NCBI RefSeq assembly: GCF_002844535.1
Contig: NZ_PJNH01000002.1
Span: 496,001 to 560,000 of the forward strand
Length of the DNA stretch: 64,000 nucleotides
Direction of reading: 5' to 3'
Origin: Halalkalibacillus sediminis
GTDB lineage: Bacteria > Bacillota > Bacilli > Bacillales > Alkalibacillaceae
Both the position numbers and the translations under genes were made by a program. The stretch's first letter is position 1; each line of letters begins with the position of its first letter. Below, piece by piece: positions 1-64,000 of the stretch. The notes below the pieces were generated by a model that was not told where the DNA came from, ran no database searches, and saw only the letters and a list, made by a program, of their open reading frames with translations.

Positions 1-705
1 ATCTATTCCTTGATGATCGTGACAACAGCACTTCCAGCCCCTTGGCAAGAAGTAGCTGGTGCTGGGTTACAGTGGGGAACTGGTGAAGTGGTCCGAGAAG
101 TGTTAGGTACAGGTGGAGTAGTCATACTTGTCGCTGCCTTATCTATGGGTATCTTCACTGGTTTGAATGGTTTCTTAATTTCAGCAAGCCGTGTACTATT
201 CGCGATGTCTCGTGGTTTAGTACTGCCAAGAAAATTTTCTGATTTACACCCTAAATACAATACTCCGACATTCGCAATTATTTTCGCAGCGATTATTGCA
301 ATGATTGCTCCTTGGTTTGGTCGAAATGTATTAGGTTGGATTGTTGGTATGTCTTCTGTAGGTGTGTCAATCGCATACTTCTATACAACTTTCACTGCTT
401 TCAAAATGTTGAAATGGTCAAAGAATGACCCAGGGTTCGATGAAACAAAACACATCGTCTCTCCATGGAGAAAAGTTACGGCTGTACTAGGTATGGCGTC
501 GTCGGTAGGGTTCCTAGGATTATTATTGATCCCAGGTTCACCAGCAGCTCTTGGTATCGAATCACTTGTTGCATTAATTGTCTGGATTGTCATTGGTGTA
601 GTGTTCTATATGATCCGAAGAAAAGATTTGATGAGCCATGACCGAGAAGATTTAGCGTACTTGATCTTAGGAGATAAGAAGTTTGATATCCAAGATAAAG
701 ACTAA
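1..705 (+). CDS. APC-family amino acid permease, C-terminal part
   Basis: The reading frame is open from base 1, so the N-terminal half lies outside the window; 234 codons remain. The visible part has a run of hydrophobic helices, the loop 'SASRVLFAMSRGLVLP' typical of amino acid/polyamine/organocation (APC) transporters, and a basic-acidic cytoplasmic tail ending in 'DKKFDIQDKD'. Proteins of this family import amino acids by proton or sodium symport in the cytoplasmic membrane. The substrate cannot be read from this fragment. It is followed at once by a strong intrinsic terminator and then by a convergent protease gene, so it ends its transcription unit here. Confidence 0.85.
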   Translation: MYSLMIVTTALPAPWQEVAGAGLQWGTGEVVREVLGTGGVVILVAALSMGIFTGLNGFLISASRVLFAMSRGLVLPRKFSDLHPKYNTPTFAIIFAAIIAMIAPWFGRNVLGWIVGMSSVGVSIAYFYTTFTAFKMLKWSKNDPGFDETKHIVSPWRKVTAVLGMASSVGFLGLLLIPGSPAALGIESLVALIVWIVIGVVFYMIRRKDLMSHDREDLAYLILGDKKFDIQDKD

Positions 706-720
706 TATTTCTAATAGAAA

Positions 721-754
721 ACCCGCTAAACGCCTTGTGGGCTAGCGGGTTTTT
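721..754 (+). terminator. Intrinsic terminator of the permease gene
   Basis: Perfect 8-bp stem ACCCGCTA / TAGCGGGT (721-728 with 743-750) followed by a T run. It lies 16 bases after the permease stop codon. Confidence 0.9.
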
Positions 755-761
755 AGTGTAA

Positions 762-795
762 AAAAAGAGATGCGATTTTGACGTCGCATCTCTTT
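762..795 (-). terminator. Intrinsic terminator of the subtilase gene
   Basis: Perfect 12-bp stem AAAGAGATGCGA / TCGCATCTCTTT (764-775 with 784-795). The A run before the left arm becomes the U tract on the minus strand. Together with the hairpin at 721-754 it insulates two convergent genes. Confidence 0.9.
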
Positions 796-809
796 CTAAT
801 TTTTCTAGC

Positions 810-2264
810 TTACTGTAATGCGTTTACGGCGTTCAAATGGCCTGCACCGAAGTATTTCTTTTCTTCACCTGCGACACCTTCAACACCATTTTTCAATAAT
901 TGATGTTTTACTTGTGCTGGGCTAAGTTCTCCGTCATGCTGATCAATAATCATACCAACAACGGCAGAAACTTTAGGCGTAGCCATTGAAGTACCTACAC
1001 TGAAGTAATATCCATCGTCTGAGCGGTTGTCAGCGCTTAAGTTGAACTCCCAGTAGTGCATTCGGTTAGCGAGGTACTCGTCTAAGCGACCTTCTGAAGC
1101 ATATTGAGTGTACAGACGAGTATCACCACCGACAGTAGCTAGGTCAATAGCACCCGCGCCGTAGTTTGAGTAAATTGAAAGAATGTCTTCAGGACCAGTT
1201 GCGGAAACATTGATGACTCCTGATAAGTTAGCAGGAACCACTTCGCCAGATCCACGGAATTCGATGTCTTCAGTTCCGTAATTGTCGTTCATGAACTGAG
1301 TAACTTGGTTTTTCTTGGTAATATCAAGTGCATCATTTCCTGCTGATGTAACGATGATCGCGCCTTTGTCGTTCACATATTGAACAGCACGTTTATACGC
1401 GACGTAATCAGCTACGTCGTTACCAGCGTTCTCCATTTTACCTGTTTCAGGGTTACGTACAAAAACCTGGCCTAAAAGATCCATGCCGCCTAAGCTCATG
1501 GATAGAACGTCGTTTCCATCATCTGCTGCAGAAATCATTGCATTATAGATCCAGCCTGATTCAGCTGAGCTTGTTCCGAATACGCGGTAAGCACGTAATC
1601 CTAAGTCAGGTGCTACACCAAGCATTCCGTTTCCTGCTCCAGCGATTGAACCAGATACATGACTTCCATGTCCATGCAAGTCGACGAAATTACCCGGATC
1701 TCCAGTTTCATTTGGTTCAGTACCACGGAATCCTCCAGCTGGAACAAAGTTCTTAGATCCATCTAGAAGGTTTGGAGCCAGGTCGATATGAGTCGGGTTG
1801 ATCCCAGTATCAATCACCGCTACTGATGTATCATGTGAACCTGTTGATATGTCATAGCTCGCTCCGTTTTCAGTGATACGCTGGATATCCCACTGAATTG
1901 GCCAGAAGCCAGCTTCTTCTGTATTTGCATCATTAATAATATTAGAAGCTTCTTCTTCACTTAACTCAATGCGTTCAGTTTCAGTTACATCCCATGAAAA
2001 AGATTCGTTTGCTAGTGATACTGATTTGAAACCCTTGATTTCTTTTAAATCTCCTTTTGAAGCTTTAACCTGATAGTATCCTATTTCAGGGACTTCATAC
2101 ACAATCTCTGCATCGGTAAGAGAAAGATCCCCTTTAAAAGCTTCAGCTTTCGCATTGTTCTTCAAGACAACCGAATAATAGTCTTCTGAAGCAGCTTGTC
2201 CAAAAGTGGTAAAAGAAAATGTTAATACAAGTAATGTGATAATTGTTGATACAATATAACGCAT
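810..2264 (-). CDS. Secreted subtilisin-like serine protease (S8 family)
   Basis: A 484-residue secreted peptidase. Residues 1-24 form a signal peptide (MRYIVSTIITLLVLTF, then FGQA). Residues 25-115 look like an inhibitor-type propeptide. The S8 catalytic triad is visible: Asp152 in 'VIDTGI', His199 in 'HGHGSHVSG', Ser426 in 'GTSMATP', with the oxyanion Asn310 in 'TSAGN'. There is no C-terminal anchor or repeat domain, so the enzyme is probably released. A run of five G (GAGGGGG) lies 7-8 bases before the ATG. The gene is monocistronic, facing the permease gene. Exoproteases of this type are commonly DegU-controlled, and degSU lies 3.5 kb away, but no DegU site was identified. Family certain, substrate unknown. 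Confidence 0.93.
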   Translation of the reverse strand: MRYIVSTIITLLVLTFSFTTFGQAASEDYYSVVLKNNAKAEAFKGDLSLTDAEIVYEVPEIGYYQVKASKGDLKEIKGFKSVSLANESFSWDVTETERIELSEEEASNIINDANTEEAGFWPIQWDIQRITENGASYDISTGSHDTSVAVIDTGINPTHIDLAPNLLDGSKNFVPAGGFRGTEPNETGDPGNFVDLHGHGSHVSGSIAGAGNGMLGVAPDLGLRAYRVFGTSSAESGWIYNAMISAADDGNDVLSMSLGGMDLLGQVFVRNPETGKMENAGNDVADYVAYKRAVQYVNDKGAIIVTSAGNDALDITKKNQVTQFMNDNYGTEDIEFRGSGEVVPANLSGVINVSATGPEDILSIYSNYGAGAIDLATVGGDTRLYTQYASEGRLDEYLANRMHYWEFNLSADNRSDDGYYFSVGTSMATPKVSAVVGMIIDQHDGELSPAQVKHQLLKNGVEGVAGEEKKYFGAGHLNAVNALQ

Positions 2265-2326
2265 CCAATTCCCCCTCGATTTTTTTAAATATTCTCACAG
2301 TTATAGTTTACTACATTAGTCAATAA

Positions 2327-2341
2327 ATTCCCTTGGGGAAT
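2327..2341. promoter_or_regulatory. Palindrome upstream of the subtilase gene, possible operator
   Basis: Perfect inverted repeat ATTCCC-TTG-GGGAAT about 65 bases upstream of the protease start. It sits where an operator for the leftward promoter could be. No known regulator is matched; function is inference. Confidence 0.35.
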
Positions 2342-2676
2342 GTGTACTGTTTTTCTACTAGGAAAATATGTTCAGTAAAAAATGTTGATATTAGTCGGAA
2401 GGTTATCATATAAAGGTTTAAGTGCCCGGGTAATTTGAACTGTATTAGGAATAGTTGAGCTTTATTATAAATCAATAAGTCTTATGGGTGGTACATAATA
2501 ATTATTATAAATAAAAAATAATTATCGAAACTTGAATTAAAAATATTCGAAAATAGCGAGTTAATCGTGTATTTCTAATTTTATTTCTCAACCTCCAACC
2601 TATTGTAAAAGTTATTCAACTATAATAAACTATAGTTAACCTCGATCATAAAGGTTATTTAGACGCTATCTTTTTG

Positions 2677-2711
2677 CCACCTTCTTATTAGAAGGTGGTC
2701 TTTTTTTTTTG
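2677..2711 (+). terminator. Orphan intrinsic terminator
   Basis: Perfect 9-bp stem CCACCTTCT / AGAAGGTGG with a TATT loop, followed by TC and a run of ten T. No gene on the plus strand precedes it within 400 bases. It either ends a short untranslated transcript starting near the TATAAT at 2621 or acts as an attenuator in the leader of the CAP-domain gene at 2814. Confidence 0.8.
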
Positions 2712-2813
2712 CCTAAAAACAATAATTGGAATAAAAGCGGTTATCTACGCCTATTGCGGTTTTCTGAACGATACTAGATACTTTTCATAATAAATGATAA
2801 GGGGCTAGTTCTC

Positions 2814-3776
2814 GTGAATAAAGGGATTATATATTTAATCATGATGTTTGGATTGTCGTATCTATCAACTGGTTATTCAATAGATGAATATCTAGCAAAT
2901 CATACGGAAAATTTTGAATTGATAGAGGAGACTTTTGAACCAAACAGAAATCAACTGATGTATTCAGAACAATTGAGTACATACAAGTTTCCGCTGGTAT
3001 CTAATAAGACATCGGATAGTGGTGAGAAACTGAAGGAGGATGCTGACACATCATCTTCTAACGAAAGTGTCCCTGAAGATGAGATAAGTAATAGAGAAAC
3101 TGAAGAAAAAAATGAAAATAAACCACCTATATCCGAAGAAGAGAAAGCAAATGAAAATAAGGATGAAAGTAACTCCGATGAGCAAAAAAGTGATAAAGGT
3201 GAACCTGAGAGTAACACTGAAAAAGATCAAGCGAAAAAAGAAAACGATAACTCTGGTGAAGTAGAAGAAAGTGAAAAAGAACAAAAGAATCTTGAAGAAG
3301 AAGTAACCGAAAAAGAAAAAGTCCCTGAGGAAAAGGATATAGAAGAAGTCGAGGAAGAAGAGACACAAGAAAAGGAGACCCAATTAGAATCGAATCCAAC
3401 TTTTGAAAAACAAGTCGTAACATTAGTGAATCAGGTAAGAAAAGAACACGGTCTTGACCCTCTTCAACAAAGTCAACGAGTTGGTGGAGTTGCTAGAGAC
3501 AAATCTATAGATATGGCAGAGCATAATTATTTCAGTCATCAGTCCCCTAATTACGGTTCTCCATTCGATATGTTGGAGGCTTATGGGATCAGTTACCGTG
3601 CAGCAGGAGAGAATATCGCTATGGGCCAAGGAAGTCCTGAACAGGTGATGGACTCATGGATGAATAGCGAAGGGCACAGGAAGAATATTTTGAGTGAGAA
3701 TTTTAACCAACTGGGAGTCGGTTTCATCAAAGAGGATGGCCAGACCTACTGGACACAAATTTTTATAAGTAATTAA
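2814..3776 (+). CDS. Secreted CAP-domain (SCP/PR1-like) protein with acidic linker
   Basis: A 320-residue protein starting at GTG behind AAGGGG. Residues 1-22 are a signal peptide. Residues about 60-195 are low-complexity and dominated by Glu, Lys, Asp, Asn and Ser. Residues about 197-320 are a CAP domain of the bacterial YkwD type, with the hallmark 'SHQSP', 'GENIA', 'GHRKNI' and a C-terminal Trp-Thr-Gln segment. The biochemical role of bacterial CAP domains is unsettled; they are extracytoplasmic and often linked to the envelope or spore coat. The highly acidic linker fits a spacer through the wall and a salt-adapted secretome. Followed by its own terminator, so probably monocistronic. Confidence 0.88.
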   Translation: MNKGIIYLIMMFGLSYLSTGYSIDEYLANHTENFELIEETFEPNRNQLMYSEQLSTYKFPLVSNKTSDSGEKLKEDADTSSSNESVPEDEISNRETEEKNENKPPISEEEKANENKDESNSDEQKSDKGEPESNTEKDQAKKENDNSGEVEESEKEQKNLEEEVTEKEKVPEEKDIEEVEEEETQEKETQLESNPTFEKQVVTLVNQVRKEHGLDPLQQSQRVGGVARDKSIDMAEHNYFSHQSPNYGSPFDMLEAYGISYRAAGENIAMGQGSPEQVMDSWMNSEGHRKNILSENFNQLGVGFIKEDGQTYWTQIFISN

Positions 3777-3803
3777 GGGAGAAACTTGTTACATTACAAA
3801 AAT

Positions 3804-3857
3804 CCGAACTATGATTCGAAATTCCAAAAAAGGAATCCGAAAAAGTTCGGGTTTTCT
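3804..3857 (+). terminator. Terminator after the CAP-domain gene
   Basis: Outer stem CCGAACT / AGTTCGG (3804-3810 with 3844-3850) around an inner ATTCC/GGAAT hairpin, then GTTTTCTTT. The lytR gene converges from the other side. Confidence 0.7.
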
Positions 3858-3927
3858 TTGTGTTTGATAGTAATTCAACTATAGAGGGGTGGAGTAATTA
3901 GGATTCAAAAAAGAAATTTGAATGAAA

Positions 3928-4908
3928 TCAAATCTCTTCGCTTTCTTTATCGTTCGTTACAGTAGATGGGTTAATCTCTAAATGGTTTTGAAGTTTTTGC
4001 TTTATGTCAGTAACGCTTTCTTGGTTTAATTGGAAATAATAAACGCCATCTTTCATCAAATCAGATCCATCCAGTTGATGTTTATTAATATCTAAAGAGT
4101 TTGATGAAGATACATAATTGTGAAATTTGACCATTTCATCAAAAGTAATATTGGTCGTCATGTGATCCCCGACGGACTGAATTAACGATTTGTATTTGGT
4201 GACTGATGAAAATGATAAGGTTTTATTTATAATTGTTTGTAAAATCTTCATCTGACGTTCACCTCTATAAAGGTCGTTATCATATTTGCGTGTCCTCGCC
4301 AAGGCTAGAGCTTCTTCCCCGTTTAATACTTGCTCCCCCTCTTGTAAGTAAATCGCGTTCTTTTCATCTTCGCTGTTAAATTCGGTTAAATTGTAAGGAA
4401 CATCAAAAGTAATGCCGTTCAAATTGTCAACGATTTCGACGAATGCTTTAAAATCCATTCTTACATAATAATCCACAGGAACATCCAGTAAATTTTCGAC
4501 AGTGGATACGGTGTTATCGAGACCTGCTATCGCATGTGTGTGCGTGATCTTATCCTTTTCTTGTTGGTAAGTGACATCGACATAAGAATCTCTAGGGATA
4601 CTCACAAGATTTATAGACGACTCCTCTTTGTTCAAAGTAGCTAAGACCAAAGCATCTGCGAGACTAGATTCATCTTTTCTGTTTTCATTGTCATCGATTC
4701 CAACAAATAGAATGGAAACATTATCAACCTCAGGGTCTATCTTTTCATCACGCTTTTCGGATACATCTCCTCGCTCCAAGGGTTCGTGTGATTCATTAAC
4801 AACCCTTTCAGCTTCTTGAAAAAGATCGACAGCATAGATTGTAGCTGCGCTGAGTCCAGCTATTAAAATGGTTATGACTGAGAGTATGACTTTCTTTTTC
4901 TTGCTCAT
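3928..4908 (-). CDS. lytR: LytR-CpsA-Psr (LCP) family wall-polymer ligase
   Basis: A 326-residue protein with a short basic N-terminus and one membrane anchor (residues about 6-28), then an extracellular LCP domain beginning at 'VSILFVGIDD' and containing the conserved 'LVSIPRDSYVDV' and 'ALARTRKYDNDLYRGERQ' segments that carry the polyprenyl-phosphate-binding Asp and Arg residues. LCP proteins transfer teichoic-acid-type polymers from a lipid carrier to peptidoglycan. GGAGAAC lies 6 bases before the ATG. It lies 22 bases downstream of yvyE on the same strand; in B. subtilis lytR (tagU) is also next to yvyE and degS. Confidence 0.92.
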   Translation of the reverse strand: MSKKKKVILSVITILIAGLSAATIYAVDLFQEAERVVNESHEPLERGDVSEKRDEKIDPEVDNVSILFVGIDDNENRKDESSLADALVLATLNKEESSINLVSIPRDSYVDVTYQQEKDKITHTHAIAGLDNTVSTVENLLDVPVDYYVRMDFKAFVEIVDNLNGITFDVPYNLTEFNSEDEKNAIYLQEGEQVLNGEEALALARTRKYDNDLYRGERQMKILQTIINKTLSFSSVTKYKSLIQSVGDHMTTNITFDEMVKFHNYVSSSNSLDINKHQLDGSDLMKDGVYYFQLNQESVTDIKQKLQNHLEINPSTVTNDKESEEI

Positions 4909-4930
4909 TGATCGTTCTCCCTTATAAGTT

Positions 4931-5569
4931 TTATAGATTTAAAGCCTTTTCGACATAGGCCTGTTTATCTGTGTTGATGACTGCTTGCCCGCTGGTGATA
5001 TCAGTTATCCATGTCGTGAAGGCTTCTTGTTTAGAGATAGGGACATACATATGGAAGGCGACATTTTCTTCATATCGAATATCATCTAATATGTATTCGC
5101 TATTACGTAGTTCGTTTTCCACTTTTCCAATCAGACCATAATCCACAGTAATGATGACCTCTTGCATGAGTGAGCGTTCAACTACGCCGGTGTGTTTAAT
5201 CGCTTCAGAAGTTGCATTCGAATAAGCTCGGATTAAACCACCTGCACCCAATTTCACACCGCCAAAATAACGGGTAACCACGACAGTCGTATCTTTCAGG
5301 TCCATTCTTTTCAAAACTTCTAACATCGGAACGCCTGCAGTTCCGCTAGGCTCTCCGTCGTCATGTGCTTTTTGAGTCAGGTTTTGTTCTCCAATCATGT
5401 ATGCTGAACAGTTATGATTCGCATCTTTATGTTTTTTCTTGATCGATACTATAAATGCTTGCGCTTCTTCTTGGGTTTCTGTACGTTTAACATATCCGAT
5501 GAAGCGAGATTTTTGAATGGTGATTTCGTGACTGCCTTCTTGCTTCACAGTTATATATTTTTCCAACAT
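4931..5569 (-). CDS. yvyE: YigZ/IMPACT-family protein YvyE
   Basis: UPF0029/IMPACT N-terminal domain with the signature 'AHDDGEPSGTAGVPMLEVL' at about residues 65-84 and 'TRYFGGVKLGAGGLIRAY', then a C-terminal ferredoxin-like domain. Family members are small conserved proteins of uncertain function; the eukaryotic relative IMPACT influences translation control. I place the start at the ATG at 5567-5569, 11 bases after AGGAGG. A TTG three codons upstream is only 2 bases from the same AGGAGG. First gene of the leftward yvyE-lytR unit and divergent from degS, as in B. subtilis. Confidence 0.9.
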   Translation of the reverse strand: MLEKYITVKQEGSHEITIQKSRFIGYVKRTETQEEAQAFIVSIKKKHKDANHNCSAYMIGEQNLTQKAHDDGEPSGTAGVPMLEVLKRMDLKDTTVVVTRYFGGVKLGAGGLIRAYSNATSEAIKHTGVVERSLMQEVIITVDYGLIGKVENELRNSEYILDDIRYEENVAFHMYVPISKQEAFTTWITDITSGQAVINTDKQAYVEKALNL

Positions 5570-5595
5570 GTTCGACAAATCCTCCTAAAACTTTA

Positions 5596-5625
5596 TTATA
5601 TATTAAATGAGGTTCGTCCGGCAAT
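5596..5625 (-). promoter_or_regulatory. Promoter for yvyE-lytR
   Basis: On the minus strand TATAAT (5596-5601) and TTGCCG (5620-5625) are 18 bases apart, 27 bases upstream of the yvyE ATG. Confidence 0.5.
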
Positions 5626-5694
5626 TTAATTAATTGTGAACATTTGGTTGTTTCCCCACTTGAAAGAATGGGAAATAGTGCTAACATAGGGCTT

Positions 5695-5722
5695 TTGACA
5701 GCACTAAAAAAATTCTTATGAT
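5695..5722 (+). promoter_or_regulatory. Sigma-A promoter of degS
   Basis: TTGACA (5695-5700), 16 bases, TATGAT (5717-5722). A consensus -35 and near-consensus -10, about 70 bases before the degS ATG. Confidence 0.75.
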
Positions 5723-5792
5723 AAAATATATCCATAACCCCCATGAAAAAAGTCTTAGGACCGAATTGTGTGGTTATATTGGAGGTAGTTTA

Positions 5793-6932
5793 ATGTCCGA
5801 TACGAAAGTAAATGACAAATCATTAGACTCAATAATAGGCGATATGGTCAGTGTCGTTACCAATAGTAAAGAGGAAATTTTTGAATTAGGTGAAGAAACC
5901 AGAAATCAAGAAGAGGCATTACGAGAAGAAATTGACCAAATTAAAAAAGAAGTTACTCAAACTATAGAAGAAAATGACCGATTAGAAAAGAAGATGAAAC
6001 TTGCTCGCAAGCGTCTGTCTGAAGTAAGTAAAAACTTTGATCAATTTACTGAACAGGAAGTTCGGAAGGTTTATAACAGCACACATGAGATTCAGACTCA
6101 GTTAATAGTTACACGGCAGAAAGAAGTACAATTGATCAAACGACGTGATGAAGTAGAAGCTCGGCTGAAGTCTTTGGGCAAAAGCATAGAACGGGCTGAA
6201 AACATCATGAGTAAAATCAATGTGATCCTGAGCTATTTACAAGAAGACTTTCGCGACGTGAACAAAACACTCACAGCAGCCAAGGAAAAACATGAATTCG
6301 GACTTCAAATCATTGATGCCCAGGAAGAAGAGCGTCGTAAGCTTTCTCGTGAAATTCATGATGGGCCAGCTCAGATGCTGGCAAACGTTTTGATTCGATC
6401 TGACATTGTCGGGAAGACTTTCCGTGAGCGCGGTGTGGATGAAGCATTGGGTGAAGTGAAGGAAGTAAAGGAAATGGTTCGAAGTGCGCTCTATGAGGTT
6501 CGCCGCATTATTTATGACTTGCGACCAATGGCACTTGATGATCTAGGTTTGATTCCTACATTGCGCAAGTATTTAGGCACAACAGAGGACTATCACGATA
6601 CCAGAATCGAATTTTTACCAAAGGGTAAAGAAAAAAGATATACTCATAAATTCGAGGCTGCCGTATTCAGACTTGTGCAAGAGAGCGTCCAAAACGCTGT
6701 GAAGCACTCAGACGCCAGCTTGATCCGTGTCATATATGAAGAAACGAGTACACATTTAAACGTCCACATCATTGATAATGGAAAAGGCTTTGACACAAGT
6801 GAAAAAAAGGCAGGGTCTTTCGGTCTTGTAGGCATGCGCGAGAGAATCGAAATGCTAGAAGGCGAGATTCAAATAGAATCGAACGCCGACCAAGGAACGA
6901 AGGTTAAAATTTCCTTGCCATCCGTATATTAG
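5793..6932 (+). CDS. degS: Two-component sensor histidine kinase DegS
   Basis: A cytoplasmic sensor kinase of 379 residues. Residues about 1-170 are a long coiled-coil DegS sensor domain without membrane segments. His189 in 'SREIHDGPAQML' is the HisKA_3 phosphoacceptor, the same number as in B. subtilis DegS. The C-terminal HATPase domain shows the N box ('VQESVQNAVKHS'), 'DNGKGFD' and 'GLVGMRER'. It phosphorylates DegU and so tunes degradative enzymes, competence and motility. The ATG at 5793 follows GGAGG by 7 bases and gives the expected N-terminus; the frame is open further upstream, but that part lies inside the promoter. degU follows after 118 bases. Confidence 0.96.
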   Translation: MSDTKVNDKSLDSIIGDMVSVVTNSKEEIFELGEETRNQEEALREEIDQIKKEVTQTIEENDRLEKKMKLARKRLSEVSKNFDQFTEQEVRKVYNSTHEIQTQLIVTRQKEVQLIKRRDEVEARLKSLGKSIERAENIMSKINVILSYLQEDFRDVNKTLTAAKEKHEFGLQIIDAQEEERRKLSREIHDGPAQMLANVLIRSDIVGKTFRERGVDEALGEVKEVKEMVRSALYEVRRIIYDLRPMALDDLGLIPTLRKYLGTTEDYHDTRIEFLPKGKEKRYTHKFEAAVFRLVQESVQNAVKHSDASLIRVIYEETSTHLNVHIIDNGKGFDTSEKKAGSFGLVGMRERIEMLEGEIQIESNADQGTKVKISLPSVY

Positions 6933-7050
6933 TTGTTATTGGGTATATCTCAAATAAGTTCTTTGTAGTACAATTGTAAAGAAATTATAAAGTGTAAAAG
7001 TTTTAATAGAGGGTATAATTGAGTAAACCACGTTTAGGAGGGTTCTAGTA

Positions 7051-7737
7051 ATGACTAGTATCGTTTTGATTGACGACCACAAACTATTCCGTGAAGGAAT
7101 TAAACGCATATTGGAATTCGAAAAAGAATTCGATGTAGTAGCAGAAGGAAACGACGGATCCGAAGCAGTAGATTTAATAGAAGCACATTCACCAGATATC
7201 GTAATCATGGACATCAATATGCCGGACATGAACGGTGTGGAAGCGACACGCAAATTGATAGAGAAATATGAAGATTTGCGAGTAATTATCCTGTCAATCC
7301 ATGACGATGAGTCATACGTTACGCATGCCTTGAAGTCAGGCGCGCTAGGTTATATGTTGAAGGAAATGGACACAGACGAGCTAGTCAACGCAATCAAAAT
7401 CGTCAGCGACGGCGGATCATATGTCCACCCGAAAGTAACCCATAATTTGATCAAAGATTACCATCGTCTAGCTTCTGGAGGCGGTGCTGAACAAGCAGCG
7501 AATGGCTTCCAAAGAGTAGAGTATCGTAAACCATTGCATCTGCTGACTCGCCGTGAGTGCGAAGTCCTACAACTGATGACAGATGGAAAAAGTAATAGAG
7601 GCATTTCAGAAGTGTTGTTTATTAGTGAGAAGACAGTAAAGAACCACGTATCGAACATTTTGCAGAAAATGAACGTAAATGACCGTACCCAGGCTGTTGT
7701 AACAGCTATTAAAAACGGCTGGGTGGAAGTTGAATAG
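7051..7737 (+). CDS. degU: Response regulator DegU
   Basis: A 228-residue NarL-type regulator. The receiver domain (1-120) has the acidic pair Asp8-Asp9, the phosphoacceptor Asp54 in 'VIMDINMP' and the conserved switch Thr/Ser and Lys positions. The C-terminal LuxR-type helix-turn-helix starts at '[18 protein letters not shown]'. Phosphorylated and unphosphorylated DegU control exoenzymes, competence and flagellar genes. TAGGAGGG precedes the ATG. The 118-base gap from degS holds a TATAAT at 7016-7021 with only a poor -35, so a separate degU promoter is possible, as known in B. subtilis. Ends at a UUCG-loop terminator. Confidence 0.97.
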
Positions 7738-7750
7738 AACTTATATGTGA

Positions 7751-7776
7751 AAATCCCGCTTCGGCGGGATTTTTTT
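7751..7776 (+). terminator. Intrinsic terminator of degSU
   Basis: AAATCCCGC-TTCG-GCGGGATTT, a perfect 9-bp stem capped by a TTCG tetraloop and followed by T residues. Confidence 0.95.
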
Positions 7777-7801
7777 CGTTATAGAGGGTGGAGTTGGATG
7801 C

Positions 7802-7990
7802 TGAGTGAGGATTTAACTGTCTCGAGTCAGAATTTATTTGTTCTGAGTCTGCGTTTATCCCTTTTGAGTCTGCATTTACGCCTCAAGAGTCTGCGTTTAT
7901 CCCTTTTAAGTCTGCATTTACGCCTCAAGAGTCTGCGTTTATCTCTTCTGAGTCTGCGATTACGCTTCACGAGTCCACAAATAATGATCT
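7802..7990. repeat. Tandem array of nine 21-bp units with 42-bp alternation
   Basis: Nine consecutive units of exactly 21 bases begin at 7802, 7823, 7844, 7865, 7886, 7907, 7928, 7949 and 7970. The six central units (7844-7969) are well conserved and start (T/A)(G/A)AGTCTGC; the outer ones decay to a GAGT(C) core. Units alternate between a GTTTATCCCTTT-type and an ATTTACGCCTCA-type half, giving a 42-bp higher-order period. The array fills the gap between the degU terminator and the NERD gene. A plus-strand frame through it encodes only a Leu/Ser/Arg repeat without a ribosome site and is not a gene. From 7991 to 8140 there is only AT-rich sequence. Confidence 0.85.
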
Positions 7991-8181
7991 TTATGAGCGA
8001 AGAAAATTTTCAAAAAAATTTTTCAACCTTATCTTTATTTAATTATTTGAGGATATGATTCAACGGTTGCAAATTAGTCACACATATTTTAAGTATCTCT
8101 ATATGAAGGAAATTCTTCATCGCTTTTCTTTTAAATTCTATTGATTATAATAGAATCATCTCGCTATTGGAGGTGCTCAAC

Positions 8182-9183
8182 ATACTCATAAAAGACCACG
8201 AAAAACCTCATCGCCTGCTTCAATCTCTGGTGATGCTCCAACGTATGGAGTTGAACGAAAGGGAGTTCGATGAGGTCAATCGAATCATGAGAACAGAGAT
8301 GTCCGGATACAAAGGGGAACTTAAACTCGATTATCCTCTGAGTCGTGTCCATTTTCCCAACCACATTCTCCACAGCATTAGACTCAGAAATCATGGAAGC
8401 CCATTTCAAATGGACAGTTTATTATTGACTCCAAGGTTTCTACTAATTATCGAAGCAAAAAATACTCCTGGAAAAATCTACTTTTCCACTCAGAATGATA
8501 AAATGGAGCGAGAGCTAGATGGCGAAATCTCCAAGTATGACAATCCAGTCACTCAGGTAGAAGAACAAAAATATCAACTCGAGCATTGGTGCTCTAACAG
8601 GAACCTTCCACCCATCCCGATAGAACACCTCGTAGTATTCACGAACAAAAATGTAGACCTTCAATTGAATGACTTCCCTTCCCGTGACAGGGGTGTCGAA
8701 CTATTTTCATTGAACAAGAAAATTCGTGAACTCTCCTCACAATATTCCCACTCTCTTACCTCGATGCATGGCTTAAAATCAATAGGACATCAAATTGCCC
8801 ATTCCCATAGTCCAAAAAAAGTAGACTTAATCAAAGAGCTCGGCCTATCTAAAAATGAAATCAAAAAAGGTGTCATATGTCCCTCATGCAACTATTTACA
8901 CATGTATTATCAAAAAAGAAAATGGTCATGCCCAAGGTGTTCCTATCGATCTGCCTCTGCATATATCGAAACATTAAAAGACTATTATATACTTGAATCA
9001 GATAAGATTAATACCTCTACATTCCAAAAAATCACTAAGCTAACAGCACGTCACCACGCCTACTATTATTTGAACAAGTTAAACCTTTCTGTAATTGGGG
9101 GAGGTAGATCACAAAAATACAAACTGGAGTTTAAAGGTGAGGACTTCAATTATTTGATAGCCCCCTCCCATTCACTTCCTTAA
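8182..9183 (+). CDS. NERD-domain (nuclease-related) protein with zinc ribbon
   Basis: The N-terminal half has the NERD pattern: 'SGYKGELKLDY', 'FQMDSLLLTPRFLLIIEAKN', and 'PVTQVEEQKYQLEHW', with the Asp, Glu-x-Lys and Gln of a restriction-like nuclease fold. The C-terminal part has a CPSC...CPRC zinc ribbon and a winged-helix-like tail. Role unknown; NERD is thought to act on nucleic acids. The start is unusual: GGAGGTG (8169-8175) lies 6 bases before an ATA codon at 8182, and reading from there gives 'MLIKDHEKP', a plausible family N-terminus. TTG (8167) and GTG (8173) upstream overlap the ribosome site itself. TATAAT at 8146-8151 is the likely -10. Confidence 0.8.
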   Translation: MLIKDHEKPHRLLQSLVMLQRMELNEREFDEVNRIMRTEMSGYKGELKLDYPLSRVHFPNHILHSIRLRNHGSPFQMDSLLLTPRFLLIIEAKNTPGKIYFSTQNDKMERELDGEISKYDNPVTQVEEQKYQLEHWCSNRNLPPIPIEHLVVFTNKNVDLQLNDFPSRDRGVELFSLNKKIRELSSQYSHSLTSMHGLKSIGHQIAHSHSPKKVDLIKELGLSKNEIKKGVICPSCNYLHMYYQKRKWSCPRCSYRSASAYIETLKDYYILESDKINTSTFQKITKLTARHHAYYYLNKLNLSVIGGGRSQKYKLEFKGEDFNYLIAPSHSLP

Positions 9184-9218
9184 TATAGTAAAATAACTAT
9201 CAAAGGGAGGTTAGAGAT

Positions 9219-10064
9219 ATGAAGACAGCCGTAGTCACGGATAGTACAGCCTACATATCTGAGTTCGAGCTTGAGCGATTCAAGATCCACGTGGTGCCGC
9301 TTAGCGTGAATTTCAGTGATGGGACATACCGTGAACAATTGGACATCACCACCAAAGAATTTTATGAAAAGGTGAAGTCAGAACAAGATCTACCAAAAAC
9401 GTCGCAACCATCAATCGGAGATGTGACGGATAAATATGAGGAACTCGCTGAAAATTATGACGCAATTATATCTATTCATTTATCCAGTGGTATCAGCGGG
9501 ACTTATCAAGCGGCCGTTTCAGCCGGAGACATGGTTGAAAACGTCGATGTCTATACATTTGATTCTGAAATCAGCTGTAAACCGCAAGGATATTACGCGA
9601 TTGAAGCGGCAAAACTTGCTCAAGAAGGTGTAGCCCCTGAGGAAATCATCGAGAGACTCAACCAAATGAAAGACGACATGCGCGCGTATTTCATGGTAGA
9701 TGATTTGAGTCATCTTGCACGTGGCGGCAGACTTTCTGGGGCATCAGCAATGGTGGGTAGCCTGCTCCAAGTAAAGCCACTTCTACACTTTGAAGATAAG
9801 AAGATCGTACCTTTCGAGAAAATACGTACGAGCAAGAAAGCGTTCAAACGCATGGAGCAGCTATTGAGCGAAACAGCGGAAGAAGCTGACAAAGTACAAG
9901 CAGTAATCATCCATGCTGAACGTGAACAAATCGCTAATGACTGGAAACAAGATCTCGAGTCGCGATTAGATAACGTCGATTTCGAAATCAGTTATTTCGG
10001 TCCCGTCATCGGAACGCATTTAGGTGAGGGTGGCATCGGCCTCGCATGGTATAAGGTCAAGTAA
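9219..10064 (+). CDS. DegV-family fatty-acid-binding protein
   Basis: A 281-residue two-domain DegV protein. It opens with 'AVVTDSTAYIS', and contains 'KTSQPSIGDV', 'ISIHLSSGISGTYQAA' and 'LSHLARGGRLSGASAMVGSLLQVKP', all typical lipid-pocket segments. DegV/FakB proteins present a fatty acid to the kinase FakA for incorporation into phospholipid. In B. subtilis the paralogue YviA sits at this same place, after degU. Strong AAAGGGAGG ribosome site; 35 bases after the NERD gene. Confidence 0.92.
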   Translation: MKTAVVTDSTAYISEFELERFKIHVVPLSVNFSDGTYREQLDITTKEFYEKVKSEQDLPKTSQPSIGDVTDKYEELAENYDAIISIHLSSGISGTYQAAVSAGDMVENVDVYTFDSEISCKPQGYYAIEAAKLAQEGVAPEEIIERLNQMKDDMRAYFMVDDLSHLARGGRLSGASAMVGSLLQVKPLLHFEDKKIVPFEKIRTSKKAFKRMEQLLSETAEEADKVQAVIIHAEREQIANDWKQDLESRLDNVDFEISYFGPVIGTHLGEGGIGLAWYKVK

Positions 10065-10172
10065 TTTTTATGAAAAGATTTGGCTGCACCCATCAAGCAT
10101 AATTTTAAAATTTATAATAGTGGAGCAGATGTGTTTGGCCATCTGCTTCCAAAAATGAAAGGTGATTGTTAT

Positions 10173-11522
10173 ATGGAAGGAACGCTCACTGCAGGGTTCC
10201 TGCAACACCTGTCTCAGCTTTACTCCGGAAGACTTTTGCTCCGACAAGAATACGATTTAACCCCTATAATCTTCAAACAGCTACTCCAAGAAAGATACCT
10301 CAGAGAAACTCCAGGAATAATCTACAAGTTTGGCTTCCCTCAATGTCAGCGATGTCTCAATATACAATCTAAATATTTTGGAAGACTGCCTGATCGGTCA
10401 ATCTATTGCCGGAAATGTATTCAAATGGGTAGAGTGAGTGAAAAAGAACCTTTATTTGAGTGGATTAGTGATGTTCCTGCTATGACAAATGTTGAACAAC
10501 CGTGTCAGTGGGAAGGTGAACTTACCTTGCTACAAGAAAAAGCTTCCCTAGCAATCGCCGAAACGATCCGAAAGAATGAACAACTTTTGATCGAAGCTGT
10601 TTGTGGAGCAGGGAAAACCGAAATGCTTTATGCGGGAATCGATTTTGCAATCAGGGAAGGTAAGCGAGTTTGTATAGCAACTCCGCGGTCAGATGTCGTC
10701 CGAGAATTAGCTCCACGATTAAGAAGAGATTTCCCCCGAATTAAAGCAGCCGCTTTGTACGGAGGTTCAACCGAAAAAGATCAACAAGCACATTTGGTCA
10801 TTGCAACTACTCACCAACTTTTAAGGTACAAAAATTCATTCGATGTTGTGATTATAGACGAAGTCGATGCATTTCCATTCCACCACGATAAAATGTTACC
10901 GAAAGCAGTAGGTAGAGCAGTCAAAGATAACCATGCAAAAATCTACCTGACAGCTACCCCTAGGCTGGATATGAAACTTGCTTCATTGACAAGAAAAATC
11001 CCAACTGTTTCAATCCCTCAACGATTTCATGGCCACCCGTTACCTGTACCTCAGTTCAAACAAATATTCCGACTGAACAAACATTTAGATGAACAAAGCT
11101 TGCACCCGAAAATCAAAGAATGGATGAAAGCTAGGGGCGATAGACGTTACCTATTGTTCGCGTCAACTGTCGCTATGGCTAAGAAACTATCAGATGAATT
11201 AGGCGACGTGCCTTATGTCCATTCCGAAAGCCCCAACCGGAAAGGGCTCATCCAAAAATTTCGTAATAAAGAAATGCAGGCCTTAATCACCACCACGATT
11301 TTAGAAAGAGGGGTGACTTTCCCTTCAATTGATGTTGCTGTTATTCAAGCTGATCATAAAGTATTCGACGAAGCTGCCCTCGTCCAAATTGCAGGACGTG
11401 CTGGAAGAAGTGCGAATGATCCAACGGGGGATGTCACTTTCTTTTTCGAAGCGAAAACACATGCAATTGTCCAGGCGAGAAAGTATACATTAAATAAAAA
11501 TCGAGAAGCGGGTTTAATGTGA
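10173..11522 (+). CDS. comFA: Competence ATP-dependent DNA helicase/translocase ComFA
   Basis: A 449-residue DEAD-like helicase used for uptake of transforming single-stranded DNA. From this start Cys58, Cys61, Cys79 and Cys82 form the N-terminal zinc site; Walker A 'CGAGKTE' is at 145-149, Walker B is 'IIDEVDAFP', motif III 'LTATP', and motif VI 'QIAGRAGRS'. The frame is open back to a TTG at 10080, but that codon has no ribosome site, while AAAGGTGA lies 7 bases before the ATG at 10173, and a TATAAT (10113-10118) lies between the two. In B. subtilis the operon depends on ComK; I found no clear ComK box. comFC follows at once. Confidence 0.93.
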   Translation: MEGTLTAGFLQHLSQLYSGRLLLRQEYDLTPIIFKQLLQERYLRETPGIIYKFGFPQCQRCLNIQSKYFGRLPDRSIYCRKCIQMGRVSEKEPLFEWISDVPAMTNVEQPCQWEGELTLLQEKASLAIAETIRKNEQLLIEAVCGAGKTEMLYAGIDFAIREGKRVCIATPRSDVVRELAPRLRRDFPRIKAAALYGGSTEKDQQAHLVIATTHQLLRYKNSFDVVIIDEVDAFPFHHDKMLPKAVGRAVKDNHAKIYLTATPRLDMKLASLTRKIPTVSIPQRFHGHPLPVPQFKQIFRLNKHLDEQSLHPKIKEWMKARGDRRYLLFASTVAMAKKLSDELGDVPYVHSESPNRKGLIQKFRNKEMQALITTTILERGVTFPSIDVAVIQADHKVFDEAALVQIAGRAGRSANDPTGDVTFFFEAKTHAIVQARKYTLNKNREAGLM

Positions 11523-11557
11523 GTCGATAAAATAACTCATTAGTTAGGAGTGTGCCT

Positions 11558-12241
11558 GTGCATTGTCATTTATGTATGGAAGATGTGATTCAAGAGTTTA
11601 CCTGGAAGGACCTTTTCCAAGTGAATTACCTTTATTTGTGTAAATCATGCGAAGGTCAGTTTGAAAAATTAGATGTTTTCAAGTTGAGGTGTGAAAAGTG
11701 CTCTCGCCCGCTAGAACAAGGGGGTATATGCCGAGACTGTCATGAATGGGAAAATAGATTCGGAAAAGACCCTTTAGATAGGAATTTGTCCATTTTTACT
11801 TACAATGAGTTTATGAAGGAACAAATTGCGATATATAAGTACCGAGGAGATTACGAGATTGTCTTTTCATGGCAAGAGGAACTAAGGAGAGTATATCTAA
11901 AACATTATAAAAAAGATAAGTTCACCCTTATTCCAATCCCTTTATCCGAGGAAAGGCAATTTGAAAGGGGGTTTAACCAAGCTGAAGGAATTGCTAGATG
12001 CATAGGAACGAACATCAATCAGAGTCTTGTTCGAACTCAACATACTGAAAAGCAATCGAAACGGAAAAAGAGGCAACGGATGGAAGCCACGAACCCTTTC
12101 CTGATAAATGGAGAAGTCCCAAAGCGCGCATTGATTATTGATGACATTTACACGACTGGAACGACGATTCGTCAGGCCGCACAGTGTTTAAGAGAAGCGG
12201 GTGCTGAAGAAGTAGAGTCCCTGACATTGATTCGTAGCTAG
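11558..12241 (+). CDS. comFC: Competence protein ComFC, phosphoribosyltransferase-like
   Basis: A 227-residue protein with an N-terminal zinc-finger region (CHLC, CKSC, CEKC, CRDC) and a C-terminal PRTase fold carrying the PRPP loop 'ALIIDDIYTTGTT'. ComFC is needed for efficient transformation and is cytosolic. I choose GTG at 11558, 7 bases after AGGAG, giving 'MHCHLCMED'; a GTG two codons upstream nearly touches the ribosome site. comFB, which separates comFA and comFC in B. subtilis, is absent: only 35 bases lie between the genes. Confidence 0.92.
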   Translation: MHCHLCMEDVIQEFTWKDLFQVNYLYLCKSCEGQFEKLDVFKLRCEKCSRPLEQGGICRDCHEWENRFGKDPLDRNLSIFTYNEFMKEQIAIYKYRGDYEIVFSWQEELRRVYLKHYKKDKFTLIPIPLSEERQFERGFNQAEGIARCIGTNINQSLVRTQHTEKQSKRKKRQRMEATNPFLINGEVPKRALIIDDIYTTGTTIRQAAQCLREAGAEEVESLTLIRS

Positions 12242-12258
12242 TTTTTCGCTCCAAACCC

Positions 12259-12285
12259 TTTGTAATCGAAAACTTCTGCCGATAT
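12259..12285 (+). promoter_or_regulatory. Sigma-D-like promoter of yvyF
   Basis: Perfect sigma-D -10 GCCGATAT (12278-12285), 32 bases before the yvyF ATG. The -35 is poor (TTTG at 15 bases). The -10 continues as ATAAT, so an overlapping sigma-A TATAAT is present. Confidence 0.6.
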
Positions 12286-12316
12286 AATATATAAAAAGGA
12301 AGTCGAGGGGATCATC

Positions 12317-12742
12317 ATGGGTGAACTGGCGAATTGTCCGGAATGTGGGACATTGTTTGTCAAAGGTGCACAGACCGTTTGTCGCGATTGTTATTTAGAA
12401 GAGGAAGATAAGTTTCAGCGAGTTTACGAGTTTTTGCGTAAAAAGAAAAATAGAACAGCGACATTGAATGAAGTTTCAGAGAAAACAGAAGTGGAAGAGA
12501 AGCTAATATTAAAATTCATGAAACAAAAGCGTATTCATGCTTCTTCTTTCCCAAATTTAATGTACGATTGTGAACGTTGCGGGAATAAAATATATGAAGG
12601 AAAGCTATGCAAAAACTGCATAGGCGAAATTCAGCAAGACTTAGACACAGAAGATCAAGGCCAGACGATTGCAGAAAAAGAGAAAAGTGATACGACTGGT
12701 GCTTATATAAATGTGAACAAAGAGAACCGCTGGAGTAGATAG
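12317..12742 (+). CDS. yvyF: Flagellar operon protein YvyF
   Basis: A 141-residue protein with paired zinc-binding cysteines at both ends ('CPECGTLF', 'CRDCY', 'CERCGNKI', 'CKNCIG') around a small helix-turn-helix-like centre. It belongs to the family found just upstream of flgM in Bacillaceae flagellar clusters; B. subtilis YvyF is the positional and sequence counterpart. Its molecular role is not established; the zinc ribbons suggest nucleic acid or protein binding. GTCGAGGGG precedes the ATG. Confidence 0.88.
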   Translation: MGELANCPECGTLFVKGAQTVCRDCYLEEEDKFQRVYEFLRKKKNRTATLNEVSEKTEVEEKLILKFMKQKRIHASSFPNLMYDCERCGNKIYEGKLCKNCIGEIQQDLDTEDQGQTIAEKEKSDTTGAYINVNKENRWSR

Positions 12743-12774
12743 AGGGAGAAAAGAACTAATTTTCGGCTCAATAT

Positions 12775-12801
12775 TAAAGAAGCGTAAATATTTGCCGATA
12801 T
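12775..12801 (+). promoter_or_regulatory. Sigma-D promoter of flgM operon
   Basis: TAAA (12775-12778), exactly 15 bases, GCCGATAT (12794-12801): an exact match to the sigma-D consensus. It lies 45 bases before flgM. Confidence 0.88.
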
Positions 12802-12846
12802 AATACATGAATAAAAAGCTCGTTCGAACGAAGGGGTGAACAAAAA

Positions 12847-13116
12847 ATGAAAATTAATCCATTGAAAAACACGACTTTTAATCCTTATCAAAAACAAATA
12901 CAAAAATCAGAAGACATAAAAACTAACGTTCAGCAACCAGATAAATTAGAAATTTCTTCTCAAGCGAAAGAACTTCAAAAAGGTAATGAAATTGAAAAAG
13001 CCCGCCAGGAGAAGGTAGAAGACTTAAAACAACAAGTTCAGGACGGTAAATACAACGTAGATTCACAGAAGACGGCGGAGAAAATGGTTGATTTCTGGTC
13101 TAACCGCCGCATGTAA
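12847..13116 (+). CDS. flgM: Anti-sigma-D factor FlgM
   Basis: An 89-residue polar protein beginning 'MKINPLKNTTFNPYQKQ', with a helical C-terminal half ending 'QKTAEKMVDFWSNRRM', the pattern of FlgM. It holds sigma-D inactive until the hook-basal body is complete. GAAGGGGTG precedes the ATG. A perfect sigma-D promoter just upstream shows the usual feedback, in which sigma-D makes its own inhibitor. flgN follows after 15 bases. Confidence 0.93.
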   Translation: MKINPLKNTTFNPYQKQIQKSEDIKTNVQQPDKLEISSQAKELQKGNEIEKARQEKVEDLKQQVQDGKYNVDSQKTAEKMVDFWSNRRM

Positions 13117-13131
13117 AGGAGGCTTTAACCT

Positions 13132-13629
13132 TTGAGTGTTCAAGCCATTATCGAAAAACTAGAGAAAATCTATCAACTACATGAAAGTCTTTTAAAGTTA
13201 TCAAAGGAAAAAACAGAGCAGATCAAATTGAATGAGATTGAATCTTTCAATCAGATACTGATGACGGAACGTAAGCATGTTCAGGCAATTGAACAGCTCG
13301 AGGCAAAGCGGGTCGAGGAGACACAAGCTTGGTTCCAACAAAACGCTCCAGATGTTCGAGAGCAGACAATTAACTCGCTTATTGGACAGTTAGAAGACTC
13401 CGACGAAAAAAATAAGTTAGAAAAACTATATGGCGATTTCATCATATTGCTAGCTGACTTGAAGCAGCAAGAAAAGCTCAATCATGATTTGACTCAGCAG
13501 TCACTTCAATTTGTACAGCTATCTTTAGAGATGATCCAGCCAAAATATCAATCAGATTTGAATTATAAGAAACCGACCAAGAGTCAGGGTCAACGTGGAA
13601 ATACATCCGCGTTCGATTCGAGAGCATAG
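13132..13629 (+). CDS. flgN: Flagellar export chaperone FlgN
   Basis: A 165-residue, almost wholly helical protein (coiled coil about residues 5-140) in the position of B. subtilis flgN (yvyG). FlgN chaperones the hook-associated proteins FlgK and FlgL, whose genes follow directly. TTG start, 9 bases after AAAGGAGG. The C-terminus is disordered and basic. Confidence 0.88.
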   Translation: MSVQAIIEKLEKIYQLHESLLKLSKEKTEQIKLNEIESFNQILMTERKHVQAIEQLEAKRVEETQAWFQQNAPDVREQTINSLIGQLEDSDEKNKLEKLYGDFIILLADLKQQEKLNHDLTQQSLQFVQLSLEMIQPKYQSDLNYKKPTKSQGQRGNTSAFDSRA

Positions 13630-13645
13630 CGAGAGGAGCATTTGC

Positions 13646-15196
13646 ATGACGTCTACATTTCATGGTTTAGAAGTCGCACGCCGGGCGTTGTTCACACAAC
13701 AGTCCGCACTACATACGACAGGTCACAACATTTCCAATGCGAATACGGAAGGTTACTCAAGACAACGAGTCAACTTCGAAGCAACGAGCCCTTTCCCGAC
13801 ACCTGGACGAAATCGTCCCGAAATGCCAGGTCAACTAGGAACAGGTGTAACTGCGGCAGATATTGAACGTGTTCGTGATGAATTTTTAGACTATCAGTAT
13901 CGTACAGAGAACACGAAGTCAGGGTACTGGACAGAACGTTCAAGTGCATTGAGCAGAATGGAAAATATCATGAATGAACCGAGTGAAAGTGGACTAGGCG
14001 AGGCGATGAACCAGTTCTGGAACTCCATTCAGGACGTGGCGACGAACCCGGAAGATGGCGGTGCTCGTAAGGTCATGCAACAACGCGGAGTTGCTCTTGC
14101 AGACACGATGAATTACTTACATAATTCTCTTTCTGATGTTCAAGGTGAACTGAAGAACCAAATGGATACAGGCGCTAAAGAGGTTAATGCCCTTCTAACA
14201 CAAATCGGTGATCTGAACGCTCAAATTGCTCGTGTAGAACCGAATGGATACCTACCGAACGATTTATATGATAAGCGTGATCAACTAGTCGATCAGCTAT
14301 CTGAGTTTGTAAATGTTGATGTTTCTTATGAATCGAACGGGGGACACTCTAAGAGCAGTGCGATGGGACAAGCCGTTATCACTTTAGTTGATAATAATGG
14401 CAATGACATGACTACAGGTGGTAATCCTGTAGAGCTAATTAACGGAGATAATGAATTAAAAGGTTTTTCTTTTGAATATTCTGATGAAAATGTATCAGGA
14501 GTGAGTGTTGGTGACTTGAATGACGGTGAAGTTACGAACACAGACACGATAGCCGCAGCAGACTTCACTTCAACAGGAGCATTGCAAGGATTAATGCATG
14601 CGAATGGTTATGTAGATGAAAATGGTGACATCAAAGGTGACTATGCAGACATGATTAGTGACCTGAATACATTGGCTTACGAATTTGCGACGGAATTCAA
14701 TAATATTCACCAATCAGGTTATGACCTTAATGGAGATGCAGGAGTCGCATTTTTTGACACTACAGGTCTCGACGCAACGAATGCAGCGGCGAACTTGGAT
14801 CTCACCGATTCACTGAAAAATAATGAGAACTTGATTGCAGCTTCAAACGAGCCAGGCGGCGTCGCTGGTAATGGCGAGAATGCCTTAGATTTAGCGAATA
14901 TAAAAGATTACTCTTCAGGCAATTTAGATGGGAATTCAGTCAGTAAATTTTATGAAGGGATGATTGGTGAGCTAGGTGTTAAAGCTCAAGAAGCTAATCG
15001 CCTTGTCAACAATAGCGAAGGTTTGAAACAATCAGTCGAAAACAGTCGTCAATCTGTAAGTGGTGTTTCTTTAGATGAGGAAATGTCGAATATGATCAAG
15101 TTCCAACATGCTTATAATGCAGCTGCACGTAATATGACAGCTGTCGATGAAATGTTAGACCGAATCATTAATCAAATGGGAATCGTCGGAAGGTAG
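13646..15196 (+). CDS. flgK: Flagellar hook-associated protein 1 FlgK
   Basis: A 516-residue hook-filament junction protein. The N-terminus 'FHGLEVARRALFTQQSALH' then 'GHNISNANTEGYSRQRVN' is the conserved rod/hook motif, and the C-terminus 'DEEMSNMIKFQHAYNAAARN' is the matching helix; both form the D0 core. The middle is acidic and variable. GAGAGGAG lies 7 bases before the ATG at 13646; the frame is open further upstream into flgN but has no ribosome site there. Exported by the flagellar type III apparatus. Confidence 0.96.
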   Translation: MTSTFHGLEVARRALFTQQSALHTTGHNISNANTEGYSRQRVNFEATSPFPTPGRNRPEMPGQLGTGVTAADIERVRDEFLDYQYRTENTKSGYWTERSSALSRMENIMNEPSESGLGEAMNQFWNSIQDVATNPEDGGARKVMQQRGVALADTMNYLHNSLSDVQGELKNQMDTGAKEVNALLTQIGDLNAQIARVEPNGYLPNDLYDKRDQLVDQLSEFVNVDVSYESNGGHSKSSAMGQAVITLVDNNGNDMTTGGNPVELINGDNELKGFSFEYSDENVSGVSVGDLNDGEVTNTDTIAAADFTSTGALQGLMHANGYVDENGDIKGDYADMISDLNTLAYEFATEFNNIHQSGYDLNGDAGVAFFDTTGLDATNAAANLDLTDSLKNNENLIAASNEPGGVAGNGENALDLANIKDYSSGNLDGNSVSKFYEGMIGELGVKAQEANRLVNNSEGLKQSVENSRQSVSGVSLDEEMSNMIKFQHAYNAAARNMTAVDEMLDRIINQMGIVGR

Positions 15197-15206
15197 GTGA
15201 CAATTG

Positions 15207-16103
15207 ATGCGCGTAACACAAGGAATGTTAAACAATAACATGCTTCGTAACGTAAGCCAAAGCTATAACCAAATGGATAAGTACATGGATCAACTGTCAA
15301 CAGGGAAAAAGATCAACCGTCCTTCTGATGATCCGGTGGTTGCCATGCGAGGAGTCAGCCATCGTGAAAGCCTGGCTAAGGTTGAACAGTTTGAACGAAA
15401 TATTTCTGAGGTCAATAGCTGGATGGATAACTCTGATGCGACGATGAATGAAGCAGGAAATGCTCTGCATAAAGTGCGTGAACTAGTTATCCAAGCTAGT
15501 AACGACACTTATGAAGAAAGCCAAAGAGAAAACATTAGTAAAGAAGTCTCTCAACTTCGTGATCATCTAAAAGAGTTAGCTAATACTAAAGTGAATAATA
15601 AATATATTTTTAACGGGTCTAACACTACTGAACCTCGTTTTAATGAAGATGGCACATTGAATGTACCTAATCCGGGAGATGCTCCTAATAATCAACCTGT
15701 GAATATTGAAGTATCTGAAGGTGTTAGACTTCAGGCAAACGTTAACCCAAATGAAGTATTCAGTCAAGATATGTTCGATGATTTAGATGATTTGGTTGCA
15801 AAACTTGAAGATGAAAATGCAACACCAAAAGAATTAGATTCATTTATTTCAGATATGGATCAACATAGCCAAAACTTAGTTAATGAACGCGCGGACCTTG
15901 GCGCTCGGATGAATCGAGTGGAAATGGTCGAAGATCGCCTCGGTCAACAAAATGTCTCTGTATCAAAATTGATGTCTGATAACGAAGATGCAGATATAGA
16001 AGAAGTAATCATGAACTTGAAAATGCAAGAGAGTGTCCACCGAGCATCATTAGGTGCTGGAGCCAGAATTATGCAACCATCGTTATTGGACTTTTTAAGA
16101 TAA
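15207..16103 (+). CDS. flgL: Flagellar hook-associated protein 3 FlgL
   Basis: A 298-residue flagellin-like junction protein. It has the N-terminal 'MRVTQGMLNNNMLRNVSQSY' region, 'LSTGKKINRPSDDP', and a C-terminal helix 'EEVIMNLKMQESVHRASLGA'. It joins hook and filament together with FlgK. Its ATG is 6 bases after AGGTAGGTGA; the gene starts 10 bases after flgK. Followed by a hairpin that may partially end the flgM-flgL unit. Confidence 0.95.
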   Translation: MRVTQGMLNNNMLRNVSQSYNQMDKYMDQLSTGKKINRPSDDPVVAMRGVSHRESLAKVEQFERNISEVNSWMDNSDATMNEAGNALHKVRELVIQASNDTYEESQRENISKEVSQLRDHLKELANTKVNNKYIFNGSNTTEPRFNEDGTLNVPNPGDAPNNQPVNIEVSEGVRLQANVNPNEVFSQDMFDDLDDLVAKLEDENATPKELDSFISDMDQHSQNLVNERADLGARMNRVEMVEDRLGQQNVSVSKLMSDNEDADIEEVIMNLKMQESVHRASLGAGARIMQPSLLDFLR

Positions 16104-16110
16104 AGTTAAG

Positions 16111-16143
16111 AAGCTATCTGTGAGGAGCAGATAGCTTTTCTAT
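16111..16143 (+). terminator. Intrinsic terminator or attenuator after flgL
   Basis: Perfect 10-bp stem AAGCTATCTG / CAGATAGCTT (16111-16120 with 16128-16137) followed by TTCTATT. The U tract is short, so read-through into yviE-fliW-csrA is likely. Confidence 0.7.
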
Positions 16144-16159
16144 TAAGTAGGTGAATGAA

Positions 16160-16714
16160 GTGAACTTCCCACAAATTACGATGCAATCCCAAATGGCGAA
16201 AATAGGTATCAATACGACACAAGGTCAGCAGTCGATCCAACAACCGAAAGCACAATTATCCATTCAACAACCAAAAGCAGAAGTATCTATAGATCGCCGT
16301 CCACCGCAGTTATCCATTGATCAGTCACAGGCGTGGAAGGACATGGAGATATACGGGCCGCTTGAAGCTTCAAAAAGGAGTGCGCAAGCTGGTAAACAAG
16401 CCTGGTTACAATCAATGGCTGATGATTCCCGCGAAGGAGATCAGCTGATGAAAATCGAATCAGGCGGAAAACCGATTGCTTTGATTGCTCAAAATAAGGC
16501 TAATCCTCCGATGAAAGAATTCAACGTAGGATGGATCCCTTCACATGGATCAGTTAAAATTGATTATGACCCTGGTGATACAAACATTCAGGTTCAACAG
16601 AATGAACCTATTATTCAGGTGACCGCACAAAAACCTATGATCGACTACCAGGGTGGTAGTATAGAAACCTTCATAAGACAACCAAACGATTTACAAATAG
16701 ATGTTGAGATTTAG
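16160..16714 (+). CDS. yviE: Flagellar-cluster protein YviE
   Basis: A 184-residue protein of the YviE family. Its N-terminal third repeats a short 'QLSIQQPKA'-like motif ('QQSIQQPKAQLSIQQPKAEV'), and the C-terminal part has beta-rich segments. In B. subtilis yviE also lies between flgL and fliW; its function is not established. I choose GTG at 16160, 6 bases after AGGTGA, giving 'MNFPQITMQSQ'; another GTG at 16151 overlaps the ribosome site. Confidence 0.85.
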   Translation: MNFPQITMQSQMAKIGINTTQGQQSIQQPKAQLSIQQPKAEVSIDRRPPQLSIDQSQAWKDMEIYGPLEASKRSAQAGKQAWLQSMADDSREGDQLMKIESGGKPIALIAQNKANPPMKEFNVGWIPSHGSVKIDYDPGDTNIQVQQNEPIIQVTAQKPMIDYQGGSIETFIRQPNDLQIDVEI

Positions 16715-16729
16715 AAAGGATGAAATACT

Positions 16730-17161
16730 TTGAATGTAAGTACAGTTTATTTTGGAGAAGTGACAGTCGATTCATCAAAAATTATTCAATTTGAAAATGG
16801 ATTGCCAGGGTTTAACGATGCAAAAGAATTTGTGTTAATAGACATTGAAGGTAACCCAACCTTCCAAGTGCTTCAATCAATAGGTAAAGAAGATTTGGCA
16901 TTTGTTGTGACAAACCCATTTCTGATTTATTCGAATTATGAATTCGATGCAGACGATCAAGCGCTAGAAAAATTAAAACTAGAAACGAACGAGCATCTAG
17001 TAGTCAAATGTATTTTGACGCTCGAAAAACCGTTTGAGCAATCTACCATAAATCTTAAAGCACCGATCATTATCAACGCCCAAACTAGGCAAGCTAAACA
17101 AATTGTACTTAAAGAGGATAAATTCCATACAAAACATCCAATACAACAAGGAGGGGAGTAA
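16730..17161 (+). CDS. fliW: Flagellar assembly factor FliW
   Basis: A 143-residue beta-barrel protein with '[18 protein letters not shown]' near the start, typical of FliW. FliW binds either flagellin or CsrA: when flagellin accumulates inside the cell FliW is titrated, CsrA is freed and hag translation is blocked. TTG start behind AAAGGATGA. Its last codons contain the csrA ribosome site, and csrA starts 1 base after its stop, so the two are translationally coupled. Confidence 0.95.
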
Positions 17162-17162
17162 C

Positions 17163-17387
17163 ATGCTCGTACTGACACGCAAAACTGGCGAAGCCATACA
17201 TATTGGTGATGATATTCAATTGAAAGTTATTGCAGTCGATGGCGACCAAGTCAAAATCGGTATCGATGCTCCCCGAAATGTAGATATTCACCGTTCAGAA
17301 ATTTATGAACAAATCTTAGAAGCGAACCAACAAGCTGCCCAGACAAAAAATACCCTAGACCTGTTAAAAAATTTCAAAAAGGACTAA
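17163..17387 (+). CDS. csrA: RNA-binding translational repressor CsrA
   Basis: A 74-residue CsrA with '[19 protein letters not shown]', '[18 protein letters not shown]', the RNA-contact residues near both ends and the extended C-terminal helix seen in the FliW-responsive type. It blocks translation of hag mRNA. Start at the ATG at 17163 behind GGAGGGGAG. Its own 3' end contains the -35 element of the hag promoter. Confidence 0.97.
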
Positions 17388-17411
17388 ACAATTGTCTTCC
17401 CCTGACGATAT
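17385..17411 (+). promoter_or_regulatory. Sigma-D promoter of hag
   Basis: TAAA (17385-17388), exactly 15 bases, GACGATAT (17404-17411), one mismatch to the -10 consensus. The -35 overlaps the csrA stop region. The expected leader is about 85 bases. Confidence 0.85.
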
Positions 17412-17456
17412 ATGTAGTATAAATGGAGCTTATGGCGGCCGACATAAGTTTCATAA

Positions 17457-17495
17457 GTCACAAGGATGTGACAAATACAAACATTCAGGGAGGAA
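17457..17495 (+). promoter_or_regulatory. CsrA-binding sites in the hag mRNA leader
   Basis: GTCACA-AGGA-TGTGAC (17457-17472) is a perfect 6-bp hairpin that presents AGGA in the tetraloop, the optimal CsrA target. The second site is the Shine-Dalgarno GGGAGGAA at 17488-17495. The same two-site layout (upstream hairpin plus ribosome site) is known in B. subtilis hag. A further CTTATG/CATAAG stem (17429-17434 with 17443-17448) precedes them. Confidence 0.85.
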
Positions 17496-17503
17496 TTACC
17501 GTT

Positions 17504-18331
17504 ATGAGAATTAATCATAATATTGCTGCGTTAAACACGCACAACCAATTAACAAACAACACAAACAACACACAGAAGTCTTTGGAGAAATTATCTTCAG
17601 GTCTTCAAATTAACCGTGCAGGAGACGATGCTGCAGGTCTAGCGATTTCAGAGAAAATGCGTGGGCAAATCCGCGGTCTTGAGCAAGCTCAAACAAACGC
17701 TCAAGATGGTATCTCTTTAATTCAAACTGCTGAAGGTGCTTTAAATGAGTCTCACTCAATTCTACAGCGTATGCGTGAACTTTCAGTACAATCTGCCAAC
17801 GATACGAATACTGATGCAGACCGTGCTGAACTTCAAAAAGAGGTTGATCAGTTATCACAAGAATTAACTCGTATCTCTGATAACACTGAGTTTAACACGC
17901 AATCACTTTTAGATGGAACTTTTGAGGGTACTTTCCATATTGGTGCTAACGAAGATCAAAACATTTCACTTGAAATTGATGCAATGGATGCGGAGTCATT
18001 AGGTGTTCAAGGGGAAACTGCAGAAGATGGAATTGATGTTTCAACTCAAGAAGCTGCTAACACTGCTATAACGGCTATTGATGACGCACTTCAATCAGTA
18101 TCTGAACAACGTTCAGAACTTGGTGCTTCCCAAAACCGCTTAGAGCACACAATCAACAACTTAAGTGCTTCAGCTGAGAACTTAACGGCTGCGGAATCTC
18201 GTATCAGAGACGTTGATATGGCGGCCGAAATGATGGAGTTCACTAAGAACAACATTCTTTCACAAGCGTCTCAATCAATGTTAGCTCAAGCCAATCAACA
18301 ACCTCAAGGAGTACTTCAGTTACTTCAGTAA
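17504..18331 (+). CDS. hag: Flagellin
   Basis: A 275-residue short flagellin made of the conserved D0/D1 parts with a minimal variable middle. The N-terminus '[16 protein letters not shown]' and '[20 protein letters not shown]', and the C-terminus '[20 protein letters not shown]' then '[20 protein letters not shown]', are canonical. The frame is uninterrupted, so there is no intron. Transcribed from its own sigma-D promoter and regulated by CsrA/FliW. The ATG is the first after GGGAGGAA; an in-frame upstream extension to 17423 runs through the CsrA sites and is not used. Confidence 0.97.
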
Positions 18332-18346
18332 TAGGTTCATTCAAAA

Positions 18347-18374
18347 GGTCACCTTTTCAGGTGGCCTTTTTTTC
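18347..18374 (+). terminator. Intrinsic terminator of hag
   Basis: GGTCACCT-TTTC-AGGTGGCC (one T-G pair) followed by seven T. On the other strand the same bases encode the last residues of the decayed endonuclease. Confidence 0.9.
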
Positions 18375-19195
18375 GTATTTCACGGATTTTATACACTATC
18401 GACCAGTAACTTCTCCCTAATTCATCAGCAATCTCTTGGTCAGATGCACACATATTTTTCATTACAATGATTTTATCAATTTCATCATTGGTATAGTTTC
18501 TATTATGTGAAGAGTTTGTAGCAAATACTTCTTAATTCGGATAGAACTCGATTAAACTTTTCCTTCTCTTTCCTTAATCTATATTCCCAATTTGTTTTGT
18601 AAAACATTGAAGTCCAAGTCTTAGAGGACGACTTTATAAGGCTTAAAGAGCTATATGTGTCTAATGAAGACGTTAGCTTTATAATCCATCATTGTGTTTC
18701 TGGGATGTGAAGTTTAAACTATATTTATTTTTACAGGTAGCTTCTCTAATGCCTCTTTGACATAACATTGTAGGTAGAGAACTATGCAAGAGGAAATATA
18801 AATTTTCTTAAGTCTATGATTTATTCGCTTTGATAAGATAAGGGAGCTGTCGTCCATATATAGAGCTGATAGAAATAACGGAGTCATATATTTTTCTAAG
18901 AGAGTAAGAGGAAGATGTTTGAGCCAGTCATTATCATAATAAAATGGAAAGTGTTCGGTAATCATTGGGCTTAATAAAGTTCTTAGTGTCTGGTGTCCCT
19001 TTGAAGGGATCATGTAACCTCCAAAAAGAATCGCTTCCACTTTCGATATAAATACTATTCTTCACCAAAATGCTCACGGTAGTTCAGATTGATTCTCCTA
19101 GAATTTTTATATGGCTTTGTAATTTCTCCATCACCACATATGCTTGCTAATAACACTTCAATTTGTTCAGAAGTTAATTTTTGTTCAATTAACAT
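18349..19195 (-). pseudogene. Decayed LAGLIDADG-type homing endonuclease gene
   Basis: Three fragments in the same order on the minus strand look like one broken protein. (1) From the ATG at 19195: 'MLIEQKLTSEQIEVLLASIC' then 'GDGEITKPYKNSRRINLNY', matching the first LAGLIDADG half, stopped by an internal TAG. (2) After a frameshift near 19040: 108 residues with 'HQTLRTLLSPMITEHF' and 'PLFLSALYMDDSSLILSK', matching the second half ('WYMDDG' motif). (3) At 18532-18349: 'RNYTNDEIDKIIVMKNMC' and 'DQEIADELGRSYWSIVYKI', a helix-turn-helix tail with no start codon. Stops and frame changes make it non-functional. It lies antisense between hag and flaG. Confidence 0.72.
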
Positions 19196-19260
19196 AATCC
19201 CGTTCTCTCAAATTTAAAGGAACATATGTTCTTATCACGCTATATTTCTATCAAAAAAAC

Positions 19261-19287
19261 TTAACTTATCTATCAATCAACCGATAT
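19261..19287 (+). promoter_or_regulatory. Sigma-D-like promoter of flaG-fliD-fliS-fliT
   Basis: -10 ACCGATAT (19280-19287) continuing ATAAT; TTAA at 15-base spacing (19261-19264) as a weak -35. Located 32 bases before the flaG start. Confidence 0.65.
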
Positions 19288-19318
19288 AATATGAAAAGAA
19301 TTGAGGAGTTGTTTTTGG

Positions 19319-19693
19319 ATGAACTTAGAGGGTATCATTACAAATTCCCAACTCCTGCAGCGATCGGGGCAGAATAGTTTAACAACTGAAGATATATCAA
19401 AAGCGAAACCGAAATTGCAGGGCATGCAAGAAGAGGGTGAAACTCATCGTCAATCTGGAGAAGAAATTTCTAAAGATCGAGCGATGGAGTTAGTAGATGG
19501 GTTAAATGAATTCATGGAACCGATGAATACTTCTATAAAATTCGAGTTTCACGATAAATTAGATCGTTATTATGTATCAGTGATAGATTCAAATACTGAT
19601 GAAGTAATAAAGGAGATTCCTCCGAAAAAAATGCTTGATGTATATGCAGCAATGGCCGAATTTATGGGCTTTATTGTTGATGAACGCATATAA
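19319..19693 (+). CDS. flaG: Flagellar protein FlaG
   Basis: A 124-residue protein with the FlaG C-terminal domain ('IKFEFHDKLDRYYVSVIDSN', 'EVIKEIPPKKMLDVYAAMAEF', 'GFIVDER'). The N-terminal 60 residues are polar and variable. FlaG is associated with filament length control in several bacteria; its exact role in Bacillaceae is not settled. ATG start 10 bases after GAGGAG. First gene of the flaG-fliDST unit. Confidence 0.9.
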   Translation: MNLEGIITNSQLLQRSGQNSLTTEDISKAKPKLQGMQEEGETHRQSGEEISKDRAMELVDGLNEFMEPMNTSIKFEFHDKLDRYYVSVIDSNTDEVIKEIPPKKMLDVYAAMAEFMGFIVDERI

Positions 19694-19706
19694 AAGGACG
19701 GTGTAA

Positions 19707-21275
19707 ATGATGATATCTAATAACATGCGAATTGGTGGATTAGTCTCAGGAATGGATATTGATAGCTTAGTTGGGGATTTAATGAAGGCTGAACGTATTC
19801 CAATGCAAAAAATGGAACAGGATCAGACCTGGATGACATGGCAAAGAGATGCCTACCGAGAAATGAACACGAAGCTTTCAGAATTTCAAAATCTATTTTC
19901 CGATATGAAACTTTCCAGTACTTATGAATCGAAAATAACGAGTTCTTCTCAAAGTGATGCTGTGACAGCAACGGCTGGACCACAGGCTCAGGATGGTAGT
20001 TATTCAGTTGAGGTTAGTGCTCTAGCTTCTAAAGCAACGAATGTGAGTCAAGGGGGCATTTCAGCTGATGGTGAAAAAATCGACCCTAGTAAAGCTTTAA
20101 AGGATCAACCGTTTAAAAATAATTTAGTTACGGGTCCCCTTGAGTTTTCTTATTTTAATGAGGCCGGAGAGCAAGCGGTTTCAGTCACAGTTAATGATAC
20201 CGATACGCTGAACGATGTTTTCGGTAAGATCAATGAAGCAAGTGATGGTGCTGTACGAGGATTTTATGATGCGAATTCAGATAAAGTTTTCTTGGAAAGA
20301 ACCGACTCAGGAAACTTTAATGACGGAGATATGTTCTTAGGAGCTGAAATAGGATTTAATGGAGGTACAGCATCAGGGTTCTTTACTGATACATTAAATA
20401 TAAAGAATGGTACTCAACAACCTGATGGTTCATGGGTAAAAAATGAAGTCGGCGGAACTGATGCTACATTTAAATATAATGGGATTGAAATGACTTCTAA
20501 ATCTAATTCATATGATTTGGGTGGAGTTAAACTTCAATTTACTAACACAACTAATGGTGCTGCTACCATTAATGTACAAAATGATGATGATGCATTAATG
20601 GATAAGATCACTGCATTCGTTGATAAATACAATGAAGTTATAGAGACAGTGACAGAGAAAACTTCAGAGGAACGTTTCCGTGACTATCCTCCATTGACAA
20701 AAGAGCAAAGAGAAGAGATGTCTGAAAGTGAAATAGAGCTGTGGGAAGAAAAATCTCAGAGCGGAACACTTCGTAATGATCAGATTTTAGCACGGGGACT
20801 TTCAGGGATGAGAACTGCTTGGTACTCTGACGTGAATACAGGGGACCCAAATTTTAATCTCCTAGCTGACCTTGGTATTACGACATCTTCGAATTATCGC
20901 GATAATGGAAAACTGGAAATTGATCCAGCAAAGTTGCGTGAAGAAATCCAAAATGACCCTGGTAAAGTAAAAGAGATCTTATCGAACAGCTCAGAAGGAG
21001 ATTCGCGAGGGTTAATTAACCGGGTGGAAGATCAACTGAAGAACGTGATGAGCCGAATTACTGACAAGGCTGGTAACGAATTCAGAACGGGACAACAATA
21101 CACAATGGGTCGTCAGTTAGAATCGATGGAAGATCGAATAGGTGACTTTGAACGACGTTTGCAACAGACAGAAAACCGTTACTGGGACCAGTTCACTCAG
21201 ATGGAGAAGGCGATCCAGAGAATGAATCAGCAGTCGTCTTACATGATGCAGCAATTCGGTGGCGGCGGTCAATAG
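19707..21275 (+). CDS. fliD: Flagellar filament cap protein FliD (HAP2)
   Basis: A 522-residue filament cap with the conserved N-terminal 'RIGGLVSGMDIDSLVGDLMK' and the C-terminal helix 'LQQTENRYWDQFTQMEKAIQ' followed by 'MNQQSSYMMQQFGGG'. It sits at the filament tip and drives flagellin folding. The ribosome site AAAGGACGGTG serves either of two adjacent ATG codons (19707, 19710). Central domains are acidic. Confidence 0.95.
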   Translation: MMISNNMRIGGLVSGMDIDSLVGDLMKAERIPMQKMEQDQTWMTWQRDAYREMNTKLSEFQNLFSDMKLSSTYESKITSSSQSDAVTATAGPQAQDGSYSVEVSALASKATNVSQGGISADGEKIDPSKALKDQPFKNNLVTGPLEFSYFNEAGEQAVSVTVNDTDTLNDVFGKINEASDGAVRGFYDANSDKVFLERTDSGNFNDGDMFLGAEIGFNGGTASGFFTDTLNIKNGTQQPDGSWVKNEVGGTDATFKYNGIEMTSKSNSYDLGGVKLQFTNTTNGAATINVQNDDDALMDKITAFVDKYNEVIETVTEKTSEERFRDYPPLTKEQREEMSESEIELWEEKSQSGTLRNDQILARGLSGMRTAWYSDVNTGDPNFNLLADLGITTSSNYRDNGKLEIDPAKLREEIQNDPGKVKEILSNSSEGDSRGLINRVEDQLKNVMSRITDKAGNEFRTGQQYTMGRQLESMEDRIGDFERRLQQTENRYWDQFTQMEKAIQRMNQQSSYMMQQFGGGGQ

Positions 21276-21313
21276 TAAGGAAGCAATACTAGAAATAGGG
21301 AGTGTTCTTTTAT

Positions 21314-21712
21314 ATGGCTTACAATCAACCATATCAAGCATATCAACAGAATTCGATTCAAACGGCATCACCTGGTGAGCTTACTTTGATGTTATACAAT
21401 GGATGTCTCAAGTTCATCAAGTTGGCGAAACGTGGAATCGAAAATAACTCAACAGAAGATAAGAATGTGAACATCCAAAAGGCTCAAAAAATCATCAACG
21501 AGTTGATGGTTACGCTGAATTCAGAATACGAGATTTCAAAACAAATGATGCCTTTATATGATTATATGAATCATCGTTTAGTTCAAGCTAACTTGAAAAA
21601 TGATACTGAAATTTTAGATGAAGTAGAAGGAATGGTAGCTGAATTCCGTGATACTTGGAAGGAAGTTATTAAGCTCAATAAACAGCCTCAAAAAGTTAGT
21701 GTGAATCAATAA
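21314..21712 (+). CDS. fliS: Flagellin export chaperone FliS
   Basis: A 132-residue helical protein with 'YQQNSIQTASPGELTLMLYN' and 'GCLKFIKLAKRGIE', characteristic of FliS. It binds the flagellin C-terminus and delivers it to the export gate. I start at the ATG at 21314; a GTG 4 codons upstream lies inside the GGGAG ribosome site. The stop codon overlaps the fliT ATG (TAATG), so the two are coupled. Confidence 0.94.
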   Translation: MAYNQPYQAYQQNSIQTASPGELTLMLYNGCLKFIKLAKRGIENNSTEDKNVNIQKAQKIINELMVTLNSEYEISKQMMPLYDYMNHRLVQANLKNDTEILDEVEGMVAEFRDTWKEVIKLNKQPQKVSVNQ

Positions 21713-22062
21713 TGTCAGCACTTCATAGACTCCATGATCTAACAGAAAATATAATTGTTCGTATAAAAATGGCGGACAAAAATAATCGGGAAGAAGTCGT
21801 TAGTGAGTTCGATCAGTTTGTTGAAGAGCGGGAGAAGTTGTTGAAAGGCATAAAAGGCCCTTATACTGATGAAGAAAAAGAGCTGGGCTCGAGGTTAGTG
21901 GAACTCGATCAACAGCTTCAATCATTGGTTCAAAATTATTTAAGCTCTTTCCGCACGGATATGGTTTCTTTTCAAAGGAAAAAGGTCTCGAATAAACGGT
22001 ATACGAATCCGTACGCCAGTCTTTACGGCAGGGATGGCAGTTTCATAGACAAAAAGAATTAA
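21712..22062 (+). CDS. fliT: Flagellar chaperone FliT
   Basis: A 116-residue helical protein directly overlapping the end of fliS, the usual place for fliT. FliT chaperones the cap protein FliD. The first 90 residues are predicted coiled coil; the C-terminus 'RYTNPYASLYGRDGSFIDKK' is a polar tail. Ends the flagellar cluster before a strong two-way terminator. Confidence 0.85.
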   Translation: MSALHRLHDLTENIIVRIKMADKNNREEVVSEFDQFVEEREKLLKGIKGPYTDEEKELGSRLVELDQQLQSLVQNYLSSFRTDMVSFQRKKVSNKRYTNPYASLYGRDGSFIDKKN

Positions 22063-22120
22063 CTGTCTTTATTTATATTGAGAGTAGTGACAACACTAGG
22101 GGAAGCTTCAACAATAGAAA

Positions 22121-22167
22121 GAGAGCGCCGGACATAAAATTCAATTTTTATGTCCGGCGCTCTTTTT
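22121..22167. terminator. Bidirectional terminator between fliT and the ATP-grasp gene
   Basis: A 17-bp perfect stem (22123-22139 with 22146-22162, core GAGCGCCGGACAT) flanked by AAAGA on one side and TCTTTTT on the other, so it can end both convergent transcripts. Confidence 0.92.
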
Positions 22168-22178
22168 GAAAGGTGTTC

Positions 22179-24647
22179 TTATATTTGCATTAAATTTACT
22201 GCGTTTTTTACTTGGTTCTCAACAAAACCTAGCTCATTAATCAAACCGTATTCTGGGGTAGTTTTGATATTGAATACTTTGAACTCGCTCGATTGCAAAA
22301 CGAATTCAACTGAAAGGAATGAAATATTCTTATCTAATTCTTGATTAATGACCTCCCCTATACCTTTACTCGATTTCTCCAGTTTGCTTATTTGACTTTT
22401 AGAGTTATAAAAAGTTTCATTTAATACATCAATTAGAGAGAATTGATGGTGTAGGTAATGATTCATTAAAAATTCGTTTATACTGCTGAAGAGTTTCGGG
22501 TGTTTAGCAATTAGTTCCCATTCTCCATTTAAGTTTTTCTGTAGTTGGATACTTGCAACAAAGAGATTATCTTGAAAATGATGCATCTCGTCTAAGTATT
22601 GAATATAATAAGATTTATTTTTAATCAGGTCACTTATTTGATGTGAGAGTTTTAATTGATTCATCATTTCCTGTTTGTTTTCGGAAACGAAGCAATAGTC
22701 ATGACTTTCTCTTTTGATTACTTTAGATGAATTAAAAGAGTTGGAATCGCAGTCTCTTAAAATCAATTGTTTATGATTCTTAAGTTTACTTAATGTGTCT
22801 TTTGTTGAAATTAATTGATCACTTTCTATCAATAATTCCTCCAGCCCCTCTTTTCTTAATACTTTCAAGACCTCTAAATTATTGAGTTCTTTATTTTCAA
22901 TCATTGGGATGCCTTCAAAATCATCTAATATGTGCTTAACCATAGGGGGAGTGTGGTTTATATTATTTATTAACACATCAGGATATCTAACCACATACTC
23001 TCGCCACTCGGATTCCTCAAAAACCTTACCTTTGATTAACATTTCATCGATATCAACATCTTTAGGGTTGAAATAGACAAAGGTACAATCATTAAAAGAT
23101 GAAACATATCCATACGCTAACTTGTCCCTATCGCTCTGGTTGTCATTTTCAATGAGACCAATTAAATTTTGATTAATTTCTTTGTACGGCAACCTGGAAG
23201 ACTTTGAACTGAACATAAAATTATAGGAGTCCCTTTCATTAAACTCATTTGTATAGAAGATTTGGTGTTTAGCTAAATACTCACAATACTTTAAAGTGTT
23301 TATTGCCCTTTCAACTTCGTGAGCTTTTGTCTGAGGTCCAAGGTTGGCTTCATGTATCCAAAAGCGTCGATTTTTATCAATGGCGATATCGATTCCTAAT
23401 TCATCTATAGCTAATCCATATAATTTATCTATATGAAAAGATAGATTCAAAGCTGTATCTTGTAACTTGTGAAATATTTCTTCCCATTCAGCATCAAACT
23501 CTTTTTTGAGAAAATCTTCTATGTCCTTCAGGGGCTGACCTCTATTGATACTGATTTGATTACTCTTCTTATTACCAGTACGTGGGTATAGTTTAGTAAT
23601 CTGCCATCTACCTTCACCGTTTTTTTGCATGTGAGCTCTGAAGTCGAATGGTTGCCCAGTTTTTGTACGTGTATGGATATATTTTTGGATAAGATGTTTC
23701 TTATTTCTTGAAAAAATCACTTCATCCAGCCAATCATAAAACTTACTATAACTAAGTATGACATGATTTTCTCTTTCTGATAGTTTAATCTTGTCGCCCT
23801 TTTCTTCTACGAAATAAATGTTTTCTCCCCTTGCACCTCTTACAGGTTTAATAACTGCTTTTCCGTACTCTTTCAAGCTATCGATTAAAATCTTTTTATC
23901 AGTGATTACTCTGAAAGGAACTAACAAATGTGCAAATTCCCTTTGCTTAACAATCTTGAAAGGCAGGGTTAATTTATCTCCGATAACAAATGAGGTGAAC
24001 GGAATTTCTCTTCTAAGCTTACGTTCAATACGGGATTGACGAGCCACTGTGTTTGGAAAGATGTTATAAATTACTTCCGGAAAATCAACAGTTTCTTTGA
24101 CCCAAACTCCTTGCCTATGAAATTTACCCAGTATTTTCTTGTCATTTAAATCAACATCCTCATCTGAAAAGAAAAATAAGTTAGTGTTTGTTTCATCCGA
24201 AGCTTTTAAAAAGGCCTCGACTCTTTCTTTTGGATAAACCATAGTAGGGTCTTTTTTTCCATAGTATAGTCCTATATTTGTAATATTGTTTATTGACCTA
24301 CCTTCATATAGTTTATTAACTTCCGCATTAAACCTTTTTAGTGTAGGTAGAAAACTGAATTGTATAATCTCATCGATTTTTATAAAATTTTGTGCTTCCA
24401 AATGTGCCGTAATTTCTTTTATCATCTTCAAAAGTTTATTATTAATAGAATTTATAGTCTCGTTGTCTAAGGATTGATCGATGTGTCCCTGTATTGCATT
24501 ATATCCTTCAACAATCGAGCTGAATATTTGAATTGAACTGTTGAATTGTTTCTGTTTGATTAGTTGTTGGAAGTATTCTGTTGCTTCAATCATTGTTTCA
24601 GAAATATGTAAGATCTGTCTTTCTTCTCTTGTGGTTTGTGTCATCAT
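22179..24647 (-). CDS. Duplicated YheC/YheD-like ATP-grasp protein
   Basis: An 822-residue protein in three parts. Residues about 1-125 are helical and polar with no domain I recognise. Residues about 126-480 form a YheC/D-type unit with a complete ATP-grasp: 'YGKAVIKPVRGARGENIYFV', 'DFRAHMQKNG', and the metal-site segment 'GIDIAIDKNRRFWIHEANLG'. Residues about 495-822 look like a second, degenerate copy: 'CTFVYFNPKDVDIDEMLIKG' and 'YPDVLINNINHTPP' are recognisable, but the metal-binding segment has become 'EFKVFNIKTTPEYG' and should not bind Mg-ATP. YheC/D relatives are tied to spore coats and are thought to be ligases; here the gene lies beside the flagellar cluster. AGGAGGG lies 4 or 7 bases before two adjacent ATG codons. 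A sigma-D-like promoter precedes it. Confidence 0.8.
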   Translation of the reverse strand: MMTQTTREERQILHISETMIEATEYFQQLIKQKQFNSSIQIFSSIVEGYNAIQGHIDQSLDNETINSINNKLLKMIKEITAHLEAQNFIKIDEIIQFSFLPTLKRFNAEVNKLYEGRSINNITNIGLYYGKKDPTMVYPKERVEAFLKASDETNTNLFFFSDEDVDLNDKKILGKFHRQGVWVKETVDFPEVIYNIFPNTVARQSRIERKLRREIPFTSFVIGDKLTLPFKIVKQREFAHLLVPFRVITDKKILIDSLKEYGKAVIKPVRGARGENIYFVEEKGDKIKLSERENHVILSYSKFYDWLDEVIFSRNKKHLIQKYIHTRTKTGQPFDFRAHMQKNGEGRWQITKLYPRTGNKKSNQISINRGQPLKDIEDFLKKEFDAEWEEIFHKLQDTALNLSFHIDKLYGLAIDELGIDIAIDKNRRFWIHEANLGPQTKAHEVERAINTLKYCEYLAKHQIFYTNEFNERDSYNFMFSSKSSRLPYKEINQNLIGLIENDNQSDRDKLAYGYVSSFNDCTFVYFNPKDVDIDEMLIKGKVFEESEWREYVVRYPDVLINNINHTPPMVKHILDDFEGIPMIENKELNNLEVLKVLRKEGLEELLIESDQLISTKDTLSKLKNHKQLILRDCDSNSFNSSKVIKRESHDYCFVSENKQEMMNQLKLSHQISDLIKNKSYYIQYLDEMHHFQDNLFVASIQLQKNLNGEWELIAKHPKLFSSINEFLMNHYLHHQFSLIDVLNETFYNSKSQISKLEKSSKGIGEVINQELDKNISFLSVEFVLQSSEFKVFNIKTTPEYGLINELGFVENQVKNAVNLMQI

Positions 24648-24666
24648 AGACCCTCCTTAATACATT

Positions 24667-24674
24667 ATATCGGA
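24667..24674 (-). promoter_or_regulatory. Sigma-D-like -10 of the ATP-grasp gene
   Basis: On the minus strand the sequence reads TCCGATAT and continues as AATG, sharing CCGATATAAT with the promoters at 12278, 12794 and 19280. The -35 at 15 bases is TGAA, not consensus. The ATG is about 20 bases downstream. An overlapping TATAAT could serve sigma-A. Confidence 0.5.
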
Positions 24675-24873
24675 TGGTTACGAATGAAGTTCATACTCCT
24701 TTAGTCCTTTTAAGAAAAAATTAGGTTTAAATACCATTGTTTTTTAAGTTCATAAGAATTATTTTATGTTATAATCAAAATACACAATATTCTAACTTTT
24801 CTCTCAGTTTCAGCTGAAATTGTTGAGGGTAATATAGAATATGTGTTGCACAAGTTGAAAGGAGGACATTATC

Positions 24874-25434
24874 ATGATTTACAACGTAAGAGGTGAAAAC
24901 ATCGAGGTTACCGATGCCATCCGAGAGTATGTAGAGAGAAAGATTTCGAAGTTGGAGCGTTATTTTGATGAACCCGTGACTTCGGAGGTACATGTAAATT
25001 TAAGTGTCCATAATGATGAGCAGCGTATTGAGGTTACCATTCCGATGCCGAACTTATTGCTTCGCGCAGAGGTTTCTCACGCAGACTTATATGCCGCGAC
25101 TGACTTAGTCGTTGACAAATTAGAAAGACAAATTCGCAAACACAAAACGAAAATCAATCGAAAATTCCGTCAGCAAGGAGCTCCAAAGCACGTTTTCGCT
25201 GAGATGGAAAAGGAAGCTGCTGCGAACGGTGCGAAATCCCAAGATGATGATGACATTGAAATTGTGAAAAAGAAACGATTCGACTTGAAACCGATGGATG
25301 AAGAGGAAGCAGTCCTACAAATGGACATGCTGGGTCACGCATTCTATGTTTTTGAAAATGCGGACACAGGTGAAACGAACGTCGTTTATCGACGAAACGA
25401 TGGAAAGTATGGCTTAATCGAGCCGACGGTATAA
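24874..25434 (+). CDS. hpf: Long ribosome hibernation promoting factor
   Basis: A 186-residue long-form HPF (YvyD type). The N-terminal domain starts 'YNVRGENIEVTDAIREYVER' and has the 'HVNLSVHNDEQRIEVTIPMP' sheet; the C-terminal dimerisation domain contains 'KRFDLKPMDEEEAVLQMDML' and 'GHAFYVFENADTGETNVVY'. Long HPF dimerises 70S ribosomes into inactive 100S particles in stationary phase or stress. AAAGGAGG precedes the ATG. A TATAAT lies at 24770-24775; I could not identify a clear sigma-B or sigma-H promoter. Followed by a terminator. Confidence 0.96.
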   Translation: MIYNVRGENIEVTDAIREYVERKISKLERYFDEPVTSEVHVNLSVHNDEQRIEVTIPMPNLLLRAEVSHADLYAATDLVVDKLERQIRKHKTKINRKFRQQGAPKHVFAEMEKEAAANGAKSQDDDDIEIVKKKRFDLKPMDEEEAVLQMDMLGHAFYVFENADTGETNVVYRRNDGKYGLIEPTV

Positions 25435-25449
25435 TAATGAAAGTACAAG

Positions 25450-25480
25450 AATCTCTCACTTTGGTGGGGGATTCTTTTTC
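25450..25480 (+). terminator. Intrinsic terminator of hpf
   Basis: GAATCTCTCAC / GTGGGGGATTC (25450-25460 with 25465-25475, two T-G pairs), then TTTTT. Confidence 0.85.
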
Positions 25481-25658
25481 TGTGTAAATTTATTTGAAAA
25501 AGATATGAAATTGTATTTTCCGTTTCGTCTTGTTATGTTTTGCAAAAAATCATCGAATAAAGTCCGTTCACCCCTAAGATACTGCCATTATAGCGATTGG
25601 CGGGTAATTCTTAGCCATGATATAACTAATCTAACGAATCATAAAGGGGGAATACGAG

Positions 25659-25856
25659 ATGAGCAAACACCTCAATTGCTCGGATCTGAAACAACAATTG
25701 GATCAGCAAGAATTGTTGATTTCTCAGTTAATGCACATTGTTGCAAGTACCAACAAGCGTGTCTCGATTATTGAAAAAAACGTGCCCAACGACATTACCT
25801 CCGAATCTTCGAACACAAGCGCCTTACCCACTCCCTCCTCACTTCCTGTCAGATAA
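25659..25856 (+). CDS. Small protein of unknown function
   Basis: A 65-residue protein with its own AAAGGGGG ribosome site about 9 bases before the ATG and a terminator right after its stop, which supports it as a real gene. Residues 8-44 are predicted helical ('DLKQQLDQQELLISQLMHIV'), possibly a short coiled coil; residues 45-65 are a Ser/Thr/Pro-rich tail. No membrane segment. I do not recognise the family. It stands alone between hpf and secA. Confidence 0.65.
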   Translation: MSKHLNCSDLKQQLDQQELLISQLMHIVASTNKRVSIIEKNVPNDITSESSNTSALPTPSSLPVR

Positions 25857-25880
25857 TGATCCCTTTATGATTCTATTTTA

Positions 25881-25908
25881 GGTTGACTCTTGTGGTCAGC
25901 CTCTTTTT
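25881..25908 (+). terminator. Terminator of the small gene before secA
   Basis: GGTTGAC / GTCAGCC (25881-25887 with 25895-25901, one wobble) followed by TCTTTTTT. Confidence 0.75.
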
Positions 25909-26037
25909 TATTATATTTGGAAAAGTATCTTCATTATATGTCATGCTTTTTCTTGTAGGATTAACAAACCAACTTTCCTAACCAATATCATCGCACGTTT
26001 CGAGCTTATATATGCTATTTCGCAACGCCCTATCCAG

Positions 26038-26067
26038 TTGTCATGGTTGTTTCATTAGTGTTATGAT
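26038..26067 (+). promoter_or_regulatory. Probable secA promoter
   Basis: TTGTCA (26038-26043), 18 bases, TATGAT (26062-26067), 45 bases before the chosen secA start. Confidence 0.5.
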
Positions 26068-26111
26068 TATATTTGGATAATTGTAATTGTAAAAAAATTG
26101 AGGTGCAGATG

Positions 26112-28631
26112 ATGAGGCAATTGTTAACGAAAGTGTTTGGTGATGGAAATGCCAAGCAGTTGAAGAAACTTGAGAAAATTGCAGATCAAATAGAAGAACT
26201 GGAGCCGAAGATGCAACAGCTTTCGGATCACGCGCTTCAGGAAAAAACTGAAGAATTTAGAGGGCGTTATAACCAAGGTGAATCATTAGACGATATGTTA
26301 GTGGAAGCTTATGCAGTAGCTCGAGAAGCGGCGAAGCGTGTATTAGGTATGCGTCCGTTCTACGTTCAGCTATTGGGTGCGATTGCGCTTCACCATGGTG
26401 ATATCGCTGAGATGAAAACAGGTGAAGGTAAAACATTGGCATCGACAATGCCAGCATATTTGAATGGTCTCACTGGTAAAGGGGTCCATATTATCACAGT
26501 CAACGATTATTTGGCTGATCGTGACGCTCAAGAGATGGGCGAGCTATATAACTGGCTCGGATTGACTGTTGGTTTGAACACGAACTCCCTCTCCAAAGAC
26601 GAAAAGCGTGAAGCTTATGCGAAGGACATAACATATGGTACGAACAATGAGTACGGGTTCGACTATTTGCGTGATAATATGGTTCTTTATAAGGAAAAAA
26701 TGGTGCAGCGTCCGTTACATTTCGCCATCATTGATGAGGTCGACTCGATTTTAATTGATGAGGCTCGTACGCCATTGATCATTTCGGGTTCTCAGAAGAA
26801 ATCGCAGACGAACTACTTACAAGCTGATTCGTTCGTTAGCACTCTTCAAAATGAAGAAGATTATACTTTTGATGAGAAAACTCGTAACGTTCAGTTGACC
26901 GAACAAGGTATTTCTAAAGCCGAGCAATATTTCAACATCGAGAACTTGTATGATTTGGACAACGTATCTCTGACTCACCATGTGAATCAGGCATTAAAAG
27001 CACATGTTGTCATGCAAAAGGACACGGACTATGTAGTAGATGAAGATCAAGTGGTCATCGTCGACCAGTTTACGGGTCGTTTGATGAAAGGTCGTCGCTA
27101 TAGTGATGGTCTTCACCAGGCAATTGAAGCGAAAGAAAATCTCCAGATTCAGAAGGAGAGCATGACACTCGCAACGATTACATTCCAGAATTTCTTCCGT
27201 ATGTACGAAAAGATTTCTGGTATGACTGGTACTGCTAAAACTGAGCAGGAAGAATTCCGTAACATTTATAATATGGATGTTATTTCGATTCCGACAAATA
27301 AACCTATTGTCCGTCAAGATAATGCGGATATGATTTATAAGTCTATTGAAGGAAAATATCGTGCACTTGTGCAGGATATTAAAGAACGTAATGCTAAGGG
27401 ACAGCCTGTGCTTGTAGGTACAGTAGCGGTCGAAACTTCAGAAGTCATTGCGAATCTTTTGAAAAAAGCTGGCGTGAAGCATAATGTGTTGAACGCGAAG
27501 AACCACTTCCGTGAAGCGGAAATTATTTTAGAGGCTGGTCAAAAGGGCGCGGTAACAATCGCGACGAACATGGCCGGACGTGGTACTGACATCAAGCTTG
27601 GTGATGGTGTAAAAGAACTCGGTGGTCTCGCGGTAATTGGTACCGAACGTCATGAATCACGTCGTATCGATAATCAGCTTCGTGGACGTTCAGGTCGTCA
27701 AGGGGACCCTGGTTTGTCTCAGTTTTATTTGGCGATGGAAGATGAACTGATGCGCCGTTTCGGTTCTGACAATATGCGCGCGATGATGGATCGTCTTGGT
27801 ATGGAAGACGATCAACCAATTGAAAGTAAGATGGTTTCTCGTGCAGTAGAATCGGCTCAAAAACGTGTAGAAGGTAACAACTTCGATGCCCGTAAACAAC
27901 TACTAGCTTATGATGATGTGCTACGTCAGCAGCGTGACATTATTTACGCTCAGCGTTTTGAAGTACTTGATTCTAATCACCTTCGTGAAATCATCGAACA
28001 GATGATTCATTCAACAGTCGAGCGTAATGTCGCTGGTTACACGATTGATGAAGAGGAAGAGAACTGGGATCTTGAAGGTCTAGCTGAGTACTTACATGCA
28101 ACGGTATTAGAGCCTGATGAGTTAAGTGCAGGTAAACTCAAAGGTAAAGAGCCTGAGGAAATGACTGAGCTTGTAATGGAAATCGTTAAGCGTAAGTACG
28201 ATCAGAGAGAAGAAGAGTTGTCTGAAGAACAAATGCGTGAATTCGAAAAAGTTATTTTACTTCGTACAGTTGATTCTAAGTGGATGGACCACATCGACCA
28301 GATGGATCAGCTTCGACAAGGTATCCACTTGAGAGCTTATGGACAGACTGATCCGTTACAAGAGTACCAAACGGAAGGTTTCTCCATGTTCCAAGATATG
28401 ATTGGAAATATTGAGCAAGAAGTAGCAAAATACGCTATGAAAGCTCAAATCCGCGAGAACTTGCAACGTGTAGAAGTAGCATCAGGTACTCAAGCAATTG
28501 CTGGTGGCAATCAGAAGAAAGAAAAGAAAAAGCCATCTCCTTATATTAAAAAGGATGAAGTAGGTCGTAACGAGCCTTGTCCATGTGGCAGTGGTAAGAA
28601 ATATAAAAACTGTCATGGTAAAGCCGTTTAG
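26112..28631 (+). CDS. secA: Protein translocase ATPase SecA
   Basis: An 839-residue motor ATPase that pushes preproteins through SecYEG. Visible landmarks are '[20 protein letters not shown]' (Walker A), '[19 protein letters not shown]' (Walker B), 'TVAVETSE' and 'GRGTDIKLG' of the second helicase half, '[13 protein letters not shown]', and a C-terminal zinc-binding SecB-type tail '[18 protein letters not shown]'. I use the ATG at 26112 (6 bases after GAGGTG, '[12 protein letters not shown]'); upstream extensions run into the promoter region. It supplies export for the many secreted proteins in this window. Confidence 0.97.
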
Positions 28632-28701
28632 TGATTCAACCAATTTACAATGTTAATGTGTAGTCTTTTAATAAAATGCTACAAAATATGAAACGATAAG
28701 G

Positions 28702-28733
28702 AGTGCCTGCGGAAGAACAGGCACTTCTTTTTC
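28702..28733 (+). terminator. Intrinsic terminator between secA and prfB
   Basis: AGTGCCTG / CAGGCACT (28702-28709 with 28718-28725) followed by TCTTTTT. Confidence 0.85.
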
Positions 28734-28753
28734 CTAAGGAGTGTTTAAGCGTT

Positions 28754-29852
28754 ATGGATTTATCAGAAATTAAACATGAAATTGATCAACTCCAGCAACG
28801 TCTGGAAGATTTCAGGGGGTCTCTTTGACTTAGAGGATGACCGGAAACGAATTGATGAACTTGAGCATGAGATGACTGAGCCGAACTTTTGGGATGATCC
28901 TGATGAGGCTCAGAAAGTGATCAATGAAGCGAATGGAATTAAAAGTCGTGTAAACAGTTTCGATGACAATGTGGAACGGGTTGAAAACTTGGAAGTCTCA
29001 TACGAACTGGTGAAGGAAGAGAATGATGAAGAACTGTTCGATGATCTTCAAGAGCAGTTGAAAGAAACGGTGGAACAGTTCAATGCATTCGAGCTAGAGA
29101 TTCTTTTAAGTGAACCTTATGATAAGAATAATGCAATTTTGGAGATCCACCCAGGTGCTGGTGGGACGGAATCACAGGACTGGGCGCAGATGTTACTAAG
29201 AATGTATACTCGTTTCGCTGAGCGTCGTGGTTATTCGGTGGAGACATTGGATTACTTACCAGGGGATGAAGCGGGTGTCAAAAGTGTGACGATTTTAGTC
29301 AAAGGACACAATGCTTTCGGTTATTTGAAGGCGGAAAAAGGAGTACATCGCCTTGTGCGGTTGTCACCTTTTGACTCTTCAGGCCGTCGCCATACTTCTT
29401 TTGCATCCTGTGATGTAATGCCTGAATTTAATGATGAAGTTGAAATTGATGTGAAACCTGATGATCTAAAAATTGATACGTATCGTTCAAGTGGTGCTGG
29501 AGGTCAGCACGTCAACACGACAGACTCGGCTGTTCGTATCACTCACATTCCAACGAACACGGTCGTGACATGTCAGTCTGAAAGATCTCAAATTAAAAAT
29601 CGTGAGCAGGCGATGAAAATGCTTAAGTCGAAGTTGTATCAATATGAGATTGAAAAGCAACAGGCTGAGCTTGATGAAATTCGTGGTGAACAAAAGGAAA
29701 TTGGTTGGGGAAGTCAAATCCGCTCTTATGTGTTCCATCCTTATCAAATGGTGAAAGATCATCGGACGAATTATGAAAACGGAAATACGCAAGCTGTTAT
29801 GGACGGCGAGTTGGATGACTTCGTTGATGCTTATTTACGTTCGCGTGTTTAA
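28754..29852 (+). CDS. prfB: Peptide chain release factor 2 with programmed +1 frameshift
   Basis: RF2 is read as two frames: codons 1-24 from the ATG at 28754 to CTT at 28825, then a +1 shift skips T28826 and reading continues GAC-TTA to the stop at 29852, 365 residues in total. Landmarks are the peptide anticodon region '[15 protein letters not shown]' (SPF, recognises UGA and UAA) and the catalytic '[20 protein letters not shown]' (GGQ). The in-frame UGA at the shift site makes synthesis respond to the RF2 level. AAGGAGTG precedes the ATG, 12 bases upstream. In B. subtilis secA and prfB are likewise adjacent. Confidence 0.96.
28814..28828 (+). promoter_or_regulatory. RF2 programmed frameshift site
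   Basis: AGGGGG (28814-28819) is an internal Shine-Dalgarno three bases before the CTT codon; the slippery sequence CTT-TGA-C (28823-28829) is the textbook RF2 shift signal. Confidence 0.96.
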
Positions 29853-29965
29853 TTAGAGGTATACTTAGTGTAATCATAGTCAAATTTTTAATTGCTACTT
29901 GGCATATTTTTCTTTACACAGGGTAATATACGAAGTAAGTATATATAGCAGGAGGCGTATTTGAT

Positions 29966-30295
29966 ATGAAGAGAAATATTATGGTTGGAGTATTCGGGTT
30001 CATGCTTGTCCTCGGTGCTTGTGGTGGCGGAGATGAAGAAAGTGGCGGTGGTGGTGACGATCGCTCAGAAGGTGCAGAGCTTTACACTCAAAACTGCTCA
30101 ACATGTCACGGCGGGAACTTACAAGGTGGTAGTGGTCCAAACTTAGAAAATGTCGGTGAAAAGTATGATGTAGATACAATCGTGGATATTGCACAAAATG
30201 GTAAAGGTGGTATGCCTGCTCAGAATATAACTGAAGAAGAGGCTACTACAATTGCTGAGTGGATTACTAGTAGAGGTTCAGGTGAAGGTGAATAA
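29966..30295 (+). CDS. cccB: Membrane-anchored cytochrome c-551-type lipoprotein
   Basis: A 109-residue lipoprotein. The signal peptide ends in the lipobox 'LVLGAC' with Cys19 as lipid attachment site, followed by a Gly/Asp/Glu linker. Haem is bound by Cys44-Ser-Thr-Cys47-His48, with Met83 in 'KGGMPAQ' as the likely sixth ligand. Small cytochromes of this type carry electrons on the outer face of the membrane to a terminal oxidase. In B. subtilis cccB also lies between prfB and ftsE. AGGAGGCG precedes the ATG. Confidence 0.92.
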   Translation: MKRNIMVGVFGFMLVLGACGGGDEESGGGGDDRSEGAELYTQNCSTCHGGNLQGGSGPNLENVGEKYDVDTIVDIAQNGKGGMPAQNITEEEATTIAEWITSRGSGEGE

Positions 30296-30307
30296 AATAC
30301 TTAAAAA

Positions 30308-30342
30308 ACAAGTACTGATTTCGATTAGTACTTGTTTTTTTT
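30308..30342 (+). terminator. Intrinsic terminator of cccB
   Basis: ACAAGTACT / AGTACTTGT (30308-30316 with 30327-30335) followed by TTTTTTT. Confidence 0.92.
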
Positions 30343-30654
30343 ATTTCTAATAATAGGTATAATTTCAATAATTAACATTTCATAGGTATTTTGAACTTTT
30401 TTATAAATATACATCAATTGGCCTATTTCTTTTGTCGAGGAAACCCGATAAATGAAATATAAATGTAATATGGTGAAGGGTATATTTTCAGTTTAGAGAT
30501 GTTATAATGTGAATTGTGAAATTGAATTAGTCGAATTCTAACGAACAAAATGGAATCATTTGGACATAATTTCATGAATTGTGGTAGAATATGATTTAAT
30601 TAAGCGAATTTTCTCACAAAATCAGAGGTCATCAGGAGGCACAGGTGAAAAGAT
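30343..30654 (+). other. AT-rich leader region of ftsE
   Basis: About 310 bases without a gene. A possible promoter is TGGACA (30561-30566), 18 bases, TAGAAT (30585-30590); another TATAAT lies at 30503-30508 without a good -35. CAGGAGGCACAG is the ftsE ribosome site. Nothing else is evident. Confidence 0.45.
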
Positions 30655-31341
30655 ATGATTGAAATGCAGGATCTATATAAGGTATATAAGAATGGGGTCA
30701 CAGCGTTAAACGGTGTGAGCACGAATATCAATCAAGGTGAATTCGTGTATGTAGTCGGCCCAAGTGGGGCTGGAAAGACATCTTTTATCAAAATGATGTA
30801 CCGTGAAGAAACACCATCTAAAGGAAAGATATACATAAACGGTGTGGATGTCGGAACAGTTAAAGAGAAGAACGTACCTTTTTTGCGTCGTGACATAGGG
30901 GTTATCTTCCAAGACTTCAAATTGCTTCCTCGTTTAACAGTTTACGAGAATGTAGCTTTTGCACTTGAAGTAATAGAAGAAAATCCTAAGAAAATAAAGC
31001 GAAGAGTCATGAATGTGTTGGAACAAGTAGGTTTGAAGCATAAAGCTAGATTCATCCCAGCACAGTTATCTGGTGGGGAGCAGCAACGTGTTGCCATCGC
31101 TCGCGCAATCGTCAATAACCCTAAATTGATTATCGCTGACGAGCCGACGGGTAATCTAGATCCAGAGACATCATGGGAAATCATGCGTGTATTTGAAGAA
31201 GTTAATGCGACTGGTACCACTTTAGTGATGGCTACTCACAGTAAAGATATAGTGAATAAATTAAGAAAACGCGTCATTGCGATGGAGAAAGGCGAAATCG
31301 TAAGGGACGAGCATCGAGGGGAATACGGCTATGAAGTTTAG
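30655..31341 (+). CDS. ftsE: Cell division ABC-type ATPase FtsE
   Basis: A 228-residue ATPase with Walker A 'GPSGAGKT' (35-42), Q loop '[10 protein letters not shown]', signature 'LSGGEQQR', Walker B 'LIIADEPTG' and switch His in 'MATHSK'. With FtsX it does not transport a solute but activates extracellular peptidoglycan hydrolases. The end overlaps ftsX by 11 bases. An M23 hydrolase gene follows ftsX, a natural candidate for its target. Confidence 0.96.
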
Positions 31342-32224
31342 TACAGCCAAAAGACATCTTAGAGAAGGCTCAAAAAATATTATTAGAAACAGCTGGATGA
31401 CAGTTGCAGCTGTCGGTGCTGTAACCACTACATTAGTATTGGTAGGAATATTCTTAACACTGATTATGAACATCAATCAGATTGCAGATAACATAGAAGA
31501 AGATGTTCAGTTAAAGGTATACATAGATCTAGCCGCACAACAGGAGCAAGTTGATGAGTTAGAGCAAGAGATTTCACAGATTTCCGGAGTTACTAAACTA
31601 GAATATTCATCAAAGGAGGAAGAGCTGGAGAATTTAATTGAGGACTTAGGAGAAGAAGGCGAGCAGTGGGAATTATTTGAACAAGCCAACCCTTTGAACG
31701 ATGCATTTGTCGTTCAAACACAAGCGGCTGATCAGTACCAGCGCGTTTCTAAAGAAATTTTAGCTATGGATAATGTTGAGTCAGTCGACTATTCCGAGAA
31801 TGTGGTTGAAAGATTGTTAACTTTCAATGATTATGCAAGATACATAGGGATCGCATTCATCGGCGCGTTATTACTGACTGCCATTTTCTTAATCTCTAAC
31901 ACGATTAAGATGACGATTTTAGCAAGACAAGATGAAATTGGAATTATGAAGCTTGTAGGAGCTAAAAACAGTTTCATCCGTTGGCCATTTTTCATTGAGG
32001 GATTATTGATGGGTGTACTTGGCTCAATCATACCGATCTCAATTGTAATGGGTGGTTATTACTATCTTTACGAGAATTTCAGAGATTCAATTAATGTACC
32101 GTTTGTAGAGTTATTACCGTTTAATCCGTTTGCATTGCAGATTTCATTATTACTATTAGGTATCGGCGTATTCATCGGAGTATGGGGAAGTGTTATGAGT
32201 GTACGCAAATTCCTAAAAGTTTAA
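31331..32224 (+). CDS. ftsX: Cell division membrane protein FtsX
   Basis: A 297-residue protein with the FtsX layout: TM1 (about 25-47), an extracellular domain of about 125 residues, then three TM segments (about 172-192, 218-240, 266-288) with 'IGIMKLVGAKNSFIRWPFFI' between the second and third. The extracellular domain is very acidic and should contact a hydrolase. Overlaps ftsE, so translation is coupled. Confidence 0.96.
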   Translation: MKFSTAKRHLREGSKNIIRNSWMTVAAVGAVTTTLVLVGIFLTLIMNINQIADNIEEDVQLKVYIDLAAQQEQVDELEQEISQISGVTKLEYSSKEEELENLIEDLGEEGEQWELFEQANPLNDAFVVQTQAADQYQRVSKEILAMDNVESVDYSENVVERLLTFNDYARYIGIAFIGALLLTAIFLISNTIKMTILARQDEIGIMKLVGAKNSFIRWPFFIEGLLMGVLGSIIPISIVMGGYYYLYENFRDSINVPFVELLPFNPFALQISLLLLGIGVFIGVWGSVMSVRKFLKV

Positions 32225-32295
32225 TACGTAATAACATCACAGAACACAAACAACAATTATTAAACTAATAAGAATACCAGAGAGGGGTTTGTCAG

Positions 32296-33831
32296 TTGAA
32301 AAGAAAATTAGCAGCTGTAGTCTTAGCCGTAGTAATGATCTTAGGATTAACGAGCGTTTCATCAATCGATGTGAGTGCTCAATCACTAAGCGACATACAA
32401 AAACAAATTGAAAGCTTAAAGAAACAGCAAAATGAAGTGAAGAGTGAGAAAAATAAAGTCCAAGAGAACGTTAAGGATGCAAGACAGAAATTGGACGCAA
32501 TCAAAGCGAAGCAATCTAAAACGAAGAGTGAAATCAACAAACTGAACCAACAAACAGCAACTACAGAAGAAAAAATCGAGCAAAAGAAACAGGAAATCAG
32601 TTTGAAAGAGAATGAAATTGCAGTAAAAGAAACTGAGATTAAACAAATCTCTAATGAAATTTATGCTCTTGAAGAAGAAATCAAAGAACTAGAAGCAGAG
32701 ATTAAGAGATTAAAAGAAGAAATAAAACAGTTAGAAGAAGAAGTCGTCCAATTAAAAGAAGATATTAAAATTAAAAAAGAGAAAATGGAACAACGTGAAG
32801 AATTACTTAAAGAAAGATTACGTACCCTTCAGAAAAATGGCGGAAATGTAAAGTACTTAGAAGTTGTTTTAGGTGCAAAAGATTTCGGTGATTTTATCAG
32901 CCGTGCTGCTGCAGTCAACAAAATCATGGATCAAGATAACAGCATTTTGACACAGCATGCAGAAGACAAAGTCGAACTGGAACAAATGAAACAACAAGTA
33001 GAAGATAATCTTGCGCAAGTGAAAAATAATAAAGCTTCAGTTGAAGATAACAAAGCAACAGTTGAAAAAAACCGTAATCAATTGGCAGCTAAGAAAGCTG
33101 ATTTGGATCAAGAGAAAGCAACACTTGAAGAACAACGTGGTTCTTTACTAGCTCAAAAAAGCGAACTAGATTCATTGGTTGCTAGTTTAGAAGATAAAAA
33201 GGAAACAAAAGATGTTCATTTGGCTAACTTGAACGAGAAAGAAGAAGAAGCTCATAAACACGCAATGTCAGCACAAGAAGAGGCTGCAAACTTAAGTAGC
33301 CAAGCTGCTGCATTTGATAAATTGATTGCAGAACAACAAAAGCAAGCTGAAAGAATAAAAGCACAAAAAAACAAGACAGAAAATGGCAATACCAGTTCAA
33401 CAGCTCCAAAAGAGACTGTACAATCAAGTGGAGGCTTCATTCGCCCTGCTGCTGGAACACGCACATCAAGTTTTGGTCCCCGTCCTAGCTTTGGAGGTTA
33501 CCATTATGGAATAGATATTGCTAAAACTGGAACAGTACCAATAAGAGCAGCAGCAGGTGGAGTAGTTGTGAGGTCTTATAAGTCTACTTCATATGGACAT
33601 GTCGTAATGATTGCACATATGATAGATGGTCAAAAGTATACAACTGTATACGCTCATATGAGAGGCAGAGCTGTCGGAACGGGTCAAACTGTTCAACAAG
33701 GACAATACCTTGGAAACATGGGTAACACAGGTCAATCTTTTGGTCAGCATCTTCACTTTGAACTCCACCGTGGCGGTTGGAATGGTAGTAAATCAAATGC
33801 TGTGAATCCTGCTAGTTATGGTATTCAATAG
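32296..33831 (+). CDS. Coiled-coil M23 murein hydrolase, EnvC-like
   Basis: A 511-residue secreted protein: signal peptide (1-29, ending 'VSAQ'), a long coiled coil (about 30-345) of Lys/Glu/Gln heptads, a short linker, and a C-terminal M23 (LytM) domain with both zinc motifs intact: 'HYGIDIAKTG' (HxxxD) and 'HLHFELH' (HxH). M23 enzymes cut peptidoglycan cross-bridges. TTG start 8 bases after GAGGGG. Position directly after ftsEX (71 bases) and the coiled-coil design match hydrolases controlled by FtsX. In B. subtilis the known FtsEX partner is CwlO, which has an NlpC/P60 domain instead and is encoded elsewhere. Confidence 0.92.
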   Translation: MKRKLAAVVLAVVMILGLTSVSSIDVSAQSLSDIQKQIESLKKQQNEVKSEKNKVQENVKDARQKLDAIKAKQSKTKSEINKLNQQTATTEEKIEQKKQEISLKENEIAVKETEIKQISNEIYALEEEIKELEAEIKRLKEEIKQLEEEVVQLKEDIKIKKEKMEQREELLKERLRTLQKNGGNVKYLEVVLGAKDFGDFISRAAAVNKIMDQDNSILTQHAEDKVELEQMKQQVEDNLAQVKNNKASVEDNKATVEKNRNQLAAKKADLDQEKATLEEQRGSLLAQKSELDSLVASLEDKKETKDVHLANLNEKEEEAHKHAMSAQEEAANLSSQAAAFDKLIAEQQKQAERIKAQKNKTENGNTSSTAPKETVQSSGGFIRPAAGTRTSSFGPRPSFGGYHYGIDIAKTGTVPIRAAAGGVVVRSYKSTSYGHVVMIAHMIDGQKYTTVYAHMRGRAVGTGQTVQQGQYLGNMGNTGQSFGQHLHFELHRGGWNGSKSNAVNPASYGIQ

Positions 33832-33866
33832 TTTTTGTTTACGTTAAATTTACCATGTAGTATGAT

Positions 33867-33900
33867 AAAGGCATTACACATTTAGTGTAATGCCTTTTAT
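33867..33900 (+). terminator. Intrinsic terminator of the ftsEX-M23 unit
   Basis: AAAGGCATTACAC / GTGTAATGCCTTT, a perfect 13-bp stem (33867-33879 with 33885-33897) with a 5-base loop. Confidence 0.85.
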
Positions 33901-33963
33901 TACATTTAAATTTATTAAACAAAGAAAGTGATTATTAAACATACAGTCGTTGGGGTGAATACA

Positions 33964-35469
33964 TTGAATCTGAGTAAAAAATTGTTTATAAGTTTACTAG
34001 TACTTACATTCCTCGTAGGCGGGGCTGTCTCAATTGCTGCTGTGCAGTGGTTTGGAGATGATACAACTACTCAACCGGTAGAAGAAAATGAAAGTGAAAA
34101 TGAAGAAGAGGATACAACACCTGATGATCAAAAAGAAGAAGAAGAGAAAACGTCAGGTGATGAGGAAGGATCAGAAGAGTATGATCTTTCAACTGTTGAA
34201 GAAACTTTGCAACTGATTGAAAAAAATTATGTTAAGGATGTCGATAAAGAAGAGTTACTTGAAGGTGCCGTTGAAGGCATGGTCAACAAACTTGAAGATC
34301 CTTATAGTGAATACATGGACCCCGAAACGACTGAGCAGTTCAATTCACAATTAGAATCTTCTTTTGAAGGAATTGGTGCAGAGGTAACAAAGCGTGAAGG
34401 GTATATAACCATTATCGCTCCATTGAAGGACGCTCCCGCTGAGGAAGTTGGGTTGCGTCCGAACGACCGGGTGATTGAAGTAGATGGTGAAAGCTTAGAA
34501 GGGTACACTGTATATGAAGCTGTTTCACTTATACGAGGTGAAAAGGGAACAGATGTTACATTGACAATTGATCGACCAGGTGATGATGAACCATTTGAAG
34601 TCACCATAACTCGTGATACAATCCCGTTGAAAACCGTTTATAGTGAGGTTGAGGAACAGAATGGCCAGAATGTCGGTGTACTTCAAATCAGATCTTTTGG
34701 TGAAGGAACAGCGGAAGAATTTAAGGAAAAGTTGACTAAACTAGAAGAAGAAGAAAATATTGAGGGGCTTATTATTGATGTTAGAGGCAACCCAGGAGGT
34801 TTATTCTCTGCGGTTGAAGCAATATTAGGCAACTTCATGAATGATGATGAACCTTATGTTCAGACTGCTCGCGAAGGTGCTGATCCGGAAGGCTACTATG
34901 TGAATGGTTCTGAAAAGGATTATCCGATTTCAGTCTTAGTGAATGAAGGTAGTGCTTCAGCTTCTGAAATATTAGCGGCTGCTTTAAAAGAAGTCGGTGG
35001 TTATGATATCGTTGGTCAAACGACCTTTGGTAAAGGAACTGTGCAGCAAACGTTACCACTTGGTGATGGAATGCTCAAAGTGACAGTTTTGAATTGGTTG
35101 AGCCCTGAAGGAAACCAAATTAATGAAGTGGGGGTTGAACCTACCATTGAGGTTGAACAACCAGAATTCTTCTACTTGTCCCTTATTCAGGCAGAAGAAG
35201 AATTAGCTCTTGATTCTAACGGGAAAGAAGTTGAAAAGCTTCAGGTCATGCTTGAAGGGCTTGGGTATGAACCGGGCCGCACAGACGGTTATTTTGATGA
35301 AGGAACTGAACAAGCCGTTGAAGAATTCCAAGAAGCGAATGGGCTAGACACCACGGGTGTATTAGATGAAGATACTGAAAACAAATTGGAAGAAATGATT
35401 TTGGAAGAAGTTAACGATTCATCGAACGATAAACAATTACAAGAAGCCATGCAAAATCTTTTCGAATAA
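33964..35469 (+). CDS. ctpB: C-terminal processing peptidase CtpB (S41 family)
   Basis: A 501-residue extracytoplasmic serine protease. It has an N-terminal anchor (residues 5-27), an acidic linker, a PDZ domain ('IGAEVTKREGYITIIAPLKD' onward), the S41 core with Ser in 'NEGSASASEILA' and Lys in 'TTFGKGTVQQ', and a C-terminal peptidoglycan-binding domain (about 422-485). In B. subtilis CtpB trims SpoIVFA during sporulation. I use TTG at 33964, 5 bases after GGGGTGA, giving 'MNLSKKLFISLL'; a GTG 12 codons upstream has no good ribosome site. Confidence 0.94.
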   Translation: MNLSKKLFISLLVLTFLVGGAVSIAAVQWFGDDTTTQPVEENESENEEEDTTPDDQKEEEEKTSGDEEGSEEYDLSTVEETLQLIEKNYVKDVDKEELLEGAVEGMVNKLEDPYSEYMDPETTEQFNSQLESSFEGIGAEVTKREGYITIIAPLKDAPAEEVGLRPNDRVIEVDGESLEGYTVYEAVSLIRGEKGTDVTLTIDRPGDDEPFEVTITRDTIPLKTVYSEVEEQNGQNVGVLQIRSFGEGTAEEFKEKLTKLEEEENIEGLIIDVRGNPGGLFSAVEAILGNFMNDDEPYVQTAREGADPEGYYVNGSEKDYPISVLVNEGSASASEILAAALKEVGGYDIVGQTTFGKGTVQQTLPLGDGMLKVTVLNWLSPEGNQINEVGVEPTIEVEQPEFFYLSLIQAEEELALDSNGKEVEKLQVMLEGLGYEPGRTDGYFDEGTEQAVEEFQEANGLDTTGVLDEDTENKLEEMILEEVNDSSNDKQLQEAMQNLFE

Positions 35470-35486
35470 TTGAACGTGTTGATAGG

Positions 35487-35518
35487 TGGCTCAGCATATG
35501 TTGAGCCATCTTTTTTTA
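35487..35518 (+). terminator. Intrinsic terminator of ctpB
   Basis: TGGCTCA / TGAGCCA (35487-35493 with 35502-35508) followed by TCTTTTTTT. Confidence 0.88.
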
Positions 35519-35617
35519 TTAGGTAAGAAAATATTAAAGTACTGAGTAGCAGGATTATCGACAATTCTTAACGAATAGCTTTACATTATATGAAGATTTG
35601 AATCGGGGGTAAGTGAC

Positions 35618-36850
35618 ATGGCAGTCGAATGGTTGAAGGAAATTGGATTCGGATTTTTATGGCTGTTTGTTCAGCCGTTACTATATCTAGCAATCGCATA
35701 TAGCTTTTGGACTGGTTACCGTCGAATCAAAAAGGATCGGCGTCAATTTGGTCATCGGGTTTTTTCAAATGGATTTGAATGGAAAAATACATGGTGGTTG
35801 GGAGTGTTATTAGGATTACTTCTTAGTGTAGGTTTAGTTGCTAGTGGTGGATTCCTTAACTACACTTGGGTACTTATGCTATCTTGCGTGGTTCTCATTC
35901 TCATGCTTGTCAATCAAGTAGCGCTTCTTTCACCTGTTTATACAATAGGGATCGCAGGAGCAATCACTTTTTCACTAGCATGGTTTGGAAGTGATTTTCT
36001 CCCAAACGAATTACAAGATGAAGTAGTTTCGGTCGATGTCATAATGGTTAGTTATTTGTTAATTGCACTATTGATTACTGAAGGATTGCTTTTTCTTAAA
36101 TCTAAAAGAAATCATTCCTTTCCTATGCTGCACAAAGGAAAGCGCGGAAAATACATTGCTTCCCACACGATAAAAAAATTGATGGTGGTGCCATTGATGG
36201 TACCTATTCCAGGTGGAGTGTTAGAGCTAAGCCCTTGGTTGGGATGGTGGCCAGTTTTTGATTATGGTGGGGATGGTTTTGGGTTGATGCTTATCCCATT
36301 CATTATAGGCGCATCTCAACGTTTTCAAGGTGTTTTCAGTGATATAGGCGCGAAGAAGGTCGGAAAATCTTTGCTTTTATTCTCTCTTATTTTAGTTGGA
36401 GGAGCAGTTGCAGTTTTCTTTTATCCTTCATTCGCTATAGCACTTATTGGTGTAGCGTTCGTAGGAAGGATCCTGATTCATCTGATTTTCCGGTCTTCGG
36501 ATTTAGAAAAGCGCCCTATATTTACTCCTCAAACAGATGGTATTCTGATTGTCGGAATTACTCCTGGTTCTCCAGCTGACGCGATGGGGCTTCAAGTCGG
36601 TGAAAAAATTGAGAAGGTGCACGGCAGACCTGTAGCAAATGAACACGAATTTTTTGAAGTGATGAGTGAAAATCGTACGTACTGTAAATTAGCTGTTCGC
36701 GACTTAAACGGGGAAATCCGGTTTGTTCAACGTGCAATTTATGAAGGTGAGCGTCACGAATTAGGGTTGATCTTTATAAAAGAGACACCGCGCTTCAGTT
36801 TAAGAACTGAGAGCATTGAAATAGAAAATGAAGAAGAAAAGAGCTCTTAA
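35618..36850 (+). CDS. minJ: Division topology protein MinJ
   Basis: A 410-residue polytopic membrane protein with about six to eight hydrophobic helices (residues 10-300) and a cytoplasmic C-terminal PDZ domain ('ILIVGITPGSPADAMGLQVG' onward). This domain order and the position after ctpB and before uvrBA match B. subtilis MinJ, which links DivIVA to MinD at the poles and also affects motility. swrA, a neighbour in B. subtilis, is not present. GGGGGTAAGTG precedes the ATG. A terminator overlaps its last codons. Confidence 0.9.
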   Translation: MAVEWLKEIGFGFLWLFVQPLLYLAIAYSFWTGYRRIKKDRRQFGHRVFSNGFEWKNTWWLGVLLGLLLSVGLVASGGFLNYTWVLMLSCVVLILMLVNQVALLSPVYTIGIAGAITFSLAWFGSDFLPNELQDEVVSVDVIMVSYLLIALLITEGLLFLKSKRNHSFPMLHKGKRGKYIASHTIKKLMVVPLMVPIPGGVLELSPWLGWWPVFDYGGDGFGLMLIPFIIGASQRFQGVFSDIGAKKVGKSLLLFSLILVGGAVAVFFYPSFAIALIGVAFVGRILIHLIFRSSDLEKRPIFTPQTDGILIVGITPGSPADAMGLQVGEKIEKVHGRPVANEHEFFEVMSENRTYCKLAVRDLNGEIRFVQRAIYEGERHELGLIFIKETPRFSLRTESIEIENEEEKSS

Positions 36851-36864
36851 TAGGGCTCTTTTTT
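36837..36864 (+). terminator. Terminator of minJ, overlapping its 3' end
   Basis: AAAAGAGC / GCTCTTTT (36837-36844 with 36855-36862) followed by TT. The left arm lies in the last coding bases. Confidence 0.8.
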
Positions 36865-36916
36865 ATGCTTATATCTAATAGAAGTATTTAAAAGCAATGC
36901 ACATATTTAGACTTCT

Positions 36917-37027
36917 CAAGTTCCAAACCTAATCTTTGCAAGATTCGAACCACATTCATGCAAACCCAAACCCTTAGTAATGTAAGTTCCAAACCTAATC
37001 TTTGCAAGCCCTAAACCACATTCATTG
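36917..37027. repeat. Tandem array of five 22-bp units
   Basis: Units begin at 36917, 36939, 36961, 36983 and 37005 (lengths 22, 22, 22, 22, 23). They share a CAAG-NNCC-AAACC frame; units 1 and 4 are nearly identical (AAGTTCCAAACCTAATC), and units 2 and 5 share ACCACATTCAT. The array fills the gap between minJ and uvrB. Sequence differs from the arrays at 7802 and 54583, but the unit length and mosaic of half-units are alike. Confidence 0.8.
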
Positions 37028-37077
37028 CAAAATTCTAGTTAAAAAAATATGCTTAATAGAGAGAAGTTTATCTAAAT

Positions 37078-37091
37078 AGAATACACGTTCG
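37078..37091. promoter_or_regulatory. LexA (DinR) box upstream of uvrBA
   Basis: AGAAT-ACAC-GTTCG matches the Bacillus LexA consensus CGAAC-N4-GTTCG with two mismatches in the left arm. TAGAAT at 37103-37108 is a likely -10 just downstream, so LexA would cover the -35 area. uvrBA is a known SOS operon. Confidence 0.6.
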
Positions 37092-37141
37092 TGTTTTTGT
37101 GATAGAATATATTTAAGTAACTTTAAAATGGAGATGATGTA

Positions 37142-39121
37142 GTGGATCAACGTTTTGAACTTCATTCACAATTCGATCCTCAAGGTGATCAACCGCGAGC
37201 AATCAAAGAAATTGTTGAAGGCATCAAAAATAAACAAACCCACCAGACGTTATTAGGAGCAACAGGTACAGGGAAGACGTTTACAGTCTCGAACGTTGTC
37301 AGTGAAATTAATCGTCCGACCCTTGTCATTGCTCATAACAAAACGTTAGCGGGTCAATTATATAGCGAATTTAAAGAGTTTTTCCCTAATAATGCTGTCG
37401 AGTATTTTGTCAGTTATTATGACTACTACCAACCAGAGGCTTATGTACCCTCTACAGATACTTTTATTGAGAAAGACGCAAGTGTAAACGATGAAATTGA
37501 TAAGCTGAGGCACTCTGCGACTTCGGCGTTGTTCGAAAGGGAAGACGTTCTGATCGTAGCTAGTGTTTCTTGTATATATGGTTTGGGTAATCCGGAAGAA
37601 TATCGAGACCTAGTCCTTTCTTTACGAGTAGGAATGGAAAAGGAACGGAATCAAGTTTTACGTGACTTGGTCGACATTCAGTATGCGAGAAACGATATAG
37701 ATTTTCAACGCGGGACATTCCGTGTACGCGGGGATTCTGTTGAAATCATTCCAGCTTCTAAGGAAGAACATTGTATACGTGTGGAATTTTTCGGAGATGA
37801 AATCGATCGTATCCGTGAGGTCGATGCACTGACTGGAGAAATTGTCGGTGATCGTGAGCACGTAGCAATCTTCCCAGCTTCTCACTTCGTAACTCGTGAA
37901 GAAAAGATGAAAATTGCGATTAAAAATATTGAAAAAGAACTGGAAGAACAATTAGCGAAACTAAAGAGTGAAGATAAATTATTAGAGGCTCAGCGTTTGG
38001 AACAACGCACGAATTACGATCTTGAGATGATGCGTGAAATGGGCTTCTGTTCTGGAATAGAGAACTATTCAAGGCATCTGACGTTACGAGAAGAAGGCGC
38101 TACGCCTTATACGTTATTAGACTATTTTCCAGATGATTCATTGATTGTAGTCGACGAATCACATGTGACTTTACCTCAGGTTCGGGGTATGTATAATGGT
38201 GACCGCGCGAGAAAGATGACGTTAGTGGACCATGGTTTCCGTTTGCCATCGGCTTTGGATAACCGCCCACTGACTTTCGAAGAGTTTGAAAAACATATCG
38301 ACCAGATTCTATATGTAACTGCGACACCTGGACCTTATGAATTGGAGCATACTCCTAAGGTTACAGAGCAAATTATTCGTCCGACAGGTTTACTAGATCC
38401 TGAGATCAGTGTACGACCGATCAAAGGCCAAATAGACGACCTTATTGGAGAGATTAACAAGCGAATTGAATGCGGTGAAAGGACATTGATTACGACATTA
38501 ACTATAAAAATGTCGGAAGATTTGACTGATTACCTGCAAGAAATGGGTATAAAAGTAGCATACCTCCATTCTGAAATTAAAACACTTGAACGTATTCAAA
38601 TCATCCGTGATTTAAGAATAGGTAAATACGATGCATTGGTCGGAATCAACTTATTACGTGAGGGGTTAGATATTCCAGAGGTATCATTAGTAGCAATTCT
38701 GGATGCCGATAAAGAAGGATTCCTTCGCTCTGAGCGTTCGCTGATCCAGACGACTGGACGTGCTGCACGTAACGAAAATGGTCAGGTGATCATGTATGCA
38801 GACAAGATCACCAATTCAATGCAAGTGGCGATCGATGAAACTTACAGACGTCGTGAAAAGCAACAAGCGTATAATGAAGAGCACGGCATTACACCAACAA
38901 CTATCCAAAAAGAAATCCGAGATGTAATCCGAGCGACTGTCGATTCAGATGGTGAAGAGGAACAAGATGTTGCTAAGCAGTACGAAAAACTTTCTAAGCA
39001 GGAGAAAGAAGAGTTGATCGACCAAATGGAAACTGAAATGAAACAAGCAGCTAAAGATCTTGATTTCGAACGAGCGATGGAGCTTCGAGATGTGATTACG
39101 GAGTTAAAAGTGGAAGGATGA
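37142..39121 (+). CDS. uvrB: Excinuclease ABC subunit B
   Basis: A 659-residue UvrB. Walker A 'GATGTGKT' is at 39-46, the damage-probing beta-hairpin contains '[20 protein letters not shown]', Walker B is 'VVDESH', motif VI 'QTTGRAARN', and a C-terminal UVR domain ends the protein ('[18 protein letters not shown]'). UvrB verifies damage handed over by UvrA and recruits UvrC. GTG start behind GGAGATGATG. uvrA begins 6 bases after the stop. Confidence 0.97.
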
Positions 39122-39127
39122 ACGTAA

Positions 39128-41998
39128 ATGTCGAGTAAATCGATTACGATACAAGGTGCACGAGCACATAATTTAAAAAGTGTAGACTTAGAAATACCGA
39201 AAAATCAATTAGTGGTCATGACAGGACTTTCTGGCTCAGGGAAGTCCTCTTTGGCTTTCGATACGATATATGCAGAGGGGCAGCGTAGATACGTTGAGTC
39301 CCTATCAGCTTATGCACGTCAATTTTTAGGGCAAATGGATAAGCCAGATGTGGATGCAATTGAAGGGCTATCACCAGCGATTTCTATCGACCAGAAAACA
39401 ACAAGTAAAAACCCACGCTCAACAGTTGGTACTGTAACTGAAATCTATGATTATCTACGCTTATTATTCGCGCGTGTAGGTCGACCAATTTGTCCAATCC
39501 ATGGTGAGGAAATTTCTTCACAGACGATTCAGCAAATGGTCGATCAAATCATGGAATTACCAGAACGAACGAAACTTCAAGTATTAGCGCCAGTCGTTTC
39601 TGGACGAAAAGGCGAGCATGCCAAAATTTTAGAAGATTTGAAGAAAGAAGGTTATGTCAGACTTAGAGTCGATGGTGAGATGCGTGAAATCACGGAAGAG
39701 TTCGACTTGAATAAAAACAAGAAACACTCGATCGAAGTAGTTATCGACCGTATCGTTGTCAAAGACAGTGTCCACTCTCGTTTGACCGATTCCCTTGAGA
39801 CCGCATTGAAGTTATCGAATGGACAGGTAGTCATTGATGTAATTGATGGGGAGGAAATGCTGTTCAATGAAAACCATGCATGCTCGATTTGTGGTTTTAC
39901 CATAGGTGAGCTTGAACCTCGCCTGTTTTCATTCAACAGTCCATTCGGAGCTTGTAAGACATGTGATGGGCTAGGCACGAATTTGGAAGTTGATTTAGAT
40001 TTAGTGATTCCGGATTGGAACTTGTCGTTAAAAAAACATGCGATTGCACCGTGGGAACCGATTTCATCACAATATTACCCGCAATTACTGGAAAGCGTCT
40101 GCAAACATTATGGAATCGATATGAAGAAACCAGTGAAAAATCTCCCGAAAGAGCATATGGATATTATTCTATATGGTAGCGGCAATGAGAAGCTAACCTT
40201 CAAATACGAGAATGATCGCGGGAACACAAGAAAAAATGAAATTTATTTTGAAGGTGTCGTGAATAACGTATCGAGACGTTATCATGAAACTTCTTCAAGC
40301 TTTATCCGTGAGCAGATGGAGAAATACATGGCTCAGTCAGTTTGTCCTACGTGTAACGGCTATCGTCTGACTGAAGAAGCCCTTGCAGTTAAGGTCGGTG
40401 GCATTCATATCGGTGAATCCACCGAAAAATCAGTTTTGAATGGGTTGAACTGGATTCAGTCATTAGAATTGACAGAAAAAGAAGAACAGATCGCAAGGAT
40501 GATTACGAAAGAAATCGGAGACCGTTTGACTTTCTTAGTCAATGTCGGCCTTGAATACCTGACTTTATCTCGTTCCGCGGGTACTTTATCAGGTGGGGAA
40601 GCTCAGCGTATTCGTTTGGCGACTCAAATTGGTTCTGCCCTTACTGGCGTATTGTATGTGTTGGATGAACCATCCATCGGATTACACCAGCGCGATAATG
40701 ACCGTCTGATTCAAACGCTGAAGCGGATGCGTGATTTAGATAACACATTAATTGTAGTCGAGCATGATGAAGACACAATGTTAGCAGCTGACTGGCTAGT
40801 GGACATAGGTCCAGGGGCTGGTTCCCAAGGTGGAGAGATTGTAGCAAGTGGTTCACCTGAAGAAGTGAAACAGCAGAAAGAATCGCTGACAGGACAATAT
40901 CTAAACGGAGATAAATTCATTGCTCTACCAACCGAGCGCCGAAAAATTGATAAGAAGCGTACACTGGATATTAAAAAAGCGGAAGAGCATAACTTGAAGA
41001 AAGTGAATGCCTCTATTCCGTTGGGACTTATGAACGTTATCACAGGCGTCTCTGGTTCTGGAAAAAGTACGCTCATTAATGAAATTTTATATAAGACTCT
41101 ATCGCAAAAATTGCACCGCAGTAAGACTAAACCCGGTAAACACGATACAATAAAGGGAATAGACCATTTAGAAAAAGTCATAGATATTGACCAATCTCCA
41201 ATAGGAAGGACACCTCGATCGAACCCGGCGACGTATACTGGGGTTTTCGATGACATACGAGATGTCTTTGCTTCCACCAGTGAAGCTAAAATGCGCGGTT
41301 ATAAGAAAGGCCGCTTCAGTTTTAATGTAAAAGGTGGACGCTGTGAAGCTTGTCGGGGGGATGGAATTATCAAGATCGAAATGCATTTCTTGCCAGATGT
41401 ATACGTTCCTTGTGAAGTTTGTCATGGTAAGAGGTATAACCGAGAAACTCTTGAGGTTAAATACAAAGGGAAAAATATTGCAGATGTACTCGATATGAGA
41501 ATAGAAGAAGCATTAGATTTCTTCGAAAACATCCCTAAGATCAAACGGAAATTACAAACTGTTTTTGATGTAGGTTTAGGTTATATCAAACTAGGTCAAC
41601 CGGCGACAACTTTATCCGGTGGTGAAGCTCAACGTGTGAAACTAGCTAGTGAGTTACACCGACGTTCGAACGGCAAGTCGTTATATATCTTAGACGAACC
41701 TACTACGGGACTTCATGTAGATGATATTTCGCGCTTGCTAGTCGTCCTTCAACGCTTGGTGGAAAATGGTGACACAGTTTTAATCATCGAACACAATCTA
41801 GACGTCATCAAGACTGCCGATCACATTATCGATCTCGGACCTGAGGGTGGTGAAGGTGGCGGCCAAATCATTGCGACTGGTACACCTGAAAAGGTATCTG
41901 AAATCGAAGAATCTCATACGGGCCGTTACTTGAAACCGATTTTGGAGAGAGATCGTAAACGAATGGAAGAACGAGTGCTAGAAAAATCAACCAACTAA
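39128..41998 (+). CDS. uvrA: Excinuclease ABC subunit A
   Basis: A 956-residue UvrA with two ABC modules: Walker A 'GLSGSGKS' near residue 32 and 'GVSGSGKS' in the second half, two 'LSGGEAQR' signatures, and Walker B '[12 protein letters not shown]' and '[12 protein letters not shown]'. Zinc sites 'CSICGF...CKTCDG' and 'CEACRGDG...CEVCHG' are complete. UvrA scans DNA for bulky lesions and loads UvrB. Co-transcribed with uvrB. Confidence 0.97.
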
Positions 41999-42013
41999 TA
42001 AGGGGGAGATTCG

Positions 42014-42367
42014 ATGAAACCAATAGAAATTGAAAAGTTACAGGCATATATTGATCAGTTTGCCAACGAACCTGTTTATATCCATTTAGAAACTACAAAT
42101 GGTGCATATGCACAACATTTTGATTCAAATGCTTATAACGTAGGGGCTTATATCCGTAATGCTTCGATTACATTTTTACAGGGTAAAGTAGTTGAACAGG
42201 ATCTATCCTATCGAATCGGTCTAAAACACGAAATCGGCTGGATATACGCCGAAGGATTGACAGACTATGAATTTACAGAAGAAGGTCAACTGCTTATTGC
42301 AGGTCATGATCGAGAAGGGCGCCTAATGGTTACATTAGAGATTAGCCGTCAACCATTTGCGTATTAA
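42014..42367 (+). CDS. yojF: YojF-family protein (DUF1806)
   Basis: A 117-residue protein with 'YIHLETTNGAYAQHFDSNAY' and 'GLKHEIGWIYAEGLTDYEF', matching the YojF family. In B. subtilis yojF is likewise directly followed by the bacillithiol deacetylase gene yojG (bshB2). Its function is unknown; the conserved pairing suggests a role in or beside bacillithiol metabolism. AAGGGGGAG ribosome site; bshB2 starts 12 bases after its stop. Confidence 0.85.
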   Translation: MKPIEIEKLQAYIDQFANEPVYIHLETTNGAYAQHFDSNAYNVGAYIRNASITFLQGKVVEQDLSYRIGLKHEIGWIYAEGLTDYEFTEEGQLLIAGHDREGRLMVTLEISRQPFAY

Positions 42368-42379
42368 GGGGGAGATTTG

Positions 42380-43069
42380 ATGAATTATAGTGAACACAAA
42401 CATGTGGTAGTCATATATCCGCACCCAGACGATGAGTCGTTTGGCGTAGCAGGAACAGTTACTAACTTTAGAAAAGCAGGAGTTCCTGTCACTTATTTAT
42501 GCGGGACTCTAGGGGAAATGGGCCGTAACATGGGTAGTCCTTTCTTCGCTAATCGTGAGACATTGCCAGAAATTCGTAAGAAAGAATTGATCGATGCATG
42601 TGAAGTGTTGGATATGAATCTCGAAATGCTAGGGTATCGTGACAAGACGTTAGAATTCGAACCTCGTGAAGAAGTAGCTGAAAATTTAAAGAATTATATT
42701 GAGGATTTAGGTGCTACATTGGTCATTACTTTCTATCCACCTTTTGCCGTGCACCCTGACCATAACGCTCTAGGTGCTGCAGCATTTGAAGCGGTTAGAA
42801 AAATTGATCGAGAAAAAAGACCTGAGTTGTGGGCAAATGCAATTTCAAATGATCGCGAAGAAAAATTAGGCAAGCCAGAGATTGTAATTGATACAGAAGA
42901 AGTTTTCGATATTAAATTGAAAGCACTTAAGTCACACCGGTCTCAAGCTGAAGGAATGCTCAGCAAGATGAATGCTAGCGAGAACTTCATTGGTGAGTAT
43001 GAAAGCGCACTGAAACGTCTACAATACGAAGCTTTTCATCGTGTAGATGTTGATAAGGTAAGTTATTAG
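42380..43069 (+). CDS. bshB2: Bacillithiol biosynthesis deacetylase BshB2
   Basis: A 229-residue LmbE/PIG-L type zinc hydrolase. Zinc ligands are in 'YPHPDDESFGVAGT' and 'PPFAVHPDHNALG'. It removes the acetyl group from GlcNAc-malate in bacillithiol synthesis, or acts on related amides. Start at ATG 42380 behind GGGGGAG. Placed directly after yojF as in B. subtilis; here the pair sits between uvrA and yvlB, a different location from B. subtilis. Confidence 0.92.
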   Translation: MNYSEHKHVVVIYPHPDDESFGVAGTVTNFRKAGVPVTYLCGTLGEMGRNMGSPFFANRETLPEIRKKELIDACEVLDMNLEMLGYRDKTLEFEPREEVAENLKNYIEDLGATLVITFYPPFAVHPDHNALGAAAFEAVRKIDREKRPELWANAISNDREEKLGKPEIVIDTEEVFDIKLKALKSHRSQAEGMLSKMNASENFIGEYESALKRLQYEAFHRVDVDKVSY

Positions 43070-43202
43070 TCCGGTCGATCAGGGTTCCCTCCGTCTGAAG
43101 GATGAGTCATTTCTTAAGATTTTTCGGTCCACTGAATGATTACACTTTGACCGTTTGAGGGTAATATATTAGTGACAAGATAAAAATAGGAGGCCCTATT
43201 CA

Positions 43203-44303
43203 ATGGATGAGAAGAGAAGGCGCATTTTGAAATTGCTCGAAGAAGGTCATGTGACTGCGGAAGAAGCAGATCAATTACTAGAAGCTCTAAATGATGCAAA
43301 CAATAGTGAAAATAATCAATCCAAAGCTGAAACGATTGCTGATAAAGAATCTGAAGCTGAAGATTTTACAAAGAATCTAAAGAAAGACCTTAAGAATCTG
43401 ACAGAAGGGCTTTTCAACATGGTAGATGATACCTTGCAAAAAGTGAAAAGTGGTCCATTCGAATTCAACTTCAAACACACATCTGTCAAAAGGGAATTTC
43501 AATTTGATTCGTCAGACATTACGAACTTGAGCTTGAACTTAGCTAGCAGTAGTATTGAAATTTTTCCATCAGAGAATGATGAGATCAGCATGGACTGTAG
43601 AGGAAAAGTATACAAAGAAACGAATCAAGAAGAGGCTGAAAAGAAATTCGATCAGTCGTTTCAAGTCTCTGTAAACGACCAGACGCTTCATATCGAGCAA
43701 GATAGAAAATATATCATGGTAGAAATTACGCTTTATCTTCCAAAGAAAATTTATCATGATGTATCGATTAAAACGATCAATGGTTCAATCTACTTGCGTA
43801 ATCATCACTTTGAAGCAGCTCGTATTTCTACAGTCAATGGAAGTGTGAAAGCTAATAAATTTAAGTCTGAGGCATTATATGTCGATACGAAACATGGTTC
43901 TGTACGTCTTGATGATGTTCAACTGTCGAAGGCTAAAATTGATACAACAACAGGTGCTGCCTTTATCGACGGTGAAATTGGTCACTTGAAGACGAACGTC
44001 ATTACTGGAAGTATACGTGCTTATGTGAGGAATTCAGACGCAGGAGATGCTGACTTACATGCAACTACTGGATCCATTCAGTTGTATGTACCAGAAGATA
44101 TCAGATTGCATGGTCATGCTTCAACGACAGTAAGTAGTGTAGATATCAACTTGCCTGATGCGAATGTCGATACTGAAAGTGATCAAATCATGAAAAAGTT
44201 CATCCGCTTCAATAAAGGAATCGACAAGGATAGTGAGGAAACAGACTATTTCGACGTAGACCTTTCCACTAAAACAGGTAGTATACGAGTAAGTAATCTT
44301 TAA
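43203..44303 (+). CDS. yvlB: YvlB-like DUF4097 protein
   Basis: A 366-residue protein. The N-terminus 'RRRILKLLEEGHVTAEEADQ' is a short SHOCT-like helical motif; the rest is a repetitive beta-helix-like DUF4097 domain with many 'STVNGSVKA', 'DTKHGSVRL', 'TTTGAAFI' and 'LSTKTGSIRV' strands. B. subtilis YvlB has the same length and layout, and yvlD follows here as there. Those genes belong to the envelope-stress (sigma-W) regulon in B. subtilis; I could not find a convincing sigma-W promoter here. Function not established. Confidence 0.85.
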   Translation: MDEKRRRILKLLEEGHVTAEEADQLLEALNDANNSENNQSKAETIADKESEAEDFTKNLKKDLKNLTEGLFNMVDDTLQKVKSGPFEFNFKHTSVKREFQFDSSDITNLSLNLASSSIEIFPSENDEISMDCRGKVYKETNQEEAEKKFDQSFQVSVNDQTLHIEQDRKYIMVEITLYLPKKIYHDVSIKTINGSIYLRNHHFEAARISTVNGSVKANKFKSEALYVDTKHGSVRLDDVQLSKAKIDTTTGAAFIDGEIGHLKTNVITGSIRAYVRNSDAGDADLHATTGSIQLYVPEDIRLHGHASTTVSSVDINLPDANVDTESDQIMKKFIRFNKGIDKDSEETDYFDVDLSTKTGSIRVSNL

Positions 44304-44348
44304 ATCATTCAATGATAAAGTAGTTATTGAAGAAAGAGGAGTTATTAT

Positions 44349-44705
44349 ATGCTGAAAAATTGGATATTATCGATAATTGTAACAGCTGTCGCTATTCTAG
44401 CAGTAGACCAATTGTTTGATTCATTCATGATTGATGGTTTCGGTGCTGCATTATTAGCTGGGTTTATTCTATCGATTTTGAATGTAATTGTCCGTCCGAT
44501 TCTAGTATTTTTCACACTGCCGATCACGATTCTCTCACTCGGACTATTCTTATTTGTCATTAATGCAATCACTTTAATGATTACACAGTGGATGCTTGGT
44601 GATTCCTTCGTTATTGACGGGTTTGGAGTTGCGATACTAGCAGCAATCATCATAGCAATCCTGAACTTAATCTTGCAGAAATTATTAAAAGAAGTACTAG
44701 ATTAA
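44349..44705 (+). CDS. yvlD: YvlD-family small membrane protein
   Basis: A 118-residue protein with four hydrophobic helices and the family pattern 'ALLAGFILSILNVIVRPILV' and 'TLPITILSLGLFLFVINAIT' (phage holin superfamily IV-like). Probably a membrane protein of the envelope-stress group; function unknown. GAGGAG 9 bases before ATG. Last gene before a strong terminator. Confidence 0.88.
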   Translation: MLKNWILSIIVTAVAILAVDQLFDSFMIDGFGAALLAGFILSILNVIVRPILVFFTLPITILSLGLFLFVINAITLMITQWMLGDSFVIDGFGVAILAAIIIAILNLILQKLLKEVLD

Positions 44706-44715
44706 TTATTCAATG

Positions 44716-44757
44716 CCTGATTTTTTCATTGTTAGCAGATGAAGAAATCAGGTTTTT
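44716..44757 (+). terminator. Intrinsic terminator of yvlB-yvlD
   Basis: CCTGATTTTTTCAT / ATGAAGAAATCAGG (44716-44729 with 44739-44752, one wobble) followed by TTTTTG. Confidence 0.88.
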
Positions 44758-44889
44758 GTATTTACCTTAGCTTATCTTTTCTCAAAAAAAATTGTTAATT
44801 ATTCGAGACATTTGTGAGTTCTGTATTTTTCTATGAAGACTGAAATTATGATATAGTTATGGCAGTATTCTATGTTAGGTGGGAAAGTG

Positions 44890-45825
44890 ATGATAAAAGT
44901 TCGGACTCAGGACCTTCTGGATCGATTCGATTTAGAGTTAGTAGCCGGTAAAGACGGCGTACATAGAGAGATTGTAACGAGCGATATTTCCAGACCTGGA
45001 ATGGAGATGGCTGGTTACTTCAAACATTATCCGAAAGAACGCTTACAGCTGATGGGTCGGACGGAGCTTTCTTTTTTATATGATTTAACGCACAAGGAAA
45101 TCATTGATCGTATGGAGAAGCTCTGTACGGATGTAACACCTGGAATTGTTATAACGAGGGGTATGGAAGTGCCCGAAGCTTTGACAGAAGCAGCTAATCA
45201 TGCGGGTGTTCCTGTTATGAGGTCGCCATATAAGACCACTCGTGTTATCAGTCGACTTACGAACTTTTTAGAGACTGAATTTGCACCATCAACTGCTGTT
45301 CACGGAGTTCTTGTAGATGTTTACGGCGTTGGTGTGCTTATTACTGGTAAGAGTGGTATTGGTAAAAGCGAGACGGCTCTTGAACTTGTAAAAAGAGGCC
45401 ATCGGTTGGTAGCAGATGATAACGTTGAAATTAGACAAGAGGATTATGATACGTTGATAGGTAACCCACCGAATTTAATTGAGCACTTATTAGAAATACG
45501 GGGGCTGGGCATCATCAATGTAATGACCTTGTTCGGCGCTGGTGCTGTTCGGAATTTCAAACGAATCTCGTTAGTCTGTCATTTGGAGCTTTGGGATGCC
45601 GAAAAACAATATGATCGATTAGGATTAGATGAAGACACGATGAAGATCATGGATGTTCATTTGCAGAAGGCTACCATTCCTGTACGCCCAGGTAGAAACT
45701 TGTCTGTCATTATTGAAGTGGCGGCAATGAACTTCAGGTTGAAAAGAATGGGAATCAATACTGCAGAGGAATTTTCTGATCGATTGGATTCAATGATTGA
45801 TGTCGATAAAAATGAAATAGAGTAA
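44890..45825 (+). CDS. hprK: HPr kinase/phosphorylase
   Basis: A 311-residue bifunctional enzyme. It contains Walker A 'GKSGIGKS' and the HprK signature '[18 protein letters not shown]'. It phosphorylates HPr and Crh on Ser46 with ATP when glycolytic intermediates are high and reverses the reaction with phosphate. Its substrate Crh is encoded at 58213 in this window. Start at ATG 44890, 6 bases after AGGTGGG. First gene of hprK-lgt-yvoD-ppaX-yvoF. Confidence 0.97.
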
Positions 45826-45837
45826 GGGGAGTTTTAA

Positions 45838-46749
45838 ATGTATTGTTCTCAAGAACCTTATGATCGAGTATTTATAGAACTCGGTCCATTCCCGGTATAC
45901 TGGTACGGTTTTTTAATTATGATGGGTGCAGTAATTGCATTGATTGTTGCTACGAGAGAAGCGAAACGTCTAGGTCTACATAAGGATTTCTTCATTGATT
46001 TACTCGTGTTCGCAATTCCAGCAGCAATCGTAGGTGCCCGGTTATACTATGTGATTTTTGAATTGGACCGTTATGATAGCTTCATGGAAATGATTGATAT
46101 CCGTGAAGGTGGATTAGCGATACATGGCGCGTTAATTGCCTCGGTTGCCGTCGCTTATGTTTATGCAAAATATAAGAAGGTTTCTTTCTGGAAGATTGCC
46201 GACATTGCAGCTCCCAGTCTATTAATCGGTCAAATGCTTGGCCGTTGGGGTAACTTTATGAACCAGGAAGCATACGGTGGACCTGTATCTCAGTCTGCTT
46301 ATGATAATTTTCTTCAGTACATTCCTGACTGGATCATGAATCAAATGTGTGTAGAGGGTGCCATCCATCATCCGACGTTCTTATATGAGTCGCTTTGGAA
46401 CTTGGGTGGATTAATTCTACTTCTAGTGCTTCGTTATAAAGTCAACCCTCGTCGCGGTGTGATTTTCTTAACTTATGTCATCTGGTATTCGTTCGGGAGA
46501 TTCTTTATCGAAGGACTTCGTACAGATAGTTTATATATCGTGGGGGACTTAAGAACAGCTCAGTTAATTTCTGTCCTACTAATCATCGGAGCGATAATCT
46601 TAATAATCTATCGTAAACAAAAAGGTCTTGCGAATGTCTTATACGATGGCAGACCATTAGATGGAAAAGGTATGTCTGATGTTGAAAAGAAGAACAGTCA
46701 ACCAGCTAAAAAGAAAAGCAATAAAAAGAAGAAAAAGAAGAGAAAATAA
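45838..46749 (+). CDS. lgt: Prolipoprotein diacylglyceryl transferase
   Basis: A 303-residue membrane enzyme with about seven TM helices and the Lgt signature 'LGRWGNFMNQEAYGGP'. It transfers diacylglycerol from phosphatidylglycerol to the lipobox Cys of lipoproteins such as the cytochrome at 29966. The C-terminal tail is an extended Lys-rich stretch (about 15 Lys in the last 22 residues). Starts 12 bases after hprK; AAGGGGAG ribosome site. Confidence 0.96.
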   Translation: MYCSQEPYDRVFIELGPFPVYWYGFLIMMGAVIALIVATREAKRLGLHKDFFIDLLVFAIPAAIVGARLYYVIFELDRYDSFMEMIDIREGGLAIHGALIASVAVAYVYAKYKKVSFWKIADIAAPSLLIGQMLGRWGNFMNQEAYGGPVSQSAYDNFLQYIPDWIMNQMCVEGAIHHPTFLYESLWNLGGLILLLVLRYKVNPRRGVIFLTYVIWYSFGRFFIEGLRTDSLYIVGDLRTAQLISVLLIIGAIILIIYRKQKGLANVLYDGRPLDGKGMSDVEKKNSQPAKKKSNKKKKKKRK

Positions 46750-46799
46750 GCATCAGAGGTAACTTCCTTCGTCTGGTGCTACAAGGGGAGTTCATCTCG

Positions 46800-47747
46800 A
46801 TGAAAGCAACACTGAAACGCGGACTGCAGAGCGGGTGGTCGGTAACGTGGGCTCTTGGGAAAATCATTTTTCCAATCACGTTGATCGTCTCGATTTTGCG
46901 TCATACCCCTGTACTACCGATGATCATCGGTTGGCTCGAGCCACTAATGAGGTTCATCGGTTTACCGGGGGAGGCAGCAGTCCCGCTTGTCATAGGTAAT
47001 GTTTTGAATTTATATGCTGGGATCGGAGCGATTGTCAGCTTTGATTTTACGGTAAAAGAAGTATTCATCTTAGCGATGATGCTGTCTTTTTCGCACAACT
47101 TATTCATAGAATCAGCAGTAGCTTCTAAGGTTGGAGTCAACTTCTGGGTCATTCTTTCTGTTCGTGTTGGTTTGGCGTTACTTGCAGCAAGTATGATCAA
47201 CCTCTTCTGGGACGGTGGTCGAGAGATGGCCAGTTATGGGCTGATTTCGAACGATGGTCCTGAGCCTAGTGGATGGATTGATATTACCTTAAGCGCCTTA
47301 CAAACAGCATTTATTGGGGTCGTACAACTTGCACTTATCGTTATTCCGTTGATGGTTGTGATGCAATGGTTACGTGAAAATAAATGGATGGACCGAATGT
47401 CTCGTGGGTTAGTTCCGTTTACGAAGTTTATCGGAGTTAAACCGAATGCATCAATGACGTTGGTTGCTGGATTGACCATCGGACTTGCCTATGGTGCAGG
47501 TTTGATGATCCAAGCTGTGAAAGAAGACGGTGTTTCGAAAAAAGATATGTATCTAGTCCTGATATTCCTAGTGACATGCCACGCGGTCGTAGAGGATACG
47601 CTAGTATTTATTCCTCTAGGGATACCAGTGTGGCCGCTTCTAGTCATTAGGCTGACGACAGCTATTGTTTTAACGATGGTCATAGCGACGGTTTGGAACC
47701 GTGTGGAAAGAGAAAAAGAGTCAAGAAAGGAAGCCATGAATTCATGA
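46800..47747 (+). CDS. yvoD: Nucleoside-recognition (Gate) domain membrane protein YvoD
   Basis: A 315-residue polytopic protein with about eight TM helices and two Gate-type repeats ('AVPLVIGNVLNLYAGIGAIV', 'SMTLVAGLTIGLAYGAGLMI'). The same family occupies this place between lgt and ppaX in B. subtilis. Substrate unknown. Start at the ATG at 46800 behind AAGGGGAG. Its stop overlaps the ppaX start (ATGA). A 9-bp hairpin (46749-46757 with 46772-46780) lies just before it without a U tract. Confidence 0.88.
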   Translation: MKATLKRGLQSGWSVTWALGKIIFPITLIVSILRHTPVLPMIIGWLEPLMRFIGLPGEAAVPLVIGNVLNLYAGIGAIVSFDFTVKEVFILAMMLSFSHNLFIESAVASKVGVNFWVILSVRVGLALLAASMINLFWDGGREMASYGLISNDGPEPSGWIDITLSALQTAFIGVVQLALIVIPLMVVMQWLRENKWMDRMSRGLVPFTKFIGVKPNASMTLVAGLTIGLAYGAGLMIQAVKEDGVSKKDMYLVLIFLVTCHAVVEDTLVFIPLGIPVWPLLVIRLTTAIVLTMVIATVWNRVEREKESRKEAMNS

Positions 47748-48382
47748 CAATAAAAACATTATTATTCGACTTGGATGGCACACTGATCGATACGAATGAA
47801 TTGATAGCCCAATCCTACGAATACACAATAGAAAAACATACAGATAAACAATATACACGTGAGGAAGTCCTTCAATTTATCGGACCCCCACTACAGGATG
47901 CCATGCAAGAAATCGATCCGACGCAAGTAGATGAGATGATGGCGACGTACCGCGAGCATAATCTGGCCCACCATGATAGTTTTGTAAAAATGTACGAAGG
48001 TGTTTATGAAACGATTCGCTCTCTTCATGAAAAGGGAGTACCTATGGCGATCGTGACGACTAAATTACGCAGGACAGCATTGAAAGGTCTTGAGGTTACA
48101 GGTCTAGATCAATTCTTTGATGTTGTAATTGGTCTAGATGATGTGTCGAACGCAAAGCCTGATCCAGAACCAGTTTTAAAAGGAATGAATGCAATTGACG
48201 GCAGCCCTGAAACGACGATCATGATTGGTGACAATTCCCATGATATTCACGCCGGCAAAAATGCTGGTACTCAGACAGCAGGGGTGGCATGGTCAGCAAA
48301 AGGCAAAGATTTTATGGAGTCTCTTGAACCAGACTTTCTATTAAACCATATCTCGGACCTGGTCGAACTTGTAGGAGAGTGA
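47744..48382 (+). CDS. ppaX: Pyrophosphatase PpaX
   Basis: A 212-residue HAD hydrolase with nucleophile motif 'LLFDLDGTLIDTNEL' (Asp9, Asp11), motif II in 'AIVTTKLR', Lys in 'SNAKPDPEPV' and motif IV 'MIGDNSHDIHAGKNAG'. PpaX hydrolyses the pyrophosphate made when HprK dephosphorylates HPr-Ser-P, which explains its place in the hprK operon. ATGA overlap with yvoD. Confidence 0.94.
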   Translation: MTIKTLLFDLDGTLIDTNELIAQSYEYTIEKHTDKQYTREEVLQFIGPPLQDAMQEIDPTQVDEMMATYREHNLAHHDSFVKMYEGVYETIRSLHEKGVPMAIVTTKLRRTALKGLEVTGLDQFFDVVIGLDDVSNAKPDPEPVLKGMNAIDGSPETTIMIGDNSHDIHAGKNAGTQTAGVAWSAKGKDFMESLEPDFLLNHISDLVELVGE

Positions 48383-48386
48383 TCCG

Positions 48387-48899
48387 ATGCGTAACACCAA
48401 ACGTTACCCTGTGAATAAGAGTAATTCGCTATGGCAAATTTACAGTACAGTTCCCTTTTTCAAAGTGATGAAGAACTTCGTATTCATTCAACTTGGTAGA
48501 TACTCTCCATCGTTGAAATTGAAAAACTGGATGTATCGTGTTTTTTTACGTATGAAAATCGAGGAACAGACGGCTCTTGCGTTGATGGTCATGCCTGACG
48601 TCATGTTCCCAGAAAAAATTCACATCGGCAAAAATTCAATCATCGGCTATAACACGACTATCCTTGCCCACGAGTATTTGATTGATGAATATCGTTTAGG
48701 GGATGTCCACATCGGGAATGAAGTAATGATCGGAGCAAATTGCACGATTTTACCTGGAGTGACGATTGGTGATGGGGCTGTAGTGTCTGCAGCGACTCTT
48801 GTCCATGATCATGTGGAACCAGGAACGTTTGTAGGAGGAAATCCGATGCGTGTCATTTATACAAAAGAAGAAATGGACCAAAAAATGAATAAGCTGTAA
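48387..48899 (+). CDS. yvoF: Left-handed beta-helix acyltransferase YvoF
   Basis: A 170-residue hexapeptide-repeat acetyltransferase. 'IHIGKNSIIGYNTTILAHEY' and 'VHIGNEVMIGANCTILPGVT' are successive coils with the [LIV]-G-x4 rhythm. The acceptor is unknown. Starts 4 bases after ppaX and is the last gene of the hprK operon, as in B. subtilis. Confidence 0.88.
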   Translation: MRNTKRYPVNKSNSLWQIYSTVPFFKVMKNFVFIQLGRYSPSLKLKNWMYRVFLRMKIEEQTALALMVMPDVMFPEKIHIGKNSIIGYNTTILAHEYLIDEYRLGDVHIGNEVMIGANCTILPGVTIGDGAVVSAATLVHDHVEPGTFVGGNPMRVIYTKEEMDQKMNKL

Positions 48900-48908
48900 G
48901 TAATTAAG

Positions 48909-48956
48909 AGGGTTTTCTATGTCTGAATCGAATGAGGATAATAGGAAACCTTTTTT
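48909..48956 (+). terminator. Imperfect terminator/attenuator before glpK
   Basis: AGGGTTTTC / GGAAACCTT (48909-48917 with 48944-48952, two G-T pairs) with a 26-base loop, then TTTT. It could end the hprK operon. It could also be a leader terminator for glpKD, since only 41 bases remain to the glpK start. The loop encodes a possible 14-residue peptide '[14 protein letters not shown]'. Confidence 0.45.
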
Positions 48957-48958
48957 AG

Positions 48959-50491
<1,533 letters not shown>

Positions 50492-50505
50492 AGGAGTGTG
50501 ACCCC

Positions 50506-52152
50506 ATGAATCTTTTATCTAACAAAAATAGAAGCCAAAATAAACAAGTTCTTGAGCAGGAGTATGACTTGATCGTAATCGGTGGTGGAATAACAGGTGC
50601 TGGAATCGCTTTGGATGCTTCCACTAGAGGGGTGAAGGTGGCTGTCATTGAAATGCAGGACTTTGCCGCTGGAACATCAAGTCGCTCGACTAAATTGATT
50701 CATGGTGGCTTACGTTATCTCAAAAACTTTGAAATTAAGTTAGTTTCTGAAGTCGGTAAAGAACGTGAGGTTGTATATGAAAACGGACCACATGTGACGA
50801 CTCCTGAATGGATGATGTTACCTTTTTACGAAAAAGGGTCGTTCGGTCCTTTTTCTACCAGCATTGGTCTTCGAGTTTATGATTATTTAGCAGGTGTAAA
50901 GAAAATGGAACGCAGACGAATGCTGTCCGTTGAAGAAACATTAGAACGTGAGCCGTTACTGAATCGTGAAGGGTTAAAAGGTAGTGGCTTTTATGTTGAA
51001 TATAAAACCGATGACGCTCGCTTGACACTTGAAGTGTTGAAGAAAGCGATCGACCTTGGTGCGAATGCATTTAATTATATGCGTGCAGATCAGTTCACGT
51101 ACAGAGATGGCAAATTGACTGGCGTTCAAGTGACGGACTTGACCGATGGTGAAGAGCACACTTTGAAAGCTCGTTCAATCATTAATGCTACTGGGCCTTG
51201 GGTTGATGACGTAAGGTCCAAAGACCATACGAAAATGGAAAAGCATCTATTTTTAACCAAAGGGGTTCATTTGGTTTTTGATCAATCGATCTTTCCGTTG
51301 AAGCAGGCCGTATATTTCGATACCCCAGATGAGCGTATGGTTTTTGCTATTCCTCGCGATGGTAAGACATATATCGGAACTACTGATACACATTATGAAG
51401 GTGACATTGCGAATCCGACCACAACATTAGATGACCGGACATACTTGATGGGTGCGATTCATGAAATGTTCCCAAATGTTCATGTAACAGATGCTGATAT
51501 CGAATCAACGTGGGCTGGTTTACGACCACTGGTACATGAAGAAGGGAAGGACCCCTCAGAGATTTCTCGAAAAGACGAGATTTTCGAATCGGACTCTGGA
51601 TTAATTTCAGTGGCTGGAGGTAAGCTGACCGGCTATAGGAAAATGGCAGAGGAGTTAGTTGATCTTGTACTGAAGAGAACGAATAAAGAAAAAGATTTTC
51701 CAAAGTCAAACACAAAGAAAATCCCGATATCAGGGGGGGATGTCGGGGGTTCTAAAGGCTTTCAAACCTTTGTAAGAATTGCTCGTGAAGAAGGTCTGAA
51801 TCGAGGAATTCCAGAAAACTTGATTCATAAATGGGTTCAAAGATATGGATCGAATGTGAACAAAGTGTTTGATTTCTATGATGAAGTGGACTATTTTCCG
51901 AACCATAAGAGAGAGGTTTATGCTGAGTTGATGTATGGAATGGAATATGAACTGGTCGCAGGCGTAAATGATTTCTTCAATCGCAGGACAGGGGCATTAT
52001 ATTTTGATGTCGATTGGGTGGAAAAGAACCGAGAAGATGTACTGAAAATCATGAAAGAGTATTTTGACTGGTCCACTGATCGAACTGAAAATGAACGAAA
52101 AAAATTGAACCAAGCGCTAAAAGAAGCAAAGGAACCAAGCCAGCATTCTTGA
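50506..52152 (+). CDS. glpD: Aerobic glycerol-3-phosphate dehydrogenase
   Basis: A 548-residue FAD enzyme with 'DLIVIGGGITGAGIALDAST' at about residue 24, 'SSRSTKLIHGGLRYL' and 'TWAGLRPLV', all typical of GlpD. It oxidises glycerol-3-phosphate to dihydroxyacetone phosphate and passes electrons to menaquinone at the membrane. Forms an operon with glpK. AAAGGAGTGTG ribosome site. Terminator overlaps its last codons. Confidence 0.97.
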   Translation: MNLLSNKNRSQNKQVLEQEYDLIVIGGGITGAGIALDASTRGVKVAVIEMQDFAAGTSSRSTKLIHGGLRYLKNFEIKLVSEVGKEREVVYENGPHVTTPEWMMLPFYEKGSFGPFSTSIGLRVYDYLAGVKKMERRRMLSVEETLEREPLLNREGLKGSGFYVEYKTDDARLTLEVLKKAIDLGANAFNYMRADQFTYRDGKLTGVQVTDLTDGEEHTLKARSIINATGPWVDDVRSKDHTKMEKHLFLTKGVHLVFDQSIFPLKQAVYFDTPDERMVFAIPRDGKTYIGTTDTHYEGDIANPTTTLDDRTYLMGAIHEMFPNVHVTDADIESTWAGLRPLVHEEGKDPSEISRKDEIFESDSGLISVAGGKLTGYRKMAEELVDLVLKRTNKEKDFPKSNTKKIPISGGDVGGSKGFQTFVRIAREEGLNRGIPENLIHKWVQRYGSNVNKVFDFYDEVDYFPNHKREVYAELMYGMEYELVAGVNDFFNRRTGALYFDVDWVEKNREDVLKIMKEYFDWSTDRTENERKKLNQALKEAKEPSQHS

Positions 52153-52170
52153 TTGGAATGCTGGTTTTTT
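52140..52170 (+). terminator. Intrinsic terminator of glpKD
   Basis: CCAGCATTC / GAATGCTGG (52140-52148 with 52156-52164) followed by six T. Confidence 0.92.
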
Positions 52171-52249
52171 ATGTCAGGTGAAGAATTGAATCGACTTTAT
52201 TTGAGTGGATTTAAAAATATTAAGCATTGGTTAAATCCTTAGGAATAGG

Positions 52250-52278
52250 GTCACATCCAACTCATATTATGTTATAAT
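52250..52278 (+). promoter_or_regulatory. Probable promoter of the TPR-protein gene
   Basis: GTCACA (52250-52255), 17 bases, TATAAT (52273-52278). A small hairpin TTCGAC/GTCGAA (52308-52313 with 52319-52324) lies in the leader. Confidence 0.5.
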
Positions 52279-52349
52279 TTGTAATTAGATTGTTTGAATC
52301 GGAAATCTTCGACAGAGCGTCGAAAGCGGTAGAATCTTAGGAGGCCTTT

Positions 52350-53348
52350 ATGCAAAATACACAAACGAAGAAGGATACCACTCGAAATGTGATTCCTTTT
52401 AGACATCAAGGAGAATTTTATTTTTCGCATGGCGTCAAGGCGTTCCAGCAAAAACATTTTGAACGTGCCGAAAAGTGGATGAAGAAGGCAATAGAATGTT
52501 CGCCGAAGAATGCGCTTTATTTATGCCAACTATCTGTACTTTACACAGAGATGGGTGAATATCACCGTGCGAATGAGGTACTGCAAAAGGTCCTCGATAC
52601 TAATGAGAACTTATACACGGATTGTTATTATCTTTTAGCAAACAACTATGCTCATCTCGGCCTTTTTTATGAATCGAAGAAATATGCTGACAAGTATCTG
52701 GATGTGGAAAAAGATGGAGAATTCAAAGAAGAGGTTGAAGAGTTATTATCTTTGATTGACCAAGTTTTCTTAGATGAATTGGAAGAGGACGACCTTGAAT
52801 TCGAGAATGAAGATGAATTGATGATTTATCAAGAAACAGCTTTTTACCATTTGGAACATAAAGAGTGGACGAAAGCGCTCGATGTGTTGGAAGAAATGAT
52901 CATGCTTTACCCTGAATATTCTCAATCAAAGCACGAATATGCATATGCGTTATTTGAAAATGGAGATCACGAGGAAGCGATAACCCTTGAAGAAGCATGG
53001 TTTGAAAAGGATGAAAAATCGCTTCACAGTATGTTGAATCTCACGTATTTTTATCATCAAACGAATCATGAGAAAGCCAATTCGTTCCAATCTTTAATAA
53101 ATAATGTATACCCTACATACGAACCGCAGAAATTAAAGATGGCAATCACTTTTGCACGATGTGGCGAATATGAAAAAGCTTATCAACGTTTTCAATCGCT
53201 TCGTTCAAAGTCAGTGACGAACTACATGAGTTATTATTACTGGTTCTCTCGCACACTTGAAAAATTGGACTTTCACGAAGAGAGTCAAAAATTGTGGGAA
53301 AAGGGAATACACCGTCATCTTGATTTGAAAATAGTGTATGGTCGGTAA
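52350..53348 (+). CDS. Tetratricopeptide-repeat protein, YvcD-like
   Basis: A 332-residue all-helical cytoplasmic protein. TPR units are visible at about 24-57 ('GVKAFQQKHFERAEKWMKKA'), 58-91 ('ALYLCQLSVLYTEMGEYHRA'), 92-125 and 165-215. No signal peptide. TPR proteins mediate protein contacts; the partner is unknown. It lies directly upstream of trxB, the place of yvcD in B. subtilis. Strong AGGAGG ribosome site. Confidence 0.85.
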   Translation: MQNTQTKKDTTRNVIPFRHQGEFYFSHGVKAFQQKHFERAEKWMKKAIECSPKNALYLCQLSVLYTEMGEYHRANEVLQKVLDTNENLYTDCYYLLANNYAHLGLFYESKKYADKYLDVEKDGEFKEEVEELLSLIDQVFLDELEEDDLEFENEDELMIYQETAFYHLEHKEWTKALDVLEEMIMLYPEYSQSKHEYAYALFENGDHEEAITLEEAWFEKDEKSLHSMLNLTYFYHQTNHEKANSFQSLINNVYPTYEPQKLKMAITFARCGEYEKAYQRFQSLRSKSVTNYMSYYYWFSRTLEKLDFHEESQKLWEKGIHRHLDLKIVYGR

Positions 53349-53406
53349 GATAAGCAGAAGATTTGTCGCTTTAGACGGAATTTAATATGATATAGAAGGA
53401 AGCTAA

Positions 53407-54381
<975 letters not shown>

Positions 54382-54491
54382 GAAGTTTTAATCGTAAATG
54401 CTTCTTAATAGCGCTGTAACACGACTGAAACATTTTTAGGGTACAATAGTATTAATAATTGACCCCCTTTATTCAATATATAGCTTCATGA

Positions 54492-54528
54492 ACACAGGTA
54501 GTGACTATAAGCTGCCTGTGTTTTTTTG
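54492..54528 (+). terminator. Intrinsic terminator of trxB
   Basis: ACACAGGTAG / CTGCCTGTGT (54492-54501 with 54512-54521, one mismatch or wobble) followed by TTTTTT. Confidence 0.88.
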
Positions 54529-54582
54529 TTTTATTTTAGAGGTTTGTCGATAGTTTGAGTTGTTGATTGCAAATCATTGTTG

Positions 54583-54687
54583 GTTTAACTGCATCTATTT
54601 AGAGGTTAACTGCACCTAAAGCAAATTTAACTGCATCTATTTGGAGTTTAACCGAACCTAAAGCATGTTTATTAGAACCTATCCAGT
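54583..54687. repeat. Tandem array of five 21-bp units with 42-bp alternation
   Basis: Units begin at 54583, 54604, 54625, 54646 and 54667, each exactly 21 bases. Units 1 and 3 read GTTTAACTGCATCTATTT with small changes; units 2 and 4 share ACCTAAAGCA; unit 5 is diverged. The A-B-A-B order gives a 42-bp period, as in the array at 7802. It occupies the gap between trxB and the nudix gene and has no coding potential. Confidence 0.82.
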
Positions 54688-54734
54688 TTTCAAATTGGGT
54701 TCGCACAAAATTCAATATGAAACACCCGGGGTAG

Positions 54735-54763
54735 TAGTCATAAGTGTGTATAGGGTGTATAAT
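54735..54763 (+). promoter_or_regulatory. Promoter of the nudix-rapZ-yvcK-whiA-crh unit
   Basis: TAGTCA (54735-54740), 17 bases, TATAAT (54758-54763), 40 bases before the nudix gene start. Confidence 0.5.
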
Positions 54764-54803
54764 AATGTAAGAGAGATGATAATACATATATGGGGTGATT
54801 ACG

Positions 54804-55262
54804 TTGCAGCGAGTGACCAATGCTTTATTGATCGAGGGTGATCGCGTGTTATTGATAAAAAAGCCCCGGCGTAATTGGTACGCCATCCCTGGTGGAAAGA
54901 TGGAGCCGTGTGAAAATATCAACGAAGCAGTACATAGAGAAATCGTTGAAGAAACCGGTTTTCATGTTATTGAAATGCAGTTGAGGAGTGTTTGTACTTT
55001 CTTGATCCACAATGACAAGGATTTAGAAGATGAGTGGATGATGTTCACTTTTTTAGTGAAGAACTATAATGGAGAACTTCTTTCAGAAACAGAAGAAGGC
55101 ACACTGGAATGGGTGCCGATATCAGAGCTAGGTCGATATCCTATGGCTAAAGGTGATTATTCGATTATCAGTCATGCGCTTAATGGTGATGCTCGAGTGA
55201 TGTGTGCTACTTTCCACTACTCCGAGGAATTTGAGTTAATAAAAGAGAAGATAGACGTCTAA
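54804..55262 (+). CDS. yvcI: Nudix hydrolase YvcI
   Basis: A 152-residue nudix protein. The nudix box is complete: 'GGKMEPCENINEAVHREIVE' followed by ETGF. Family members cleave nucleoside diphosphate-linked substrates, with a Mg ion held by the Glu residues. I use TTG at 54804, 5 bases after TGGGGTGA, giving 'MQRVTNALLIEGDRV'; a GTG three codons upstream lies in the ribosome site. First gene of a unit with rapZ, yvcK, whiA and crh, as in B. subtilis. Confidence 0.9.
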   Translation: MQRVTNALLIEGDRVLLIKKPRRNWYAIPGGKMEPCENINEAVHREIVEETGFHVIEMQLRSVCTFLIHNDKDLEDEWMMFTFLVKNYNGELLSETEEGTLEWVPISELGRYPMAKGDYSIISHALNGDARVMCATFHYSEEFELIKEKIDV

Positions 55263-55283
55263 TAATGAATAAAGGGGATTGTC

Positions 55284-56165
55284 ATGGAAGAAGCAAAAAA
55301 TGTGGAACTTGTAATAATTACAGGAATGTCTGGAGCAGGAAAAACAGTCGCTGTACAAAGTTTTGAGGATTTGGGGTACTTTTGTGTAGACAATTTACCA
55401 CCTGCATTGCTTCCGAAATTCATCGAATTGATGAGAGAAAATAGAGAGAACAAAAAATTAGCAGTCGTCATGGATTTAAGAGGTCGTGAGTTTTTTGACG
55501 CGCTTTATGAAACATTGGATAAATTGGGAGAAGAAGATTGGATTACAGAACAGATTCTATTTTTAGATGCCGATAATCAAGCACTAGTCTCCCGTTATAA
55601 AGAATCACGTCGCTCCCATCCATTAGCACCTAATGGGTTGCCTTTAGAGGGGATCAAGAAGGAACGTGAAATTTTAGATGAGTTGAAAGGTCGCGCTCAA
55701 ATTATCATCAACACATCTGACTTAGCAGCAAAAAGTTTAAAAGAGCAGATCATTAAACGTTTTAAAGAGAAAAAGCAAAACGTATTTTCTGTTCAAGTCG
55801 TTTCGTTCGGTTTCAAGCATGGGGTACCGATTGATGCAGACCTAATGTTCGATGTGCGATTCTTACCAAATCCTCATTATGTTGAATCGATGAGAGATCT
55901 TACAGGACTTAATCAAGAGGTTTCTTCATATGTTTTCAAGTGGAAAGAAACACGCAAATTTTATAAAAAATTGATCGATTTGCTGATGTATATGCTTCCT
56001 TATTATGTACGGGAAGGAAAAAGCCAATTAGTGATTGCTATTGGTTGTACAGGCGGTCAACATCGCTCTGTAGCATTAGCCGAAAAAATTTCTGAAGCGA
56101 TTCAAAAAGAGTACACCTCTCACGTGTACCATCGTGATATAGAGAAGAGAAAGGGAAAGAAATAG
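55284..56165 (+). CDS. rapZ: RNase adapter / nucleotide-binding protein RapZ (YvcJ)
   Basis: A 293-residue protein with Walker A 'GMSGAGKT' (14-21) and the conserved C-terminal '[20 protein letters not shown]'. In Gram-negatives RapZ guides RNase E to sRNA; in B. subtilis YvcJ hydrolyses GTP and affects competence. Followed immediately by yvcK (ATG is the next base after the stop). Confidence 0.95.
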
Positions 56166-57122
56166 ATGACCAATGTGAATGGGCCGAAGGTTGTTGTTAT
56201 CGGCGGGGGAACAGGTTTACCAGTTCTATTGAGAGGCCTTAGACAATTTCCGATCAACTTATCAGCCATTGTCACTGTCGCGGATGACGGTGGGAGTACA
56301 GGACGCTTGAGGAATGATTTATCCATTCCAGCTCCTGGAGATATAAGAAAAGTCATCGCCTCAATGTCAGACGTCGAGCCCACACTTTTGAAATTGCTCG
56401 AACACCGTTTTGATAATGGGGATGGACTATCTGGTCATTCTTTAGGGAATTTGATTCTTGCTGGGATGACCAATGTCACTGGTGACTTTTATAAAGGAAT
56501 AAAAGAAATATCAAAGGTTTTCAACGTCAAAGGGAGGATTTACCCTATTGCGAATGAAAACATGTACCTAGTGGCAGAATTCGAAGATGGAACTGTTGTA
56601 CGTGGGGAATCAAGTATTGCGGAAGTAGGAAAACCGATTAAAAGGGTTTTCTATGAGCCCTCGCAGGTCCAACCACTGCCTGAAGCGGTGAAATCAATCG
56701 AAAACGCTGAATTGATTGTCATAGCACCGGGTAGTTTATACACGAGTATTTTGCCGAATTTAATTTCCCCGGAAATAAAAAATGCATTAAAACGAACGAA
56801 AGCCAAATCTGTTTACGTATGCAACATTATGACTCAACATGGAGAAACGAGTCACTATAAGGCATCGGACCATATTCACGCGATACATAGACATGTAGAA
56901 GACGAGTTCATGGATATGATTATTATGCATTCGAATTCGATTGAACAGGATATTCGAATGGAGTATGCGAAGCAACAAGCTGAACCGGTGCAGTGCGATG
57001 AAGATAACCTTCGCGAAATTGGCGTCGAAGTTATTCAAGGAAATATCGCAAATCTGCAAAAAGACGGTACATTGAAGCACAATGAGCATAAAATCGCAAA
57101 AATACTTTACGAGTTGTTATAA
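56166..57122 (+). CDS. yvcK: Gluconeogenesis factor YvcK
   Basis: A 318-residue CofD-like protein with 'KVVVIGGGTGLPVLLRGLRQ', 'TVADDGGSTGRLR' and 'NIMTQHGETSHYKASDHIHA'. YvcK binds UDP-sugars and is needed for growth and normal wall shape on gluconeogenic carbon sources. Zero-base spacing from rapZ indicates translational coupling. Confidence 0.95.
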   Translation: MTNVNGPKVVVIGGGTGLPVLLRGLRQFPINLSAIVTVADDGGSTGRLRNDLSIPAPGDIRKVIASMSDVEPTLLKLLEHRFDNGDGLSGHSLGNLILAGMTNVTGDFYKGIKEISKVFNVKGRIYPIANENMYLVAEFEDGTVVRGESSIAEVGKPIKRVFYEPSQVQPLPEAVKSIENAELIVIAPGSLYTSILPNLISPEIKNALKRTKAKSVYVCNIMTQHGETSHYKASDHIHAIHRHVEDEFMDMIIMHSNSIEQDIRMEYAKQQAEPVQCDEDNLREIGVEVIQGNIANLQKDGTLKHNEHKIAKILYELL

Positions 57123-57161
57123 TTAAAGGATAGAAGTTTTAAAGAATGAAGGAGAATGATT

Positions 57162-58109
57162 ATGTCATTCGCATCAGAGACCAAAAAAGAATTGACGAAC
57201 ATAGAGATTGACGACTGTTGCAAATCATCTGAATTAGCTGCTTTGATTCGTATGAACGGATCATTATCTTTTTCGAATCAGCAATATATTTTAGATGTCC
57301 AGACGGAAAACGCAGCGATTGCTAGAAGAATTTATACACTGATCAAAAAGCTGTACGATTCTCCTGTAGAGTTGTTAGTGCGGAAAAAAATGCGTCTGAA
57401 AAAGAACAATATCTATATAGTTAGAATGTATGAGGGTGTTAAAAGCTTACTAACTGATCTAGAAATATTAGAAGAGCCTTTCACTTTCAAGAGGAATATC
57501 TCTGAAAGGTATTTAGAAAAAGACTGTTGCAGGAAGTCTTATCTGAGAGGTGCATTTTTAGCAGGCGGATCTGTTAATAATCCTGAAACGTCCTCTTACC
57601 ATTTGGAGATTTTCACATTTTATCAGGAGCATAACGAAGCACTATGTGAATTGATGAACAAATATCGCTTGAATGCGAAGACTCATGAACGCAAAAAGGG
57701 TTATATCACTTATTTAAAAGAAGCGGAAAAAATAACTGAATTGCTTATTTTAATCGGTGCTCACCAAGCGTTATTAAAATTTGAAGATATCCGTATTCTC
57801 CGCGATATGCGTAACTCCGTGAACCGGATTGTCAACTGTGAAACAGCGAACCTGAATAAAACGATTGGCGCCGCATTCAGACAAGTGGAGAACATTAAAT
57901 ATATCGATCAAACGGTCGGTTTAGAGTCCTTACCAGAAAAACTGAGAGAAGTAGCCCAGTTGCGTATTGACCACCAAGATGTTTCGTTGAAGGAACTTGG
58001 TGAGTTATCTACCAACGGGAAAATCAGTAAGTCAGGGATTAACCATCGTTTGAAGAAAATTGATGAGTACGCCGAGAAATTAAGAAAAGGTGAACTCTTG
58101 GAAAACTAG
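57162..58109 (+). CDS. whiA: DNA-binding protein WhiA
   Basis: A 315-residue protein: two LAGLIDADG-like halves without nuclease residues ('[20 protein letters not shown]'), and a C-terminal helix-turn-helix ('[20 protein letters not shown]'). WhiA affects chromosome segregation and division in Bacillus and sporulation in actinomycetes. The ATG at 57162 is 7 bases after AAGGAG; an ATG two codons earlier is too close. Confidence 0.96.
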
Positions 58110-58212
58110 TCATCAGGCGTTGTTCAAATGGTTAAAATCATGTATAATGAAGCAAATAAAAACGCTTACAATCTTGTGAAGAAAACCACTTGAATGGAGA
58201 GGGGTAGAAGTT

Positions 58213-58467
58213 TTGGTTGAAAAGGAAATTACGGTTAAACTAGAAACAGGACTGCAAGCCAGACCTGCTGCAAAGTTCGTACAAGAAGCAAATCGATATT
58301 CCTCTGATATTTTCTTAGAAAAAGACGGGAAACGTGTAAACGCAAAAAGCATCATGGGTGTTATGAGTTTAGCAATCGGCTCCAATGAAGTAGTTGCGAT
58401 CAGCACAGAAGGACCTGATGAAGATCAGGCGCTAGAATCTTTAATTACTTTAGTTGAAAGTGAATAA
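58213..58467 (+). CDS. crh: Catabolite repression HPr-like protein Crh
   Basis: An 84-residue HPr homologue. The active-site His15 of HPr is replaced by Gln15 in 'GLQARPA', so it cannot carry PTS phosphate, while Ser46 in 'AKSIMG' is kept. That combination defines Crh. Phosphorylated on Ser46 by HprK, it acts as a co-repressor for CcpA and in its free form modulates carbon flux enzymes. TTG start 8 bases after GAGAGGGG. Last gene before a terminator. Confidence 0.95.
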   Translation: MVEKEITVKLETGLQARPAAKFVQEANRYSSDIFLEKDGKRVNAKSIMGVMSLAIGSNEVVAISTEGPDEDQALESLITLVESE

Positions 58468-58476
58468 TTGTGAGTT

Positions 58477-58514
58477 AATGTGCACGGACTAATCAGGGCC
58501 GTGCGCATTTTTTA
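58477..58514 (+). terminator. Intrinsic terminator of crh
   Basis: AATGTGCACGG / CCGTGCGCATT (58477-58487 with 58499-58509, one wobble) followed by TTTT. Confidence 0.88.
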
Positions 58515-58541
58515 ATCCAAAATAAGTGGGAGGGATTTGAC

Positions 58542-59078
58542 TTGGACTCTAACAGAAAAGTCATTTTGTTCATTGCTACAAGTTTGGATGGGTTTATTGC
58601 TGACCCTGATGGTGGAATCGAGTGGTTACAAAAAGCAGAAAGTGTTGGTAATGGTGATAATGGATTTGGAAGGTTTTACGATACTGTGGATACCCTTTTC
58701 ATGGGAAGAAAAACGTACGATCATCTTATGACTTTAGTCGATGAATTTCCTCACCAAGATAAAGAAGCTTATGTATTTACACGATCCGATCGAAGTACGG
58801 AAGAGCATGTGAACTTTGTGGATCAAGATATGCCTACCTTTGTTCAAAACTTGAAGCAACAAGAAGGAAAGAATTTGTGGTTGGTGGGAGGCGCGGATTT
58901 GACTGATGAGTTCATGCAGAATCAGTTGATTGACGAGATGATCATTACGATAATCCCGGTGGTCTTAGGAAAAGGAATCCCGCTGTTCAAATCAACGGAC
59001 TTTTCATATGACTTGGAGTTACATTACACGGAACGGTTCGGTGACTTCATGCAACTTCACTATAAAGTAAAAAAATAG
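58542..59078 (+). CDS. Dihydrofolate reductase-like (RibD C-terminal domain) protein
   Basis: A 178-residue oxidoreductase-fold protein: 'FIATSLDGFIADPDGGIEWL', 'TLFMGRKTYDHL', 'LWLVGGADLTDEFMQNQLID' and 'ITIIPVVLGKGIPLF' are the NADPH-binding elements of the RibD_C/DHFR-like family (B. subtilis YwjB/YyaP type). The substrate is unknown. TTG start 7 bases after GGGAGGG. Stands alone between two terminators. Confidence 0.88.
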   Translation: MDSNRKVILFIATSLDGFIADPDGGIEWLQKAESVGNGDNGFGRFYDTVDTLFMGRKTYDHLMTLVDEFPHQDKEAYVFTRSDRSTEEHVNFVDQDMPTFVQNLKQQEGKNLWLVGGADLTDEFMQNQLIDEMIITIIPVVLGKGIPLFKSTDFSYDLELHYTERFGDFMQLHYKVKK

Positions 59079-59105
59079 ACTACCGATCAATTCGGTAGTC
59101 TATTT
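59073..59105. terminator. Bidirectional terminator between the DHFR-like gene and clpP
   Basis: AAATAGACTACCGA / TCGGTAGTCTATTT, a perfect 14-bp stem (59073-59086 with 59092-59105) preceded by A and ending in T residues. Confidence 0.9.
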
Positions 59106-59117
59106 ATGTGCTTTCAA

Positions 59118-59696
59118 TTATTTTTGCATTACATCGTCAACTAAGCCATATTCTTTCGCTTGTTCAGCAGTCATGAAGTTGTCACGATCTGTATCGCGCT
59201 CAATGATTTCCATTGGTTGACCTGTGCGTTCGGAAAGAATTTTATTCAATTTCTCGCGCATTTCAACAATGCGTTTCGCATGGATTTGAATGTCACTAGC
59301 TTGACCTTGCGTACCACCTAATGGTTGGTGAATCATTACTTCACTGTTTGGTAGTGCGTAACGTTTTCCTGGTTCACCCGCTGCAAGTAGGAAAGATCCC
59401 ATAGATGCAGCCATACCAACACAAATAGTTGATACATTAGGTTTAATGAACTGCATAGTGTCGTAAATAGCCATTCCAGCTGTAATCGATCCACCTGGTG
59501 AATTGATGTATAGTGAAATGTCTTTATCCGGATCATCTGCAGCTAAGAATAACATCTGAGCAACGATGGAATTTGCCACATTGTCGTCTACAGGGCCTCC
59601 AAGCATGATGATACGGTCTTTAAGTAAGCGAGAATAAATATCGTAAGCACGTTCTCCGCGGTTTGTCTGTTCAATGACTGTAGGTATTAAGTTCAT
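59118..59696 (-). CDS. clpP: ATP-dependent Clp protease proteolytic subunit
   Basis: A 192-residue serine peptidase with the catalytic triad Ser98 ('[10 protein letters not shown]'), His123 ('[10 protein letters not shown]') and Asp172 ('RDTDRDNFM'). It forms the tetradecameric chamber used by ClpX, ClpC and ClpE for general and regulated proteolysis (competence, sporulation, stress). Strong GGGAGGC ribosome site on the minus strand. Regulated by the CtsR box upstream. Monocistronic and convergent with the DHFR-like gene. Confidence 0.97.
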
Positions 59697-59741
59697 AAAA
59701 AATATGCCTCCCTTATTCCTTATCTTTGATTTAACATCTTT

Positions 59742-59771
59742 ATCTTACTTGATTGGTCAATAAAGGTCAAA
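59742..59771 (-). promoter_or_regulatory. clpP promoter with CtsR operator
   Basis: The plus strand shows the CtsR direct heptad repeat GGTCAAT-AAA-GGTCAAA (59755-59771), one base off consensus. On the minus strand TTGACC (59765-59770), 17 bases, TAAGAT (59742-59747) forms the promoter, so CtsR would sit on the -35 and spacer. Confidence 0.85.
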
Positions 59772-59888
59772 CAAAATGTTCACCTTTTACTATATGCACC
59801 TTTAACAATTTTCCCAACATCAAAAGCAAATAAACGTAGCAATTACTACAACATTATCATATGTCAGTGAAAATCAGAAAAGACGAGC

Positions 59889-59917
59889 TTGAATTATATT
59901 TGTAGAAAACGTATAAT
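59889..59917 (+). promoter_or_regulatory. Promoter of tRNA-Arg
   Basis: TTGAAT (59889-59894), 17 bases, TATAAT (59912-59917), 20 bases before the tRNA. Confidence 0.75.
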
Positions 59918-59937
59918 TACTATTGCGATTTAAACAC

Positions 59938-60009
59938 GCCCTCGTGGTGTAATGGATAACACGCAAGATTCCGGTTCTTGTAATGAAGGTTCGACTCCTT
60001 CCGAGGGCA
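59938..60009 (+). tRNA. tRNA-Arg (anticodon CCG)
   Basis: Full cloverleaf of 72 bases: acceptor GCCCTCG/CGAGGGC, anticodon stem CAAGA/TCTTG around loop TTCCGGT (anticodon CCG, reads CGG), and T arm GAAGG-TTCGACT-CCTTC. Discriminator base A; CCA is not encoded. B. subtilis also has a tRNA-Arg gene beside clpP. Confidence 0.95.
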
Positions 60010-60046
60010 TACATAGGTGTTTGAAGGTCACTTTTAAAACCTTTAG

Positions 60047-60097
60047 AATCTCCCTAATCCCTTTAATATCAAGGGTTGGGGAGATTTCTTATTTTTC
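60047..60097 (+). terminator. Terminator after tRNA-Arg
   Basis: AATCTCCC-TAAT-CCCTT pairs with AAGGG-TT-GGGGAGATT (60047-60063 with 60071-60086, small bulge), then TCTTATTTTTC. Confidence 0.75.
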
Positions 60098-60120
60098 GAG
60101 TCTACGGAGGAGGTTATACG

Positions 60121-60480
60121 ATGGGGTACATATTATTAATCATTAACACAATAATCATTATATTTTCCTATTGGTTTGTGACGGGGGGATATGACTATTT
60201 ATGGGATTTTAATTCAACATTAGAGGAAATTATGTTAGCCATAATTTTTTTGGCTGTCATTTATTTGGTGTTTTGGGGTATGGTTGGTGTAATAAAAAAA
60301 AGAGCCCCACACTTGTTCAAAAACACACTGGTTTGGTTGGCAGTAACTCCTAATATTATTGTTGCAATTCTATTATTTGTGAACGCCTACTATACATCGC
60401 TGGGGGTATATTCAGCTTTTTTGGGACTAACTGTTTTAGTTTCTGTGGTAGTAATCCCTACATTGATTAATAAAATCTAA
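60121..60480 (+). CDS. Small four-helix membrane protein of unknown function
   Basis: A 119-residue hydrophobic protein with about four TM segments (residues 3-22, 35-57, 70-90, 94-116) and the charged loop 'VIKKRAPHLFKN'. The ATG follows a perfect GGAGGAGG site. No family recognised. It may be co-transcribed with the tRNA by read-through. Followed by a structured non-coding stretch. Confidence 0.7.
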   Translation: MGYILLIINTIIIIFSYWFVTGGYDYLWDFNSTLEEIMLAIIFLAVIYLVFWGMVGVIKKRAPHLFKNTLVWLAVTPNIIVAILLFVNAYYTSLGVYSAFLGLTVLVSVVVIPTLINKI

Positions 60481-60549
60481 AAGCATCAATTTTTACCCCC
60501 ACGATTTGAAGGTGGCCTGTTGCTTTTCCGACTGACAAGATGTGTTAGT

Positions 60550-60610
60550 GTCGACGTTGGTCACAGGACGTGACCGAACCAAGTCGACCCGCAGGAGTCT
60601 CGCGTTTTTT
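60550..60610. other. Structured non-coding element, possible dispersed-repeat remnant
   Basis: A long hairpin is formed by GTCGACGTTGGTCAC on the left and GTGACC-G-AAC-CAA-GTCGAC on the right (60550-60564 with 60570-60588), loop AGGAC. It is followed by CCCGCAGGAGTCTCGCG and six T. Local GC content is clearly above its surroundings. The complement GCGAGACTCCTGCGGG resembles a repeat I recall from other Bacillus genomes, but that is memory and not tested. No gene is visible in 60481-60701. Confidence 0.5.
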
Positions 60611-60701
60611 CTATATCAATGATAAATACAACAATGAGCTTTAACAGAGCCTTTCTTATAAATAACATTGTTTGCGAAGGGGGCATGTCCGTTTAGAGAA
60701 G

Positions 60702-61814
60702 TTATACTTTAATGTACTCTTCACTTTCTTTAGATGAGAAGGAAACTTTGTTTCTACCCGTTTGTTTTGCTCTATATAACGCTTGATCTGCCTCTTCTAT
60801 AAGCATTGAGGGTCTTTCGGTTGTTTCGTTGTAGCTGGCTACCCCTATAGAAACTGTGATTGAAATGGCTTGACCTGTAGTCAATTCAAATGAATAATTT
60901 TTGACTGCTGATCGAATTTTTTCGCTTAAATCTGAGGCTCTTTTTAAGGGACAATCTAAGAGAATGATTGTGAATTCTTCTCCACCATTTCGACTAACGA
61001 TATCATATGGTCGAACAGTATTTTTTAAGATTTTACTCAAATTGATAAGTACTTGGTCGCCCTCTTTATGTCCATAAGTATCGTTCACTTTCTTGAAATG
61101 ATCGATATCAATATATAATAGGGAGAGGCTCTCACCTTTTTCCTCTGCTTGAGTACTAATAACGTTAAACGTTTCATCAAACCTCCGGACGTTATGAAGT
61201 CCTGTTAATCCATCAGTAGCTGCCTCAGATTTGTATTTATACAAAAGCCTGTGGCTTCTCCGGACAAACTCGACCGTGTAGAATGAAACAAAACCAGCAA
61301 AGTATGAAATGATCCAGTAAGAGACAATCAAAACGAACAATCGATCAAAATTGGGTAATAGGTAAGAAATAAAAGCTGCAAATATAATATTGGAAGCTGT
61401 TATTGATAGAAAGATCTTTTTCTTCTTAGATAAAGAAAGTCTTATGATTAACAGTGTTGCAGCAGTAATAAGTATGATTAAAGCAAAAGCAAAAAAAGCA
61501 GACATAGTAAACCCTATTAAAAAACGCCCCAAAATAATGCAAGTCATCGTGATAATTGCTGGGATGGCGCCACCATAATAAGTTACCATAATAACGGGGA
61601 TATGGCGTAAGTCGATGAACGTCTGGTTAATTTCAATACTATATAGCATGAGAATGTTGCTTAAAATACCTCCAAGCATACCCACTATAAATTTACTTCT
61701 CAATGGTGAAGTAAGGGTCAAGGGTGTAGAAGAGGTTGATTGAGTATATAAAAATATTGCTGAAATCAAAATTGCGAAATTAGATAAAAGCTCTTTAAGT
61801 ATTATGTGAATCAC
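60702..61814 (-). CDS. Membrane diguanylate cyclase (5TM sensor, GGDEF)
   Basis: A 370-residue protein with about six hydrophobic helices (residues 8-185) of the 5TMR-LYT type and a GGDEF domain (about 200-362). The active site is Gly277-Gly-Glu-Glu-Phe281 in 'SRNGGEEFTI', and the product-inhibition site Arg268-Pro-Tyr-Asp271 is exactly five residues before it, so it should make c-di-GMP with feedback control. The GTG at 61814 lies inside AAAGGTGA, which is better placed for ATA codons at 61805 or 61802; the exact start is uncertain. Single gene. c-di-GMP generally opposes motility. Confidence 0.9.
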   Translation of the reverse strand: MIHIILKELLSNFAILISAIFLYTQSTSSTPLTLTSPLRSKFIVGMLGGILSNILMLYSIEINQTFIDLRHIPVIMVTYYGGAIPAIITMTCIILGRFLIGFTMSAFFAFALIILITAATLLIIRLSLSKKKKIFLSITASNIIFAAFISYLLPNFDRLFVLIVSYWIISYFAGFVSFYTVEFVRRSHRLLYKYKSEAATDGLTGLHNVRRFDETFNVISTQAEEKGESLSLLYIDIDHFKKVNDTYGHKEGDQVLINLSKILKNTVRPYDIVSRNGGEEFTIILLDCPLKRASDLSEKIRSAVKNYSFELTTGQAISITVSIGVASYNETTERPSMLIEEADQALYRAKQTGRNKVSFSSKESEEYIKV

Positions 61815-62311
61815 CTTTATTCAGTTAAAACTTTTGTTTAATAATATAAGCTACCAAAATGAAATGTTTGTTTTATTGTAAACAGAGTAATGAACAATAA
61901 AATGACTAGTTACATATTATACAATTTTAAGAGAGGGTCAAACGTTAACAGTTTGAACATTTAGTGACTTAAAGATAGAAAGCATTACAACTATGTTTGC
62001 TAAGTGATCGCAACCACATGAAGAACATCAATATACAGAGGGGTTGCATTAGAATAATGAAAAAATGCCGCTTAATATGATAGTATTTGTAGCTGAATCA
62101 TATAAAAGGTTGATTATCTGAGTAAATCGAATTAATAATAGTGGTGATTATTCATGCAAAATCATTCAATGACTGATATACTTCAAAGGTAAGAAAAAAG
62201 AACTATCTTAAATGTACTAAAATAGGCTATGTTGAATAGTTTTAATTATCAGCACATTGGGTACAATTTTTAAGACTAACTAAAATACTTACTAATGAGG
62301 TATATACTTAA
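61815..62311. other. Intergenic region with no clear gene
   Basis: About 500 AT-rich bases. Contents: a TATAAT on the minus strand (61916-61921) for the cyclase gene, with a weak TTTGAC -35 at 61937-61942; an inverted repeat TCAAAC/GTTTGA (61938-61943 with 61951-61956) around GTTAAC; and a 12-codon reading frame at 62154-62192 ('MQNHSMTDILQR') behind a weak TGGTGA. I cannot assign function to any of these. Confidence 0.5.
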
Positions 62312-62740
62312 ATGTTAAAAAAACGCATGTACATGTTGCAGGACCTGCCAGATTTCAAGATCGTAAGAAAAGATTTGAATCCAAAGCTTGTTCAATACTT
62401 CTATGAAGACCAAATGTTGGTTGACCTAGCTATTTATGAAGCATATACAAATGCGTTCATTCACGGTAATAAAAGAAATACTGATAAAATGATTCAAATT
62501 ACCCTCTTATTTTTGCATCATTCGATGATTATTCGGGTAAGGGATGAAGGAGAAGGATTTTCTCATAAGCAAGTGAAGGAAAAAGCAATGAAAAGAGTGA
62601 ATGCTCCTCTTGAAGACCAATTGGATCACGGAAGAGGATTAATCATAATGCACCAAATGATGGATAGTTTGCATTTTTCCTCTTCAGGGAATGAGGTCAT
62701 CATGAGAAAGTGGTATACTTCTAATCGTAAAGGGGATTAA
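62312..62740 (+). CDS. RsbW-like serine kinase / anti-sigma-type ATPase
   Basis: A 142-residue GHKL ATPase with N box 'IYEAYTNAFIHGNKRN', G1 'VRDEGEGF' and G2 'LDHGRGLIIMHQMM'. RsbW-type proteins phosphorylate a partner STAS protein and bind sigma factors, but no rsbV or sigma gene is adjacent, so the partner is unknown. A TGAGGT site lies 10 bases before the ATG. The glutaredoxin-like gene follows 2 bases after its stop. Confidence 0.85.
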   Translation: MLKKRMYMLQDLPDFKIVRKDLNPKLVQYFYEDQMLVDLAIYEAYTNAFIHGNKRNTDKMIQITLLFLHHSMIIRVRDEGEGFSHKQVKEKAMKRVNAPLEDQLDHGRGLIIMHQMMDSLHFSSSGNEVIMRKWYTSNRKGD

Positions 62741-62742
62741 CG

Positions 62743-62997
62743 ATGACAGATAGATTAACTGTGTATTTTTACACCAAGGCGAAATGTAAATTGTGCGACG
62801 AGTCGAAAGAGTTACTGCAAATGCTACAAAAAGTGTATCATTTCAATATAATCGAACAGAATATATATCAAAATGAAAGATTACTTGATGAGTATCATTT
62901 ATCGATTCCTGTCGTTCGCATTGATCAAGATGAGTTGACTGCGGAAGACATGGATATTGTAACAATGGAAGATTTCATTACTAAACGGCTGCATTAA
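62743..62997 (+). CDS. Glutaredoxin-like small protein
   Basis: An 84-residue thioredoxin-fold protein with the redox pair Cys15 and Cys18 in 'YTKAKCKLCDESKELL' and the cis-proline segment 'YHLSIPVVRID'. Likely a cytosolic thiol oxidoreductase. It is coupled to the RsbW-like gene (ATG 2 bases after the stop) and lies just upstream of cggR. A terminator overlaps its stop codon. Confidence 0.88.
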   Translation: MTDRLTVYFYTKAKCKLCDESKELLQMLQKVYHFNIIEQNIYQNERLLDEYHLSIPVVRIDQDELTAEDMDIVTMEDFITKRLH

Positions 62998-63029
62998 AGA
63001 AGCGTTAATTGTTAAATACGCTTCTTTTT
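62996..63029 (+). terminator. Intrinsic terminator before cggR
   Basis: AAAGAAGCGT / ACGCTTCTTT, a perfect 10-bp stem (62996-63005 with 63018-63027) followed by TT. Confidence 0.88.
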
Positions 63030-63066
63030 GCTATCATATAGAAAGAAGAAATTTTTTTGGAATGCG

Positions 63067-63104
63067 TGGGACGTTTTTTGTCTATCGCAAGGACTTCAAA
63101 CGAC
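63067..63104. promoter_or_regulatory. CggR operator
   Basis: TGGGAC-N6-TGTC (63067-63082) followed after 6 bases by AAGGAC-N6-CGAC (63089-63104). The B. subtilis operator is CGGGAC-N6-TGTC-N4-CGGGAC-N6-TGTC; the left half here, GGGACGTTTTTTGTC, agrees with my recollection of the B. subtilis operator at every base. The right half is weaker and 2 bases further away. CggR represses its own glycolytic operon until fructose-1,6-bisphosphate binds. Confidence 0.75.
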
Positions 63105-63236
63105 CAATGAGGTTTAATCGGTCCCACTTTTCCGCCAATTAGTGAAGGACTACCTTCTAGTTTCTTTGTACTTTAAGAAATATTAACTTTATTAAAGGGT
63201 TAAAGTATGTGAAAAACAAAGGCTTTCGCCATTAGG

Positions 63237-63260
63237 ACTTGGCGAGAAGCCAAGTTTTTC
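63237..63260 (+). terminator. Hairpin with U tract in the cggR leader, possible attenuator
   Basis: ACTTGGC-GAGAA-GCCAAGT (63237-63255) followed by TTTTC, only 23 bases before the cggR TTG start. Confidence 0.6.
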
Positions 63261-63282
63261 TCAAAAGTAGGTGATTCGGCGA

Positions 63283-64000
63283 TTGCAGAAACTATTTCAG
63301 TTCCAACAGAAATTAGTACCTGATTTACTTGAGATTATTGAAAAACGTTATGAGATTTTGAAAAAGATTTATAGTCTTCAACCTGTTGGTCGTAGGTCAT
63401 TGGCGATCGAAGTCGGTAAGACGGAACGTCAAATTCGCAGTGAGATTGAATTTTTCCAAAAGAATGGTTTGATTTTAGTTACAGGAAAAGGAATGTATGT
63501 CTCACAAGAAGGGCAAGAATTAATCGAGATGTATGGTTCTGCAGTGCGTGAATTGACTGATTTAGAGCATCTGGAAAAAGAGTTAGCAAAGCAATTACCT
63601 GTTAAAGAAGTACACATCGTTCGTGGTAATGCGGATGAAGATGAAAGTGTAAAATCTGATTTAGGAAAAATCGCTGCTGAGGCAGTTATGAGCCGATTAA
63701 AAGATCAGATGATCATTACTGTTACAGGTGGTTCGACAGTAGCTGCAGTAGCTGACTATTTGAAACCTAAGTCGGGCGTCAGACCATTATTCGTCCCAGC
63801 CAGAGGAGGACTCGGTACCATGTATGAGTACCAAGCGAGCTCGATATGTGTAAAGATGGCTGGACAAATGGATGGCGAGTACCGTTTGTTATATGTCCCT
63901 GATGCTATTGACTGGGATTTGCATTCAAAAGTTTTAGAAGAACCTTCTGTCAAAGAAGTAATGAGTAAAATTGAGCAATCGAGCTTAACGATTCATGGTG
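63283..64000 (+). CDS. cggR: Central glycolytic genes regulator CggR, N-terminal part
   Basis: Runs off the window; 239 codons are visible. Begins 'MQKLFQFQQKLVPDLLEIIE' and 'PVGRRSLAIEVGKTERQIRS' (SorC-type helix-turn-helix), followed by the sugar-binding domain ('ITVTGGSTVAAVADYL', 'LFVPARGGLGTMYEYQASSI', 'EEPSVKEVM'). CggR represses cggR-gapA-pgk-tpi-pgm-eno and responds to fructose-1,6-bisphosphate. TTG start 8 bases after AGTAGGTGA. The operator at 63067 supports the assignment. Confidence 0.95.
   Translation, partial: MQKLFQFQQKLVPDLLEIIEKRYEILKKIYSLQPVGRRSLAIEVGKTERQIRSEIEFFQKNGLILVTGKGMYVSQEGQELIEMYGSAVRELTDLEHLEKELAKQLPVKEVHIVRGNADEDESVKSDLGKIAAEAVMSRLKDQMIITVTGGSTVAAVADYLKPKSGVRPLFVPARGGLGTMYEYQASSICVKMAGQMDGEYRLLYVPDAIDWDLHSKVLEEPSVKEVMSKIEQSSLTIHG

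Follow-up and report, generated by a model that had tools for sequence, protein, structure and literature searches.

A gene for a protein with two ATP-grasp units lies beside the flagellar genes in the 64-kb stretch of Halalkalibacillus sediminis DNA analysed here (the window). The related YheC and YheD of Bacillus subtilis are linked to spores. What does such a protein do next to flagellin? A sequence-only reading of the window had suggested modification of flagellin or of the filament, with a dead second half as scaffold. We addressed this question by computation, through the architecture of the protein, its conserved first and degenerate second unit, its linkage to flagellin, a SigD-type promoter and a glutamate signature in the linked flagellins. 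The features are listed in Table 1. The gene names (hag, flaG, fliD, fliS, fliT, hpf, secA and others) are presumptive and come from similarity and gene order; flagellin alone was matched to named entries.

Table 1. Features of the locus, in window coordinates.
Feature	Coordinates	Strand	Basis
hag, 275 aa, proposed substrate	17504..18331	+	ORF, flagellin matches
hag Glu164 codon	17993-17995	+	position associated with the target gene
hag Glu183 codon	18050-18052	+	position associated with the target gene
fliT, convergent neighbour	21712..22062	+	ORF; name from gene order
Terminator-like hairpin, 18 pairs, between convergent fliT and target gene	22122..22163	.	scan, reported for the minus strand
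Target CDS, 822 aa, four-helix domain and two YheC/D-type ATP-grasp units	22179..24647	-	ORF, PF14398 in two stretches, AF2 model
ATP-grasp unit 2, residues 495-821, degenerate active site	22185..23165	-	profile-profile comparison, orthologue alignment, fold search
ATP-grasp unit 1, residues 124-461	23265..24278	-	model, profile-profile comparison, orthologue alignment
N-terminal four-helix domain, residues 6-114	24306..24632	-	fold of the domain alone, stand-alone relatives of about 120 aa
Ribosome-binding site AAGGAGG	24652..24658	-	read from the sequence
SigD-type -10 CCGATAT, within CCGATATAAT (24664-24673)	24667..24673	-	motif search
SigD-type -35 TGAA, 16-nt spacer	24690..24693	-	motif search
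hpf, divergent neighbour	24874..25434	+	ORF; name from gene order

Two ATP-grasp units in one chain

The minus-strand ORF starts with ATG and has the 822 codons given in the sequence-only reading. The end coordinate of that reading, 24674, takes in the promoter, and the ORF itself spans 22179-24647. In a profile search, the whole protein matched PF14398 (YheC/D ATP-grasp) in two stretches with 179.1 bits (E = 1.2e-52), and its C-terminal 333 residues alone scored 33.1 bits (E = 4.5e-8); both units exceed the curated cut-off of 26.8 bits. A profile-profile comparison of unit 1 with unit 2 gave a probability of 100 (E = 4.2e-47). The two units are homologous to each other and both are real ATP-grasp units. 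In a fold search of the AF2 model (pLDDT 84.4), residues 492-822 matched LysX/RimK-type ATP-grasp folds with Z-scores of 18.5 and 18.2. The second half is thus an ATP-grasp unit by profile and by fold, as had been proposed. Fold matches included LysX/ArgX with LysW, RimK with RpsF, a RiPP ligase and TTL/TTLL; the Z-scored matches concern unit 2, for which likeness to RimK, LysX/ArgX, TTL/TTLL and the graspetide ligases is shown. Some of the enzymes matched are ligases whose substrates are proteins or peptides. In contrast to RimK, the protein had no RimK family match (PF08443) among the profile matches reported to E = 10. A sequence search with the whole protein found no solved relative at E up to 0.01.

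Twelve residues of unit 1 were invariant in all 27 orthologues (K267, R273, E275, Q321, R337, K342, D407, E416, D420, D424, E433 and N435), which agrees with the earlier description of an intact YheC/D-type unit. In unit 2 of the window protein, E781, Q785, N793 and K795 replace D420, D424, E433 and N435 of unit 1. The statement that unit 2 has lost its acidic ligands is mostly correct, but not literally: one of the two is conservatively replaced and the other is lost. One orthologue (G013/L127) contained 25 stops and might be read as a pseudogene, yet the adjoining secA, prfB, fliD, flgK and flgL were broken too. Because these neighbors share the damage, the stops probably reflect poor assembly.

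With both units above the profile cut-off and the landmarks present in unit 1, the protein resembles the YheC/YheD family (PF14398). It differs from that family in its tandem units in one chain, its additional four-helix domain, its SigD-type promoter and its tie to flagellin. Single-unit relatives of unit 1 in 22 non-flagellar loci of Bacilli were 32-37% identical to the query, and their match to it begins after the N-terminal domain or at its end. The sequence-only reading described relatives as usually linked to spores; for these 22, an L-amino-acid-ligase homologue was found within 4 kb in 21 loci, and a Mur ligase in 14. The stretches around the 22 relatives contained no flagellin, and none of 20 upstream regions had a SigD-type site; in both respects these relatives differ from the target.

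A SigD-type promoter like those of flagellar genes

The promoter of the target gene is one mismatch away from TAAA-N14-16-CCGATAT, and the position of its -10 element would leave a very short leader. CCGATATAAT occurs four times in 64 kb, against 0.12 expected, and none of 100 shuffles reached four. The sites are at 12279, 12795 and 19281 on the plus strand and at 24664 on the minus strand. The first three are upstream of ORFs at 12317, 12847 and 19301, which we take to be yvyF, flgM and flaG. The earlier observation that the target shares its promoter core with the flagellar promoters of the window is therefore confirmed. A SigD-type site was present upstream of 21 of the 28 orthologues, where shuffles predicted 1.2; the other seven regions fell short of our fixed threshold. 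Over the same loci, 34 of 331 ORFs of at least 150 aa had such a site, a count that includes the targets and flagellar genes. From these motifs, the gene is apparently controlled by SigD. At its other end it abuts fliT, as noted before, with a gap of 116 bp that holds the hairpin between the convergent genes. An Rfam scan of the window revealed nothing but a tRNA.

Linkage to flagellin

In the window genome, hag was the only flagellin gene found (E up to 1e-30). The full architecture was linked to flagellar genes in 22 of 29 loci, either with a flagellin within 1.3 kb (18 loci) or in the slot between fliT and hpf (four loci), so its homologues are not scattered. Of the seven unlinked loci, five run to contig ends, one has short flanks and one is a true exception. 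The adjacent hag may be convergent, divergent or co-directional relative to the target gene. Where the gene occupies the fliT-hpf or hag-flaG slot, it lies amid flagellar genes, without pathway genes. In two genomes (G379 and G190), the adjoining flagellin is remote from recognised flagellar genes and is the only flagellin found; in V. chiguensis (L124) the flagellin is located on another contig. Short flagellins were considered as the partner and rejected. They were present in 7 of 8 carriers and 6 of 14 non-carriers in the family, and we did not use them as partner evidence because they are common in the order, among the matches listed.

Glutamate enrichment in the paired flagellins

Flagellins paired with the target gene had a glutamate fraction of 0.113 in segment 126-200, about four times the 0.027 of unpaired flagellins, which were a non-random draw (14 versus 60 sequences, P = 2.9e-8). 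In the two core segments glutamate did not differ significantly, and glutamate plus aspartate was slightly higher in segment 1-125 (0.139 versus 0.128, P = 0.009). The outer segment of paired flagellins had fewer Ser/Thr residues (0.172 versus 0.232). Lysine as the marked residue was dismissed, with no difference in that segment (0.031 versus 0.040, P = 0.12). Glu164 was found in 9 of 14 paired and 2 of 60 unpaired flagellins, and Glu183 in 9 of 14 and 3 of 60; unpaired flagellins mostly have Ser, Thr or Ala there. These columns were picked post hoc and re-tested on overlapping data ahead of a follow-up of six sequences, all of which exceeded the background 95th percentile for glutamate. The association has exceptions on both sides. 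Allobacillus (L100) has the gene, and its flagellins carry K, D or N at 164 and T, S or A at 183. Without the gene, the long flagellin of L168 reaches a glutamate fraction of 0.108, and high fractions are also seen in the unpaired short flagellins L218 (0.132), L223 (0.095), L217 (0.083) and L210 (0.079).

Possible function and alternative explanations

We consider it somewhat better than an even chance (about 0.55) that the protein is a SigD-controlled carboxylate-amine ligase dedicated to flagellin, to which it would attach an amino acid or peptide, with the N-terminal domain as recruiter and unit 2 as scaffold. Its catalysis, substrate, acceptor residues and the role of the N-terminal domain are what we infer here. 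The four-helix domain would bring the enzyme to flagellin or to the export complex of flagellin. Unit 1 would use ATP to activate a carboxylate and then join it to an amine, and unit 2 may be a decaying copy retained as a lobe that holds the substrate or serves as scaffold. Most likely, exposed residues on the flagellin surface would receive an amino acid or a short peptide; candidate acceptors are outer glutamates (164 and 183, for example), through their side-chain carboxylates. In favor of this reading are the linkage to flagellin, the SigD-type sites, the invariant landmarks of unit 1, the fold matches to ligases of proteins and peptides, the ligase neighbors of the single-unit relatives, the stand-alone N domains near flagellar genes and the glutamate signature. 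Against it are the remote flagellin of L124, the Allobacillus flagellins, the Glu-rich flagellins without the gene, the slight acidic shift in segment 1-125, the seven upstream regions under the SigD threshold and the neighbors of stand-alone N-domain genes. Modification of flagellin or the filament with a scaffolding second half thus stands as the best reading. A unit 2 that is dead everywhere does not: in 5 of 27 sequences, the positions equivalent to 267, 337, 420, 433 and 435 still have K, R, D, E and N.

The main rival is salt adaptation, in which saline or alkaline habitats would suit both the gene and a Glu-rich surface of flagellin, so that the two co-occur, and the enzyme would use other flagellin residues or none. 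We regard this as a real possibility, clearly less probable than the flagellin ligase. Many of the carriers come from genera generally known as halophilic or alkaliphilic, the outer region can be Glu-rich where the gene is lacking (L168 and L218, above), and one core segment is slightly more acidic. Against this, the glutamate contrast holds inside the same families (within-family permutation, P = 0.00055), the significant increase in glutamate is confined to the outer segment, and FliD, FlgL, FlgK, Hpf and FliW did not differ significantly between 5 carrier genera and 9-14 non-carriers within one family.

Alternatively, flagellin could receive a glycan, and the enzyme could make or finish a small precursor such as a glycan-borne amino-acid amide. 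ATP-grasp proteins are involved in flagellin modification in Shewanella oneidensis (SfmE, SO_3265; a FliA site is predicted for the sfm operon) and C. difficile (CDR20291_0245), and a glycan-precursor role has been suggested for them (PMC3765264, PMC5207246). Both proteins are of the ATP-grasp_4 type and belong to multi-gene modification clusters, whereas the target is of the YheC/D type and has no recognised pathway cluster. A Ddl paralogue overlaps the target gene at one locus (L122), and 4 of 8 carriers in the family had a strong NeuB match. The absence of pathway genes from the fliT-hpf slot and the hag-flaG slot, the lack of a recurring glycan gene among those neighbors annotated elsewhere, and the scarcer outer Ser/Thr make the precursor route unlikely; moreover, the window genome had no Maf match, and its NeuB match was weak, partial and common to all 22 genomes. 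We give still less credit to a protein without catalytic activity that acts as a chaperone or regulator of flagellin, both ATP-grasp units being scaffold. The decay of unit 2 would suit it, and so would the four-helix bundle, for which a fold search listed a FliS chain at rank 50 (E = 0.38), with many unrelated bundles scoring higher. The invariance of the unit 1 landmarks argues against it, and hhalign gave the N-terminal domain a probability of only 0.1 with both FliS and FliT of the window, which entered as single sequences; homology to FliS/FliT was set aside, as it gained no profile support in this comparison. Finally, an ordinary spore-associated YheC/D protein adjoining the flagellar cluster by chance would explain the PF14398 match, but we think this very improbable given linkage at several different places in three orientations, SigD-like promoters upstream of orthologues, and no other YheC/D protein found in the window genome.

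Flagellin is known to be modified mainly by glycosylation and by methylation of lysines (cf. PMC8598068 and PMC11339370). In the Kurthia flagellin, for instance, six Ser/Thr positions are O-glycosylated (PMC6802091). A narrower form of the flagellin-ligase reading is that surface glutamates of flagellin are glutamylated or otherwise aminoacylated in a TTLL-like manner, with glutamate in these lineages replacing the Ser/Thr available for O-glycosylation in other flagellins. This is tentative, and we would sooner bet against it; if true, the enzyme would be a bacterial counterpart of TTLL-type tubulin glutamylation. In the open literature we found no paper describing a tandem ATP-grasp family linked to flagellin (search topics: ATP-grasp, YheC/D, flagellin modification and glutamylation), and amino-acid decoration of flagellin by such a ligase may be new relative to the literature searched. 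A single SigD-controlled ligase gene that accompanies flagellin would offer a new, compact way to decorate filaments and would assign a function to a branch of the YheC/D ATP-grasp proteins that is so far uncharacterised. The mass and site of the adduct on flagellin are predictions open to direct test.

The N-terminal domain

The helical N-terminus described earlier was recovered as four predicted helices spanning residues 7-115, with a pLDDT of 90.8 when folded alone. A sequence search recovered no solved relative (best E 0.47). Six stand-alone versions all stayed below the Pfam cut-offs. No recognisable modifying enzyme was found among ten neighbors of stand-alone N-domain genes, which comprised five chemoreceptors, one sensor kinase, one Na/Pi transporter, one AbiU2-type HEPN protein and two proteins with only weak matches under the curated cut-offs. 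Our guess that the adjoining proteins of about 560 aa are glycosyltransferases was abandoned, as none of the ten was recognisably one. Maf homologues were found in none of the 20 loci L159-L178. In one genome, a stand-alone N-domain gene next to hag is flanked by two Maf-like genes. Of 19 loci with stand-alone proteins of about 120 aa, 17 had flagellar genes nearby, a first hint of a small helical domain that recurs in the flagellar clusters of Bacilli.

Linkage to flagellin and distribution

The three-part protein was present in 8 of the 22 genomes of the family and in seven of 397 genomes evenly sampled from the order. In the order sample, 47 genomes matched at E up to 1e-35, the other 40 solely in the range of unit 1, the conserved ATP-grasp unit. 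A scan of a collection of named species, overlapping partly with these genomes, revealed 29 loci with the target gene, with a full-length ORF in 26. Their genera include Allobacillus, Aquisalibacillus, Piscibacillus, Tenuibacillus, Alkalibacillus, Siminovitchia, Pseudogracilibacillus, Oceanobacillus, Virgibacillus, Ornithinibacillus, Lentibacillus, Lederbergia and others.

Four of the 29 loci (L100, L101, L102 and L127) had the gene between fliT and hpf, as in the window, with hag 2.8-4.2 kb off. At three others (L105, L107 and L108) it lay between hag and flaG, and at 15 a flagellin gene was found in other places at a distance of 69-1247 bp. The remaining seven loci showed no linkage; contig ends cut five of them (L104, L106, L113, L119 and L126). 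At L106, hpf adjoins the target gene. In the genomes of L126 and L113, a single flagellin was found, beginning 235 and 780 bases, respectively, from a contig end, which is not proof but is expected if the assembly broke between both genes. The flanks of L128 were partial. The one genuine exception is L124 (V. chiguensis), where about 10 kb on either side contains no flagellin and the two flagellins lie on a different contig. In G379 and G190 (loci L081 and L082), a search with a limit of E = 1e-20 detected no flagellin besides the one adjoining the target gene, and comparison with the window's proteins showed no other flagellar gene in its surroundings. Because linkage persists there away from recognised flagellar genes, the target gene is associated with flagellin and not with the flagellar cluster as such.

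LAGLIDADG_2 endonuclease genes or remnants were also seen close to flagellin or the target gene in the window, L118, L113 and L109. They might help to explain the joint movement of flagellin and its neighbor gene. In Allobacillus (L100), a cytochrome P450 gene lies between flaG and three flagellin genes.

Coordinates of features in the window and in the compared loci
Feature	Sequence	Position	Strand	Remark
Target CDS	window	22179-24647	minus	822 residues encoded
LAGLIDADG_2	window	18714-19040	minus	below cut-off, E = 0.0011
LAGLIDADG_2	L118	12700-13617		over cut-off
LAGLIDADG_2	L113	12603-13244		over cut-off
LAGLIDADG_2	L109	5914-6963		BLAST to window ORF only
D-Ala-D-Ala-ligase-like gene	L122	12484-13503
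hag, Maf-like and N-domain genes	L245	3821-8348
hag-flaG slot	L168	5839-9216
Cytochrome P450 gene	L100	15233-16492

Promoter

A SigD-type site was defined as TAAA-N14-16-CCGATAT no farther than 110 nt from the start, allowing up to two mismatches in total and up to one in the -10 element. Such sites occurred upstream of 21 of 28 orthologues (the window, the 26 full-length ORFs and L127); dinucleotide shuffles gave 1.2. The same rule found a site for 34 of the 331 ORFs of at least 150 aa that the same loci contain, counting targets and flagellar genes, for six among 19 stand-alone N-domain genes, and for none among 20 non-flagellar YheC/D relatives (the 22 loci described below without L048 and L098). 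The start codon was shifted to an internal ATG for L103, L105 and L107, and the ORF start used for L109, L111 and L112 precedes the alignment start by a few codons. Orthologues without a site by this rule were L113, L116, L118, L120, L122, L123 and L128; the L122 gene lies 69 bp downstream of hag and is co-directional.

Two ATP-grasp units in different states

The PF14398 (YheC/D ATP-grasp) profile matched two stretches of the target protein. An AlphaFold2 model built with 27 orthologues (pLDDT 84.4, pTM 0.65) comprised a four-helix bundle at 6-114, unit 1 at 124-461 and unit 2 at 495-821. The two units were homologous over almost their full length (hhalign E = 4.2e-47, 323 columns). For unit 2, with rows differing by at most 1 counted as tied, the top fold matches were LysX (Z 18.5, rmsd 3.2-3.4, 251-263 residues aligned), RimK (Z 18.2), RimK with RpsF, glutathione synthetase and D-Ala ligases.

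In the alignment, which excluded L127 for its broken frames and L104 and L119 for their cut contigs, K267, R273, E275, Q321, R337, K342, D407, E416, D420, D424, E433 and N435 of unit 1 were invariant in 27 of 27 sequences. The same landmarks varied in unit 2, where the equivalents of K267, R337, D420, E433 and N435 were jointly kept in only five of 27 (L103, L105, L107, L109 and L122). Mean pairwise identity was 0.52 in unit 1 and 0.39 in the N domain; within unit 2 it reached 0.40 in the N-lobe and 0.23 in the ATP-grasp part. As the landmarks vary and the N-lobe is more similar than the ATP-grasp part, unit 2 is losing its active site while keeping its N-lobe better, as expected for a scaffold. 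Judging from the alignment, this decay is uneven among orthologues.

Relatives of unit 1 outside three-part proteins were listed at 50 places, and 22 of these loci, 32-37% identical, were compared. None of the 22 stretches contained a flagellin. An L-amino-acid-ligase homologue lay within 4 kb at 21 and a Mur ligase at 14, in seven cases in the same ORF; the YheC/D and Mur ligase fusion is reminiscent of cyanophycin synthetase. Considering these neighboring ligases, the unit 1 branch looks like amide-forming amino-acid ligases. In Bacilli (L083-L099, L044-L048), a single-unit YheC/D ATP-grasp recurs together with an L-amino-acid-ligase homologue, frequently also with a (fused) Mur ligase.

The N-terminal domain on its own

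The N-domain profile matched 48 of the 397 order genomes; seven matches were the full-length protein and most others were open frames of about 115-170 aa. Of 20 examined loci with a stand-alone N domain, all but L177 yielded the ORF, and 17 of the remaining 19 stretches contained hag, flaG, fliD, fliS, fliT or similar genes; none was found in L173 and L174. Six stand-alone proteins had no Pfam match over its cut-off. The N domain folds as a simple four-helix bundle, and the fold search gave no informative relative.

No Maf homologue was found in the 20 loci L159-L178. Within the family, four of 14 non-carriers (G019, G011, G012 and G020) had an N-domain match near hag. In G011, a 122-aa N-domain gene beside hag is flanked on both sides by Maf-like genes, in the order hag, Maf-like gene, N-domain gene, Maf-like gene (L245 in the table); the flanking genes (597 and 455 aa) hold the Maf (PF01973) matches, and the ends of the three overlap or nearly touch. 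This is the single case joining the N domain to known flagellin-modifying enzymes. In G019 (L168), which belongs to the genus of the Alkalibacillus carriers and has no target gene, the hag-flaG slot holds a stand-alone N-domain gene, a NERD-domain gene and a 525-aa flagellin.

Glutamate signature of paired flagellins

The comparison covered flagellins below 300 aa. Excluded from the column tests were L101, L115 and L118, whose flagellins are long, and L111 and L125, for which they are incomplete. The unpaired set was taken from gene-free family genomes and from the top of a similarity list for the window's flagellin, so it was not sampled randomly. An exploratory comparison of 21 paired and 26 unpaired flagellins indicated Glu at several outer positions. 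The main test used 14 hand-picked paired flagellins (about one per genus or lineage) and 60 unpaired ones (one per locus). In the outer segment (126-200), the Glu fraction was 0.113 in paired and 0.027 in unpaired flagellins (P = 2.9e-8), whereas the two core segments gave 0.077/0.070 (P = 0.10) and 0.074/0.070 (P = 0.31). Outer Asp was also higher (0.091/0.066, P = 0.008), outer Ser+Thr was lower (0.172/0.232), and Glu+Asp in core segment 1-125 was slightly higher (0.139/0.128, P = 0.009). In single-column tests covering 275 columns, plus further tests for other residues, E164 occurred in 9/14 paired and 2/60 unpaired flagellins (P = 8.6e-7) and E183 in 9/14 and 3/60 (P = 3.2e-6). Permutation inside three families (six paired and 12 unpaired genus-level units) gave P = 0.00055 for Glu content and about 0.002 for each site.

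Six flagellins from five carrier genomes without earlier-seen linkage had Glu fractions of 0.115-0.165, compared with a background 95th percentile of 0.073; E164 occurred in four and E183 in five of them, and each in 3/69 of the background. In Lederbergia, the flagellin adjoining the target gene had 0.155 Glu and another of the same locus 0.085. FliD, FlgL, FlgK, FliW and Hpf did not differ significantly between five carrier genera and 9-14 family non-carriers (P = 0.11-0.95). Allobacillus flagellins deviate from the pattern despite the target gene, and Glu-rich flagellins without it were found in L168 (long), L218 and L223.

Proposed mechanism

Most likely, SigD would switch the target gene on along with the late flagellar genes, the N domain would dock onto flagellin or its chaperone complex, and unit 1, by its predicted catalysis, would spend ATP to form an acyl phosphate and then an amide bond. 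The Glu signature of paired flagellins suggests the side-chain carboxylates of outer flagellin glutamates as candidate acceptors, in the manner of RimK- or TTLL-type reactions. These glutamates could also simply provide an acidic surface. Glu ligation, if demonstrated, would add a new type of flagellin modification. In the window genome, which has one flagellin match, the Maf-nonulosonate route looks absent, since there was no Maf match and NeuB gave only the weak partial match common to all 22 family genomes; NeuB matched strongly in four of the eight family carriers.

Two studies describe ATP-grasp proteins in flagellin modification: Shewanella SO_3265, with a predicted FliA site upstream of its operon (PMC3765264), and C. 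difficile CDR20291_0245 (PMC5207246). As described there, both are of the ATP-grasp_4 type inside multi-gene clusters, whereas the target is of the YheC/D type. We found no description of the target family in the open literature searched on ATP-grasp proteins and flagellin modification. Two flagellins precede the target gene at L122, and its 3′ end is overlapped by a gene resembling D-Ala-D-Ala ligase, possibly a substrate supplier.
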